DNA from: Rhodospirillales bacterium
GTDB lineage: Bacteria > Pseudomonadota > Alphaproteobacteria > Rhodospirillales > Defluviicoccaceae
Length of the DNA stretch: 53,781 nt
Reading direction: 5' to 3'
NCBI GenBank assembly: GCA_007694935.1
Contig: REES01000086.1
Span: forward strand, 1-53,781
Positions 1 through 53,781 of this stretch are shown piece after piece. Position 1 is the stretch's first letter. Every line of letters begins with the position of its first letter. The notes beneath the pieces are model-generated. The model did not search any database, was not told where the DNA came from, and saw only the letters and a program-made list of their open reading frames with translations. The translations under genes and the position numbers were made by a program.

Positions 1-161
1 AGCGCATCCGATCTCCGGTTCTCTGGAGACAGGGTCCTGGCGTACCCCATCACGCCTTCTCTGTCAGCAGTGGCGATGATCGCTTGGGAGGTGTGTGAAG
101 CAGCCACAACGCGCTGCGGCCGGGGTGGTATGGGCCCCGGCCGCCGGTCACGTGGGGCGAG

Positions 162-183
162 AGCCGCCGGCATCCCGGCGGCT
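162..183. terminator. Possible hairpin downstream of the chemoreceptor gene
   Basis: An inverted repeat with arms GCCGCCGG (163-170) and CCGGCGGC (175-182) lies about 20 bases past the stop of the minus-strand chemoreceptor gene. No U-tract follows on the minus strand, so it is at best a weak or Rho-assisted terminator. In such GC-rich sequence it could be chance. Confidence 0.25.
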
Positions 184-204
184 GCCCGCCTGATCGGGTC
201 GGGT

Positions 205-1962
205 TCAGGCGGCGAGGCGGCCCGTTCCCTTGGCCGCGGCCGCCGGTTCGGCGGTGGTGCTTGCGGCGGTGTTGTCGTCCGCGGAGGCGCGCATGCCGGC
301 CAGTACCTCGGTGACCCCCTGTTCCAGGCGGCCCGCCTGCTGGGTGAGCTCGGCGGAGGCGGCCAGCACCCGCTCCGCCACCTGGCCGGCGTCGCTGGCC
401 GCCTGCTGCACCCCCTTGATGTTGTCGCTGACCTCGTGGGTGCCGGCGGCCGCCTGCTCGGCGTTGCGGGCGATCTCCCGGGTGGCCGCACCCTGCTCCT
501 CCACCGCGGCGGCGATGGCCGAAGAGATCTCGTCGATCCGGCCGACCGTCTCGCCGATGCCGGCGATCGCCTGCACCGCTTCCCCGGTGGCGCCCTGCAC
601 TGCGTTGATCTGGGCGGTGATGTCCTCGGTAGCCTTGGCGGTCTGGCTGGCCAGGTTCTTGACCTCGCTCGCCACCACCGCGAACCCCTTGCCGGCCTCG
701 CCGGCGCGCGCCGCCTCGATCGTGGCGTTGAGGGCGAGCAGGTTGGTCTGGTTGGCGATATCGTTGATCAGGCTCACCACCTTGCCGATCTTCTGGGCCG
801 CCTCGGCCAGGCCCTGGACCGTCAGGTTGGTCTGGTGGGCCTGCTCCACCGCGCCCGAGGTGATGGTGGAGGCCTCCGCCACCTGGCGGCTGATCTCCTG
901 GATCGAACTGGTGAGCTGCTCCGAGGCGGAGGCCACCGTCTGGACGTTGACCGAAGCCTGGTCGGCCGCCCGCACCACCACCTCGGCCTGGGTGGAGGTC
1001 TCCTCGGCGGTCGCCGCCATACCCTCGGCCGAACCGCGGAGTTCGGTGGCGGCACGGCCCACGCCCGAAACGATGGCGCCGATCCGTTCCTGCAACAGGT
1101 CGGCAAGCCGCCCGATGTCCGCCCGCCTGGCCTGTTCGGCTTCCTCGCGCTGGCGCGCCTGGTCGGCTTCCAGCCGCTTGACGGCGGCCATGCTCTCGCG
1201 GAACACCGCGATCGTGCGCGCCATCTGGCCGACCTCGTCGCGGCGGTCGGCGCCGATCACCTCGGTCTCGAGATCCCCCTGGGTCAACCGCTCCATCACT
1301 GCCGTCAGGCCGCCGATGGGCCGCGAAATGCTGCGGCTGATCAGGAACGACGCGCCGGCAGTCACCGCGATGATCAAGAACAGGAAAGCCGCGCTGGCAG
1401 CTATGCGATCGTAGAAGATGGCGTCCACGTCATCGAGGTAGATGCCGGTGCCGACGATCCAGCCCCACGGCTCGTAACCCATGACGTAGGAAATCTTGGG
1501 CACCGGCCGTTCGAATCCCGGCTTGGGCCACTCGTAGGGAACAAAGCCGGCGCCTTGCTTCTTGACGATGTCGACGAATTCGCGAAACAGATAGGTGCCT
1601 GCCGGGTCCTTGAAATCCCTGAGGTCCTGGCCATCCAGGTGGGTGGCGATGGGGTGCATCACCATCGTCGAGGCATAGTCGTTGATCCAGAAGTAGTCGT
1701 TGTCGCCGTAGCGCATGCTGGCGACGGCGGCCATGGCCGCCTGCTGCGCTTCCACCCGGCTCATCGCGCCGCTCCGCTCCAGAGCGGCATACTGCTCGAT
1801 CAGGGTGTACGCCGCTTCCGTAAGGTTGCGTGTCTTGTCCTGGCGATCCGCCATCAGGCTGCCCCGAAGGCTGATCATCTCCGCCGTGGCCGCGACCATC
1901 AGGCCGATCACCGCAACCGCCACCAGCATCAGCAGCCGGTGCATGATCTTGAGGTTCTTCAT
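205..1962 (-). CDS. Methyl-accepting chemotaxis protein with sCache_2 sensor
   Basis: This 585-residue transmembrane chemoreceptor is expected to sense a small extracytoplasmic ligand and signal to CheA/CheW. A first membrane segment lies at about residues 8-30. It is followed by a periplasmic sCache_2 domain (about 35-185) with the characteristic DYFWIND stretch and the segment [15 protein letters not shown] second membrane segment (about 190-210) leads into a HAMP domain containing ISRPIGGL. The C-terminal half is a methyl-accepting signalling domain with the hairpin-tip sequence [20 protein letters not shown]. There is no CheR-binding pentapeptide at the C-terminus, which ends GTGRLAA. The ATG start fits because the hydrophobic segment follows it directly. 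No chemotaxis genes flank it, so it looks like a solitary receptor. The ligand cannot be read from the sequence. Confidence 0.93.
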
Positions 1963-2096
1963 CGGACATCTCCACCGTGAAGCCGGACCTGACGGCCATG
2001 CTCCCGTCCGCAGCGACGGTCGTTGCCCGTGCCGCTGACCCCGGCTCCGGCACGCTGCGCAGCATCAATGAGACCGATTAAGAAACGGTCTAAAAT
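1963..2096. other. Upstream region of the chemoreceptor gene with an inverted repeat
   Basis: No gene is seen here. The notable element is AGACCG (2071-2076), nine bases, then CGGTCT (2086-2091), a 6+6 inverted repeat in a locally AT-rich patch about 110 bases upstream of the chemoreceptor start. It could be an operator or a small hairpin. I could not find convincing -35/-10 boxes. Confidence 0.3.
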
Positions 2097-2303
2097 TCAT
2101 TGCCGGAAGGCGGCGTGAGTTGAGGGGGCAACGGTGCCCTGCACTCCCGGGCTTCGCGGGAAACCAAGGGGGAGCGGCAGAATGCCGTGGCCCGGATGCG
2201 GGAATACGTCGTGGCTGGGGGCTGGGAAGGCGACCCGGTTGCCGGGGCGGAGCGCCCCAAGGGAGTGGTGCCCGACATCGGATCCGCCGGTCACCGGAGC
2301 CAT
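2097..2303 (-). CDS. Possible small protein, unknown
   Basis: This is a 68-codon reading frame whose ATG at 2303 is preceded by an unusually good ribosome binding site (AGGAAGGA, six to seven bases upstream on the minus strand). It sits between the hppA terminator and the chemoreceptor gene on the same strand. The predicted product is rich in Pro, Gly and His, has no signal peptide or membrane segment, and matches no family I recognise. Random open frames are common at this GC content, so the main support is the binding site. It may be spurious. Confidence 0.22.
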   Translation of the reverse strand: MAPVTGGSDVGHHSLGALRPGNRVAFPAPSHDVFPHPGHGILPLPLGFPRSPGVQGTVAPSTHAAFRQ

Positions 2304-2380
2304 TGCGGTCCTTCCTCGTTGAGGACTGCGGCGCGGCATCAAACCACTCGTCGCCTTCGCCGGCATGCCGCGATGAACCC

Positions 2381-2415
2381 GAAAAGAAACCCCGGAAGCC
2401 GAGGCTTCCGGGGTT
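2381..2415 (-). terminator. Rho-independent terminator of hppA
   Basis: On the minus strand, just past the hppA stop, a 13-bp stem (AACCCCGGAAGCC pairing with GGCTTCCGGGGTT, plus-strand arms 2388-2400 and 2403-2415) with a two-base loop is followed by a T-rich run (TTTCTTTTC). This is the clearest intrinsic terminator in the window. Confidence 0.88.
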
Positions 2416-2441
2416 CTTGACTTGACGTTCCGGCCGCTTGC

Positions 2442-4541
<2,100 letters not shown>

Positions 4542-4789
4542 GATGAGTTGCCCCTTTTTATCGGAATGCACCGCGGGAAGCGCTCGGTAACCCCCTCATG
4601 GTGTCCTGCGGTGCGCGTTTTCGTTCCGAGAAGACGAAAATCGGCCGGACCATGCCAGATGCCCCACCATAACGCAACCGGCGATCCTTGCACTGCAATA
4701 ATGCCGTAAGGAATGGGCTCGCAACCACATCCGCAAGCGCGGTGCCACGGCTTCGTGCCCGCCTCGCCGCCACCCGGTGGCCCAGTCCC
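4542..4789. other. Intergenic region upstream of hppA
   Basis: This gap of about 250 bases lies between thiL and hppA, both on the minus strand. It probably holds the hppA promoter and leader. I see no gene, no clear terminator for the upstream operon and no recognisable riboswitch. Confidence 0.4.
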
Positions 4790-5803
4790 TCAGAAGTGCC
4801 GGTAGCCGCCTCGCCTGGTCTCCATCGGCCGGCCGGCGGCGTCGACCAGGCGGACGACCGCCGCGGGTTCGGCCGGCTCGGGGTCGATCCGGCCGATGGC
4901 GGCCACCGGGGTGTCCGCCGCCCGAGCGATGTCCCTGAGCCTCGCCACGTGTTCGGCCGGAACGGTGAAAACCAGCTCATAGTCGTCGCCGCCCTCCACC
5001 ACATCGGCGAGCTGGCCGCTGCCACCGGCCAGCACCGCGGCGGCGGCGTCGGAGAGGGGGATGGCGGCGGCTTCGAGGGTTGCGGAAACCCCCGAGGCGC
5101 GGCAGATGTGGCCGAGGTCGGCCACCAGACCGTCGGAGACGTCACAGGCCGCGGATGCCACGCCGACGAGGCGGCGGCCCAGAGCAAGCCGTGCGGCAGG
5201 CCGGCGATAGCGCCGGATCAGGGCATCACGAGCGGCCGGGCCGGACGCTTCGATCCTTCCCGTGAGCACGGCAAGGCCGAGGGCGGCATCACCGATGGTG
5301 CCGGAAACGAACACCCGGTCGCCCGGCCTGGCGCCGGCACGGGTGAGCGCTCTGCCGGATTCCACGCTGCCGAGCACGGTGATGGACAACGCGAGCGGCC
5401 CCGGGGTGGCGACCGTGTCGCCGCCCAGCAAGCTCACCCCCAGTCTCTGCTGCTCCCCGCCAAGGCCGGCTGCGAATCCGGCAAGCCAGCGCTCCAGACA
5501 GCCCACCGACCAAGCCCGCGGCAGCGCCAACGACAGGGTGTAACCGACGGCATCGGCGCCCATCGCGGCCAGATCGGAGAAGCCGACCGCGAGAGTCTTG
5601 GCGGCGACGTCATCGGCTGCCTCGTCCGACAGGAAGTGTACGCTTGCCACAAGCGCATCCGTGCTCACCACCACCGATCGGCCGGGCGGCAGCGCCACCA
5701 CCGCGGCATCGTCGAGAAGGCCGAGCGCCCCCGCCTCTCGGGCGGCAAGCGGCGCGAAGTAGCGCGCGATGATCTCGAACTCACCGAGAGCCGGCGGAGC
5801 CAT
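4790..5803 (-). CDS. thiL: Thiamine-monophosphate kinase
   Basis: ThiL phosphorylates thiamine monophosphate to the cofactor thiamine pyrophosphate, using ATP in the cytoplasm. The 337-residue product starts with the family pattern LGEFEIIARYFAPL, then LGLLDDAAVV, a metal and nucleotide-binding acidic motif, and STDALVASVHF with GFSDLAAMGA, all typical of the PurM/ThiL fold. The C-terminal half contains CDVSDGLVADLGHI and GGDDYELVFT. I chose the ATG at 5803, with GGAAG eight bases upstream. A GTG at 5818 would add five residues. Either start overlaps the end of nusB, so the genes are probably translationally coupled. The order nusB-thiL after ribH is common in proteobacteria and makes thiL the last gene of the riboflavin/NusB run. 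Confidence 0.94.
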   Translation of the reverse strand: MAPPALGEFEIIARYFAPLAAREAGALGLLDDAAVVALPPGRSVVVSTDALVASVHFLSDEAADDVAAKTLAVGFSDLAAMGADAVGYTLSLALPRAWSVGCLERWLAGFAAGLGGEQQRLGVSLLGGDTVATPGPLALSITVLGSVESGRALTRAGARPGDRVFVSGTIGDAALGLAVLTGRIEASGPAARDALIRRYRRPAARLALGRRLVGVASAACDVSDGLVADLGHICRASGVSATLEAAAIPLSDAAAAVLAGGSGQLADVVEGGDDYELVFTVPAEHVARLRDIARAADTPVAAIGRIDPEPAEPAAVVRLVDAAGRPMETRRGGYRHF

Positions 5804-6305
5804 CCCGGGCGCTTCCACTGCTGCGAGACGACGAATCGCCGCCGTCGGGCCGAAGGGTGTGTGCCAATCGGTCCAGGACGGCGTTCACCAAGGCGGTTTC
5901 CCTGCCACCGAAAAAGGCATGGGCGACGTCGACATACTCGTTCACCACCACCTTCGCCGGAATGTCGGGACGGAAGGCGAGTTCGAACGTCCCCGCCCTC
6001 AGGATGACGCGCAAAAGGACCTCCAGCCGGTCCAGATCGAGGTCGGTGAGCGCCGCTTGGATCCAGGCGTCCAGCCGCGGCAGGTTGGCGCAAACGCCTT
6101 CGACCAGGGTGGCGAGAAAGGCTGCGTCCGGCTCCGTCAGTTCGATGCCGTCGGCGGTATTGCGCCAGCGTTGGGCGAGAAACTCGAGAAGCACCGGGTC
6201 CGCCGATGTGCCGGCGACGTCGATCTCGTACAGAGCCTGGACGCCGGCGAGGCGTGCCGCACTTCGGCGGCGGCGGCCATTGGCAACCGAACCGGCCGGT
6301 GTCAA
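5781..6305 (-). CDS. nusB: Transcription antitermination factor NusB
   Basis: NusB binds boxA RNA with NusE (S10) and helps antitermination on rRNA operons. The 174-residue product has the all-helical NusB pattern: RRSAARLAGVQALYEIDVAG at the start, then SGxxL-like helices, FELAFRPDIPAKVVVNEYVD, and the closing helix VNAVLDRLAH. I place the start at TTG 6305, which overlaps the ribH stop as TTGA. No ATG or GTG lies in frame near the conserved N-terminus, and longer frames would run through ribH. The last residues (after about 155) are a low-complexity Gly/Ser tail that overlaps thiL. The rare TTG start suggests translation coupled to ribH. Confidence 0.9.
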   Translation of the reverse strand: MTPAGSVANGRRRRSAARLAGVQALYEIDVAGTSADPVLLEFLAQRWRNTADGIELTEPDAAFLATLVEGVCANLPRLDAWIQAALTDLDLDRLEVLLRVILRAGTFELAFRPDIPAKVVVNEYVDVAHAFFGGRETALVNAVLDRLAHTLRPDGGDSSSRSSGSARDGSAGSR

Positions 6306-6814
6306 CTCGACACCAGGCCGAAACGCCGCTTGAGGTCGATCATGGCAAGGCAGGCGGCGGCGGCATCTCCCCCCTTGTTCTTGCCGGTCGCGATCGCCCG
6401 CTCCCACGCCTGGGCCCGGTCCCGGCACGTCAGCACGCCGAAGCCAAGGGCGATGCCGGGATCAAGGGTGAGGTCCATCAGCCCGCGGCTGACCTCACGG
6501 CAAATGTGATCGTAATGGTCGGTCTCGCCGCGGATCACGCAACCGAGCGCGAGGAAACCGTCATAGGCCTGTCCCGGGGCCTGTCCCGGGGCCTGTCCCG
6601 GGGCCTGTCCGGGGGCCTGTCCCGGCGCCCCCGCCCCCGTCCCCCGCAAGGCGAAGCGGATCGCTGCCGGCAACTCGAACGCCCCCGGGACCGCCAGCCG
6701 CGCCACGGTGGCGTTGCTCCGTTCCAGCACGGCCATCGCCCCCTTCACCAGCTCGTCGGCAATGTCCGGGTAGAACCGGGCCTCCAGGATCAGCACGTGA
6801 CAGCCGCCGTTCAT
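6302..6814 (-). CDS. ribH: 6,7-dimethyl-8-ribityllumazine synthase with repeat insertion
   Basis: RibH condenses 5-amino-6-ribitylaminouracil with 3,4-dihydroxy-2-butanone 4-phosphate to lumazine, the penultimate step of riboflavin synthesis. The 170-residue product has the family N-terminus ARFYPDIADELVKGAM, then VPGAFELPAAIRFAL, GCVIRGETDHYDHI with the catalytic His region, and GFGVLTCRDRAQAWERA. Between the second and third of these lies an insertion of about 20 residues made of GQAP repeats, encoded by five 12-base repeats (6566-6625), which is absent from ordinary RibH. The ATG shares a base with the ribB stop (TGATG), implying coupled translation. All conserved catalytic segments are present, so the enzyme is probably active. 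The insertion may sit in a surface loop. Confidence 0.93.
   Translation of the reverse strand: MNGGCHVLILEARFYPDIADELVKGAMAVLERSNATVARLAVPGAFELPAAIRFALRGTGAGAPGQAPGQAPGQAPGQAPGQAYDGFLALGCVIRGETDHYDHICREVSRGLMDLTLDPGIALGFGVLTCRDRAQAWERAIATGKNKGGDAAAACLAMIDLKRRFGLVSS
6566..6625. repeat. 12-bp tandem repeat inside ribH, five units
   Basis: Five head-to-tail copies of GGCCTGTCCCGG (plus-strand reading) occupy 6566-6577, 6578-6589, 6590-6601, 6602-6613 and 6614-6625. The fourth has one change (GGCCTGTCCGGG). The unit length is a multiple of three, so expansion or contraction keeps ribH in frame, adding or removing one Gly-Gln-Ala-Pro unit each time. Confidence 0.97.
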
Positions 6815-7968
6815 CAGGGTAGCTCCTCTGCAGGGATCGACCGGCGGCCGGCGATGCGAAGGCCGTAGCCTTCGAGCCCGATGATGGTGCGCTCGGTATT
6901 GGACAGCAGGACCATCTCCTTGACGCCCAGGTCAAGCAGGATCTGCGCCCCGATGCCATAGTCGCGAAGCTGTGCCGCCTCCTCGCCGCGTCCCGCGACG
7001 GCGGCGCGCACCCGGTCGGACAGGCTCGATTTGTACGGCTCGCGGATCAGCACCAGAACGCCTCGACCGGCCTGCCCGATCAGCCGCATGGCGTTATGGA
7101 ACTGGCGCGCCTTCCCGGCACGGGTGTCGCCGAGAACATCCTCCAAGACGTTCAGGGCGTGCATCCGGACCAGGATGGGACCGTCGGCGGCGACGTCGCC
7201 CTTCAGCAGCGCGATATGTTCGGCATAGGCAACGCGGTTCACGTAGACCGCCATGCGGAAGTTTCCGCCGTAGATGCTGTCAACCGTGCCCTCGAGGATT
7301 CGCTCGACGATGCGATCATGGCGCAACCGGTAGGCGATCAGGTCCGCGATGCTGCCGATCTTGAGGCCATGAACCTCGGCAAAGCGGATCAGGTCCGGCA
7401 GCCGCGCCATGGTGCCGTCATCGTTCATGATCTCGCAGATCACCCCGGACGGGTTGAGGCCTGCCAGGCGGGCGATGTCCACGGCGGCTTCGGTATGGCC
7501 GGCGCGCACCAGAACCCCGCCGTCCCGTGCTTCCAGCGGGAACACATGACCGGGCGACACCAGGTCTTCGCTGTCCTTGGTGGGGTCGATGGCCACCGCG
7601 ATCGTCCGCGCCCGGTCCGAAGCCGAAATTCCGGTTGTCACGCCCTCCCGCGCCTCGATGGACACCGTGAAAGCCGTATGGTGGCGGGATTCGTTGTGCC
7701 GCACCATGTGCGGCAGGCGCAGCGCCTTCACCCGCTGCCGGGTCAGCGCCAGGCAGATCAGCCCCCGCCCGTGCTTGGCCATGAAATTGATCGCCTCCGG
7801 CGTCGCCATCTGCGCCGGGATCACCAGGTCGCCTTCGTTCTCCCGATCCTCGTCGTCGACCAGGATGAACATGCGGCCGTTGCGCGCATCCTCGATGATG
7901 TCGTCGATACTGGCGAGGGGCGGAGTGCCGGCCCCGGACCTAGTCCCGGGAAAGGAGGCGGGCCACAT
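6814..7968 (-). CDS. ribB: 3,4-dihydroxy-2-butanone 4-phosphate synthase with degenerate GTP cyclohydrolase II domain
   Basis: The N-terminal half (about residues 22-220 of 384) is a full RibB domain that converts ribulose 5-phosphate to dihydroxybutanone phosphate. It has the acidic loop DDEDRENEGDLV, then RHHTAFTVSIEAREGVTTGI and GHTEAAVDIARLAGLNPSG. The C-terminal half (about 225-384) has the RibA fold order (EHIALLKGD, then ILVRMHALNVLEDVLGD) but lacks the three zinc-binding cysteines and the RGQEGRG-type catalytic loop, reading instead as REPYKSSLSDRV. It should therefore have no GTP cyclohydrolase II activity, as described for RibBX-type proteins. The ATG at 7968 is the only start in frame; it overlaps the ribE end by 29 bases. 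The 3' end overlaps ribH. Confidence 0.93.
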   Translation of the reverse strand: MWPASFPGTRSGAGTPPLASIDDIIEDARNGRMFILVDDEDRENEGDLVIPAQMATPEAINFMAKHGRGLICLALTRQRVKALRLPHMVRHNESRHHTAFTVSIEAREGVTTGISASDRARTIAVAIDPTKDSEDLVSPGHVFPLEARDGGVLVRAGHTEAAVDIARLAGLNPSGVICEIMNDDGTMARLPDLIRFAEVHGLKIGSIADLIAYRLRHDRIVERILEGTVDSIYGGNFRMAVYVNRVAYAEHIALLKGDVAADGPILVRMHALNVLEDVLGDTRAGKARQFHNAMRLIGQAGRGVLVLIREPYKSSLSDRVRAAVAGRGEEAAQLRDYGIGAQILLDLGVKEMVLLSNTERTIIGLEGYGLRIAGRRSIPAEELP

Positions 7969-8527
7969 AGCGCGCGATCATGTCGATTTCCAGGTTAACC
8001 CGATCGCCGACCTGCGCCCGGCCGAACGCAGTGACGGCAAGGGTATGCGGAATCAGATTGACCCCGAAGCCGTGATCCGCAACCTCGTTGACGGTGAGGG
8101 AAACGCCGTCGACCGCAATCGAGCCCTTGACCGCGACGTAGCGCATGACCTCGGGTTCGGCAGCGAAGGTGAAGCGCCGGGAGTCGCCATCCGGGCGGAT
8201 GTCCTGGATCCTGCCGACACCATCGACATGGCCGAACACCAGGTGACCGCCGAGTTCGTCGCCGATGCGGAGGGATCGTTCCAGATTGACACGGGTGCCG
8301 TCCCGCCAGTCGCCGATGGTTGTGCAGGCCAGGGTCTCGGCCGAGGCGGAAACCGCGAACCAGTCCCCGCCCCGCTCGGTCACCGTAAGGCAGACGCCGG
8401 AGCAGGCGATGGAGGCGCCGACCGGGATCGTCGCCATATCGAAGCCCGTTGCGATCTCGAGCTGGGTATCGCCGGCGCGGCGCACCGAACGCACCGTGCC
8501 CAGGTCCGTGACGATTCCGGTGAACAT
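7940..8527 (-). CDS. ribE: Riboflavin synthase alpha subunit
   Basis: This enzyme dismutates two lumazines to riboflavin and the pyrimidine precursor. The 195-residue product is two tandem lumazine-binding barrels. The first opens with the hallmark MFTGIVTDLGTV and contains SIACSGVCLTVTE. The second begins near residue 98 with GHLVFGHVDGVG and contains SIAVDGVSLTVNEV. It ends with a helix, EIDMIARYVARLL, as in trimeric family members. Nine bases separate it from ribD and its end overlaps ribB, so all rib genes here are one unit. I saw no FMN riboswitch upstream of the rib genes. Confidence 0.95.
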   Translation of the reverse strand: MFTGIVTDLGTVRSVRRAGDTQLEIATGFDMATIPVGASIACSGVCLTVTERGGDWFAVSASAETLACTTIGDWRDGTRVNLERSLRIGDELGGHLVFGHVDGVGRIQDIRPDGDSRRFTFAAEPEVMRYVAVKGSIAVDGVSLTVNEVADHGFGVNLIPHTLAVTAFGRAQVGDRVNLEIDMIARYVARLLSRD

Positions 8528-8536
8528 GGCGGTGGC

Positions 8537-9616
8537 CTAGCGGCTGCGCTCGAAAGTTTCAAGCACGTCGTCGCCGAGCACCCGAGTGCCGGTCCGCCGA
8601 AACGTGGGGGCGCTCGCCAGCCCCGGCCGGCCCAGCGGCGCCACCGCGGCGACGCCGTCTCCCCCCAGCACCCGGGGGCCGTGAAACCACGCCACCCGGT
8701 CCACCAGGCCGGCTGCGAGGAAGGCGGCAGCAAGCCGCCCGCCGCCCTCGATCAGGACCCGAGTGACGCCGAGCCAACCCAGCGCGCCCGCGATGGCGGC
8801 CGGACGCAGGCGCCCATCGGCATCCGTTTCCACCGGGATCACCCGCACCCCCCGCTGTTCCAGGGCGGAGCGCTTGTCGGGATCGGCATCGGCGCGGGTG
8901 ACGATGCGGGTCGGGATCTCGTTCGCCGTGGCCACGACCCGGCCATCGAGCGGAAGCCGCAGGCGCCCATCCGCGACGACCCGCACCGGGGATCGGTCGC
9001 CCATGCCCGGCAGCCGGCAACGAAGATCGGGATCGTCGACCAGCGCCGTGTCGGCACCGATCAGGACGGCGTCATGAGTGGCGCGCAGCCGGTGCGCCTC
9101 CCGCCGTGCCGCATCCCCGGTGATCCAGCGGCTTTCCCCGCTGGCGGTGGCGATGCGTCCATCCAGGCTGGTTGCCGTCTTGAGGGTGATGAGCGGCCGG
9201 CCGGCGGTGCAACAGAGGAAAAAGCCGGCATTCACCTCAGCGGCCTCGCTCTCGCAGATGCCGAGCTCGACCGACAGGCCAGCCTCCCGCAGCCGTGTCA
9301 GGCCACGGCCGGCGACCCGCGGGTCCGGATCGGTGATGGCAACGACCACGTGGCGGATGCCGGCGGCAATCACCGCTTGGGTACACGGCGGAGTGCCGCC
9401 GACATGGTTGCATGGCTCCAGGGTCACGTAGAGGGTTGCCCCACGGGCTGTTTCGCCGGCCCGGCCCAGGGCTTCGGTCTCCGCATGGGGCCGGCCGCCC
9501 GGTTGGGTCCAGCCGCGCCCGGTCACCGTACCGTCGCGAACCACCACCGCGCCGACCGCGGGATTCGGCCACACCCGGCCGAGCCCGCGCCGCGCCAGCC
9601 CCATCGCCGCCAGCAT
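8537..9616 (-). CDS. ribD: Bifunctional diaminohydroxyphosphoribosylaminopyrimidine deaminase / 5-amino-6-(5-phosphoribosylamino)uracil reductase
   Basis: RibD carries out the second and third steps of riboflavin synthesis. The N-terminal deaminase domain (about 1-145 of 359 residues) has the zinc and catalytic motif GGRPHAETEAL and the cysteine motif TLEPCNHVGGTPPC. The C-terminal reductase domain begins around RPLITLKTATSLDGRIA and includes SRWITGDAARREAHRLRA and a late LIEGGGRLAAAFL segment. I set the start at ATG 9616, directly before the conserved AAMGLARRGLG. Longer frames would run into nrdR without any ribosome binding site. A possible binding site (AAGGGG) is about 12-16 bases upstream, which is rather far. 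Confidence 0.94.
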   Translation of the reverse strand: MLAAMGLARRGLGRVWPNPAVGAVVVRDGTVTGRGWTQPGGRPHAETEALGRAGETARGATLYVTLEPCNHVGGTPPCTQAVIAAGIRHVVVAITDPDPRVAGRGLTRLREAGLSVELGICESEAAEVNAGFFLCCTAGRPLITLKTATSLDGRIATASGESRWITGDAARREAHRLRATHDAVLIGADTALVDDPDLRCRLPGMGDRSPVRVVADGRLRLPLDGRVVATANEIPTRIVTRADADPDKRSALEQRGVRVIPVETDADGRLRPAAIAGALGWLGVTRVLIEGGGRLAAAFLAAGLVDRVAWFHGPRVLGGDGVAAVAPLGRPGLASAPTFRRTGTRVLGDDVLETFERSR

Positions 9617-9650
9617 GTGGCGGCGATGGTCCCCTTCGGACCGGTGACGA

Positions 9651-10103
9651 TCAGCGTTCCCCAAGGTTCTCGACGAAATCTTCGAAGTCCTTGGCTTCAC
9701 GGAAGTTCTTGTAGACCGACGCGAACCGGACATAAGCCACCTGGTCGAGCTGGGCGAGCTGTTCCATCGCCATCTCGCCGATGACCTTCGAGGGGATTTC
9801 CGGCTCCCCCAGGGTCTCCAGGCGGCGCTGAATGCTGTTGACGATACGCTCGATCCGGTCTTCGTCCACCGGCCGCTTGCGCAGGGCGATCTTGAGGGAC
9901 CGCAGCAGCTTCTCCCGGTCGAATGGCATTTTCTGGCCATCCTTCTTCACCACGGTGAGCTCGCGCAGGTGAACCCGCTCGAAGGTGGTCCAACGGGCGC
10001 CGCACGCCGGGCAGTACCGCCGGCGGCGGATCGCCGCGTGATCTTCCGTCGGCCGGGAGTCCTTTACCTGGGTATCTTCGTGGCCGCAGAACGGGCAGCG
10101 CAT
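9651..10103 (-). CDS. nrdR: Transcriptional repressor NrdR
   Basis: NrdR is a zinc-ribbon/ATP-cone repressor of ribonucleotide reductase genes. The 150-residue product has two CxxC pairs ([10 protein letters not shown] and [11 protein letters not shown]) forming the zinc ribbon, followed by the ATP-cone domain with [14 protein letters not shown] and [12 protein letters not shown], and the end [20 protein letters not shown]. The length is exactly typical. The glyA-nrdR-ribD order is widespread in alphaproteobacteria and gammaproteobacteria. It lies 60 bases after glyA. That gap contains the hairpin ATCCGC-N6-GCGGAT (10130-10147 region), which may tune the transcript. Confidence 0.96.
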
Positions 10104-10163
10104 GCGACGTGTTCCTTTCCCCCCATGATGATCCGCGGACCGGCGGATGTCGTGCCGTTGAGC

Positions 10164-11474
10164 TCAGAGGTCCGAATACACCGGGAACCTCTCGCACAAC
10201 TGCAGCACCTGCTCCCGCGCCCGCCCCTCGGCCACGCTGTTGTCATCGGGATGCGCGGCCAAGCCGTCGAGCACGTCGGCGATCAACTCGCCGACCCGGC
10301 GGAATTCAGCCGGTCCGAAGCCGCGGGTGGTCCCCGCGGGGGTGCCGAGGCGGATGCCGGAGGTGATCCCGGGCTTCTCCGGATCGAACGGGATGCCATT
10401 CTTGTTGCAGGTGAGGTTGGCCCGGCCGAGGCTCACCTCCGCCGCCTTGCCGGTCAGCCGCTTGGGCCGGAGGTCGACCAGGACGAGGTGGGTATCCGTG
10501 CCGCCGGAGACGAGATCAAGCCCGCGCTCGGCCAGGGTGGCGCCCAGTACCTTGGCATTGTCGACCACCGCCTTGGCATAGCCGCGGAACTCGGGCCGGA
10601 GCGCTTCGCCGAAGGCAACCGCCTTGGCGGCGATCACGTGCATCAGGGGCCCCCCTTGCAAGCCGGGGAACACCGCCGAGTTGATCCGCTTGCCGAGTTC
10701 CATGTCCCGGCTGAGGATCATGCCCCCGCGGGGGCCGCGGAGGGTCTTGTGGGTGGTGGTGGTGACCACGTGGGCGTGGGGGAACGGGCTCGGGTGCGCG
10801 CCACCCGCGATCAGGCCGGCGAAATGCGCCATATCGACCATCAAGAGCGCGCCCACCGCGTCGGCGATGGCGCGGAACCGGGCGAAGTCGATGATCCGCG
10901 GGTAGGCGGAGCCGCCGGCGATGATCAGCTTCGGCCGGTGCTCCTGGGCCAGCCGCTCCACCTGGTCGAAGTCGATCAGCGCGTCGTCCCGCCGAACCCC
11001 GTACTGCACGGCCCGGAACCACTTGCCTGACTGCGCCGGCGCCGCACCGTGGGTCAGATGCCCGCCGGCGTCCAATGACATGCCCATCAGGACGTCTCCC
11101 GGCTGGAGCAGTGCCAAGTACACGGCGCCGTTGGCCTGGGCGCCGGAATGGGGCTGGACATTGGCGAAGTCGCAGTCAAACAGTTTCTTGGCCCGCTCAA
11201 TGGCGAGGCTTTCGCCGACATCAACGTGCTCGCATCCGCCATAATAGCGCCGGCCCGGGTACCCTTCGGCGTACTTGTTGGTCAGCACCGAACCCTGCGC
11301 CTCCAGCACCGCGCGCGAGACCATGTTTTCGGAAGCGATCAACTCGATATGATGCTGCTGTCGGCTCAGCTCGGCTCGGACAGCCGCGTCCACGGCCGTA
11401 TCCGTTTCGGCCAGCGGTGCGCTGAAAAAGCGGTCATGGACGACACTGGGATAATTTGTCCGGGTCACCGGCAT
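10164..11474 (-). CDS. glyA: Serine hydroxymethyltransferase
   Basis: GlyA is a PLP enzyme interconverting serine and glycine with transfer of a one-carbon unit to tetrahydrofolate. The 436-residue product contains [60 protein letters not shown] and the PLP-lysine motif [18 protein letters not shown]. Length and motif order match the family. The ATG at 11474 is supported by GGAAGGA about eight bases upstream, while an in-frame extension of 54 residues looks like non-coding sequence. The gene is second in the minus-strand run after rpiB, 38 bases downstream of it. Confidence 0.96.
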
Positions 11475-11512
11475 CGGGTTTTCCTTCCGTGATCCGACTG
11501 GGGTCAGACAGC

Positions 11513-11956
11513 TTATGTGGGATTGCCGAGTTTGTGGACGCGGGCCGAGTGGCGCCCGGCAGCGAATGCGGCCTCCAAAAACACCTCGAGGCAGTCCCTC
11601 GCAACATCGGCGCCGATCATACGGCCCCCGAAACAAATGACATTAGCGTCATTGTGCTCCCTGGCAAGCCGCGCCCCGAGGGCATCATGCACCAGGGCGG
11701 CACGAACGTTGGCGAAGCGGTTGGCGGCAATGCTGATTCCGATGCCGCTGCCGCACACCAGGACGCCGCGGCTGGCCTTGCCATCCCCGAGCGCATGCGC
11801 CATGGCATAGGCGAAGTCCGGATAGTCGACGGATCCGGCCCCATCGGTTCCAAGATCAAGCGTCCGGTAGCCCATGTCCTCAAGGACCCGACGCAAGGCC
11901 TGCTTGAGTTCGAAGCCGGCGTGATCACTCGCAAGAGCGATGGTTTCTTTGACCAT
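11513..11956 (-). CDS. rpiB: Ribose-5-phosphate isomerase B
   Basis: RpiB interconverts ribose 5-phosphate and ribulose 5-phosphate; the latter is the substrate of RibB encoded downstream. The 147-residue product has the LacAB/RpiB signature: [16 protein letters not shown] at the start, [17 protein letters not shown] with the catalytic cysteine, and the [19 protein letters not shown] segment. I chose ATG 11956, with GGGG seven bases upstream, over a TTG four codons earlier. An inverted repeat (CCCTGCC/GGCAGGG) lies about 40 bases upstream. It heads the run rpiB-glyA-nrdR-rib genes. Confidence 0.94.
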
Positions 11957-11994
11957 CGTCGACCCCAACCCTATGCCGTTGTGCCGCTCGATTG

Positions 11995-12010
11995 CCCTGC
12001 CACGGCAGGG
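11995..12010. promoter_or_regulatory. Inverted repeat upstream of rpiB
   Basis: CCCTGCC (11995-12001), two bases, then GGCAGGG (12004-12010) form a perfect 7+7 inverted repeat about 40 bases upstream of the rpiB start. Its position fits an operator or a leader hairpin for the long minus-strand operon. No binding protein can be named. Confidence 0.3.
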
Positions 12011-12225
12011 ACTCGATTCGGACGTTGACCGAAGCCGCTTGATACCATATCTCGGAATGGCTGGCTAGACCAACACCATGGGTCGCCGCATCTCCGCTCG
12101 CCAGCCGAACCTTCCCAGCAACGTCAAGTCCGCCGGCAAGCCGCTCCCCCGCTTGCGTTTTCGGCTTCAAGAGGTTCACGAAGGCTGTCGTCAATTGCGG
12201 TCGAGTGCGGGACGGGAGAGGTGCG

Positions 12226-12276
12226 ATTTTTATTTTCGTTTTTTATTTGACAGGGGCTTGCCGGGGGATGTTACAT
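12226..12276 (+). promoter_or_regulatory. mucR promoter with T-rich upstream tract
   Basis: A near-consensus -35 box TTGACA (12247-12252) and a -10-like TTACAT (12271-12276) are separated by 18 bases. A T-rich tract interrupted by a single CG step (12226-12250) abuts the -35 box. In this GC-rich window the tract is conspicuous. Ros/MucR proteins bind AT-rich sites in their own promoters, so this is a plausible autoregulatory operator. A transcription start near 12283 gives a leader of about 33 bases before the chosen ATG at 12316. Confidence 0.6.
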
Positions 12277-12315
12277 GGCGGCATGCGCAAAGCTGACAAG
12301 TCAGGGCCAATACCG

Positions 12316-12765
12316 ATGGATGAAGAGCTCAACGAGAGAATCGCACGTGAGGATGTGCTGCGTATGGCGGTCGACGTGGTCGCGGCCTATGTCAGTAACA
12401 ACCAGGTCCCATCAGCTCAGATACCCGAGGTGATCCATAGCGTCTTCGGTTCCCTTTGTGAGCTGGAAGGTGCCTCCGCGGAGATGCGGCCGGAACCGCA
12501 AAAGCCGGCTGTCCCGATCCGGAAATCGATCACGCCGGATTATATCGTCTGTCTGGAGGACGGGAAGAAGCTCAAGATGCTGAAGCGGCATCTTCACACC
12601 ACCTATCGCATGACGCCCGAAGAATACCGGGCCAAGTGGGGTCTGCCTTCCGATTATCCGATGGTGGCCCCCAACTATGCGAAGCAGCGTTCCGAATTCG
12701 CCAAGCAGATCGGACTCGGCCGCAAAGCCGGCGACGACACCCGTCGCGGCCGCGGCAAGCGCTGA
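12316..12765 (+). CDS. MucR/Ros family zinc-finger transcriptional regulator
   Basis: MucR proteins are alphaproteobacterial DNA-binding regulators of exopolysaccharide, motility and virulence genes. The 149-residue product opens with a helical oligomerisation region (DVLRMAVDVVAAYVSNNQVP) and carries the prokaryotic zinc finger: CLEDGKKLKMLKRHLHTTY, with Cys, an Asp in place of the second Cys, and two His as likely ligands. MTPEEYRAKWGLPSDYPMVA follows, the usual MucR signature. The start at 12316 matches the family N-terminus. An ATG at 12283 would begin about where transcription is predicted to start. The downstream Arg/Lys-rich tail is typical. It stands alone next to a non-core patch, reading away from rpiB. 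Confidence 0.9.
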   Translation: MDEELNERIAREDVLRMAVDVVAAYVSNNQVPSAQIPEVIHSVFGSLCELEGASAEMRPEPQKPAVPIRKSITPDYIVCLEDGKKLKMLKRHLHTTYRMTPEEYRAKWGLPSDYPMVAPNYAKQRSEFAKQIGLGRKAGDDTRRGRGKR

Positions 12766-12981
12766 CCGCGCGTTTCACGTCCGACAGCAACGGACGCGTC
12801 CGACGCTTGGGCGGCGAGTCGGGTTCGGAGGGGGCTTTGAGTCCTCTCCGAACCTGTTTCCGCACGCTACCGGCAGTTCCGCCACGGCCCTGGTGACCCT
12901 GGCATCCCATGGCCGGTCCCTGGTACCAGCGACAAGGCAGGCGCGGCACACGACACGCTGGGGCTGGACCCTGCGGCGCTC

Positions 12982-13390
12982 GTGAACTTGACGACCATGG
13001 GTCAAGACTTCAGGAGGCCCGCCGCGTTTCAGCCGCGTGCGGCCGTTTTTGGCCTGGTACTGCGGCGACGGCGTCGATCGACTGACGATAGTCTCCTCAA
13101 GGCGCGGCTTCCGGTCGGCTTCCCCTATATCAACCAGAGCAACTCCACCAATGCCGCCACGTTGCCGGGGGTTCGGGATGTGGTCGCGGCGGGATGAGCG
13201 CTGGGTCAGCTGGGACGTTGGCTCCAACGTCACAGCAGGCCGAGCCTGGGAACGCAACAACCGCAACGACGACGACGTCGTTGCGCACACCCACGGCGCT
13301 GGTTGCACGACCACCAGCGCGAAAGGCGGGCACAGCTACAGCGGCACCACGAACACGGCAGGCGGCCACAACCATGACCTTGTTATATAA
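12982..13390 (+). pseudogene. Decayed phage tail-collar/tail-fibre gene fragment
   Basis: Pieces of a phage tail-collar domain can be read only by switching frames. One frame gives AWYCGDGVDRLTI (like the YGGDGxxTF of collar domains), the next gives ARLPVGFPYINQSN (like DLRGRxPVG), and the first frame resumes with VVAHTHGAGCTTTS and GGHSYSGTTNTAGGHNHDLV, the His/Gly-rich collar end. Two frameshifts (near 13090 and 13195) and the missing N-terminal part show it is not functional. No other structural phage gene is nearby. It marks an old prophage or tailocin remnant beside mucR. Confidence 0.6.
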
Positions 13391-13589
13391 TGAGAACCCG
13401 ATGGCGCCGGTGTCAGACGGAGCGTCTTCATGGCGTAGCCGACCTGCAACAGACACGAGAAAAGATGCTCTTTATTCTACATAATAAGCGAAACTTTAGA
13501 ATTAACGGCATTTTCGGAGATGTGCGTTCAGCCATAGCGATTGAACAAATGCCGTAAATCATGGGTTTCTGAATATTGATTGTAAAGGA

Positions 13590-13907
13590 GTGAGTGGCAT
13601 TTCTGTGAACAAGGAACAAATATTGACTTCCATTATGGCGCAGCCTTGCACCCACACTCGTCCGGTCAAGCTGACTCGGCATGACAGCGGTCGTTCGCCA
13701 GAACCGCGCAAACAGCGCTCCTTCGAGCAATTCGAGCTTTTTGGCGCGGTGAAAGCAATTGGCTTGGTGGCCGCTGTTTCCGCGACCCTGTTCCTTGCCG
13801 GGTGCTCCGGATTTGACACCCTGCCGCCCTGTGAGGAATGGCAGGACCCTAACTTTGACCGCTGTGTCGACGACCCGTTCCCGGTCCACGAGATGGGCAG
13901 GGGGTAA
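13590..13907 (+). CDS. Small predicted lipoprotein, unknown
   Basis: The 105-residue frame has a basic N-terminal region followed by a hydrophobic stretch ending in the lipobox LAGC (AVSATLFLAGCSG). A mature part of about 34 residues follows, containing a second pair of cysteines (PCEEWQDPNFDRCVDD). This suggests a small outer-membrane or inner-membrane lipoprotein. The start is uncertain. GTG 13590 touches the AAGGAG sequence, GTG 13605 lies about 14 bases after it, and an ATG at 13635 lacks a binding site. The N-terminal region is long for a lipoprotein, favouring a later start. The DNA before it (13380-13640) is unusually AT-rich, which suggests acquired DNA. I recognise no family. Confidence 0.45.
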   Translation: MSGISVNKEQILTSIMAQPCTHTRPVKLTRHDSGRSPEPRKQRSFEQFELFGAVKAIGLVAAVSATLFLAGCSGFDTLPPCEEWQDPNFDRCVDDPFPVHEMGRG

Positions 13908-14179
13908 TGTCGGTATTGACTGCCGGCGAAGGTGAAGGTGGTGGAGTAGGCGGTGCCGAGTGACCTTTCGTGTCGAGATGGCGGTAGACTTGATCGATCG
14001 GCCGGATTCACGTCGTCCGGCTTGATTGGTCAGCCGCTCACGCTCCGAGCATCGAGTCGTTGCGACGATCAGCGACAAGAAGCAAGCCGGCGGGAGAGTG
14101 CCCGCGGTGGAGGGTAGGCAGCGCTTCAGGCCGCTTTTGCCGCAACGCAGGGTGAGTCCGGACGACGGCGTCGCGCCCT
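13908..14179. other. Intergenic stretch, no gene seen
   Basis: About 270 bases between the small lipoprotein gene and the convergent HNH gene hold no frame I can support. A minus-strand reading frame crosses the region but shows no domain, has no ribosome binding site and continues across the lipoprotein gene. Confidence 0.4.
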
Positions 14180-14737
14180 TCAGGCAGGATCCAGTTCGCT
14201 GTCCCAGTAGAGGAAGTCACGCCAGCTTTCGTGGAGGTAGTTGGGCGGGAACGCCCGCCCGTTTTCCTGCAGCTCATGCGCCGTGGGCTCGTACGGGTGG
14301 CGAAGCGGGTGGATGCCGCACTCGTGCGGCAGCCGGTGCCCCTTGCGCAGGTTGCAGGGTTCGCACGCGGTGACAACGTTGGTCCAGAGGGTGCGACCGC
14401 CGCGCGCCCGGGGGGTGACGTGATCGAAGGTCAGGTCCTCCGTCGGCAGGTTATCCCCACAATACTGGCAGGCGAACCGGTCCCGCAGGAACACGTTGAA
14501 CCGCGTGAACGCCGGGCGCCGGGTCATCGGCACGTACTGCTTCAGGGAAATGACGCTGGGCAGCCGCATTTTCCGCGACGGCGAATGCACCGCACGATCA
14601 TACTCGGAGATGACGTTGACCCGGTCGAGACAGACCGCCTTGATGGTCTCCTGCCACGGCCACAGGGAAAGCGGCAAATAGCTGAGTGGCCGGAAATCGG
14701 CATTCAGAACCAGGGCTGGATAGCTGTCTAAACCCAT
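14180..14737 (-). CDS. HNH endonuclease family protein
   Basis: The 185-residue product has a complete HNH/McrA-type zinc nuclease core. CQYCGDNLPTEDLTFDHVTP supplies the first CxxC and the DH pair, and NVVTACEPCNLRKGHR supplies the Asn and second CxxC. The N-terminal region ALVLNADFRPLSYLPLSLW is characteristic of a protein conserved across alphaproteobacteria, so this is probably a chromosomal housekeeping nuclease of unproven role rather than a homing enzyme. The ATG at 14737 begins MGLDSYPALVLNADF, as in relatives. There is no partner methylase or phage terminase next to it. Confidence 0.88.
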   Translation of the reverse strand: MGLDSYPALVLNADFRPLSYLPLSLWPWQETIKAVCLDRVNVISEYDRAVHSPSRKMRLPSVISLKQYVPMTRRPAFTRFNVFLRDRFACQYCGDNLPTEDLTFDHVTPRARGGRTLWTNVVTACEPCNLRKGHRLPHECGIHPLRHPYEPTAHELQENGRAFPPNYLHESWRDFLYWDSELDPA

Positions 14738-14869
14738 CCAAACGGTTCCCAATCTCAACCCAAGACAAACCCTACAACATGTAGAGTGCGCCTGCCAAAC
14801 CTGCACTCCGTGAAGTTTTGGTGACCCATCCGGCTGCGTTCACGGCGCCACAGCGAGCGGGCGTCCCGG

Positions 14870-15541
14870 TCACGGCACTGCCATCCGAAAGACCTGCCCC
14901 AAGAACTTGAGGTCGAGGCGGATCGTCGCCTCGTCGATGCCGTGGCCCAGGTTGGGCATCACGTGGGCTTCCACCGGCACTCTCGCGGCACGCAGTGTCC
15001 CGTCGGCCACCGCCAGCGCCTGCACCGGCAGGACGTCGTCGAGGGCACCATGGGTCAGCAGGACCGGCGGGCGGCAGCGCAGTTCCCGCGCCAGCCGGCT
15101 TTCCCCCACCAGTATGCCGGAATGGGCGATGATGCCGGCCGGCCCCGGATTGCGGCGAAGGCCCACGTGCAGCGCCATCATCGCCCCCTGGGAGAAGCCG
15201 ATGAGCACCAGGCGGTCGGCGAACAGACCATGCTCGGACAGTTGCCGGTCGATGTACGCATCGAGGGCAGGAGCGGCGGACTGGACGCCCACCAGACGGG
15301 TGCTCGCCTGCATGTTCTGGATGCTGAACCACTGGTAGCCGAACGGCGCCATATCGAACCGTTCGGGCGCATTGGGGGCGACGAATTGGGCATCCGGCAG
15401 CAGCATCTGGTAGAACGGCGCCAGGCCAATGAGGTCGTTGCCATCGGCGCCGATGCCGTGCAGCAGGATCACCAGCTGCTGCGGTGCCCCGCCGCTCTTG
15501 GGCGGGACGCTCGGTCCGTCGAGGGTTGGCACGTCCACCAT
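14870..15541 (-). CDS. Carboxylesterase/phospholipase family alpha/beta hydrolase
   Basis: This 223-residue cytoplasmic serine hydrolase belongs to the YpfH/acyl-protein thioesterase-like family. It begins with the oxyanion-region motif VILLHGIGADGNDLIGLA, then FVAPNAPERFDMAPFGYQWF. The nucleophile elbow is GFSQGAMMA (GxSxG), the acid lies in LTHGALDDVLPV and the base in MPNLGHGIDE. The order and spacing of the triad are complete, so it should be active on short acyl esters or lysophospholipids. The physiological substrate is unknown. It is separated from the HNH gene by about 130 bases and from the Nudix gene by 160, so its operon status is unclear. Confidence 0.9.
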   Translation of the reverse strand: MVDVPTLDGPSVPPKSGGAPQQLVILLHGIGADGNDLIGLAPFYQMLLPDAQFVAPNAPERFDMAPFGYQWFSIQNMQASTRLVGVQSAAPALDAYIDRQLSEHGLFADRLVLIGFSQGAMMALHVGLRRNPGPAGIIAHSGILVGESRLARELRCRPPVLLTHGALDDVLPVQALAVADGTLRAARVPVEAHVMPNLGHGIDEATIRLDLKFLGQVFRMAVP

Positions 15542-15701
15542 GGCAGTTCCGTCTCACCGGGCGAGGGCGCGGTGTCCGATCCCGTCAGCGGCGGTCATGG
15601 GCCGGACAGGCGGCCGGACGGGCGCGAAGCTACCGGAAAAGCGCGGAGCGCGCCATCGAAACCGGGGCCGGCAGCCCGCATCGGCTCCGGCCGGCGAACC
15701 G

Positions 15702-16562
15702 TCATTCGGGAACATGCAGGCCGGCGACAAGGGCGAGGTAATCGGGCTCCTCCGGTCCGATGAAGCCGTGGCGGATCAGGAAGTCGATCACCACCAGGGC
15801 GCAGTTGAACTTGAACGCATCGCCGTCGCGCACTGCCGCCGCGACCCGGTCGATCGGCCAGAGCTCGAACCCCGAAAGCTCGCCATCGGTATTGCGGGGC
15901 ACGAAGCCGGGCGGCAGCGCCAGGTCATAGACCAGCAGCACGTCATTGCGGAGCCCCTCCGGCTGTTCGGTGCGGTAGCTGATGGCGCCGACGGGGCGGG
16001 CTCGGGACACCAGGGCGCGTGGGATGGCCGCCTCCTCGGCCGCTTCCTTCTCCAGGTTGTCGCGGAGCGAGAGCCCGGCGGGCTGGCCGCCCGCCACCAG
16101 CTGGTCCAGCTTGCCAGGAGACAGGCGCTTGGTGAGGCTGCGGCGCCCCACCCACATCCGCATGCTCTCGCGGGATGTCGGGTCATCGCAGACAAAACCG
16201 TTGAGGTGGACGCCATAGCCGCGGATCCCGAAGGCCGGCACCGCGCCACGGTCGATGGCGAACAGCGGCTGGTCGAATCGGGCACCGGCGGCAAACATCT
16301 CGCCTCGCCAGTCATCGAGTACGCCTTGCGCGTTGAGCGCCTGCACGACCTCGGCCACCGCCGTGGTCCGCTCTCCGAAGCCCTGCAGGCGGGGATGCAA
16401 CACAAGGGCGTCATCGCTCACCGCGAACACCGCCGGATGGTCGGCGAGAGCGGCGGCAAGGCCGGGGCGGACCCAGCCGACGTTCGCGCCATCGACCCGG
16501 AATGGCCGGTAGGCGGCAGGATCGAACACCTGACAGGCGCGGATGCGGTCGAGATAGCTCAT
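15702..16562 (-). CDS. Nudix hydrolase with N-terminal DUF4743 domain
   Basis: The 286-residue product combines an N-terminal DUF4743-type region (about 1-110, with YRPFRVDGANVGWV) and a Nudix domain (about 110-260). The Nudix helix is GGQPAGLSLRDNLEKEAAEE, which keeps the Gly and the Glu cluster needed for metal binding. This architecture is found in proteins related to the region fused to eukaryotic thiamine pyrophosphokinase, so a thiamine-derivative diphosphate is a possible substrate. ATG 16562 begins MSYLDRIRACQ; a GTG 15 codons upstream is less convincing. The gene is divergent from rph. Confidence 0.87.
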   Translation of the reverse strand: MSYLDRIRACQVFDPAAYRPFRVDGANVGWVRPGLAAALADHPAVFAVSDDALVLHPRLQGFGERTTAVAEVVQALNAQGVLDDWRGEMFAAGARFDQPLFAIDRGAVPAFGIRGYGVHLNGFVCDDPTSRESMRMWVGRRSLTKRLSPGKLDQLVAGGQPAGLSLRDNLEKEAAEEAAIPRALVSRARPVGAISYRTEQPEGLRNDVLLVYDLALPPGFVPRNTDGELSGFELWPIDRVAAAVRDGDAFKFNCALVVIDFLIRHGFIGPEEPDYLALVAGLHVPE

Positions 16563-16684
16563 GATCAACGTCCGGTAAGGTTGGCGGCGGATTGGGGCGG
16601 TGGACACGGGCAGGCTTTACCATTTGGGCCGGAAGGGAGTAGCGTGCAGAGATCTTTTTTCATCCTGGCAATATCGAGAAAGCC

Positions 16685-17404
16685 ATGAGGCCATCCGGCC
16701 GCGCCGCCGATGCGATGCGCCCTGTCGTCATCGAGACGGCCGTCAACAAGTATGCCGAGGGCTCTTGCCTGATCCGCTTCGGCGACACCCAGGTGCTGTG
16801 CACCGCTTCGGCGGAGCAGCGGGTGCCGCCGTGGCTGCGCGACGGCGGGCGCGGCTGGGTCACCGCCGAGTACGGCATGCTGCCGCGATCCACCGCACAA
16901 CGCACCGATCGCGAGGCAGCGCGCGGCCGGCAGAGCGGTCGCACCCAGGAAATCCAGCGCCTGATCGGCCGGAGCCTCCGCGCCGTGACTGACCTTAAGG
17001 CCATGGGGGAGCTGCAGGTCCGGGTGGACTGCGACGTGATCCTCGCCGATGGCGGCACGCGCACCGCCGCCATCACCGGGGCATACATTGCGCTTCACTT
17101 GGCGTTCCGGCGGCTGGTCGACCTTGGCATCATCGGCACGTTGCCGCTGACCGACCAAGTGGCGGCGGTGTCGTGTGGTCTTTACAAGGATGCCCCGATC
17201 CTCGACCTGGACTACCAGGAGGACAGTGCCGCCGGTGCTGATGCCAACTTCGTTCTCACCGGTCGCGGCGGGATCGTCGAGATCCAGGGTACGGCGGAAG
17301 AGCGGCCGTTCACCGAGGCGCAGTTCACCGGCATGATGGCGCTGGCCCGGAAAGGCGTGGGCGAGCTGGTCGCGATGCAGCGGAAGGCACTCTATATCGC
17401 GTAG
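16685..17404 (+). CDS. rph: Ribonuclease PH
   Basis: RNase PH is a phosphorolytic 3'-5' exoribonuclease that trims tRNA precursors. The 239-residue product is the usual length and has [20 protein letters not shown] at the start, [38 protein letters not shown], and the phosphate-binding region [15 protein letters not shown]. The acidic catalytic residues lie in [17 protein letters not shown]. The end, LVAMQRKAL, is typical. It starts the rph-rdgB-hemW cluster, 83 bases ahead of rdgB. Confidence 0.96.
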
Positions 17405-17487
17405 CATCACCGCTTTGCCGCCATCGTGCCCTGCGACACCGGTCCCGTTGCCGGGCAATCACCACGACCACGAGGGGGACAACGACC

Positions 17488-18099
17488 ATGGCGCGGCTGT
17501 TCTCGGGCGGACCCCTGGTCATCGCCAGCCACAATCCCGGCAAGATTCGGGAGATCCGCGATCTGCTGCTGCCATTCGGCGCCGAGATCCTCGCTGCGGC
17601 CGAGCTCGATCTGCCGGAGCCGGCGGAAACCGGACGGTCGTTCGTGGCCAATGCCGAGATCAAGGCATTGGCCGCCGCAACCGTGTCCGGCCATCCGGCC
17701 CTGGCCGACGACTCCGGGTTGGTGGTGGCAGCGCTCCGCAACCAGCCCGGCATCTACTCCGCCCGCTGGGCCGGCCCCGAAAAGGACTTTGCCAAGGCGA
17801 TGGCCGAGGTCGAGACGCGCCTCAGCGGTATCATCGATCGTCGCGGTCATTTCGCCTGCGCCCTCGCGCTGGCTTGGCCCGACGGCCACGTGGAGACGTT
17901 CGAAGGCACCGTCTATGGCCACTTGGTATGGCCGCCGCGGGGTGATCGCGGTTTCGGCTATGACCCGATGTTCGTGCCCAACGGCTACGACGTGACCTTC
18001 GGGGAGATGGCGCCGGAGCTGAAGCACCGCATCAGCCATCGTGCCGAGGCCTTCCGCAAGCTCGTCGACGGCTGCTTCAGGCAGCCGGCACCCGCCTGA
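17488..18099 (+). CDS. rdgB: dITP/XTP pyrophosphatase
   Basis: RdgB removes non-canonical purine nucleotides (dITP, XTP) from the pool by hydrolysing them to monophosphates. The 203-residue product starts [18 protein letters not shown], the family N-terminus with the Ser-His-Asn-Pro-Gly-Lys motif. It continues [32 protein letters not shown] and [15 protein letters not shown], and ends with HRAEAFRKL. All substrate-binding motifs are present. The start at ATG 17488 follows a purine-rich GGGGGACAACGACC leader. The gene ends ten bases before hemW. Confidence 0.96.
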
Positions 18100-18108
18100 G
18101 GTCACACG

Positions 18109-19281
18109 GTGGCGCCGGAAGACGGCCTCGGCATTTATGTCCATTGGCCGTTCTGTATCTCCAAGTGCCCGTACTGCGACTTCAACAGCCACGTCGCCGG
18201 CACCGTCGATGCGGCGCGCTGGCGCGATGCTTTGTTGATGGAACTGGCCCATGCGGCGCAAGAAACCCGGCGCCGGGTGGTAACCAGCATCTTCTTCGGC
18301 GGCGGCACCCCGTCCCTGATGTCGCCACAGGTGGTCGAGGCCGTGATTGACGGGGTGCAACGTCACTGGCCGCTGGATCCGGACCTCGAGGTGACCCTGG
18401 AGGCCAATCCGTCGTCCGTGGACGCGGCACGCTTTGCGTCGTTCGCCAAGGCGGGCGTCAACCGGCTTTCGGTGGGGGTGCAGTCAATCGATGATGACGT
18501 GCTTCGCTTTCTGGGGCGGGTCCACGGCGCGGACGAGGCCCGCCGGGCCGTCGATGAGGCGGCGCGCCACGTCCGCCGGTACTCGTTCGATCTGATCTAC
18601 GGCTGGCCCGGACAGACGACGGCCGACTGGCGCCGGTCACTGTCGCAGGCGCTGAAACTGGCCGGCAGCCATGTGTCCCTCTATCAGTTGACCATCGAGC
18701 CGGGCACAGCGTTCCACCGTCAGCGGGTCGCCACCGCTGACGACGACACCCTGGCCGACCTCTATGAGGTGACTCAGGAGGTGCTGGAGGCGGCCGGGCT
18801 TCCCGCCTATGAGGTGTCCAACCACGCGACTGCCGGCGATGAATGCCGTCACAATCTCGCCATCTGGCGGGGCGGCGATTACGTCGGCATCGGGCCGGGC
18901 GCCCACGGCCGGCTCCGGCAGCGGGGCGGCGCCACGATGGCTCAGCAGCGCCACCGCGCGCCCGAGCGCTGGCTTGCCGCTGTCGAGCATCATGGTCACG
19001 GCAGTCAGCGAGAGACCCGGCTGAAGCCGATCCAGCGCGGGGAAGAACTGCTGCTGCTGGGACTGCGCCTGGCCGAAGGCATCGATCCGGATCGGTTCCG
19101 TGCCCTGACCGGACTTCAGCTTGATCAACTGCTCAACAAGCCCGCGCTCGACATGCTGAGCGCGGAAGGCCTGATCGAGTGGCACGGGGGCCGGCTTCGG
19201 GTCTGTGCCAAAGGCGTGCTTTGCCTGGACGCCGTGCTGCTGGCCTTGCTGAACGCCGATCCTGCGGGCGCCAAGGGTTAG
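18109..19281 (+). CDS. hemW: Radical SAM heme chaperone HemW
   Basis: HemW is a heme-binding radical SAM protein related to HemN. It delivers heme to respiratory enzymes and is not itself a coproporphyrinogen oxidase. The 390-residue product has the cluster motif FCISKCPYCDF (CxxxCxxC), then SIFFGGGTPSLM, LEANPSSVDAARF, NRLSVGVQSIDDDVLRFLGR and FDLIYGWPGQT. A C-terminal HemN_C region contains the HNLAIW motif (the HNxxYW-type segment) and YVGIGPGAHG. The GTG start at 18109 has GAGGT about seven bases upstream. The gene ends overlapping by four bases the end of the convergent lipoprotein gene, so the two transcripts meet tail to tail. Confidence 0.95.
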   Translation: MAPEDGLGIYVHWPFCISKCPYCDFNSHVAGTVDAARWRDALLMELAHAAQETRRRVVTSIFFGGGTPSLMSPQVVEAVIDGVQRHWPLDPDLEVTLEANPSSVDAARFASFAKAGVNRLSVGVQSIDDDVLRFLGRVHGADEARRAVDEAARHVRRYSFDLIYGWPGQTTADWRRSLSQALKLAGSHVSLYQLTIEPGTAFHRQRVATADDDTLADLYEVTQEVLEAAGLPAYEVSNHATAGDECRHNLAIWRGGDYVGIGPGAHGRLRQRGGATMAQQRHRAPERWLAAVEHHGHGSQRETRLKPIQRGEELLLLGLRLAEGIDPDRFRALTGLQLDQLLNKPALDMLSAEGLIEWHGGRLRVCAKGVLCLDAVLLALLNADPAGAKG

Positions 19282-20624
19282 ATCCCGACGAAGCTCTCCG
19301 GGGCGTCGCTGACGACATTGGTGCCGAACGGCGTGACTTCCATGATCGCGAGGCCGCGCTCGGCCACGCCGCCGGACCGGAACCGGAAGATGCCTTCGCT
19401 GCCGATGAAGCCGCTCGGCACCGTCAACACCTCCGGGGTGAAGGTGCTGCCCCCGAGGCCCCGGGCCAGCACCGCCGCCAGGGCGGCGGCATCATAGGCA
19501 AGGCTCGTCAGTCGCGCCGGCGGTCTGCCGTAGGTGGCGGTGTAGGACTGGACGAAGCCCGAACGCCAGCGAGGATCGGGCGCCGCAAACCAGCCGCCCT
19601 GCAAGGCCGGTTCATCGCGGATCCACGGCTCGTCCCAGGTGCCGGTTCCCAGCACCCGGACCACCCCATCCTCGATGCCATAGGCCGGAAGGGTGGCGGC
19701 CAGCGACCGCAGGCGATCGCCGCCCTCCGCCACCAGCACGGCTTCGAAGCCGAACGGGGTCTCCGACACGGATCGGTCTGCCACCATCACCGTGGCTATG
19801 GGACCGGTGGCGCCTGCCTCGGGCCGGGCAGCCGAGGCGGCGGTCAGCCGCTCCAGCGCACCGGTGAAATCGGGGGTGCGGGGGTCTACCAGTTCAAGGT
19901 GTGTAACCGTTCCGCCGGTCGCCTGGACCGTCCGGCGCAGCGTCTCCGTGACCACCGACCCGTAGGGCGTGTCCGGCGCAATCGCGGCATAACGGGTGAT
20001 GCCCCGGCTGGTGGCGTGCTGCACCACGCGCTCCACCTCGGCATCCGGGGTGAAGCCGATGACGAACACCCCGTCACCGGCCACCCGCCGGTCGGACGAG
20101 AAGGAGATCATCGGCACCCCGGCCGCACGGGCCCAGGGTGCGGCGGCCCGGGTCGATGCCGCCAGCAGCGGACCGAGGATCAGCGTGGCGCCCTGGTCCA
20201 CCGCCTGACGGGCTGCTTCGGAGGCGCTCTCGGGGCTGCCTTCGGTGTCGAACACCAACAACTCGAAGTCGGGACCGGCGAGATCGAAAACGGCAATCTG
20301 CGCCGCCTCCAGCATCCCGGTGCCGAGCTCCGCCAGCCGTCCGGAGAGCGGCAGCAGCACCGCCACCCGTGCCGTTCCGGGCGCGACCATGTCCGGTGCC
20401 AAGTGAGGGAGACCGCCGCCATGCGCCGACAGCATGATGGGCCCCCCGGCCCGGGATAATTCCGCCGCAAACTGCTCTGCCGGGTCGACCGGGGCTACCG
20501 GCGCCGGGACTGCGGGGGCTACCGCTTGCGGCGGCGGGGTTCTTTCGAGAGTATCGCAGGCGGCCACCAGCACTGCGGCGGAAAGCCATGCCACCAGCGG
20601 GAATCCACGCAAGCCATCGATCAT
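19278..20624 (-). CDS. LpoA-like penicillin-binding protein activator lipoprotein
   Basis: The 448-residue product begins with a lipoprotein signal, WLSAAVLVAACDTLERTPPP, followed by a Pro/Ala-rich linker. The large domain resembles periplasmic Leu/Ile/Val-binding folds: VAVLLPLSGRLAELGTGMLE, FELLVFDTEGSPESASEAA, GATLILGPLLAASTRAAAPW and YAAIAPDTPYGSVV. Such proteins are annotated as penicillin-binding protein activators (LpoA C-terminal-like) when next to rsmI, as here and in E. coli. It is probably an outer-membrane lipoprotein that stimulates peptidoglycan synthases. ATG 20624 is chosen because the signal peptide starts there and GAGGGCGAG lies upstream. It is divergent from rsmI. Confidence 0.87.
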   Translation of the reverse strand: MIDGLRGFPLVAWLSAAVLVAACDTLERTPPPQAVAPAVPAPVAPVDPAEQFAAELSRAGGPIMLSAHGGGLPHLAPDMVAPGTARVAVLLPLSGRLAELGTGMLEAAQIAVFDLAGPDFELLVFDTEGSPESASEAARQAVDQGATLILGPLLAASTRAAAPWARAAGVPMISFSSDRRVAGDGVFVIGFTPDAEVERVVQHATSRGITRYAAIAPDTPYGSVVTETLRRTVQATGGTVTHLELVDPRTPDFTGALERLTAASAARPEAGATGPIATVMVADRSVSETPFGFEAVLVAEGGDRLRSLAATLPAYGIEDGVVRVLGTGTWDEPWIRDEPALQGGWFAAPDPRWRSGFVQSYTATYGRPPARLTSLAYDAAALAAVLARGLGGSTFTPEVLTVPSGFIGSEGIFRFRSGGVAERGLAIMEVTPFGTNVVSDAPESFVGI

Positions 20625-20761
20625 CGTCTCGCCCTCGCCGGGTGACCGGTCTCGCCGACCCTGGCGTGTCGGCGGTGCCGGACCAGGGTCCCGTCTCATC
20701 CCACCAAGGTACGGGCCGAAGGGGCGGGAGTAAACGGCGGAGATCACCATCCGGCGGCAGT

Positions 20762-21661
20762 GTGCCACAGGACCGCGGCGATAGCGCCGCCGCCTGCCCG
20801 GCACCGGGTCTCCATGTGGTGGCTACCCCGATCGGCAACGCCAGGGACATTACGCTGCGTGCGCTTGACCTGCTTGCCGGAGTGGACGTGATCGCCTGTG
20901 AAGATACCCGGGTGACCGCGCGGCTGCTCGCCATCCATGGCCTGTCCACACCGCTCTTCCGGTATGACGACCACAACGCCCCCGCCGCCGGGCGGATCCT
21001 GCTCGACCGGCTGGCCGCCGGAGACCGGATCGCCCTGGTTTCCGATGCCGGCACCCCGCTGATCTCCGATCCCGGTTACCGGCTGGTGCGAGCCGCCGCC
21101 GAGGCCGGGATCCCCGTCCATGCCGTCCCGGGACCGTCGGCGGTCACCGCCGCGCTCAGCATTGCCGGCCTGCCGACCGATCGGTTTCTGTTTGCCGGCT
21201 TTCCGCCGCCGCGGTCGGCAGCACGCCGGCGGTTCTTCGAGGAGTTGGCTGCGATCCCGGCGACCCTGGTGGTCCTGGAGGCGCCGCACCGGCTGACCGC
21301 CACCCTTGCCGACATGGCGGCGGTGCTGGGCCCGCGCGAGGGGGCGGTGGGCCGCGAGCTGACCAAGCGTTTCGAGGAAATGTGGCGTGGCCCCCTTGAC
21401 GCGCTGGCTGCCCGGGCGGCCGAGGCCGGCCGGACGCGGGGTGAGATCACCATCGTGGTCGCGCCGGGACAGGCGCAACGCGCCGAACTCGATTCCGTTG
21501 AAGCCGAAGCCGACCTGGATCGGCGGCTTGGCGCCGCGCTCGCCGACCGCTCGCTCAAGGACGCGGTGGATGCACTCGCCGGTGAAACCGGTTTGCCCCG
21601 GCGCCACGTGTACGCCCGCGCTCTTGCCTTGACCCGTGGCCTGAACCGGCGCGAGCCGTGA
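20762..21661 (+). CDS. rsmI: 16S rRNA (cytidine(1402)-2'-O)-methyltransferase
   Basis: RsmI 2'-O-methylates C1402 in the decoding centre of 16S rRNA. The 299-residue product has the SAM-dependent tetrapyrrole-methylase-like fold: LHVVATPIGNARDITLRALD, DVIACEDTRVTARLL, RIALVSDAGTPLISDPGYRL, VHAVPGPSAVTAALSIAGL and FLFAGFPPP. The second domain has VVLEAPHRLTATL and GRELTKRFEEMWRG. The GTG at 20762 is the most sensible start, since earlier in-frame sequence looks non-coding. Its binding site is weak, so the start is less certain than the identity. The stop overlaps yraN as GTGA. Confidence 0.94.
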   Translation: MPQDRGDSAAACPAPGLHVVATPIGNARDITLRALDLLAGVDVIACEDTRVTARLLAIHGLSTPLFRYDDHNAPAAGRILLDRLAAGDRIALVSDAGTPLISDPGYRLVRAAAEAGIPVHAVPGPSAVTAALSIAGLPTDRFLFAGFPPPRSAARRRFFEELAAIPATLVVLEAPHRLTATLADMAAVLGPREGAVGRELTKRFEEMWRGPLDALAARAAEAGRTRGEITIVVAPGQAQRAELDSVEAEADLDRRLGAALADRSLKDAVDALAGETGLPRRHVYARALALTRGLNRREP

Positions 21662-22023
21662 ACGGGATAGCGGGGCGCCGACGCGCTTGGCAGTTCGGCC
21701 GCTGGGGGGAGGCAGTGTCGGCCGGGCTGCTGCGGCTGAAGGGCTACCAGATCCTGGCACGCGGCTATCGAGCCGGTGTCGGCGAGATCGACCTGGTCGC
21801 CCGGCGCGGCCGACTGGTCGCGTTCGTCGAGGTCAAGGCACGCCAGGCGCCGGCGGGCGAGGTGCTGTCGGCGCGACAGCAGCAGCGTATCATGCGCGCT
21901 GCCGGCGCGTTCATGGCGGCGCATCCTCATCTGGCGTCGTGCGATCAGCGGTTCGATCTGGTGCTCGTCACCCGCTGGGGGCTGCCCCGGCATTGTCCCG
22001 ATGCATGGCGCCCAGCCTCGTGA
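21658..22023 (+). CDS. YraN family protein (UPF0102, endonuclease-like fold)
   Basis: The 121-residue product is a UPF0102 protein with a predicted restriction-endonuclease-like fold: GRWGEAVSAGLLRLKGYQIL, then GEIDLVARRGRLVAFVEVKA. This supplies the E, D, ExK pattern of that fold. The cellular role is not firmly established. It starts with GTG overlapping the rsmI stop by four bases, so translation is coupled. The order lpoA-like/rsmI/yraN is also that of E. coli. Confidence 0.92.
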   Translation: MNGIAGRRRAWQFGRWGEAVSAGLLRLKGYQILARGYRAGVGEIDLVARRGRLVAFVEVKARQAPAGEVLSARQQQRIMRAAGAFMAAHPHLASCDQRFDLVLVTRWGLPRHCPDAWRPAS

Positions 22024-22097
22024 AACAACTGCTTGCAGGGTCGCGCCGCCATTATACCATGGGTAGGTGTGCGCCAGGGGCGAGGGAGTTGGCCGCC

Positions 22098-22211
22098 ATG
22101 CGTCGGTGTCGATCGATCGCTCTTGCCGGCCTTCTGCTTCTCGCCGCCGGACCTGGTTCGTGCCGGCACTTGATTCGTCGCGAAGCAATGCCGCTAATGG
22201 GCGCTTCCTGA
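22098..22211 (+). pseudogene. Possible truncated secreted protein between yraN and gshB
   Basis: This frame of 37 codons, starting at ATG 22098 behind a GAGGGAG sequence, encodes a signal-peptide-like stretch (SIALAGLLLLAAGPGSC) and then ends after about 15 ordinary residues. In E. coli the gene after yraN/diaA is yraP (dolP), a BON-domain lipoprotein with such a signal. This may be the stub left after loss of that gene. The cysteine is not in a standard lipobox, so this is tentative. Confidence 0.3.
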
Positions 22212-22232
22212 CGCCGGCTGGAGCCAACCGCC

Positions 22233-23186
22233 ATGGGCCTCGACGTGGCCATCCAGATGGACCCGATCGACCGGATCGACATTGATGCGGACAGCACCTT
22301 CGCGCTCGCCCTGGAGGCTGAGCGGCGCGGCCACAGCTTGCGGCACTACCTCGCCTCGGACTTGTCCCTTCACAAGGGACGCATCCTGGCCAAGGCGAGG
22401 CCGCTCACGGTGCGGCGGGTCAAGGGCGACCACTTCACCCTCGGCGGTTTCGAGTGGATCGACTTGGCCGACGTCGACGTGGTGCTGATGCGCCAGGATC
22501 CGCCGTTCGACATGGCCTATATCACCGCGACCCACCTGTTGCAGCACGTGCACCCGCGCACCCTGGTGATCAATGACCCGGTGGAGGTGCGCAACGCCCC
22601 GGAGAAGCTGTTCGTCACTCACTTCCCGGATCTGATGCCGCCGACGCTGATCAGCTCCGACCGCGACCAGATCGTGGCCTTCCGCGCCGAGCATCGGGAG
22701 ATCATCATCAAGCCGCTGTTCGGCAACGGCGGGGCAGGTGTGTTTCACATCACGCCGCAGGACGACAATCTCAATGCCTTGTTGGAACTGTTCACCTCTC
22801 TCTACCGGGAGCCGGTGGTGGTGCAGCGCTACCTGCCGGAGGTGCGTGAGGGCGACAAGCGGATCATCCTGATCGACGGTCGCGCCGCCGGCGCCATCAC
22901 CCGGGTTCCGGCCAAAGGGGAGGCGCGGGCCAATCTTCATGTCGGCGGCACCGCCATGCCGACCACGCTCACGAGCCGGGAACTGGAAATCTGCGAGGCC
23001 ATCGGGCCCGAGCTGCAGCGCCGCGGGCTGGTGTTCGTCGGCATCGATGTGATCGGCGGCTACCTGACCGAAATCAATGTGACTTCGCCCACCGGCATCC
23101 AGGAAATCGGCCGGTTCGACAACGTTTCCCTGGAGGCGCAGCTGTGGGACGCGTTCGAGGAACGCTTCTACGTGAACCGCGGGTGA
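22233..23186 (+). CDS. gshB: Glutathione synthetase
   Basis: GshB joins gamma-glutamylcysteine and glycine with ATP to make glutathione. The 317-residue product has the prokaryotic ATP-grasp organisation: QMDPIDRIDIDADSTFALAL at the start, DVVLMRQDPPFDMAYI, NDPVEVRNAPEKLFVTHFPD, the ATP-binding EIIIKPLFGNGGAGVFHI, and the metal-binding GLVFVGIDVIGGYLTEINVTSP. The ATG at 22233 has GGAG about eight bases upstream. It stands at the end of the rsmI-yraN group, as in other alphaproteobacteria. Confidence 0.96.
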   Translation: MGLDVAIQMDPIDRIDIDADSTFALALEAERRGHSLRHYLASDLSLHKGRILAKARPLTVRRVKGDHFTLGGFEWIDLADVDVVLMRQDPPFDMAYITATHLLQHVHPRTLVINDPVEVRNAPEKLFVTHFPDLMPPTLISSDRDQIVAFRAEHREIIIKPLFGNGGAGVFHITPQDDNLNALLELFTSLYREPVVVQRYLPEVREGDKRIILIDGRAAGAITRVPAKGEARANLHVGGTAMPTTLTSRELEICEAIGPELQRRGLVFVGIDVIGGYLTEINVTSPTGIQEIGRFDNVSLEAQLWDAFEERFYVNRG

Positions 23187-23443
23187 GCGGCACATTGGGG
23201 CCGCTGACGGCCGGGCGCCGCCGCGGGGAGCCGAGGTTTTGTCGATAAGACTGTGACATCTCGCGGCACCTTGTGCTAATCAGACCGCTGACCTGACACC
23301 AACTCAAGTACAGACGCGGTCGGCATGCCGAGGTTCCGTGTCGGTTGCCGGCATGGTGATCGGCCAGAGGCTTTTCCGTCCTCCCAGAGTGGGCTGCCGC
23401 AGCGCGTTTTGCGCACAACCCTCAACGGGAACGGAGGCGGCTC

Positions 23444-25405
23444 GTGTCACGCCCGAAAGCACAGATCAATCCGCCGGTCTTCTTCGGCTCTGCCTTATTG
23501 ATCGTCGCCTTCGCGCTATACGGTGCGCTGTTCCCCGATGCCGCCAGCGCAATGTTTTCCGCCGTCCAGGCCTGGATCGTCGACACCTTCGGCTGGTTCT
23601 ATGTTCTGGCGGTGGCGATCTTCGTCGTGTTTGCCATCGGCCTTGCCCTGAGCTCGCATGGCCGGGTCAAGCTGGGGCCGGACGATTCCGAGCCCGACTA
23701 CAGCAACACGTCGTGGTTCGCCATGCTGTTCAGCGCCGGCATGGGCATCGGACTGATGTTCTTTGCTGTCGCCGAACCGGTGATGCACTTCACCGACCCG
23801 CCGGTGGGCGAAGGCGGCACCATTGCCGCTGCCCGCCAGTCGATGCAGATCACCTTCTTCCACTGGGGCGTTCACGCCTGGGCCATCTACGCCATCATCG
23901 GCCTGTCACTCGCTTACTATTCGTTTCGTCACGGGTTGCCGTTGACCATCCGCTCGGCGCTGTTTCCGCTGATCGGCAAACGGATCAACGGGCCGATCGG
24001 TCACGCCGCCGACATCTTTGCCGTGCTCGGCACCATGTTCGGGGTGGCGACGTCGCTGGGTCTCGGCGTGCTGCAGATCAACGCCGGCCTCAACGACCTG
24101 TTCGGGGTGCCGGAAGGTGTCGAGGTGCAGGTGATGCTGATCGGCGCCGTCACCCTCATGGCTACCGTATCGGTGATGGCCGGCCTGGACGCCGGCATCA
24201 AGCGATTGAGCATCCTCAATCTGATCCTCGCGATCTCGCTGATGCTGTTCGTCCTGGCGGTGGGGCCGAGCCTGTTCCTGTTCCAGGCGGCCGTGCAGAA
24301 CACCGGGGCGTACCTGTCCGAGGTGGTGACCATGACGTTCACCCTGCACGCCTATGAGCCGACCGGATGGATCGGCGGCTGGACCCTGTTCTACTGGGCT
24401 TGGTGGATCGCTTGGTCGCCATTCGTCGGCATGTTCATCGCCCGGGTCTCGCGTGGGCGCACCATCCGGCAGTTCGTGGTGGGTGTGCTGTTCGTTCCGA
24501 TCGGCTTCACCTTCGTCTGGCTGACCATCTTCGGCAACACCGCCATCAGCCTGGACATGGGGCCGGCCCAAGGCGCGATCGCCGCCGCGGTGGGAGAGAA
24601 CGTCGCCACCGCCTTGTTCCGGTTCCTGGAGTACTTCCCGCTGGCCGCCGTGTCATCGCTGGTGGCGACGATCCTGGTGGTGACGTTCTTCGTGACGTCA
24701 TCGGACTCCGGCTCGCTGGTGATCGACATCATCACCTCCGGCGGTCGGGACGGCTCACCGGTGTGGCAACGCACCATGTGGGCGCTGTCGGAAGGGGTCG
24801 TCGCCGCGGTGCTGCTGCTGGCCGGCGGTCTCGCCGCCTTGCAGACAGCGTCCATCGCCGCGGCCCTGCCGTTCACCTTCATCATGCTGTTCGTATGCTG
24901 GGGGCTTCTACGCAGCCTCCGCCTGGAAGCGGTCCGGCGGGTCAGCCAGGAATTGCCGGCGATGACCCAGATCCGCGGGGCCGAGGTGCCCTGGCAGCAG
25001 CGCCTTCGCGCCATCGTCAGCCTGCCGCGGCGGCAGCAGGTGGAGCGCTTCCTGACCGCCACGGTACAGCCGGCGTTGACGGAGGTGGCCGACGAATTGC
25101 GCAAGGCCGGGTTCGATACCCGGATCGAGAACAGCGGCGACGAGGTCAAGCTCACCGTCTCCCACGGAGAGGCGCGGGAGTTCATGTACGGTGCGTTCGC
25201 CCGCCCGTACGTGCGGCCATCATTCTCCTACATGGACGAGAAAATCCGGGACGACGATCCGAACCACCAATACTACCGTGTCGAGGTGCACCTGATGGAA
25301 GGCAGCCAACACTACGACATCATGGGGTACACCCGCGAGCAGGTGATCGGTGACGTGCTGAGCCAGTACGAACGCCACCGCCACTACCTGCACCTGGTGA
25401 GCTGA
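23444..25405 (+). CDS. betT: BCCT family choline/betaine-type transporter
   Basis: This inner-membrane transporter of 653 residues probably imports choline or a related quaternary ammonium compound for osmoprotection. It has about 12 membrane helices, with the family glycine-rich GMGIGLMFFAVAEP helix and the aromatic WWIAWSPFVGMFIARVSRGR signature. The C-terminal cytoplasmic extension of about 150 residues (from about 505) is of the BetT type and contains repeated acidic and aromatic residues up to YERHRHYLHLVS. GTG 23444 is supported by GGAGG seven bases upstream. No betAB or betI genes are adjacent. The last 125 bases, including the stop and a little beyond, are duplicated at 28981-29105. 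Confidence 0.92.
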   Translation: MSRPKAQINPPVFFGSALLIVAFALYGALFPDAASAMFSAVQAWIVDTFGWFYVLAVAIFVVFAIGLALSSHGRVKLGPDDSEPDYSNTSWFAMLFSAGMGIGLMFFAVAEPVMHFTDPPVGEGGTIAAARQSMQITFFHWGVHAWAIYAIIGLSLAYYSFRHGLPLTIRSALFPLIGKRINGPIGHAADIFAVLGTMFGVATSLGLGVLQINAGLNDLFGVPEGVEVQVMLIGAVTLMATVSVMAGLDAGIKRLSILNLILAISLMLFVLAVGPSLFLFQAAVQNTGAYLSEVVTMTFTLHAYEPTGWIGGWTLFYWAWWIAWSPFVGMFIARVSRGRTIRQFVVGVLFVPIGFTFVWLTIFGNTAISLDMGPAQGAIAAAVGENVATALFRFLEYFPLAAVSSLVATILVVTFFVTSSDSGSLVIDIITSGGRDGSPVWQRTMWALSEGVVAAVLLLAGGLAALQTASIAAALPFTFIMLFVCWGLLRSLRLEAVRRVSQELPAMTQIRGAEVPWQQRLRAIVSLPRRQQVERFLTATVQPALTEVADELRKAGFDTRIENSGDEVKLTVSHGEAREFMYGAFARPYVRPSFSYMDEKIRDDDPNHQYYRVEVHLMEGSQHYDIMGYTREQVIGDVLSQYERHRHYLHLVS

Positions 25406-25425
25406 CGGACCGTACTTGAGCTTGA

Positions 25426-25500
25426 TCGTCCCGCTGCTTGTGTCCGGGCACTCGAGCGGACACCGAAGCGTTGCCCCGGCTCTGCCGTCCATCGCGGCGT
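25426..25500 (-). pseudogene. Relic of the 3' end of an RhlE-type helicase gene
   Basis: Just after betT, about 75 bases resemble the 3' end of the helicase gene at 29462-30838 in the same orientation. Over 25455-25489 against 29465-29499 I count 3 mismatches in 35. The position of the helicase stop codon (TGA, plus-strand TCA at 29462-29464) is here TCG, so the stop is lost. Similarity fades towards 25540. The fragment is far too short to be functional. Confidence 0.75.
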
Positions 25501-25725
25501 CGCCACCCGCGACCACGCCCGGAGCCTGATCGAGAAGCACGGGCATATCGGCCCGACCGCAGCCCGTGGCGCCATGCCAACGTCCCCCCTGCGGCACACG
25601 CACAAAATCCGTGTCCAGAACCCCGGGGTGCGATTCGTCTTGATGAACCCGCTTCGTTGAGGTCCCTTCGGGGAAACGAACCCTCTCCCGCCCCGAATTC
25701 GGGGCCCAGGTTACAGGTGTCGGGG
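25501..25725. other. Non-coding stretch between betT and ppc
   Basis: No gene is seen. The first part may continue the helicase-gene relic in decayed form. The last 40 bases hold the palindrome described separately. Confidence 0.4.
25690..25705. terminator. 16-bp palindrome just downstream of ppc
   Basis: GCCCCGAATTCGGGGC is a perfect 16-base palindrome about 20 bases after the ppc stop. As RNA it would form a six-pair hairpin with an AATT loop. The minus-strand sequence after it is GGGAGAGGGTTCGTTT, without a clean U-run, so it could be a weak ppc terminator or a protein-binding site. Confidence 0.4.
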
Positions 25726-28539
25726 TTATCCCGTCGTGCCCAGTCCGCTGGCGATCGCGCTCAACGTCAGCAGGAGCTGGGATTCCAGGTCCTGGACCAG
25801 ACGATCATTGCCGGCAACCCGCTGCTTGCGCCACTGGCGCAAGATCTCAACTTGCTGAAGGTGAAGCGGGCGCAGGCCTTCCCGGCGCAGGTTCAAGGTC
25901 GCATGGATGCGCGGGCGCCGTTCGGCTAGCGGGCCACCGAAGATGAGCTCCAGCGCCTGTTCGGTCTTCTGGAACTCTGCTTGGATCAGCTCCATGAAGC
26001 GTTCACGGATCGTCTCGTCTTCTACAAGGCTGGCGTAGACCGCCATGATCTCGGGGTCGGCGGCGGCGAGGCTGCTGGCGGCACTGCTGACCACGTACCG
26101 CAGGGGCGGCCAGTCGAAGGCATGCCGGCGCAGCATCTCAAATGCGTCCGGGTCCTCTGCCCGCAGCCGGAGGAGAGCAGTGCCGACTCCATACCAGCCG
26201 GACAGAATGAAGCGCGACTGACTCCAGCTGAACACCCACGGGATTGCCCTCAGGTCGGCAAGCGTACGTTGTGCGGTTCGGCGCACCGGTCGCGAGCCGA
26301 TCCGGCTGGACTCGATGGCGTCGATCGGCGTGGCCTGCGTCCAGAAGACAAGAAAGCCCTCCGTCCCAAGAAGCCCCTGGAAGGCCGCCCGACTCCACTC
26401 CGCGAGACGATCCATGAGCGGGGCCAGTTGTTGCTTGAGGTCATCCCCGTTGCCCTTGCGGGCATGTCTGAGGGTGACGGCGGTGGTCCCGGCGAGCAGG
26501 AGCTCGAGGTTGTGCGCCGCGGTGATGCGGTTGGCATATTTTTGGCCAATGACTTCGCCTTGCTCGGTCAGGCGGAGATCGCCGTTCAGCGCACCGGCCG
26601 GCAGGGCATTGAGGAACCGGTGGGTCGGACCGGCACCCCGACTCGTGGTCCCGCCGCGTCCGTGGAAGAAGCGTATTCGGACCCCCGCGGCGCGGCCAAC
26701 GGCGGCCATCTCGTCCTGAGCCCGATAGATATTCCAGAGACTTGCTATAGTGCCGCCATCCTTGTTGCTGTCGCTGTACCCGACCATGACCTGCTGCACG
26801 GGACGGTCGAGACCGTCGACCCGCGCCTGATGAGCGAGCGACCGGCGGGTCAGCGGGTGGTCGAGGAAAACTCGCAGGATCCCGGGCGCGCGCCTAAGGT
26901 CTTCGATGGTCTCGAACAGGGGCACGATCGGCATCTGGCAGACGAAGCCGTCCGTCCGCTCGGTCACGAGGCCCGCTTCCCGCGCAAGGACATAGACGAC
27001 AAGGAGATCGGAGAGGCTCCGGGTCATGCTGATGATCAGCGAGCCGAGCCCGTCGCGGCCGTGGGCCCGGATGTGCTCGCTGATCAGACGATAGCAGCTG
27101 AGGACGGCATCGGCTTCGGGGCCCACGCTCACGTCAGAGCGTGCGAACGGTCGAAGGGAGTTCAGCTCGGCGCTGAGCAGGTCGATCCGCCTCTCTTCGG
27201 TCCATTGCGGAAACGGCGTGCCCTTCCATCCGGCCGCGGCCAGAAGCTGGTCCATTGCGCGGTCGTGGAACTGACTGTTCTGGCGGATGTCGAGCTTGGC
27301 CAGATGAAAACCGAACGTCCGCACCACGTCCAGGACGGGCGCGACTTCGGCATCCGCCAACCGTTGTGCGCCGGTCTCCGCCAGCAACTTGTAGAGTGCG
27401 GAAAGGTCATCGCTCAACTCCGCGGCCGTGCCGTAGCGGTTCGGATCCGCTTGCAGGCCACCACCGACAGGCGCGTCCGCATCAACCGGGAGGCGGGCGA
27501 TCATCAGGTTGACGATGTGTCTCCAGGGCTCGTCGGGGTTTCGATCCGTGGCGCGCTGGCCACGTTCGCCAAGTCGCTGGGCCACATCCGCGATCCAACC
27601 GGTCAAGGCTGCGGGAGGGGTCTGCAGCCGGTCGGACAGGCTGAGGTGCCGGGCCAGTTTCAGCAGCTTTTCGTGGATCAGGGAGAGCGACTGGGAGCGG
27701 AGTTCGCGCAAGGTGGCGGCGGTCACGTCGGCTGTCACGAACGGATGGCCGTCCCGGTCACCGCCCACCCAATCGCCGAAAGACACGCGCGGTCGACGGC
27801 GGGCATCCTGGAGAAGCGCCGGCTCGAAGCCCGCAGCGCTCCAGGCCTGCCGGAGCCGGCGGTCGACCACCGGGAACACCTCCGGGAACACGTTGCGCAG
27901 GTAGTGAACGACGTTGCGCAGTTCCGCGGCCACGTCCGGCTTCTCGAGGAAGATCTCCCCCGTGCGCCACAGCCGCTCAAGAAGCACCTTGATCCCCTCG
28001 CGGATCTCGTCCTGTTCCGCTGAGGTGTACATGGTGTTCTCGCGCTTCAGCAGCTGCAGGTAGAGTTCCCGATGGTGCTCGAGCACCGTCTGCCGCTTGG
28101 CCTCGGTCGGGTGAGCCGTCAGCACCGGCTCCACCTTCGTCTCCGGCAGGGCGGCGGCAATCTCGCCGCCGGTCAGGCCGAGGGCCTTCAATTGGGCGAA
28201 CTGGTCCTCCCAGGAGCCCGGATCCTCGACCAGCCGACCTGCTGCCTGCAGAGCCCGCCGATTCTGGGCGATCGCGTTCTCCTCCACCATGGCCAGCAAC
28301 TGGAACCAGATGCAGTACGCCTGGGTGAGGCGCGTGGACAGCGTCAGGTCGCCGAGGCCGCTCAAGTCCCGGGCGCCATCCGCGCCCGGCAGCGCGCGGG
28401 CCATGTCGTGCTCACCGATCTCATGCAGAACGTCGCGAAAACAAGCGGTGAGGAAAGCGAGATCGCGGTCGACTTTGGCAAGGTGGCCGAGTGAGGCCGA
28501 TGTTGAGAATTCCTGATCCACGTTCCCCGAATCGCGCAC
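25726..28539 (-). CDS. ppc: Phosphoenolpyruvate carboxylase
   Basis: PEP carboxylase adds bicarbonate to PEP to give oxaloacetate, refilling the TCA cycle. The 937-residue product has the hallmark motifs in order: VLTAHPTEAKRQTVLEHHRE with the catalytic His (about residue 143), FGDWVGGDRDGHPFVTADVT, VMVGYSDSNKDGGTIASLWN, and the glycine-rich FFHGRGGTTSRGAGPTHRFL. The C-terminus, SAIASGLGTTG, matches the family end. All nearby candidate starts are GTG. I chose 28539, preceded by a GGGGGG run, over 28611, which lacks a binding site, but the start is uncertain. The gene is bracketed by duplicated junction sequences from the betT-cspA-helicase region, suggesting it sits in a rearranged segment. 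Confidence 0.95.
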   Translation of the reverse strand: MRDSGNVDQEFSTSASLGHLAKVDRDLAFLTACFRDVLHEIGEHDMARALPGADGARDLSGLGDLTLSTRLTQAYCIWFQLLAMVEENAIAQNRRALQAAGRLVEDPGSWEDQFAQLKALGLTGGEIAAALPETKVEPVLTAHPTEAKRQTVLEHHRELYLQLLKRENTMYTSAEQDEIREGIKVLLERLWRTGEIFLEKPDVAAELRNVVHYLRNVFPEVFPVVDRRLRQAWSAAGFEPALLQDARRRPRVSFGDWVGGDRDGHPFVTADVTAATLRELRSQSLSLIHEKLLKLARHLSLSDRLQTPPAALTGWIADVAQRLGERGQRATDRNPDEPWRHIVNLMIARLPVDADAPVGGGLQADPNRYGTAAELSDDLSALYKLLAETGAQRLADAEVAPVLDVVRTFGFHLAKLDIRQNSQFHDRAMDQLLAAAGWKGTPFPQWTEERRIDLLSAELNSLRPFARSDVSVGPEADAVLSCYRLISEHIRAHGRDGLGSLIISMTRSLSDLLVVYVLAREAGLVTERTDGFVCQMPIVPLFETIEDLRRAPGILRVFLDHPLTRRSLAHQARVDGLDRPVQQVMVGYSDSNKDGGTIASLWNIYRAQDEMAAVGRAAGVRIRFFHGRGGTTSRGAGPTHRFLNALPAGALNGDLRLTEQGEVIGQKYANRITAAHNLELLLAGTTAVTLRHARKGNGDDLKQQLAPLMDRLAEWSRAAFQGLLGTEGFLVFWTQATPIDAIESSRIGSRPVRRTAQRTLADLRAIPWVFSWSQSRFILSGWYGVGTALLRLRAEDPDAFEMLRRHAFDWPPLRYVVSSAASSLAAADPEIMAVYASLVEDETIRERFMELIQAEFQKTEQALELIFGGPLAERRPRIHATLNLRREGLRPLHLQQVEILRQWRKQRVAGNDRLVQDLESQLLLTLSAIASGLGTTG

Positions 28540-28974
28540 CTTCGTAGCCCCCCGCTCGCAAAATGTCCGTTCCAAGCGCCTAATCCGGCAGGGCGTTGGC
28601 AACGCCTTCACGCCGCAAAAGCATCGGGGGAAATGGTGAGGCGGCCGGGCGCTGACAAGATGCAGGGGACGAAATCGTTATACGCCGAGCCCGGCTGTTT
28701 GGCTCTCTATTGTCGCCGCGCAGACCCAAACGGGGCCGCCCGGGGGGCAGGATTGACCAGAGCAAGACACCGGCGCGGTGCGCGCAGGCGGGCGGTCATC
28801 GTTCACGTGTGGTGGGCGCCTGCTGCGGGGCAAGCCTGCGGAGCTGTTCTGTCGCGAACGCGCCGTGCGCATCTTGACTTCAGACTCGACGTGTAGCGCG
28901 AGTATCGCTGATGACAGCTTGCTCGCCGCCATCAAGCAAGGCCTCGCCACCTCGACTAACCCGTAGTACGGAAT
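28540..28974. other. Upstream region of ppc, no gene seen
   Basis: This stretch of over 400 bases lies between the ppc start and the betT relic. Short frames on both strands show no domains, no ribosome binding sites and no similarity to betT upstream of its last 125 bases. It probably contains the ppc promoter, but I could not identify the boxes with confidence. Confidence 0.4.
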
Positions 28975-28980
28975 CAAGGC

Positions 28981-29105
28981 GCACCTGATGGAAGGCGGCC
29001 AGCACTACGACATCATGGGGTACGCCCGGGAGCAGGTGGTCGGTGACGCGCTGAGCAAGTACGAACGCCACCGCCACTACATGCACTTGGTGAGCTCACG
29101 GACCG
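28981..29105 (+). pseudogene. Relic of the 3' end of betT
   Basis: This segment aligns without gaps to 25288-25412, the end of betT, with about 10 mismatches in 125 bases. It encodes a close copy of the BetT C-terminal tail (HLMEGGQHYDIMGYAREQVV and KYERHRHYMHLVS). The stop codon TGA is changed to TCA, and the similarity continues about ten bases beyond it. Nothing upstream resembles the rest of betT. It is a non-functional fragment from a duplication, diverged since. Confidence 0.85.
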
Positions 29106-29203
29106 GAAAATTGCATGCGCCTCCTGTTTGATGGGCGGCGCAAGCAAGGGGGAGTGGCTTTAGGCTCCGTTACGGCTCCTGGCCTCTCCCGTTGCCCGAT
29201 GCT

Positions 29204-29413
29204 TTATTCCGCCTTCAGGTTGGCGGCAGCCTGTTTGTTGCTTTTGGGATCGCGCTGCAGATCATAGGTTATCCGCTGCCCTTCATTGAGGTAGCCCAGT
29301 CCTGCGCGTTCAACCGCACTAATGTGGACGAACACATCCTCGCCGCCCTCGTCCGGTTGAATGAAGCCGTAGCCTTTGCTTGTGTTGAACCACTTTACGG
29401 TACCTGTTGCCAT
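29204..29413 (-). CDS. Cold shock protein (CspA family)
   Basis: This is a 69-residue single cold-shock domain that binds single-stranded nucleic acid. It has MATGTVKWFNTSKGYGFIQP with the RNP1 motif KGYGFI, then VFVHISAVE with RNP2. The length matches the family. It lies 48 bases downstream of the helicase gene on the same strand, so the two may be co-transcribed. Pairing an RNA chaperone with a DEAD-box helicase suits RNA remodelling in the cold. The equivalent of this gene is missing from the duplicated junction after betT. Confidence 0.95.
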   Translation of the reverse strand: MATGTVKWFNTSKGYGFIQPDEGGEDVFVHISAVERAGLGYLNEGQRITYDLQRDPKSNKQAAANLKAE

Positions 29414-29461
29414 GGTGCGTTCTCTCTATCCTTTGTTGTTCCGGTTGATGTGTCGGCGCGT

Positions 29462-30838
29462 TCAAGCGGACGCCGAAGCGTTGCTCCGGCCCTGCCGTCG
29501 ACCGCGAGGACCCTTGCCGTTGCCACTCAGCACCCGGCCGAGACCGGCATCGACAGCTTCGCTGCTGCCGGCACGGTTGCCGGTGCGCCGGTCGGACCCA
29601 GCCAATGATCGCCGGTTGCGCGCCGTATCCGGCTGGCGGGTCTTGGTGGCGGCGGGAGCGTCCGGTCTGGTGCGACCAGAACCCGCCGGTGCGCCGGATC
29701 GGGGGGCTGGCGCGCCAACCACAGCCGACGTGGCAATCGACCGCCCGATCAGTCGCTCGATATCGGCCAGCAGACCTCGCTCGCCGACATCGCAGAGCGA
29801 GATTGCGGCCCCGCTGGCCCCGGCTCGCGCTGTCCGGCCGATACGGTGGACGTAGGCCTCCGGCACATTGGGCAGTTCGAAGTTGATGACGTGGGAGATG
29901 TCGTCGACATCGATGCCGCGGGCGGCGATATCGGTCGCGACGAGGATCTGGATGCCGTTGCCGCGAAACGCCGCCAGCGCTCTCTCTCTCTGGCTTTGGC
30001 TCTTGTTGCCGTGGATCGCCGCGGATGAGAGGCCGGCCGCCTGCAGGTGGGCACTGACCCGGTCCGCGCCCCGCTTGGTGCGGGTGAAGACGATGGAGCG
30101 TCCCACATCGGCGCCCTTCAGGACGTCGACCAGCACGCCGCGTTTCTGCGCGTGGTCCACATGCATCACCTGCTGCTGGACGCGATCGACCGGGCGGGCT
30201 GTGGGCGCCAGGGCGATTTCGATGGGGTCGGTCAGGAAATCGTCGGCGAGCATTCGGATCGGCTTCGGCATGGTGGCCGAGAACAAGGTCGTCTGCCGCG
30301 TCGCCGGAACTTTCGCCATGATACGACGAATATCGGGCATGAAACCGAGATCGAGCATCTGGTCGGCCTCGTCCAGCACCACCGTGTGGACGTGGTCCAG
30401 CCGGACGGCACCGGTGCCGACGTGGTCCAGCAGGCGGCCCGGCGTGGCCACTACAATGTCGACGCCGGCTGCCACGGCCTGGACCTGGGGTCCGGGCTTG
30501 GCGCCGCCGATGATCACGGCGAGGGACGGCCGGAGGTAACGGCCGTAAGCCCGGATGTTGGCGCCGATCTGATTGGCGAGCTCCCGGGTCGGGGTAACGA
30601 TCAGCACGCGGCAAGCCCGGCGGGGTGTCCGCTCGCACGGATTGGCCAAGCGCTGGAGAATGGGCAGAACGAACGCCGCGGTCTTGCCGGTGCCGGTCTG
30701 GGCGGTGCCGAGGACATCGCGGCCGGTCAGGATTGCCGGGATCGCTTCCGTCTGGATGGGGGTGGGTTGGGTATAGCCTTCCGCTGCGACCGCGCGCAGC
30801 AGTGGCTCGGCGAGGCCGAGATTCGAGAATGAGGTCAA
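29462..30838 (-). CDS. DEAD-box RNA helicase, RhlE-type
   Basis: This ATP-dependent RNA helicase of 458 residues probably acts in ribosome assembly or mRNA decay at low temperature. The motifs are complete: TQPTPIQ (Q motif), AQTGTGKT (motif I, about residues 46-53), PTRELA (Ia), DEAD (about 156-159), SAT (III), and HRIGRTARAG (VI). The last 90 residues are a basic, Gly/Arg/Ser-rich tail, as in RhlE proteins. I chose the TTG at 30838, which gives the family-like start MTSFSNLGLAEPLL and has GAAGG about eight bases upstream. An ATG at 30883 lacks a binding site. The 3' end has a diverged copy beside betT. Confidence 0.94.
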   Translation of the reverse strand: MTSFSNLGLAEPLLRAVAAEGYTQPTPIQTEAIPAILTGRDVLGTAQTGTGKTAAFVLPILQRLANPCERTPRRACRVLIVTPTRELANQIGANIRAYGRYLRPSLAVIIGGAKPGPQVQAVAAGVDIVVATPGRLLDHVGTGAVRLDHVHTVVLDEADQMLDLGFMPDIRRIMAKVPATRQTTLFSATMPKPIRMLADDFLTDPIEIALAPTARPVDRVQQQVMHVDHAQKRGVLVDVLKGADVGRSIVFTRTKRGADRVSAHLQAAGLSSAAIHGNKSQSQRERALAAFRGNGIQILVATDIAARGIDVDDISHVINFELPNVPEAYVHRIGRTARAGASGAAISLCDVGERGLLADIERLIGRSIATSAVVGAPAPRSGAPAGSGRTRPDAPAATKTRQPDTARNRRSLAGSDRRTGNRAGSSEAVDAGLGRVLSGNGKGPRGRRQGRSNASASA

Positions 30839-31099
30839 CGTGAAGCCTTCATGTTCGCCGTCGGGCAGGACGAGAGTCCGCATGCGTACGACGCAAGATC
30901 GTTGGGGGAGGCCCGCGCAGACTGACCGCCGGTTCAGGTGCCCGAAAGCACGTGCTCGATGGCGGCGATTGAGGTCAATGGCAGCCTATCCAGGAAGGGC
31001 GGCAAGCCATTACACTTTCGTGTCCGCGCGTGCTGACCTTCGATCGCAGAAATACGGCCACGCGGTGAAAAACACAAGCCTTTATCTATTTCCGGCTCC
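30839..31099. other. Intergenic region upstream of the helicase gene
   Basis: About 260 bases separate the helicase gene from the glutamylcyclotransferase-like gene, both on the minus strand. It presumably holds the helicase promoter and a long leader, as is common for cold-induced helicases. No gene or clear promoter boxes were found. Confidence 0.35.
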
Positions 31100-31519
31100 T
31101 CAGTCGGGGTCGCACATGCCGAAGGCACGAAGCCTGGCCACGTAGCGGGCCTTGTGACGCCGCCGCCATGCCGGCAGATCCCACGGCTCGGAGCCGGCCT
31201 GAACCCAGGGCTGGGGCATGAACACCTGCGCCGTCATCGTGCCGCCGCAGCGAACCAGCACCGCCAGCCGATCGAGGCGGTAGTCCTCCCCCTCGAACCG
31301 CCGCAGGCGATCTTGATCATGCGCATCAAGCCCCGAGACCAGGATACCCGCGACGGCGGCGGCCGGATCCGCAACCAGGATCGGGTACGACGCGCCGGCC
31401 CGGACCATCCGCCGATAGCCGTTCAACCGCGCTGGCCGCGGCCGATCCGGGGGCCTTCGGCCCAGGACGCAGGCCAGCACGTCCCGGTCCATCAGGGTGC
31501 CGTAGAAGAAGAAGTCCAC
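31100..31519 (-). CDS. Gamma-glutamylcyclotransferase-like (AIG2/GGCT fold) protein
   Basis: The 139-residue product has the GGCT fold: FFFYGTLMDRDV with the YGxL substrate loop at the N-terminus, LNGYRRMVRAGASYPILV, AGILVSGLDAHDQDRLRRFE with the catalytic Glu in RFEGEDYRL, and a conserved C-terminal Tyr/Arg helix. Members cyclise gamma-glutamyl amines or amino acids to 5-oxoproline. The exact substrate is not predictable. GTG 31519 is preferred because it directly precedes the conserved FFFYGTLMD and follows the previous stop by ten bases. The tight spacing suggests it belongs to the galU operon, although its function has no obvious link to UDP-sugars. Confidence 0.87.
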   Translation of the reverse strand: MDFFFYGTLMDRDVLACVLGRRPPDRPRPARLNGYRRMVRAGASYPILVADPAAAVAGILVSGLDAHDQDRLRRFEGEDYRLDRLAVLVRCGGTMTAQVFMPQPWVQAGSEPWDLPAWRRRHKARYVARLRAFGMCDPD

Positions 31520-31529
31520 GCCGTATCGG

Positions 31530-34277
31530 CTACCCCGTCGGGCCGGCAAAGTCGGCGGCCGTGGTCACCCCGCTGGCACGAAGCTCTTGTGCCAGCGCTG
31601 CCACCTGCCGATCCAGGCCCGGCCCGTCGGCCGCCTCGCAGCGCCCAACCAGCACCGGCTGGGTGTTGGACGCCCGCAGCAGCCACCAGCCGTCCGGCCC
31701 TGTGACACGCACGCCATCCACCTCGTCCACCCGGAGGCTGTTGGCATTGTCCCGCAGGCGCGCCCGAACCTCGTCGATCACCGCGAACTTGCGATCATCG
31801 GGGCAATCGATGCGGATTTCCGGCGTGTTGACCATGACCGGCAGGGCGTTCTTCATGTCGGCCAGCGACCGGTCCGAGCCCGCCAGGATCGCCAGCAGCC
31901 GCACCGCGGCATAGAGCGCATCGTCGAAGCCGTAGTAGCGGTGGGCGAAGAAGATGTGGCCGCTCATCTCCCCGGCCAGCGGCGCGCCGGTCTCCGCCAT
32001 CAGGGACTTGATCAGCGAGTGCCCGGTGCGGCTCATCACCGGCTGGCCGCCCATGCGGGTGATCTCGTCGAAGAACACTTGGCTCGACTTCACGTCGGCG
32101 ATCACCGTAGCACCCGGGCAATCGGCCAGCACCGGCCCGGCCAGAATCACCAGGAGCTGGTCACCCCACAGCACCCGCCCCAGGTGATCGACCACCCCGA
32201 TCCGGTCGCCGTCCCCATCCAGGGCGATGCCGAGGTCGCATCCTTCGCTCGCCACCACCTCCTTGAGCTGGGCCAGATTGGCCTCCACCGTCGGGTCCGG
32301 GTGGTGGGCGGGAAACCGCCCGTCGACGCGATCGTTGATCAGGACGTGCCGCCCCGGCAGGTTGCGGCAGAGCTTCTGCAACACCGCCGCCGCCGCGCCG
32401 TTGCCGGGGTCCCAGGCGACGCTGAGCGGCCGTCCGGATGCTGCGTCCTGAGCCAGGCGGGCCACGTAGGCATCATCGATGGCAGCGTCCTGCCATCGGC
32501 CGCGGCCGGAGACGAACTCCCCGGATCGGGCCAACCGGCCAAGCGCCTGGATGTCGCCGCCGAAGAACGAGCGCCCGCCCAGGGTCATCTTGATGCCGTT
32601 GTATTCGGGCGGGTTGTGCGACCCGGTCACGGACATCCCTGCGTCCGCACCCAGGTACTTGGTGGCGAAGTAGAGCATGGGGGTCGGGGCCAGGCCGATC
32701 CGATGCACGGTCATGCCCCCGTCGACGAGGCCGTCCACCAGCGTCCGCTCCAGCAGGGGCGAGGTCAGCCGGCCATCATAGCCAACGGCAACGGTCTGTT
32801 TGTCCTGCTTGCGGGCCAGCGTGGCGAATGCCCGGCCGACGGCATAGACGTCTTCGACCGTGAGGGTATCGCCGACGATGCCACGGATGTCGTATTCGCG
32901 GAGGATGCTGGGGTGCATCCGGGCGGGGCCATAGACCACGGTCCTGGCGGCCGGACCGCTGGTCGGCGCCAGGATGGGACGGCCGACGCTCACGTAGGTG
33001 AACCCGGCCGCCGCCATCTCCGCCGGCTCGTAGACGTTGCGGAGATCGACCATCACCGGCGCCTTGAGCAGGCTCTTGACCCGGTCCAGGTCAAGCGCGC
33101 GGAACTCGTTCCATTCGGTCAGAATGGCGACGGCATCGGCGTCTTCCAGGCAACCATAGGCATCGTCGCACCAGGTGACGCCTTGCAGCAGCGCCTTGGC
33201 CTCGTGCATGCCCTCCGGATCGAACGCCCGGACCTGCGCGCCGGCCTGCTGCAAAGCGGGGACGATGCCGAGGCTCGGAGCATCGCGCATGTCATCGGTA
33301 TTGGGCTTGAAGGTGAGACCCAGCACGGCGATGGTCTTGCCGGCGACGGAGCCGCCACAGGTCGCGATGATCTTCTCCGCCATGTGTTGCTTGCGCCGGT
33401 CGTTGATGTCCACCACCGTCTCGATGATGCGGACCGGGCTGCCGGCATCCCGGGCGGTACGGGTGAGCGCCAGGGTGTCCTTGGGAAAGCAAGAGCCGCC
33501 GTATCCGGGGCCGGCGTGCAGAAACTTGCGACCGATGCGGCCGTCCAGGCCGATGCCCCGGGCAACGTCATGGACGTCGGCGCCCACCCGCTCGCACAGG
33601 TCCGCCATCTCGTTGATAAAGGTGATCTTGGTGGCGAGGAAAGCGTTGGCTGCGTACTTGATCAGCTCCGACGAGGTGCGGGAGGTGAAGACGATGGGGG
33701 TCTCGATCAGGTACAGCACCCGATAGAGCTGGCGCATCACCTCCCTGGCGCGTTCGCTGTCGGTGCCGATCACCACCCGGTCGGGGCGCATGAAGTCGTT
33801 GATCGCCGACCCCTCGCGCAGGAATTCCGGGTTGGACACCACGTCGAAATCGGTGTCCGGGCGGAACTGGCGGATCAGTCGCTCCACCTCATCCCCGGTG
33901 CCCACGGGGACCGTCGACTTGTTGACGACCACGGTATAGCCGTCCATGGCCTCCGCGATCTCCTTGGCGGCGGCGAATACATAGGAGAGGTCGGCATGGC
34001 CATCGCCCCGCCGACTCGGGGTGCCGACGGCAATGAACACGGCATCCATTCCCTTCACCGCGGCAGTCAGGTCGGTGGAGAAGCGGAGCCGCCCAGCCTG
34101 GACGTTGCCGGCCACCAGGGCCTCGAGGCCCGGTTCGTAAATCGGAATCTCGCCCCGGCGCAACCGGTCGATCTTGGCGGCATCCTTGTCGACACAGGTC
34201 ACGTTCACGCCGAATTCGGAGAAACACGCCCCGGAAACCAGTCCCACGTATCCGGAGCCGATCATTGCGATGTCCAT
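31530..34277 (-). CDS. Fusion of UDP-glucose 6-dehydrogenase and phosphomannomutase/phosphoglucomutase
   Basis: One uninterrupted frame of 915 codons encodes two complete enzymes. Residues 1 to about 435 are UDP-glucose 6-dehydrogenase (Ugd): the NAD fold MDIAMIGSGYVGLVSGACFS, FIAVGTPS, the catalytic cysteine in GPGYGGSCFPKD (Cys263), and LTFKPNTDDMRDAPSLG. A linker of about 20 residues leads to Met454, where an AlgC/ManB-type alpha-D-phosphohexomutase starts: MHPSILREYDIRGIVGD, the phosphoserine loop VTGSHNPPEYNGIK (Ser553), the metal loop DGDGDR (687-692), GEMSGHIFF (769-777) and RASNTQPVLVGRCEA near the end. All key residues of both enzymes are present. The mutase half has an ATG but no ribosome binding site before it. 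It lies 18 bases after galU, which makes the intermediate substrate UDP-glucose. Confidence 0.93.
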   Translation of the reverse strand: MDIAMIGSGYVGLVSGACFSEFGVNVTCVDKDAAKIDRLRRGEIPIYEPGLEALVAGNVQAGRLRFSTDLTAAVKGMDAVFIAVGTPSRRGDGHADLSYVFAAAKEIAEAMDGYTVVVNKSTVPVGTGDEVERLIRQFRPDTDFDVVSNPEFLREGSAINDFMRPDRVVIGTDSERAREVMRQLYRVLYLIETPIVFTSRTSSELIKYAANAFLATKITFINEMADLCERVGADVHDVARGIGLDGRIGRKFLHAGPGYGGSCFPKDTLALTRTARDAGSPVRIIETVVDINDRRKQHMAEKIIATCGGSVAGKTIAVLGLTFKPNTDDMRDAPSLGIVPALQQAGAQVRAFDPEGMHEAKALLQGVTWCDDAYGCLEDADAVAILTEWNEFRALDLDRVKSLLKAPVMVDLRNVYEPAEMAAAGFTYVSVGRPILAPTSGPAARTVVYGPARMHPSILREYDIRGIVGDTLTVEDVYAVGRAFATLARKQDKQTVAVGYDGRLTSPLLERTLVDGLVDGGMTVHRIGLAPTPMLYFATKYLGADAGMSVTGSHNPPEYNGIKMTLGGRSFFGGDIQALGRLARSGEFVSGRGRWQDAAIDDAYVARLAQDAASGRPLSVAWDPGNGAAAAVLQKLCRNLPGRHVLINDRVDGRFPAHHPDPTVEANLAQLKEVVASEGCDLGIALDGDGDRIGVVDHLGRVLWGDQLLVILAGPVLADCPGATVIADVKSSQVFFDEITRMGGQPVMSRTGHSLIKSLMAETGAPLAGEMSGHIFFAHRYYGFDDALYAAVRLLAILAGSDRSLADMKNALPVMVNTPEIRIDCPDDRKFAVIDEVRARLRDNANSLRVDEVDGVRVTGPDGWWLLRASNTQPVLVGRCEAADGPGLDRQVAALAQELRASGVTTAADFAGPTG

Positions 34278-34295
34278 GGCACAACCCCTCTGTGA

Positions 34296-35240
34296 TCAGC
34301 GGCTGGCCACCGCCTGCAACGGCGGCTCCGATGCCAGGGCATCACGGCGTTCGGCAGCGGGCCGATCTTCGGCACCGTACCTGGCAAGCATTGTCCGCAC
34401 CCGGTCCGCCATGTCCGGACGTTCGAGCGCGAACGCTACGTTCGCCTCCAGGTACCCGACCTTGCTGCCGCAATCGAACCGGCGGCCGACAAACCGGTAG
34501 CCATGGAACGGCACCAAGCCGATGGACTTCGCCATGGCGTCAGTCAACTGGATCTCGTTGCCGGTGCCGCGCTCCTGATTCTCCAACACGGTCAGCACGA
34601 TCGGCTGAAGGATATAGCGCCCGATGATGCCGAGACGGGACGGCGCCATCGCCGGCTCCGGCTTCTCCACCAGCGCCCGGGCGGTGACCAGGCGATCCAT
34701 TGTCTTGCTGGGGTCGAGGATGCCATAGCGCCGGGTCTCCTCCGCCGTAACCTCCTCGATCGCAACCATGTTGCCGCCGACCTCCCGGTGGGCCTCGACC
34801 ATCTGCTTGAGGCAGCCCGGCCGGTTGAGGATCAGGTCATCGGCCAGGAGAACGGCAAACGGCTCGTCGGCGATGAAATTGCGGGCGCACCAAACCGCGT
34901 GGCCGAGGCCAAGGGGCTCCTGCTGCCTCGTGTAGGCGATGTGCCCCGGCGGCGGCATCCATTCGAGAACCGAGTCGAGCACATCCGTTTCGTTTCGGGC
35001 CCTGAGTGCCAGTTCCAGTTCGATGCTGTGGTCGAAGTGGTTCTCGATGGCGCTTTTCGCCCGGCCGGTAACGAAAATGAACTCCTCGATACCCGCCTCC
35101 CGTGCTTCTTCCACGGCGTACTGGATCAACGGCTTGTCCACCACCGGCAGCATTTCCTTGGGCATGGCCTTGGTGGCCGGCAGAAACCGGGTGCCGAGCC
35201 CGGCAACGGGGAACACGGCCTTGCGCAACGGTTTGGGCAT
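34296..35240 (-). CDS. galU: UTP-glucose-1-phosphate uridylyltransferase
   Basis: GalU makes UDP-glucose from UTP and glucose 1-phosphate. The 314-residue product has the nucleotidyltransferase N-terminus KAVFPVAGLGTRFLPATKAM with KEMLPVVDKPLIQYAVEEA. It continues with FVTGRAKSAIENHFD, QEPLGLGHAVWCAR, FAVLLADDLI, VEKPEPAMAPS and EIQLTDAM, all diagnostic of GalU. The ATG at 35240 has GGAG about six bases upstream, and the in-frame extension before it looks non-coding. The operon is galU, then the Ugd-mutase fusion, then the GGCT-like gene. It supplies UDP-glucose and UDP-glucuronate for polysaccharide or lipid A modification. Confidence 0.96.
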   Translation of the reverse strand: MPKPLRKAVFPVAGLGTRFLPATKAMPKEMLPVVDKPLIQYAVEEAREAGIEEFIFVTGRAKSAIENHFDHSIELELALRARNETDVLDSVLEWMPPPGHIAYTRQQEPLGLGHAVWCARNFIADEPFAVLLADDLILNRPGCLKQMVEAHREVGGNMVAIEEVTAEETRRYGILDPSKTMDRLVTARALVEKPEPAMAPSRLGIIGRYILQPIVLTVLENQERGTGNEIQLTDAMAKSIGLVPFHGYRFVGRRFDCGSKVGYLEANVAFALERPDMADRVRTMLARYGAEDRPAAERRDALASEPPLQAVASR

Positions 35241-35503
35241 GGGGACTCCGCGACTGATCGGGGCGTTTGGCGCAAAATTTGGAAGGGGATCGCGCCTTTG
35301 TGCCACAGGCGGCGCGATGACGCAACCTCCGGCTAATGTCCGCCGGCATTCGTAGCATGAAGACCTTAACAGGATTGTGCTCGCCAACTCGCTCGCCCGG
35401 CAGAACGGGGCGATCCGGCCGGGCGGGGAGCCACCGCTTGTCGCCGGCCGAGGCCGCTGCTACCGTTGATATTTCTCGAGATGTAGCCGGGTTGACCGCA
35501 CGG

Positions 35504-35983
35504 ATGAGCGAGCCCTTCAGCCATTTCGACGCCGACGGCAACGCGGTGATGGTGGATGTCTCCGACAAGGCGGTGACCGATCGGAGCGCCACGGCCCGGG
35601 CCACGGTGACGATGAACCCGGAGACGCTGGCCCGCATCCGGCAGGGCGGTATCGCCAAGGGCGACGTTTTGGCGGTCGCGCGCTTGGCCGGGATCATGGC
35701 CGCCAAGCGGACGCCAGACCTGATCCCGCTGTGCCACCCGCTGCCGCTGACCGCCGTCGCCCTCGATCTCGTCTGCGACGACGCGGCGAGCGCCGTTCAC
35801 GTCACCGCCAGCTGCCGGCTGAAGGGACGGACCGGCGTCGAGATGGAGGCTCTCACGGCTGCCGCGGTGGCCGCGTTGACGATCTATGACATGTGCAAGG
35901 GGATCGACCGCGGCATGCGCATCGCCGACATCCACCTTACCCACAAATCGGGCGGCCGGTCCGGCACGTTCCAGGGGTCCTGA
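35504..35983 (+). CDS. moaC: Cyclic pyranopterin monophosphate synthase
   Basis: MoaC forms the cyclic pyranopterin from the MoaA product, in the first stage of molybdenum cofactor synthesis. The 159-residue product starts [20 protein letters not shown], then [53 protein letters not shown] and [20 protein letters not shown]. This is the complete MoaC pattern. The ATG at 35504 agrees with the family N-terminus, although its binding site is weak. The stop is two bases from the moeA start, indicating one transcript. The gene is divergent from galU. Confidence 0.95.
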
Positions 35984-35985
35984 AG

Positions 35986-37197
35986 ATGCTGGCGGTGGCC
36001 GATGCCGTCGCCATGGTTGCCGGTGCGTTCCGCCCGCTGGCCCCGGAACAGATCTCCCTGACCGAGGCGCTGGGGCGTGTCCTCGCTGAAGACGTCGTGG
36101 CACGGGTGAGCCAGCCGCCGGTGGCGGTCTCGGCCATGGACGGTTACGCCGTGGCCTCCGGCAGGGAGGCGGCCATGCCGGCGACCTTCCGCGTCGTCGG
36201 GGAAGCCATGGCGGGGCGTGGGTTTCTCGGCAAGGTGGGGCCCGGCGAGGCCGTCCGCATTGCCACCGGGGCGCCGATCCCCGCGGGCGCCGATACCATC
36301 GTCATCCAGGAAGACACGGATCGTCGAGGCGACAGCGTGACGGTTCGCAGACCACTGTCTCCGGGGCGGTGGATAAGGAAGGCCGGCCTTGACTTTGTCT
36401 CCGGCGATGTGCTGCTGCATGCGGGGCGCACCCTGACCGCCCGGGATGTCGGCCTGCTGGCGGCGATGAACGTCCCCTGGCTACGGGTTCGGCGCAAGCC
36501 CAGGATCGCCGTGCTAGCCACCGGCGACGAACTGGTCATGCCGGGGGAAAGCCCGGGACCGGATCAGATCGTTGCCGCCAACAGCCTTGCGGTTGTCGCT
36601 TGTGTTTGCGCGTTCGGCGGCATTGCCGTCGATCTCGGCATCGCGGTCGACGATCCCTGCGTCCTGGCGGCGGCCATGGCGGGCTGTCGCGGTGCCGACC
36701 TGCTGGTCACCATCGGCGGCGCCTCGGTGGGAGATCGCGATCTGATCGCCCGCACCCTCGGGATCGAGGGGCTGGCCGTGGGGTTCCACAAGGTCGCCAT
36801 GCGTCCCGGCAAACCCTTGATCTTCGGCCGGCTCGACGACGTTCCGGTGCTGGGCCTGCCGGGAAATCCGGTCTCCGCCGGCGTGACCGCGCTGCTGTTC
36901 CTGGCACCGGCCATGGATGCCATGCTCGGCCGGACGGTTGAGACCGGTTCAGCGACGGCCGTCCTGGGCCGCGACCTCGACGCCAATGACGATCGGCAGG
37001 ACTACCTGCGGGCTGCCTTGTCCCGCACGATGGACGGCGATGTGGTGGCGACGCCGTTCTCCCGACAGGACAGCGCCCTGCTGTCCGGGTTCGCCGCCGC
37101 CGACTGCCTGGTGGTCCGCCCCCCCGCTGCAGCGGCCGCCCGTGCCGGCGACCGCGTTCCCATCCTGACCTTCCCGCCGGGCTTGGCCGGCTTTTGA
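35986..37197 (+). CDS. moeA: Molybdopterin molybdenumtransferase
   Basis: MoeA inserts molybdate into adenylated molybdopterin. The 403-residue product has the expected domains: EALGRVLAEDVVARVSQPPV, SAMDGYAVASG, RIATGAPIPAGADTIVIQE, RPGKPLIFGRLDDVPVLGLP and GNPVSAGVTALLFLAPAM. The MPT-binding domain motif GGASVGDRDL is present, as is the C-terminal domain. The start has AGGGG upstream, within the end of moaC. It lies between moaC and cysK in a five-gene plus-strand run. Confidence 0.95.
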   Translation: MLAVADAVAMVAGAFRPLAPEQISLTEALGRVLAEDVVARVSQPPVAVSAMDGYAVASGREAAMPATFRVVGEAMAGRGFLGKVGPGEAVRIATGAPIPAGADTIVIQEDTDRRGDSVTVRRPLSPGRWIRKAGLDFVSGDVLLHAGRTLTARDVGLLAAMNVPWLRVRRKPRIAVLATGDELVMPGESPGPDQIVAANSLAVVACVCAFGGIAVDLGIAVDDPCVLAAAMAGCRGADLLVTIGGASVGDRDLIARTLGIEGLAVGFHKVAMRPGKPLIFGRLDDVPVLGLPGNPVSAGVTALLFLAPAMDAMLGRTVETGSATAVLGRDLDANDDRQDYLRAALSRTMDGDVVATPFSRQDSALLSGFAAADCLVVRPPAAAAARAGDRVPILTFPPGLAGF

Positions 37198-37282
37198 GCC
37201 GGCGGCCGGCTTGATCAGCCTGAGGCCCCTGGCTAGTGTGACGGAATATTGCGTGACCGGGGCGTGGAGGTCGGGGCAAGGC

Positions 37283-38284
37283 ATGGACGTACGCGACGGG
37301 TTTCTGGAGACTGTCGGCAACACCCCGCTGATCCGGCTGCGTCGCGCGTCGGAGGAGACCGGCTGCACCATCCTCGGCAAGGCCGAGTTCCTCAACCCGG
37401 GAAGCTCGGTCAAGGACCGGGCGGCGCTGTTCATCGTTCGTGACGCGGAGGCGCGCGGCCTGCTGCGCCCCGGTGGGGTGATCGTCGAGGGGACCGCCGG
37501 CAACACCGGCATCGGCCTCGCCCTGGTCGGCAATGCCAAGGGGTACCGGACCGTCATCGTCATCCCGGAAACCCAGAGCCAGGAAAAGAAAGACATGCTG
37601 CGCCTGTGCGGGGCCGACGTACGGGAGGTGCCGGCGGTGCCCTACCGGGACCCCAACAACTACGTCAAGGTCTCCGGCCGCCTCGCCGAGGAGCTCAATG
37701 CCCGGGAACCGAATGGCGCCATTTGGGCCAACCAGTTCGATAACGTGGCCAACCGTCAAGGTCACTATGCCACCACCGGACCGGAGATTTGGCGCCAGAC
37801 CGAGGGCCGGGTGGATGCCTTCATCTGTGCAGTCGGCACCGGCGGCACCTTGGCCGGGGTCGGCATGTTCCTGAAGGAGCGGAATCCGAAGGTGGTGATC
37901 GGCTTGGCCGATCCCATGGGGGCCGCCCTCTACCACTACTACACCCACGGCGAGCTCAAGGCGGAGGGAGAGTCGATCACCGAAGGGATCGGCCAGGGGC
38001 GGATCACCGCCAACCTGGAGGGGGCAACGGTGGATCGCGCCTATCAGATCCCGGATGCGGAGGCGCTGCCCATCGTGTTCGACCTGCTGCAGCACGAGGG
38101 GCTGTGCATGGGCAGTTCCACCGGCGTCAACGTGGCCGGTGCGATCCGGCTCGCCCGGGACCTCGGCCCCGGCCACACCATCGTCACCATCCTCTGCGAT
38201 TTCGGCACCCGGTATCAGAGCAAGCTGTTCAATCCCGCGTTCTTGCGCAGCAAGGGGCTGCCGACCCCGCCATGGCTCGACTGA
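37283..38284 (+). CDS. cysK: Cysteine synthase A
   Basis: This PLP-dependent O-acetylserine sulfhydrylase makes cysteine from O-acetylserine and sulfide. The 333-residue product contains VGNTPLIRLRRASEETG, the PLP lysine in NPGSSVKDRAAL, the GTAGNTGIGLAL substrate loop, VGTGGTLAGVGMFLKE (phosphate loop) and MGSSTGVNVAGAIRLA. It is a little longer than CysK of E. coli, as usual in this alphaproteobacterial subgroup. ATG 37283 is preferred because family sequence starts directly after it; a longer frame adds unlike residues. It shares the moaC-moeA transcript, with 85 bases after moeA, and nearly abuts sseA. Confidence 0.93.
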   Translation: MDVRDGFLETVGNTPLIRLRRASEETGCTILGKAEFLNPGSSVKDRAALFIVRDAEARGLLRPGGVIVEGTAGNTGIGLALVGNAKGYRTVIVIPETQSQEKKDMLRLCGADVREVPAVPYRDPNNYVKVSGRLAEELNAREPNGAIWANQFDNVANRQGHYATTGPEIWRQTEGRVDAFICAVGTGGTLAGVGMFLKERNPKVVIGLADPMGAALYHYYTHGELKAEGESITEGIGQGRITANLEGATVDRAYQIPDAEALPIVFDLLQHEGLCMGSSTGVNVAGAIRLARDLGPGHTIVTILCDFGTRYQSKLFNPAFLRSKGLPTPPWLD

Positions 38285-38289
38285 CGCCG

Positions 38290-39168
38290 ATGACGGGAGT
38301 CACCGAGAGCCGTCCGCCCACGCCGCTCTGCAGCACCGCATGGCTGGCCCAGCACCTGGAAGACCCGCGTCTCAGGCTGGTCGATGGCAGCTTTCACCTG
38401 CCGGGCAGCGGACGGGATCCGCGGGCGGAGTTCCGGCACTGCCGGATCCCGGGTGCCCGGTTCTTCGATATCGACGCGGTATGCGACCCGGTATCGCCGC
38501 TGCCACACATGCAGCCACCCCCCGAGCTGTTTGCCGGACACGTGGCCGGGCTTGGCATCGGCAGTGAGCATTTCGTGGTGGCTTACGATGCGCCCGGGTC
38601 TTGCGCGGCCGCCCGGGTGTGGTGGTCGTTCCGGCTGTTCGGCCACGACGGCGTGGCCGTGCTGGACGGCGGCCTCGCCAAGTGGGTGCGCGAGGGGCGG
38701 CCGGTGGACGAGACGCCACCGGGCGAACCGCCGGCCCCGCTTCCGGCGGCCGAGTTCCGGGCCGAATTCCGACCGCACCTGCTGCGCCTGGCCCAGGATC
38801 TGCTCGCCAACCTGGCCACCGGCCGGGAACAGGTGGTGGACAACCGCTCCGCCGGACGCTTCGCCGGGGTAGAGTCCGAGCCGCGGCCGGCGGCCAAGGC
38901 CGGCCACATTCCGGGCAGCGTCAACCTGCCGTTCTCATCCCTGCTCAATCCGGAAGACGGCACTTGGCGACCGCCCGGCGAACTGGCGGAACGGTTTGCC
39001 GCGGCGGGGATCGATCTCGACCGGCCCATGGTCGGGACCTGCGGGTCCGGCGTCACCGCCTGCACCACCGCGTTCGCTGCCTTCCTGCTCGGGCGCGATG
39101 ACGTCGCGGTCTACGACGGCTCCTGGGCGGAGTGGGGCAATCGCCATGACACGCCGGTCGAACGATAA
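38290..39168 (+). CDS. sseA: 3-mercaptopyruvate sulfurtransferase
   Basis: This two-rhodanese-domain protein transfers sulfur from 3-mercaptopyruvate to thiols. The first domain (about 15-140 of 292 residues) has LVDGSFHLPGSGRDPRAEF and LFGHDGVAVLDGGLAKWV. The second (about 160-290) has VVDNRSAGRFAG and the active-site loop GTCGSGVTACTTAFA. CGSGVTA is the mercaptopyruvate form of the loop, unlike the CRxGx[RT] loop of thiosulfate rhodaneses. An ATG at 38272, overlapping the cysK end, is equally possible and would add six residues. Its place between cysK and metC indicates cysteine-derived sulfur handling. Confidence 0.9.
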   Translation: MTGVTESRPPTPLCSTAWLAQHLEDPRLRLVDGSFHLPGSGRDPRAEFRHCRIPGARFFDIDAVCDPVSPLPHMQPPPELFAGHVAGLGIGSEHFVVAYDAPGSCAAARVWWSFRLFGHDGVAVLDGGLAKWVREGRPVDETPPGEPPAPLPAAEFRAEFRPHLLRLAQDLLANLATGREQVVDNRSAGRFAGVESEPRPAAKAGHIPGSVNLPFSSLLNPEDGTWRPPGELAERFAAAGIDLDRPMVGTCGSGVTACTTAFAAFLLGRDDVAVYDGSWAEWGNRHDTPVER

Positions 39169-39181
39169 TCCCCCCAGGGAC

Positions 39182-40327
39182 ATGACGACCCGGCTGGTCA
39201 ACGCCGGGCGGGATCCGTTCGCCAACCATGGCGTCGTCAACCCGCCAGTCTACCACGCCTCCACCATCGTCTACCCGACGTTGGCGGCGTTGGAAGAAGC
39301 CGACCGGACGCCGTTCGAAGGCACCCGCTACGGCCGGCGCGGGACGCCCACCACGTTCGCTCTGGAGGAGGCGGTCACGGAGCTGGAAGGCGGCTATCGG
39401 AGCATCGCCGTGTCGTCCGGGCTCAGTGCCATCACCACCTGTCTGCTGGCGTTCCTCAAGCAGGGCGACCACCTGCTGATCAGCGACACCGTGTATGCCC
39501 CGACCCGGCGGTTCTGCGACGTGATGCTGAAGGGGCTTGGGATCGACGTCACCTACTTCGATCCGCTCGCCGAGATCGGCCCCCGGCTGCGGCCGGAAAC
39601 CCGGGTGGTGTTCATGGAATCCCCGGGCTCTCTCACCTACGAAATCCAGGACGTCGCGGCGGCGGCCGCGGCCGCTCGCGACGCCGGTGCGGTTTCCATC
39701 ATCGACAACACCTGGAGCGCCGGCCTGCTGTTCCGTCCTTTGGAGCACGGCGTCGACATCACCATCCAGGCCGCGACCAAGTACATCGTCGGCCATTCGG
39801 ACGTCATGCTGGGGACCATCACGACGAGCGAGGCGACGTTCCTCCGGGTCAAACGCGCCTCGGCCATGCTCGGGGTCGCGGTCGGGCCCGATGATTGCTA
39901 TCTCGCTCTGCGCGGGCTTCGCACCCTGGCGCCACGGCTGGAACGCCATCAGGCGACGGCGTCGCGGCTTGCGGAATGGCTGGAGGGGCGTCCCGAGGTG
40001 CGGTGCGTGCTCTATCCCGCTCTTCCGTCCTTTCCCGGACATGCCTTGTGGCGGCGGGACTTCTCCGGGGCCAATGGCCTGGTCTCGGTGGTGCTGCGGG
40101 AGGTGGGGCGCGATGCCGTTGCGCGGATGCTGGATGGCCTCGAGCTGTTCGCGCTCGGCTATAGCTGGGGCGGCTACGAGAGCCTGGTGGTGCCGTTCGA
40201 TCCGGCTCCGGTTCGGACCGCCACCCGCTGGTCCGGCGGCGGCCCCTGCCTCCGGCTCCATGTCGGCCTGGAGGATCCGGATGATCTCATCCGGGACCTG
40301 GAGAACGGGCTCAGGCGGCTGGCCTAG
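39182..40327 (+). CDS. metC: Cystathionine beta-lyase
   Basis: MetC cleaves cystathionine to homocysteine, pyruvate and ammonia in methionine synthesis, using PLP. The 381-residue product is a Cys/Met-metabolism family member: HGVVNPPVYHASTIVYPTLA, YGRRGTPTTFALEEAVTELE, AVSSGLSAITTCLLAFL, IIDNTWSAGLLFRPLEHGVD and the PLP lysine in ATKYIVGHSDVMLG. The SWGGYESLV segment near the C-terminus is typical of beta-lyases of this type. Starting at ATG 39182 (with AGGGAC just upstream) is favoured over ATG 39146 inside sseA. It ends ten bases from the convergent PilZ gene. Confidence 0.93.
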   Translation: MTTRLVNAGRDPFANHGVVNPPVYHASTIVYPTLAALEEADRTPFEGTRYGRRGTPTTFALEEAVTELEGGYRSIAVSSGLSAITTCLLAFLKQGDHLLISDTVYAPTRRFCDVMLKGLGIDVTYFDPLAEIGPRLRPETRVVFMESPGSLTYEIQDVAAAAAAARDAGAVSIIDNTWSAGLLFRPLEHGVDITIQAATKYIVGHSDVMLGTITTSEATFLRVKRASAMLGVAVGPDDCYLALRGLRTLAPRLERHQATASRLAEWLEGRPEVRCVLYPALPSFPGHALWRRDFSGANGLVSVVLREVGRDAVARMLDGLELFALGYSWGGYESLVVPFDPAPVRTATRWSGGGPCLRLHVGLEDPDDLIRDLENGLRRLA

Positions 40328-40337
40328 GTGGCTCGGG

Positions 40338-40700
40338 TCAGGGTGCGTCCGGGCTGATCCGCTGGCGGTCTTTGAGCACCCGCATCCGCTCGACCATGTG
40401 TTCGTTGAGGATGGCATAGGCCCGCTCGTCCAGGGCGAGAAAGCCGATGACCAGCCGCTGCATCGCTGCGTCGGCACGAACCACGCGTGCCGGCACCCGG
40501 ACTTCCGCGAAGGTCCCGTCCAGCATGGCAATGCGGTCGAGGGTGAACAGTGCACCGGGGGTCAGCCGGCCCTCATACCCCTCGATCATGAAGCCGCCGA
40601 GGCTCCAGTTGTGGGATGCATAAGGCCGGCCGTCCACCAGAAGCGTGATGGCGGGGACGCTGACACGCTGGTGGCGCCGCCGGTCCTCGATCGGAAACAT
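40338..40700 (-). CDS. PilZ domain protein
   Basis: The 120-residue product is a single PilZ domain, which binds the second messenger c-di-GMP. It has the N-terminal arginine motif RRRHQRV (RxxxR) and the second binding motif NWSLGGF ([DN]xSxxG), both needed for c-di-GMP binding. The ATG at 40700 directly precedes these motifs. Longer in-frame starts add sequence with no features. It probably acts as a stand-alone effector controlling motility or polysaccharide production. Its partner is not visible nearby. Confidence 0.85.
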   Translation of the reverse strand: MFPIEDRRRHQRVSVPAITLLVDGRPYASHNWSLGGFMIEGYEGRLTPGALFTLDRIAMLDGTFAEVRVPARVVRADAAMQRLVIGFLALDERAYAILNEHMVERMRVLKDRQRISPDAP

Positions 40701-40987
40701 CACCGATTCGTCCAAAGTGTTGCTGACGGTTTCCGACCCTGCCCGCGCCGTCGTGATGGATCCGGAACCCTGCTTGATCCCAAAAAAACACCCTGCCGCG
40801 CCATTTCTACCACATTTGTGGATGTGCGCATCAAGACTTGCGAAACCGGACAGAGCGACGCAAAGCGCACCTCTGCCGACACGACCAGGCCGCGGCGGGC
40901 CGCAACCTGCGATCGTGGCAGCAAGTTCTCTCCGATCGGTTAAGCCGTGACCCGGCATGCCGGAACTCCGGCCTCGGGCGTATGCCG
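40701..40987. other. Intergenic region between queA and the PilZ gene
   Basis: No gene is seen. Features include the near-palindrome CCACATTTGTGG (40810-40821) and a run of seven A on the plus strand (40783-40789 region), which reads as seven T on the minus strand downstream of queA. No clear stem precedes the T-run, so a terminator call is not justified. Confidence 0.35.
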
Positions 40988-42040
40988 CTATGCCACGCCG
41001 GGCTCAGTCGCGATGCCTCGTTCCAGCAGACAGCAATCGCCATAGGAATAGAAGCGATAGCCGGCCGCGATCGCATGGGCATAGGCGGCCTTCATCCGTG
41101 CCGTTCCGGCGAACGCACACACCAGCATGAACAGGGTCGAGCGCGGCAGGTGGAAGTTGGTCAGCAGCATGTCGGCGATGCGGAAGCGGAAGCCCGGCAC
41201 GATGAACAGGTCGGTATCGCCCCGGAACGGCGTGAGCCGCCCGTCGGCGCCCACCGCCGTCTCCAGAAGCCTGAGCGACGTGGTGCCCACCGCCACCACC
41301 CGGCCGCCGGCTGCATGAGCCGCGTTGATGGCCTCGGCGGCGTCGGCGGTGATCTCGCCCCATTCCCGATGAATGACGTGATCGGCCACGGCCGCCGTCT
41401 TCACCGGGAGGAAGGTGCCGGCGCCCACGTGCAGAGTGACGGTGACCCGCTGGATGCCGCGGTCATCCAATGCCGCGAGAAGCGGTTCGGTGAAGTGCAG
41501 TCCGGCGGTGGGGGCGGCCACCGCGCCCGGCCGGTCTGCGAACAGGGTCTGGTAATCCCTGCGGTCGCGGGCGTCGGGCAGCCCCGGGCGCCGAATGTAA
41601 GGAGGCAGCGGTGCCGTCCCGTGGCGCTCGATCGCGTCCATCAGCGCATCGCCGGACTGGTCGAACGCCAGCACCACGGTGCCGTCGTCGTTCTTGTGCG
41701 CGACCTCGGCGTTGAAGCCGGGGGCGATGTCCACCCGCTGGCCCACCCTGAGCCGGCGGGCCCGGCGTACCAGGCAGCGCCACATGCCGGGACCGGTCTC
41801 CTCAAGCAGCGTGATTTCCAAGATCACGCTGCCGCGCCGGCCGGGCAGGCGGGCGGGGATCACCCGCGTGTTGTTGACCACCAGGCAATCGCCGGGCCGG
41901 AGCAGGGCCGGCAGATCGCGCACCACCCGGTCCACCACGGCCTCGCCCACGTCGAGCAGGCGCGCGGCATCCCGCGGCTGCACCGGCCGCTGGGCGATCG
42001 CCGCCGGCGGCAGGTCGAAATCGAAATCGTCAACGCGCAT
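40988..42040 (-). CDS. queA: tRNA preQ1 ribosyltransferase-isomerase (queuosine synthesis)
   Basis: QueA transfers and rearranges ribose from S-adenosylmethionine onto preQ1 in tRNA, giving epoxyqueuosine. The 350-residue product starts MRVDDFDFDLPPAAIAQRP and contains LLRPGDCLVVNNTRVIPARL, VALAFDQSGD-like sequence, LPPYIRRPGLPDARDRRDYQ, GAVAAPTAGLHFTEPLL and MLLTNFHLPRSTLFMLVCAF, the full QueA pattern. The ATG at 42040 is the family start. In many bacteria tgt follows queA, but here a PilZ gene does. Confidence 0.95.
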   Translation of the reverse strand: MRVDDFDFDLPPAAIAQRPVQPRDAARLLDVGEAVVDRVVRDLPALLRPGDCLVVNNTRVIPARLPGRRGSVILEITLLEETGPGMWRCLVRRARRLRVGQRVDIAPGFNAEVAHKNDDGTVVLAFDQSGDALMDAIERHGTAPLPPYIRRPGLPDARDRRDYQTLFADRPGAVAAPTAGLHFTEPLLAALDDRGIQRVTVTLHVGAGTFLPVKTAAVADHVIHREWGEITADAAEAINAAHAAGGRVVAVGTTSLRLLETAVGADGRLTPFRGDTDLFIVPGFRFRIADMLLTNFHLPRSTLFMLVCAFAGTARMKAAYAHAIAAGYRFYSYGDCCLLERGIATEPGVA

Positions 42041-42233
42041 CGATCTGGTCGGTGCTCCGGCGCCGACGACCCGATGCCGCGCATGGGGGCGCATCGGAAG
42101 CCGGTCATGTTTCCGCCAGAAAGCCGATGCGCGCAACGCCGGTCAAGCGTTCCTGTCGGCCGCAATATGCGACCGGAGCACCCCGATCGGCCCGGGCCCC
42201 GGCTCCGGACGGTGTGGGCTCAGAGGTTCCCGG

Positions 42234-42797
42234 TTAAATCCCCCAGGAGCGCACCCGGCCGACATCCACGTGCACGAAGTTCGACCGCGGATAGTAGCCG
42301 ACGCCGCCGGCCTGAAGCTGCTGTGCCAAGCGCGCCAGGCTGCGGGTGCCGACCCCGCTGATGCGGACGTCCACCGCCTGACCACGCATGTGCAGGCTGT
42401 TCTGGGCCACCCCCCGGCTGTTCTGCGCGAGCGCGGAGTTGGTCCGGGGCGACCGGTAGGCGGAGATCACCTCGAAAGGCCTGGCCGTGCCAAGCCGGCG
42501 GCGCATGGCGAACAGAAAGTCCAGCAGGCCGGGGTCGATCGCCTTGATGTCATCGGTACGGAAATCCCGAAGGATGAAATTGATATCCTTCAAAGCCTCG
42601 GGAATGTAACCGGAGCGGGTCCAGTAGACGGTCTTGACGGATTCGCCCGTGTGCAAATGCTGAAACGCGAGGGCACGTTCATTAACGTCAGGGGCGCTGG
42701 CCAATGCGGAGAGTGGGGTGAGAGTGGCGAGAGTGGCAATGCCGAAACCGACGAATTGCCGACGTGAAAACTGCGGATCATGCTGGACTTCTGCCAC
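42234..42797 (-). CDS. MepK/YcbK-like murein endopeptidase (DUF882, M15 family)
   Basis: This is a predicted periplasmic zinc peptidase that cleaves 3-3 cross-links in peptidoglycan. The 187-residue product has a twin-arginine-like signal, SRRQFVGFGIATLATLTPLS, with a cleavage site near ALA. The zinc ligands are in SLHMRGQAVDV (HxxxxxxD) and FVHVDVG (HxD). The start is GTG 42797, preceded by AAGGAGA at ideal spacing; the TTG further upstream is unlikely. It lies directly downstream of an LdtD-type L,D-transpeptidase, the same arrangement as ycbB-ycbK in E. coli, where the partner makes the 3-3 links this enzyme cuts. Confidence 0.88.
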   Translation of the reverse strand: MAEVQHDPQFSRRQFVGFGIATLATLTPLSALASAPDVNERALAFQHLHTGESVKTVYWTRSGYIPEALKDINFILRDFRTDDIKAIDPGLLDFLFAMRRRLGTARPFEVISAYRSPRTNSALAQNSRGVAQNSLHMRGQAVDVRISGVGTRSLARLAQQLQAGGVGYYPRSNFVHVDVGRVRSWGI

Positions 42798-42933
42798 AGC
42801 GGATCTCCTTTCCCTTTGGTCTTGTGCCAAGATTGGGGGATCTGCTCCCTGGACGGTTTCTGCCCAAGGTCATGCTCAATGGTCAAGCGTTGAGACGCTG
42901 CTGTGGTTGTAGAAGGAAAGTGCGACGATTCGG

Positions 42934-44577
42934 TTAACCGGAGCGCGCCAATAAGGCGTTGGAAAGAACCGCATCTCGCCCGTAGATGTCATCGCGGAAG
43001 TGAACCGTGCCGTCCGCGGTTGACCAGGCGGTGAGGTAGGTGAGGTGGACCGGAACCGCTCGATTCAAGGTCACGATTCGCCGCGGACCGCCCCGCATCT
43101 CGGTCTGGATGCGCTCCAAGGTCCAGCCGCGGTTGTGGGCGAGGAGGTGGTGGGCCAGTTCCACCGGCTTCTCGACGCGAATGCAGCCGGAGCTGAAGGT
43201 GCGCACCGCGCGCCGAAACAGCTCCGGCGAGGGCGTGTCGTGGAGATAGACGGCGAACTGGTTGGGGAACATGAACTTGACCCGGCCGAGCGCGTTCTTC
43301 GGTCCGGGATCCTGCCGGAGGCGAAACGGGAAGTTGCCCTGGCTGAATGCCCACCAGTCAATCATCCAGGGGTTGAGTTCCAGCGCGTCCGAGCCCCAGC
43401 CGGTGAACACCCGGATGCCCTGGGCATCGAGGTAGTTCGGATCCCGCTGCACCCGGGGCAGGATGTCCTTGGTGGCGATGCTGTGCGGGATGTTCCAGTA
43501 GGGATTGAACTCGAGGTAGGTGATCGTACCGCTGAACGCCGGTGTGCTGCGGTAGGGAAGGCCCACGACGACCCGCATGTCGAGCACGTCCGCGCCCCCT
43601 TCCACCAGGGTCAGTTCGAAGCCGGCCATGTTGACAAGCACGTGTATCTCCCCGAGGTCCCGGGGCATCCATCGCCAGCGCTCCATGTTGAGCACCAGCT
43701 GGCGGATCCGGGCCGAGAGCGGCACGTCCAGGGCAGCCCGGGTCTTCGCCCCGACGACACCGTCAGGGGTGAGCCCATGCCGCTGCTGAAACGCCATCAC
43801 GGCAGACTCCAGGGCCGCGTCGAAGTAATCTGGCCGCAACGCCAGGGCCGCAGGTGGACTGTCGCCGACGCGCGCCAGGATCTCCCGCAGGATGGGCACC
43901 CGCGCGCTGCTGTCACCACGTCGCAAGGTCGGGCCGTCGGGAAACGCCGGCCATTCCCCGCCGTCTGCCTGCAGGGCGCGGTACCGGGCCAGCGCCTGTC
44001 GCAACTTCAGGTAGGCGGGGTGAGACGGTGCCAGGCTCGCGAGGTGACTCCGGAGATCCGGCGCAAGGGCGGCGGCGGACAACACGGCGGCCGGGGCAAG
44101 GGTGGGGGCAACGATGTGATGCTCCCGTGCGTGGCGCCGGAGCGACGGCTGGCCAGTGGCGAGCTCGGTCGCGAAGCGGATCAGGATGAGGCTGGCTTCC
44201 AGTTCGGCATCGGCGAACTCGCGCGCGGATGCTCCCGGGAGCGGCGATGGCAGCCGGTAGCGGGTGGGATCGAGACCGTCGTCACCGGCGGCGGCCAAGG
44301 CCGCCCGCAATGCCTCCCCTGCGTCGGTCGGTCCGTCACGGCTGATCCAGAGGGGCCGGAAGCCGCGCCCGGCGTAGACCCGTCGCACGTCTGCGGCATC
44401 GATCGCGGTGCCGCCAAGTCGCAGGGTGGGAGCCCGCTCCTCGATCGCCAAGGCGAGGGCTTCCTCCAAGGAATCCGCGGCACCGTTGCCCCAAGGTAAA
44501 AGGACAGTAAACAAGAACGCCAGGGTTGAAATGATGATTGCGGGGCGGAAACTCTGCCAGAGGGTGAATTTGTTCAT
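42934..44577 (-). CDS. L,D-transpeptidase of the YcbB/LdtD type
   Basis: This periplasmic or membrane-anchored enzyme makes 3-3 cross-links between meso-diaminopimelate residues in peptidoglycan. The 547-residue product has an N-terminal membrane anchor or signal (PAIIISTLAFLFTVLLPWG), a long helical region with a peptidoglycan-binding segment (AFQQRHGLTPDGVVGAKT), and the YkuD catalytic domain. The catalytic sequence is HDTPSPELFRRAV followed by SSGCIRVEKP, the His and the nucleophilic Cys. The ATG at 44577 gives a sensible signal sequence. The adjacent DUF882 gene suggests coordinated making and cutting of 3-3 links. Confidence 0.9.
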   Translation of the reverse strand: MNKFTLWQSFRPAIIISTLAFLFTVLLPWGNGAADSLEEALALAIEERAPTLRLGGTAIDAADVRRVYAGRGFRPLWISRDGPTDAGEALRAALAAAGDDGLDPTRYRLPSPLPGASAREFADAELEASLILIRFATELATGQPSLRRHAREHHIVAPTLAPAAVLSAAALAPDLRSHLASLAPSHPAYLKLRQALARYRALQADGGEWPAFPDGPTLRRGDSSARVPILREILARVGDSPPAALALRPDYFDAALESAVMAFQQRHGLTPDGVVGAKTRAALDVPLSARIRQLVLNMERWRWMPRDLGEIHVLVNMAGFELTLVEGGADVLDMRVVVGLPYRSTPAFSGTITYLEFNPYWNIPHSIATKDILPRVQRDPNYLDAQGIRVFTGWGSDALELNPWMIDWWAFSQGNFPFRLRQDPGPKNALGRVKFMFPNQFAVYLHDTPSPELFRRAVRTFSSGCIRVEKPVELAHHLLAHNRGWTLERIQTEMRGGPRRIVTLNRAVPVHLTYLTAWSTADGTVHFRDDIYGRDAVLSNALLARSG

Positions 44578-44706
44578 GCCAGCATCGCTTGATCCAAATA
44601 ATCTATATGTACCACGAACACGGACCTGTCGCCAGCATAATGGGTCTAAGTGTCGCACGTGCCGGCGCCTGCCCCCATTCAGGGATCGGATGTCTTGGTG
44701 GCGTCC

Positions 44707-47070
44707 CTACGGCGTGTCCAACGCCTGCTGCGACGGCGCCTCGTCGCGGCTCATGGCATCGGCCGCGGCCGCGGCGGCGACCCCGGACAGGGCGGCCGGC
44801 GCATCGACGATCACCCGGCGCGGCGCGAACTGGATGCCGTTGCGGGCGAACGCCTCCTGGATGCGGCGGAACACCTCCCGGCGCAGGGTGAACTGCTGGC
44901 CCGGCCGCGCCATGAACTTGACCCGGATGATGAAGGCGGAGTCGTCCATGCGATTGACCCCCTGGGACTTGAGCGGCTGGAGAAACTGTGGGCCGATGTC
45001 CGGATGCTGGGACAGCTCCTGTCCCACCTTCTTGATCAGCTTGCGTACCTTTTCCAGGTCGGTGTCGAACGGCAGGCGCAGCTCCAGCTTCATGATGGCC
45101 CAGTCGCGGCTGAAGTTGGTCAGATGACGGATCTCGCCGAACGGCACCGTATTGAGCGGGCCGTTGTGGTGGCGCAGACGCAGCGACCGGACGGAGATAT
45201 GCTCCACCGCGCCGCGCACGGTGCCGATCTGAACGTATTCGCCGACCCGGAAAGCATCGTCGGCCAGGAAGAACACGCCGCTCAGGATATCCTTGACCAG
45301 GGTCTGGGCGCCGAAGCCGATGGCGATGCCGACCACGCCGGCACCGGCGATCAGCGGGCCGATATTCACGCCCAACGCCGACAGGATCACCATGGTGACG
45401 ATCACCGCGATCGCTCCCAGCATGAACCTGCCCAGCAGCGGGACCATGGTCTGCAAGCGCGATCCGCCGGTGCCGCCCATGTCGCCGCTGGCCTCGGCCG
45501 CGTCCTCTGGCGCGCCCGCGGCGTTGGCAATGGCCACCCGGATGATGCCCCAGGCGGCGGAAGCCAGGATCAACGAAACCACAATGGTGAAAAGAGCACT
45601 CGCCAGGGTCTCGCCGATGCCGCCGGCGGCGGCGGCGTGCAGATCCACCTCCCAGACCCGCGCCAGGAGGATCGCCGCGATGACAGCCAGCACGACCCTG
45701 ATGTTGCGAACGACCACGTCGCGGTAGGCCGTGCGGGTGCGGAGCCGATCTCCCGTCTCCGCGGCCGGGGCCGGGATCGGCGACAGCGCGCCGTCAATCG
45801 CGCGGTTGTCTGTCGCACCCGGGACGTCGAGGCCGAACATGTGCGTGATCACCGCGCGGAGAATCCAGTCCGCCACCGGAACGGCGGCCAGTAGGCCGAG
45901 GCTGACGATCATGGGGGTTGCCATGCGCTCACCGGTCAGCGCCGTGGACACGAACGCGGCAAGCCAGATGCCGATGAGGAAGCACGTCACAAGGATGTGC
46001 CAGTTGGCGGCGATCACCTGGTTGACCCGGCTGGGCTGCGCGGGCGCCGGACCGTCGCTGCTGGAGATGAGCCTCGCCACCACCGCGCGGTCGCGCCACA
46101 CCATGGCCACCAGCAGCGCAACAACGAGGAACGAGGTCACGCTTGCCTGGATGAACAGAAAGGCGGGGCTCACGCCGACGCCGCGAAAGAAGTCGCCGGT
46201 CAGGACGCCGATGGTCACCAGCGCCGTCACCACCATCACCCGACGCACGATCATCCGTGCCGCCGCGTCATCGATGTCCGGCAGGCGCAAGCTCCGGTCT
46301 TCCGGCGCCACCGCGAACCGGGCGCCGGCGGCACCGAGGCGTGGGAACATGACGGCCCAGAACGCCAGGACGATGAGCTGGTGGGCCGTCGAGTGGTCCG
46401 GATGGAACATGAACAGGACCACCGCCGCCACCCCGCCGAAGGCGGCGAGGGCCAACAGGTCGATGACCAGCCGAAGCCCCAGGATTTCGAGTTTTTCCAG
46501 CGCCGATGGTTCAGGGCCGGAGCGCGGTTGTGCGCCCATTCCCGAAAAAAGCCGCCGGAACAGGGCTTCGCCCAGCCCCCCGACCGCCAGCATGCCGGCG
46601 AGGAGGACCAGGGTGGGAATCAGCCGCGATGCCCCGGTCGGGTCCCTCAGGCTGTCTGCGACCTTGGCTGGGGCTTCGGCCACCTCCGGCAAAGATGCGC
46701 GCACCTCGCTGAGTGTCGTGCGCAACCGTGTCGTGGCATCGGCCAGGCCGCCGACGAGACCTGGTGGCGGCGCTTGGGCAACCGCCGGTCGCTCGGCCAG
46801 ACCATCCAGCGTGCGGACCAGCAAGGCCCGCGCCTCGGCATCCGACAGGCGAGAAACCAAGTCGCGCACCGCCTCCGGGGTCAAGCCTTCCGGCAGGCTC
46901 GGCAGGGGCGCATCATCCGACACGGCTGCGGCCGGAGCCGCCGCGGCCGTCCCGGCTGAGCCCACGACCAGGGCCCACGCCAGCATCAACCCCAGCGTCA
47001 CCCCCAGCGTCACCCAAAGCAGGCCGGTGAGAAGGGCGGCCACGGCTGGCGCGGCTTCACCCTGTCTCAT
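44707..47070 (-). CDS. Large mechanosensitive channel of the MscS family
   Basis: This inner-membrane osmotic release channel of 787 residues has about ten predicted helices before the channel core. The N-terminal 60 residues hold a first membrane helix. Pro/Ala-rich and helical periplasmic segments follow. The MscS core is near residues 560-720: GAGVVGIAIGFGAQTLVKDI (pore-lining TM3 and the following helix), GVFFLADDAFRVGEYVQIG and GPLNTVPFGEIRHLTNFSRD, followed by the cytoplasmic domain. ATG 47070 is preferred; a GTG four codons earlier is possible. The long extra N-terminal region places it among the YbdG/MscK-like larger members. It is followed by carA, 27 bases away on the same strand. 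Confidence 0.91.
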   Translation of the reverse strand: MRQGEAAPAVAALLTGLLWVTLGVTLGLMLAWALVVGSAGTAAAAPAAAVSDDAPLPSLPEGLTPEAVRDLVSRLSDAEARALLVRTLDGLAERPAVAQAPPPGLVGGLADATTRLRTTLSEVRASLPEVAEAPAKVADSLRDPTGASRLIPTLVLLAGMLAVGGLGEALFRRLFSGMGAQPRSGPEPSALEKLEILGLRLVIDLLALAAFGGVAAVVLFMFHPDHSTAHQLIVLAFWAVMFPRLGAAGARFAVAPEDRSLRLPDIDDAAARMIVRRVMVVTALVTIGVLTGDFFRGVGVSPAFLFIQASVTSFLVVALLVAMVWRDRAVVARLISSSDGPAPAQPSRVNQVIAANWHILVTCFLIGIWLAAFVSTALTGERMATPMIVSLGLLAAVPVADWILRAVITHMFGLDVPGATDNRAIDGALSPIPAPAAETGDRLRTRTAYRDVVVRNIRVVLAVIAAILLARVWEVDLHAAAAGGIGETLASALFTIVVSLILASAAWGIIRVAIANAAGAPEDAAEASGDMGGTGGSRLQTMVPLLGRFMLGAIAVIVTMVILSALGVNIGPLIAGAGVVGIAIGFGAQTLVKDILSGVFFLADDAFRVGEYVQIGTVRGAVEHISVRSLRLRHHNGPLNTVPFGEIRHLTNFSRDWAIMKLELRLPFDTDLEKVRKLIKKVGQELSQHPDIGPQFLQPLKSQGVNRMDDSAFIIRVKFMARPGQQFTLRREVFRRIQEAFARNGIQFAPRRVIVDAPAALSGVAAAAAADAMSRDEAPSQQALDTP

Positions 47071-47097
47071 GGCCGCGAGCACGGTTCCCGACCCGTT

Positions 47098-48312
47098 CTA
47101 GAGGGACGTTGCAGCCGCGGTTCTCGCCATCATGTCGACGAAGCGGTGGAACAGGTAATGGCTGTCCTCCGGTCCCGGCGATGCCTCCGGATGGTATTGC
47201 ACCGAGAACGCCGGCAGCCCGTCGATCCGCAGCCCCTCGTTGCTGCCGTCGAACAGCGATCGGTGCGTCTCCACCACGCCCGTCGGCAGGGTTGCCGGGT
47301 CGACCCCAAAGCCATGGTTCTGGCTGGTGATCTCAACCCGGCCGGTCTCCAGGTCCAGCACCGGCTGGTTGGCGCCACGGTGGCCGAGATGCATCTTATA
47401 AGTCTTGGCGCCGATGGCGAGCGCGAGCAGTTGGTGGCCAAGGCAGATGCCGAAGGTGGGGATCCGGCGGTCCAGCAGCGCCTGGATGGCCGGCACCGCG
47501 TAAACCCCGGTGGCGGCCGGATCGCCCGGCCCGTTGGAGAGAAAAACGCCGTCCGGCGCATGGCGCAGAATGTCCTCGGCGCTCGCCGTCCCTGGCACCA
47601 CGGTGACACGGCAGCCGGCGGCGGCCAGGCAGCGGAGGATGTTGCGTTTGGCGCCGTAGTCGACCGCGACCACGTGAAATTGCGGCTCGACCTGACGTCC
47701 GTAACCGGCTTCGACCGTCCAGCGTGTCTCGTCCCATTGATAGGTCTGACGGCACATGACCTCCTTGGCGAGGTCGGTGCCCTCCAGCCCGGGCCACCGT
47801 TCCGCCATGAAGCGCAGCGCGTCCACGTCGATGTTCCCGTCGGGATCATGGATCAGGGCGCCGTTGGGGGCGCCGCCGTCGCGGATGCGTCGGGTCAGCG
47901 CCCGGGTATCGACACCGGTCAGGGCCACCAGGTTGTGCGCGCGCAGCCAGGCATCCAGGTGCTGGGTCGCCCGCCAGTTGGCCGGGTCGGTGATCGGCAT
48001 CCTGAGCACGCAGCCGCGTGCCGCAGGCGTCATCGCTTCGATGTCCTCCGGGTTGGTGCCGACGTTGCCGATGTGCGGAAAGGTGAAGGTGATGATCTGC
48101 CCAGCGTAGGACGGATCGGTCAGGATCTCCTGGTAACCGCTGGTGGCGGTATTGAAGCAGACTTCCCCGATTGCCACCCCGACGGCGCCGGCACCGCGCC
48201 CCCAGAACACCCGGCCATCGGCCAGCACCAGGGCGGCGGTCGCGGCAGGGGGACGCACGGAAATCCCGGCAGGCTCAACCGGGGCCGTTGGGAGTTCGTT
48301 CAAGGCGTTCAC
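47098..48312 (-). CDS. carA: Carbamoyl-phosphate synthase small subunit
   Basis: CarA is the glutaminase subunit that feeds ammonia to CarB for carbamoyl phosphate, used for arginine and pyrimidines. The 404-residue product has the N-terminal CPSase domain (ALVLADGRVFWGRGAGAVGV, FNTATSGYQEILTDPSYAGQ) and a class I glutamine amidotransferase with the cysteine in FGICLGHQLLALAIGA and the His/Glu pair in VQYHPEASPGP. I chose the GTG at 48312, with GGAAAG about nine bases upstream. Another GTG ten codons earlier cannot be excluded. CarB is not in this window. Divergent from dnaG. Confidence 0.94.
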   Translation of the reverse strand: MNALNELPTAPVEPAGISVRPPAATAALVLADGRVFWGRGAGAVGVAIGEVCFNTATSGYQEILTDPSYAGQIITFTFPHIGNVGTNPEDIEAMTPAARGCVLRMPITDPANWRATQHLDAWLRAHNLVALTGVDTRALTRRIRDGGAPNGALIHDPDGNIDVDALRFMAERWPGLEGTDLAKEVMCRQTYQWDETRWTVEAGYGRQVEPQFHVVAVDYGAKRNILRCLAAAGCRVTVVPGTASAEDILRHAPDGVFLSNGPGDPAATGVYAVPAIQALLDRRIPTFGICLGHQLLALAIGAKTYKMHLGHRGANQPVLDLETGRVEITSQNHGFGVDPATLPTGVVETHRSLFDGSNEGLRIDGLPAFSVQYHPEASPGPEDSHYLFHRFVDMMARTAAATSL

Positions 48313-48642
48313 CGTGATGGGCTTTCCAGACTGGGCAGACACGCCATCCCTGTCGCGTGATGGCCACGAAGCGCTGTCCGGGGAGTGATTACGCACGTGC
48401 CCACGCCACGTCAAGTAACGCAGTCGATTGCTGGCGCTGCCGGGACGGTACGGCCTTCACGCCGACCGATGGAATGGCCAACACGCTTGTGACGGGCGTG
48501 CCACTTGACCTACCTATGAGCGTGCGCACCTCGTGGGCAGGTTTGGGCAGCCGACGCGGGCCGCGCCCAAATGGGGGCAAATCGCCGCCACAGGCCCGGA
48601 CGGTTCGGCCCGCAACGGTAGTGGGAAAGGGTGGTGGGAGCC
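48313..48642. other. Divergent intergenic region, carA to dnaG
   Basis: About 330 bases hold the promoters of carA and dnaG and no gene. A TTGACG on the minus strand (48414-48409) with CGTAAT fifteen bases downstream (48393-48388) is a weak candidate for the carA promoter; the spacing is short. I found no arginine or pyrimidine-responsive leader structure. Confidence 0.35.
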
Positions 48643-50517
48643 GTGGCGCTGCCGAGCGACTTCGTTGAGGCCCTGCGGGCCCGGGTCGACCTCGCCGCGG
48701 TGATCGGCAAGCGGGTGCGACTGATCCGGCGCGGCCGCGACCTGCTTGGCCTCTGCCCCTTTCACAATGAGAAGACGCCGTCGTTCACCGTCTTCGACGA
48801 CCACTACCACTGCTTCGGCTGCGGCGCCCACGGCAGTGCTTTCGACTTTTTGATGAAGATGGAAGGGCTGAGCTTTCCGGAAGCGGTGGAGCGGCTGGCC
48901 TCCGACGTCGGCATGGCGTTGCCTGAACCGAGCCCCGAGGCGCGGGAAGCAGCGGAACGGCGGCGCGGCCTTGCCGAGGTGGTGGAGACCGCGGTTCGCC
49001 ACTTCCAACGATCCCTGCAACTGCCGGAGGGGCAGGAGGCGCGCGCCTACCTGCAGCGCCGGGGTGTGGGCGATGACTTGATCGAGCGCTTTCGGCTGGG
49101 GTTTGCCCCGGCCGGCCGAAACGGACTGCGGGAGGCGCTGGCCCGCGAGGGCTTTGATGAGCCGACGATGGTTGCGGCCGGTCTGCTGGTGGCGCCCGAT
49201 GAGGGCGGCCGGGCACCCTATGACCGGTTCCGGGGGCGGGTGATGTTCCCGATCATGGACCGCCGGGGCCGGGCGGTGGCATTTGGTGGCCGCATTCTGG
49301 GGCATGGCGAACCGAAGTACCTGAATTCGCCGGAAACGCCTCTCTTCCATAAGGGCCAGATGCTTTATGGCCTGCACTTGGCGGCGCCGGCCGCGCGCCA
49401 GGCCGGCACCCTGATCGTCGCCGAAGGCTACATGGACGTGATCGGCCTGCACCGCGTCGGCTTTGCCCATGCGTTGGCTCCCCTCGGCACCGCCCTGACG
49501 CCGGAGCAGATCGGCGAGTTGTGGCGGGTGGTGCCGGAACCGGTGGTGCTGTTCGATCCCGATGCGGCCGGACTTCGCGCCGCGGCACGGGCAGCAGAGC
49601 GGGTGCTGCCGATCCTGCGGGCCGGGCTCGGCCTGAGGTTCTCCTTCCTTTCCACCGACACGGGGGACGATCCCGACGGGGTTGCCCGTCGCTACGCCCC
49701 GCAGTTTCTCAAGAGCGCGCTCTCGGCAGCGCTGTCCCTCTCGGACATGCTGTTCTGGATGGAAACCCGCGGCCGGCCGGTGCGCACACCGGAGGACCGG
49801 GCCGCGCTGGAGGCGCGCCTCCGCCGCCATGTCGATTGTATCGGCGATGTGTCCTTGCGGTCGCACATGCTGTGGGGGCTGCGCGAGCGCGTCCGGCAGG
49901 CGGGGCGGGGGCCGGCACGCGGCCGGGGGGATCGTCCCGATGCCGGATGGCGGGATAAACCGCCCGTGCTCAGCGCTCGCGAGGCCGCTGCAAACGCGGG
50001 CGAGGCCGATACCGTCGGCAGCCGGCGGGAGGCGATCCTGCTTGCGGTCCTGCTCGTGCATCCCGATGTGATCGATCGGGTCGGAGAACGCTTGGGTTCG
50101 GTCGGGTTTGCCGACCCCGTCCTGGATGCTCTGCGGCAGGGCATTTTGGCTGCGGCGGCGGCCGGCGACGCTCTTGACTCAGAAGGACTGCAAAGCCACC
50201 TCAGGCGTTGCGGATTTGCGGCATCCCTGGCGCGCGTACTGGATGGTGGGCTGGGGGCTCACGCATTCTTTACACGCCCGGGTGTCGTCTTCGAAACAGC
50301 TCTGGCGGGGTGGGAAGAGACCTTCGCGTTTTACTGTCGGGAACGCATGCGACACGAGCTTAACCAACACAAGCAGGCGCTCGCCGACAGTCCGTCGGTC
50401 GAAGCCTACGAAATCTTCCAGGCCTTGAAGGCCCAAGCCGATGGCCACGCCGACGGCGTGGCGGCAATCCGCACAGAGTCTGAGCCGACCGCCCTTAAAG
50501 GGTCGAGCGAGTCGTGA
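48643..50517 (+). CDS. dnaG: DNA primase
   Basis: DnaG makes RNA primers for replication. The 624-residue product begins ALPSDFVEALRARVDLAAVI, then has the CHC2 zinc-binding domain (LLGLCPFHNEKTPSFTV and YHCFGCGAHGSAFDFLM), the catalytic core with KGQMLYGLHLAAPAARQAGT, and the Toprim domain (LIVAEGYMDVIGLHRVGF, then LFDPDAAGLRAA). The C-terminal helicase-interaction domain is the less conserved last 150 residues. The GTG at 48643 gives the standard N-terminus; GTGs at 48631 and 48634 would add three or four residues. It lies 80 bases ahead of rpoD, the usual dnaG-rpoD order. Confidence 0.95.
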   Translation: MALPSDFVEALRARVDLAAVIGKRVRLIRRGRDLLGLCPFHNEKTPSFTVFDDHYHCFGCGAHGSAFDFLMKMEGLSFPEAVERLASDVGMALPEPSPEAREAAERRRGLAEVVETAVRHFQRSLQLPEGQEARAYLQRRGVGDDLIERFRLGFAPAGRNGLREALAREGFDEPTMVAAGLLVAPDEGGRAPYDRFRGRVMFPIMDRRGRAVAFGGRILGHGEPKYLNSPETPLFHKGQMLYGLHLAAPAARQAGTLIVAEGYMDVIGLHRVGFAHALAPLGTALTPEQIGELWRVVPEPVVLFDPDAAGLRAAARAAERVLPILRAGLGLRFSFLSTDTGDDPDGVARRYAPQFLKSALSAALSLSDMLFWMETRGRPVRTPEDRAALEARLRRHVDCIGDVSLRSHMLWGLRERVRQAGRGPARGRGDRPDAGWRDKPPVLSAREAAANAGEADTVGSRREAILLAVLLVHPDVIDRVGERLGSVGFADPVLDALRQGILAAAAAGDALDSEGLQSHLRRCGFAASLARVLDGGLGAHAFFTRPGVVFETALAGWEETFAFYCRERMRHELNQHKQALADSPSVEAYEIFQALKAQADGHADGVAAIRTESEPTALKGSSES

Positions 50518-50597
50518 TCGGCCGGGGACCAAGCCGGAGGCAGAGTATGGCACCCATGGCAGTGCGCCCGGTTGGTTGGATGGGGAGCAAGGTTTAG

Positions 50598-52682
<2,085 letters not shown>

Positions 52683-52775
52683 TCGCACGACTGATTGCCG
52701 GGACCGCGCCCGCCGGCGCGCCGTCGGTTCGGGAAACCGAACACGTCCGGCCGGTTGTGCGCCTGTCACCACCTC

Positions 52776-52852
52776 GGGCCCGTAGCTCAACTGGTTAGAG
52801 CCGGCCGCTCATAACGGTCTGGTTGCAGGTTCGAGTCCTGCCGGGCCCACCA
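52776..52852 (+). tRNA. tRNA with CAU anticodon, probably tRNA-Ile2
   Basis: A complete 77-base cloverleaf can be drawn. The acceptor stem is GGGCCCG (52776-52782) with CGGGCCC, the D-arm is GCTC/GAGC, and the anticodon stem is GGCCG/CGGTC around loop CTCATAA with anticodon CAT at 52810-52812. The T-arm is GCAGG-TTCGAGT-CCTGC, and CCA is encoded. CAU tRNAs can be initiator Met, elongator Met or lysidine-modified Ile2. The acceptor C4-G69 and C5-G68 pairs match the determinants used by TilS on Ile2 and differ from elongator Met, so Ile2 is favoured. The first pair G1-C72 argues against an initiator tRNA. Confidence 0.93.
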
Positions 52853-52872
52853 TCTCGGGGGCATCTTCCTAC

Positions 52873-53580
52873 GTGGAGCGGACGCGGCTTCAGCGCTGGG
52901 CTCGGCCTGCCGGGGTTGCCGGAACACTCGCCATCGCCGTCGGCTTCGTGTTGGTAACGGGGTGGCCCGCAGCCCTGACCCCGGCGGCGCTGGCCGAGCG
53001 CCTCGAGGGAAGCGGTGCCTGGGGTCCGCTTCTGCTGGCGGCACTGATGGTGCTGGCGGTGGTGCTGGGGCCGGTGCCGACGGTGCCGATCACGGTGGCC
53101 ACCGGCTTCGTCTACGGGCCCGTTCTCGGCACTGCCCTCGCCGCCGGCAGCGCCCTGCTGGGCGCGATGCTCGCCTTCGCCATCGCCCGCTTCGCCGCCC
53201 GCGACTTGGTGGCGCGTCTGGTCGGTGGCCACGTGGCGCTGTGCCGGGAATGCAGCGACCGCATGCTGTTCTGGGTGGTGCTGATCAGCCGCCTCGTGCC
53301 CATCGTCTCCTTCGCACTGGTCAGCTACGGAGCGGGCCTGACGGCGATGTCCTTGCGGGCGTTCGCCGTCGCCACCCTGATCGGCATGCTGCCGATGACG
53401 GTGGTCTACGTCAGCGTCGGCAGCGTCCTGGTGGTGTCGCCCGTCTGGGCCGGCATCGCGGGTGGCGTGGTGGTGGTCCTGATGCTCGCATTTCCGCCCG
53501 CGTTCGAGCGCTACGCGCCGCCGCGCCTCAAGCGCAAGATGCCGCACCTGCGTGAGCGCAATGCTGCCGACGACTGCTGA
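52873..53580 (+). CDS. TVP38/TMEM64 family (DedA-like) membrane protein
   Basis: The 235-residue product has five or six hydrophobic segments and the SNARE-associated/VTT domain: GPVPTVPITVATGFVYGPVL, followed by GTALAAGSALLGAMLAFAIA, FARFAARDLV and the re-entrant SRLVPIVSFALVSYGAGLTA. This family is linked to lipid scrambling and membrane homeostasis, although the transported substrate here is unknown. The GTG at 52873 lies 20 bases after the tRNA. The basic C-terminus (APPRLKRKMPHLRERN) is cytoplasmic. It reads with rpoD and the tRNA. Confidence 0.88.
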   Translation: MERTRLQRWARPAGVAGTLAIAVGFVLVTGWPAALTPAALAERLEGSGAWGPLLLAALMVLAVVLGPVPTVPITVATGFVYGPVLGTALAAGSALLGAMLAFAIARFAARDLVARLVGGHVALCRECSDRMLFWVVLISRLVPIVSFALVSYGAGLTAMSLRAFAVATLIGMLPMTVVYVSVGSVLVVSPVWAGIAGGVVVVLMLAFPPAFERYAPPRLKRKMPHLRERNAADDC

Positions 53581-53781
53581 GCCGGCACGTCGGCGGCACC
53601 GCCCCCTGATGGGTTCCGAGACTGGCTCAGGCCGGGGCTGCGTCGACGGTGCGACTCGTCATAAGCAGTAACGCCACTGGATAGGCGAGGATGAAAGTCG
53701 TGGCGCCGGCGTCGCCGGCCTGTTCAGCGTGGAGCACCCGAACACCGGGTGACCTCTGATTCTACCCTTGCAAGGCGGCCG
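53581..53781. other. Window end, no supported gene
   Basis: The last 200 bases hold no gene I can support. A minus-strand frame (53627-53761) reads PGVRVLHAEQAGDAGATTFI and LAYPVALLLMTSRTV before its stop, which looks like the end of a membrane protein. It has an in-frame TAG at 53762-53764, so any parent gene would be broken there. Confidence 0.3.

Follow-up and report, generated by a model that had tools for sequence, protein, structure and literature searches.

Why should one reading frame encode two enzymes that are not consecutive in their pathway? The question is raised by a locus on contig REES01000086.1 of a Rhodospirillales bacterium of the Defluviicoccaceae (assembly GCA_007694935.1), of which we analysed a stretch of 53,781 nt, referred to as the window. 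An initial annotation had described positions 31530–34277 as a frame of 915 codons joining a UDP-glucose dehydrogenase (Ugd) to a phosphoglucomutase/phosphomannomutase (PMM/PGM) and carrying the key residues of both. The coordinates are exact, and the strand, which had been left out, is the minus strand: read from 34277 to 31530, the sequence gives 915 residues uninterrupted by a stop. Below, the genome of the window is called G000, and its sister species, the only other genome of the genus in our collection, G001. The gene and its parts are located as follows:

31530..34277, minus strand: ugd::pgmG fusion gene, 915 codons plus stop, predicted product of 98.0 kDa
32979..34277, minus strand: Ugd half, residues 1–433, assigned from Pfam domains, 65–66% identity to UgdG 4a7p (Foldseek) and invariant residues
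33489–33491, minus strand: codon of the Ugd catalytic Cys263
32916..32978, minus strand: linker, residues 434–454 (21 codons), partly disordered in the model and under coding constraint between species
32916–32918, minus strand: codon of Met454
31530..32915, minus strand: PgmG half, residues 455–915 plus stop, assigned from NCBIfam NF046027 and 44% identity to 1k35 (Foldseek)
32619–32621, minus strand: codon of the mutase Ser553
32202–32219, minus strand: DGDGDR loop of the mutase
31656–31676, minus strand: RASNTQP loop of the mutase

Three UDPG_MGDP_dh domains cover residues 1–418, the NAD-binding, central and UDP-binding domains scoring 225.2, 129.3 and 120 bits against Pfam cut-offs of 27, 25.4 and 30, and four PGM_PMM domains, likewise all above their Pfam cut-offs, cover residues 459–896. 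The linker, previously put at about 20 residues, was found between them at 434–454. The mutase half passes the NCBIfam equivalog model for PgmG (NF046027) both in G000 (677.9 bits versus a cut-off of 600) and in the fusion of the sister species (680.3 versus 600). For the Ugd half, the only NCBIfam model passed is that of the subfamily (TIGR03026, 463 bits versus 189.8), the equivalog models TuaD (558.8 versus 700) and AglM (375.6 versus 670) not being reached. Because no NCBIfam Ugd equivalog scored above its cut-off, specificity for UDP-glucose is judged from the similarity to Ugd enzymes of solved structure, and from the identity to UgdG we infer that this half oxidises UDP-glucose with NAD+. 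In a 48-row alignment, 46 rows of which are relatives read through their own stops for alignment purposes only, Cys263, Lys207, Asn211 and Asp267 of the Ugd half are invariant, as are Ser553, D687, G688, D689, D691, R692, R868, S870, N871 and T872 of the mutase half. We take the cysteine in GGSCFPKD to be the catalytic residue of Ugd, with Lys207, Asn211 and Asp267 as its partners, and Ser553, DGDGDR and RASNT to be the phosphoserine, the metal-binding loop and the phosphate-binding loop of the mutase. All key residues named in the initial annotation lie at the positions it gave, and those checked are invariant. The strand opposite the fusion also has an open frame of 902 codons (31587–34295, plus strand), which probably just reflects the GC-rich codon use of the fusion and gives no sign of being a gene.

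A frame of this kind could arise from a sequencing or assembly error that deleted a stop codon or merged two genes. Such an error would fit an assembly in 145 contigs (both fusion-bearing genomes are assemblies of about 140) and the presence of two separate genes in all other relatives examined. It does not fit what is seen in another species' genome. At C29:57603-60341, G001 carries a fusion with 90% identity to that of G000, with no stop, the same domains and the same linker length, and the two genes align without gaps over 915 codons. Changes are of the synonymous type throughout, with 73/45/359 substitutions at codon positions 1/2/3 across the whole fusion. Within the linker (434–454), the corresponding differences are 4/3/12, with five amino-acid changes, giving a dN of 0.19 and a dS of 1.31, which are rough rates given the short linker; the Ugd and PgmG halves have dN values of 0.045 and 0.068 and dS values of 0.83 and 0.75. 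No such constraint is present in the last nine residues (907–915), where there are 5/5/7 differences and seven amino-acid changes. Judged by these substitutions, the linker is under selection at the protein level, which is looser than that on the enzyme halves.

The two loci also share their surroundings. The neighbouring genes in the window are:

34296..35240, minus strand: galU, 18 bases upstream of the fusion (TIGR01099, 339 bits versus 326.8)
31100..31549, minus strand: gamma-glutamylcyclotransferase-like (GGACT) gene (Pfam PF06094, 53.2 bits versus 22.8)
25726–28611, minus strand: phosphoenolpyruvate carboxylase gene (ppc), with the BCCT transporter on one side and the helicase on the other
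35336–35983, plus strand: moaC, molybdenum-cofactor synthesis, beside galU on the opposite strand
35893–37197, plus strand: moeA, molybdenum-cofactor synthesis, kept in the same place in G001

In both species galU, the fusion, the GGACT gene and a helicase gene are syntenic; moeA and cysK flank them beyond galU, and the BCCT transporter lies at the opposite end. The equivalent stretch of G001 (L200) showed no ppc. The fusion and galU likely belong to the same operon. Downstream, the GGACT gene has 66% identity to its counterpart, which occupies the equivalent position in G001. The TTG listed as its start gives an overlap of 20 bases with the end of the fusion and may not be the true one. A minus-strand frame at 35366–36103 also matched G001; neither Pfam nor NCBIfam assigns it to a family, and we explain it as a mirror image of the plus-strand gene moaC. 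Because G001 shares both the fusion and the coding constraint on its linker, an assembly accident is ruled out for practical purposes, and we give it next to no probability. On this comparison we consider the gene a genuine in-frame fusion whose halves both retain their catalytic residues and whose partners are separate in relatives, as initially proposed, and among the genomes examined it is found in one genus only.

Within the family (11 genomes from 6 genera in the collection), the fusion is present in two genomes, which are the two of this genus. The other nine all have separate ugd and pgmG genes, adjacent in eight and ∼16 kb apart in G010. The initial annotation would have counted it against a fusion if close relatives kept the two genes separate at this locus; such relatives do exist at the family level, but they do not refute it, because the congener shares it. 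Of the 317 genomes of the order, 316 gave a match. Among the matches listed, 63 have 100 or more residues of both halves within one frame, and only those of G000 and G001 are stop-free, the other 61 containing at least one stop. In the class sample, 375 of 385 genomes gave a match, and in the phylum sample, 397 of 398; the two yielded 24 and 17 such listed matches, with the genome of the window as the only stop-free case in each. No further stop-free join of ugd and pgmG was present among the matches listed for the order and the class and phylum samples, which overlap, and in which the two best candidates were scored per genome; fusions that differ strongly in linker, order or divergence could escape such searches. 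The statement that this is not a standard fusion holds for these groups.

We also compared, at the DNA level, 96 distinct loci in which pgmG comes after ugd, chosen by their likeness to the fusion, a choice that favours in-frame pairs. Both genes share a frame in 61 of them, interrupted by a stop in 59 and open in G000 and G001. Some candidates for additional fusions were rejected. A frame listed with 1471 residues in G024 contained both halves and appeared to be a three-part fusion; in the DNA, a stop of its own terminates ugd, pgmG has an open frame to itself, and the listed length seems to read through stops. There is likewise no fusion behind the long frames in G167, G427, G561, G054, G045, G019, G133, G223, G132, G316, G669, G127, G651, G126 and G230; the stretches of G167, G045, G133, G132 and G669 yielded just one of the halves. 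Directly upstream of the pair, galU is present in 84 of the 90 distinct loci with enough upstream sequence (G000 and G001 included) and was not found upstream in the remaining six. The ancestral arrangement was therefore most likely a galU–ugd–pgmG cluster, to judge from these gene orders. From this state, the stop codon of ugd would have been lost in the ancestor of the genus, turning the short intergenic gap into coding sequence. Since family relatives have pgmG either in the frame of ugd (G006, where a TAG stops it) or in another frame (G003 and G004), a base change and a small indel are both possible routes to this loss.

Is the product a single chain? Two proteins could still be made, by internal initiation near codon 446–454 or by cleavage of the linker. 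A start codon is available at position 454, which is ATG in G000 and GTG (Val) in G001, and the linker, being predicted to be disordered, would be accessible to proteases. However, the bases upstream of codon 454 pair with the ribosomal tail at best with −2.7 kcal/mol in both species, compared to −7.6 kcal/mol at the ugd start, −6.1 kcal/mol at the galU start and −4.2 to −12.4 kcal/mol at the pgmG starts of six relatives, assigned as the first in-frame ATG past the stop. This agrees with the earlier remark that the ATG of Met454 has no ribosome-binding site. Together with the coding conservation of the linker, the low pairing makes the production of two proteins unlikely. By this measure, the old pgmG start signal seems to have been lost, and one chain of ∼98 kDa would be translated from the ugd start.

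An AlphaFold model of the fusion has a mean pLDDT of 89.3 and a pTM of 0.55. The pLDDT is at least 90 for 603 of the 915 residues and between 70 and 90 for another 258, and it falls below 50 at residues 440–448 and 911–915. As modelled, the protein is a pair of confidently predicted enzymes joined by a disordered linker, and the pTM fits two rigid bodies without a fixed mutual relation. The fusion would thus consist of two independently folding enzymes tethered by a flexible linker of ∼20 residues.

What the pairing could achieve depends on the role of the mutase half. The N-terminal half would oxidise UDP-glucose to UDP-glucuronate, and the C-terminal half would interconvert the 6- and 1-phosphates of glucose and of mannose. 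The initial annotation had reasoned that the fusion holds together the first and third enzymes of the route from glucose-6-phosphate to UDP-glucuronate, perhaps with GalU bound between them, which would make the route faster or channelled. This argument from order is reasonable because galU is encoded directly upstream, in a cluster of three genes that is conserved. PgmG enzymes may also use glucose phosphate: activity on glucose as well as mannose phosphates is reported for that of S. paucimobilis (Videira et al. 2000, cited in PMC4443731).

The complement of mutases in the genome points elsewhere. Three proteins with a PGM_PMM_I match are present in each of G000 and G001. In G000 these are GlmM (610.8 bits versus 447.55), a stand-alone phosphoglucomutase specific for alpha-D-glucose (968.5 bits versus a cut-off of 378) and the fusion. 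A glucose-specific phosphoglucomutase is even encoded inside the same cluster in some relatives, lying between ugd and pgmG in each of four examined relatives that have a gap of ∼1.6 kb (G024, G054, G223 and G316; L188, L192, L197 and L199), each of which has galU upstream of ugd. With a separate glucose-specific enzyme, glucose-1-phosphate need not depend on PgmG. Since GlmM and this enzyme fill the other slots, the fused mutase is, by elimination, the sole candidate phosphomannomutase of a genome whose completeness is rated at 97.6%, so that another such gene could have been missed. G000 further contains the gene of a bifunctional mannose-1-phosphate guanylyltransferase/mannose-6-phosphate isomerase (GMP_PMI, 683.2 bits versus 372.95). 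As far as homology can tell, the fused mutase may serve the synthesis of GDP-mannose instead of, or besides, that of UDP-glucuronate, and would most likely feed mannose-1-phosphate to the separate GDP-mannose synthase. Besides the fusion, a single Ugd-like protein is listed in G000; it is TviB-like and stays below its model cut-off (480.8 bits versus 592). In addition to the separate phosphoglucomutase, the model gives no sign of a fixed packing of the halves, and GalU is outside the fused chain. We consider it quite improbable that the fusion serves to speed up or channel the route to UDP-glucuronate.

The explanation that we prefer, and hold to be very probable from the sequence comparisons, is that neighbouring genes of a galU–ugd–pgmG cluster were fused by loss of a stop, giving one chain with two tethered enzymes, of which the mutase is a likely phosphomannomutase. 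As its main consequence, a single start site would supply both activities in a fixed 1:1 ratio. This explanation does not require channelling between the halves.

Whether the fusion brought any gain is a separate matter. It could be effectively neutral, a chance loss of the stop that was fixed by drift and left both halves working as before. This reading overlaps with our explanation and differs from it solely in selective value. It is in line with a linker predicted to be disordered, with the restriction to one genus and with genes that were already adjacent and in similar orientation. On the other hand, the fusion has been retained since the two species split, at a synonymous divergence of about 0.8, and there is constraint on the length and partly on the sequence of the linker. 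We see the chances of neutrality as evenly balanced. Selection could also have shaped the fusion as a device at a branch point, the chain setting the ratio of UDP-glucuronate to GDP-mannose for a surface polysaccharide containing both sugars, perhaps with docking of GalU and the GDP-mannose synthase in a small nucleotide-sugar complex. We consider this a rather distant prospect. In a survey of metabolic fusions, the settings named for such genes are shared substrates, branch points and complexes, and work is cited in which fusion by itself did not promote channelling (PMC4921024).

Because the partners are not consecutive in the pathway, simple hand-over of a substrate cannot be the reason for the fusion. 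The locus lends itself as a natural test of the reasons for enzyme fusion in bacterial metabolism, as the ancestral adjacent genes survive in sister genera. It also calls for caution: a fusion need not signal an obvious pathway link, and here the second phosphoglucomutase and the GDP-mannose synthase point in another direction. As a ready-made bifunctional protein, it might help in co-producing UDP-glucuronate and GDP-mannose.

No report of a fusion of Ugd with a PMM/PGM was found in the literature searched, which comprised titles and the openings of abstracts, with UniProt and InterPro outside its scope. Within that literature, the pairing in one chain is new and undescribed; both enzymes are well known, and this is not a new system. 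The closest solved relatives of the N-terminal half are UgdG of Sphingomonas elodea (4a7p; 65–66% identity, target TM-score 0.97 in Foldseek) and BceC (2y0c, 2y0d and 2y0e; 48–49% identity, target TM-scores of 0.89–0.90). The N-terminal half looks like the same enzyme as these, but UgdG (446 residues) and BceC (478 residues) stand alone, whereas the chain described here continues into a mutase. The C-terminal half shares its fold and active-site loops with the AlgC-type PMM/PGM of P. aeruginosa (1k35, 44% identity). In the other relatives examined, PgmG/AlgC-type mutases are encoded separately from ugd, whereas the fused one lacks a ribosome-binding site of its own. The unfused arrangement is also seen in Azospirillum, where ugd and pgmG lie side by side, annotated as two genes, in the best 13 plasmid records, all of them from this genus. 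In origin and logic, the fusion resembles HisNB, which joins the enzymes of the non-consecutive steps 8 and 6 of histidine synthesis, encoded by genes of one operon (PMC1963479). The enzymes differ, and so does the spread, HisNB extending over most gammaproteobacteria and the Ugd–PgmG fusion being seen in a single genus.
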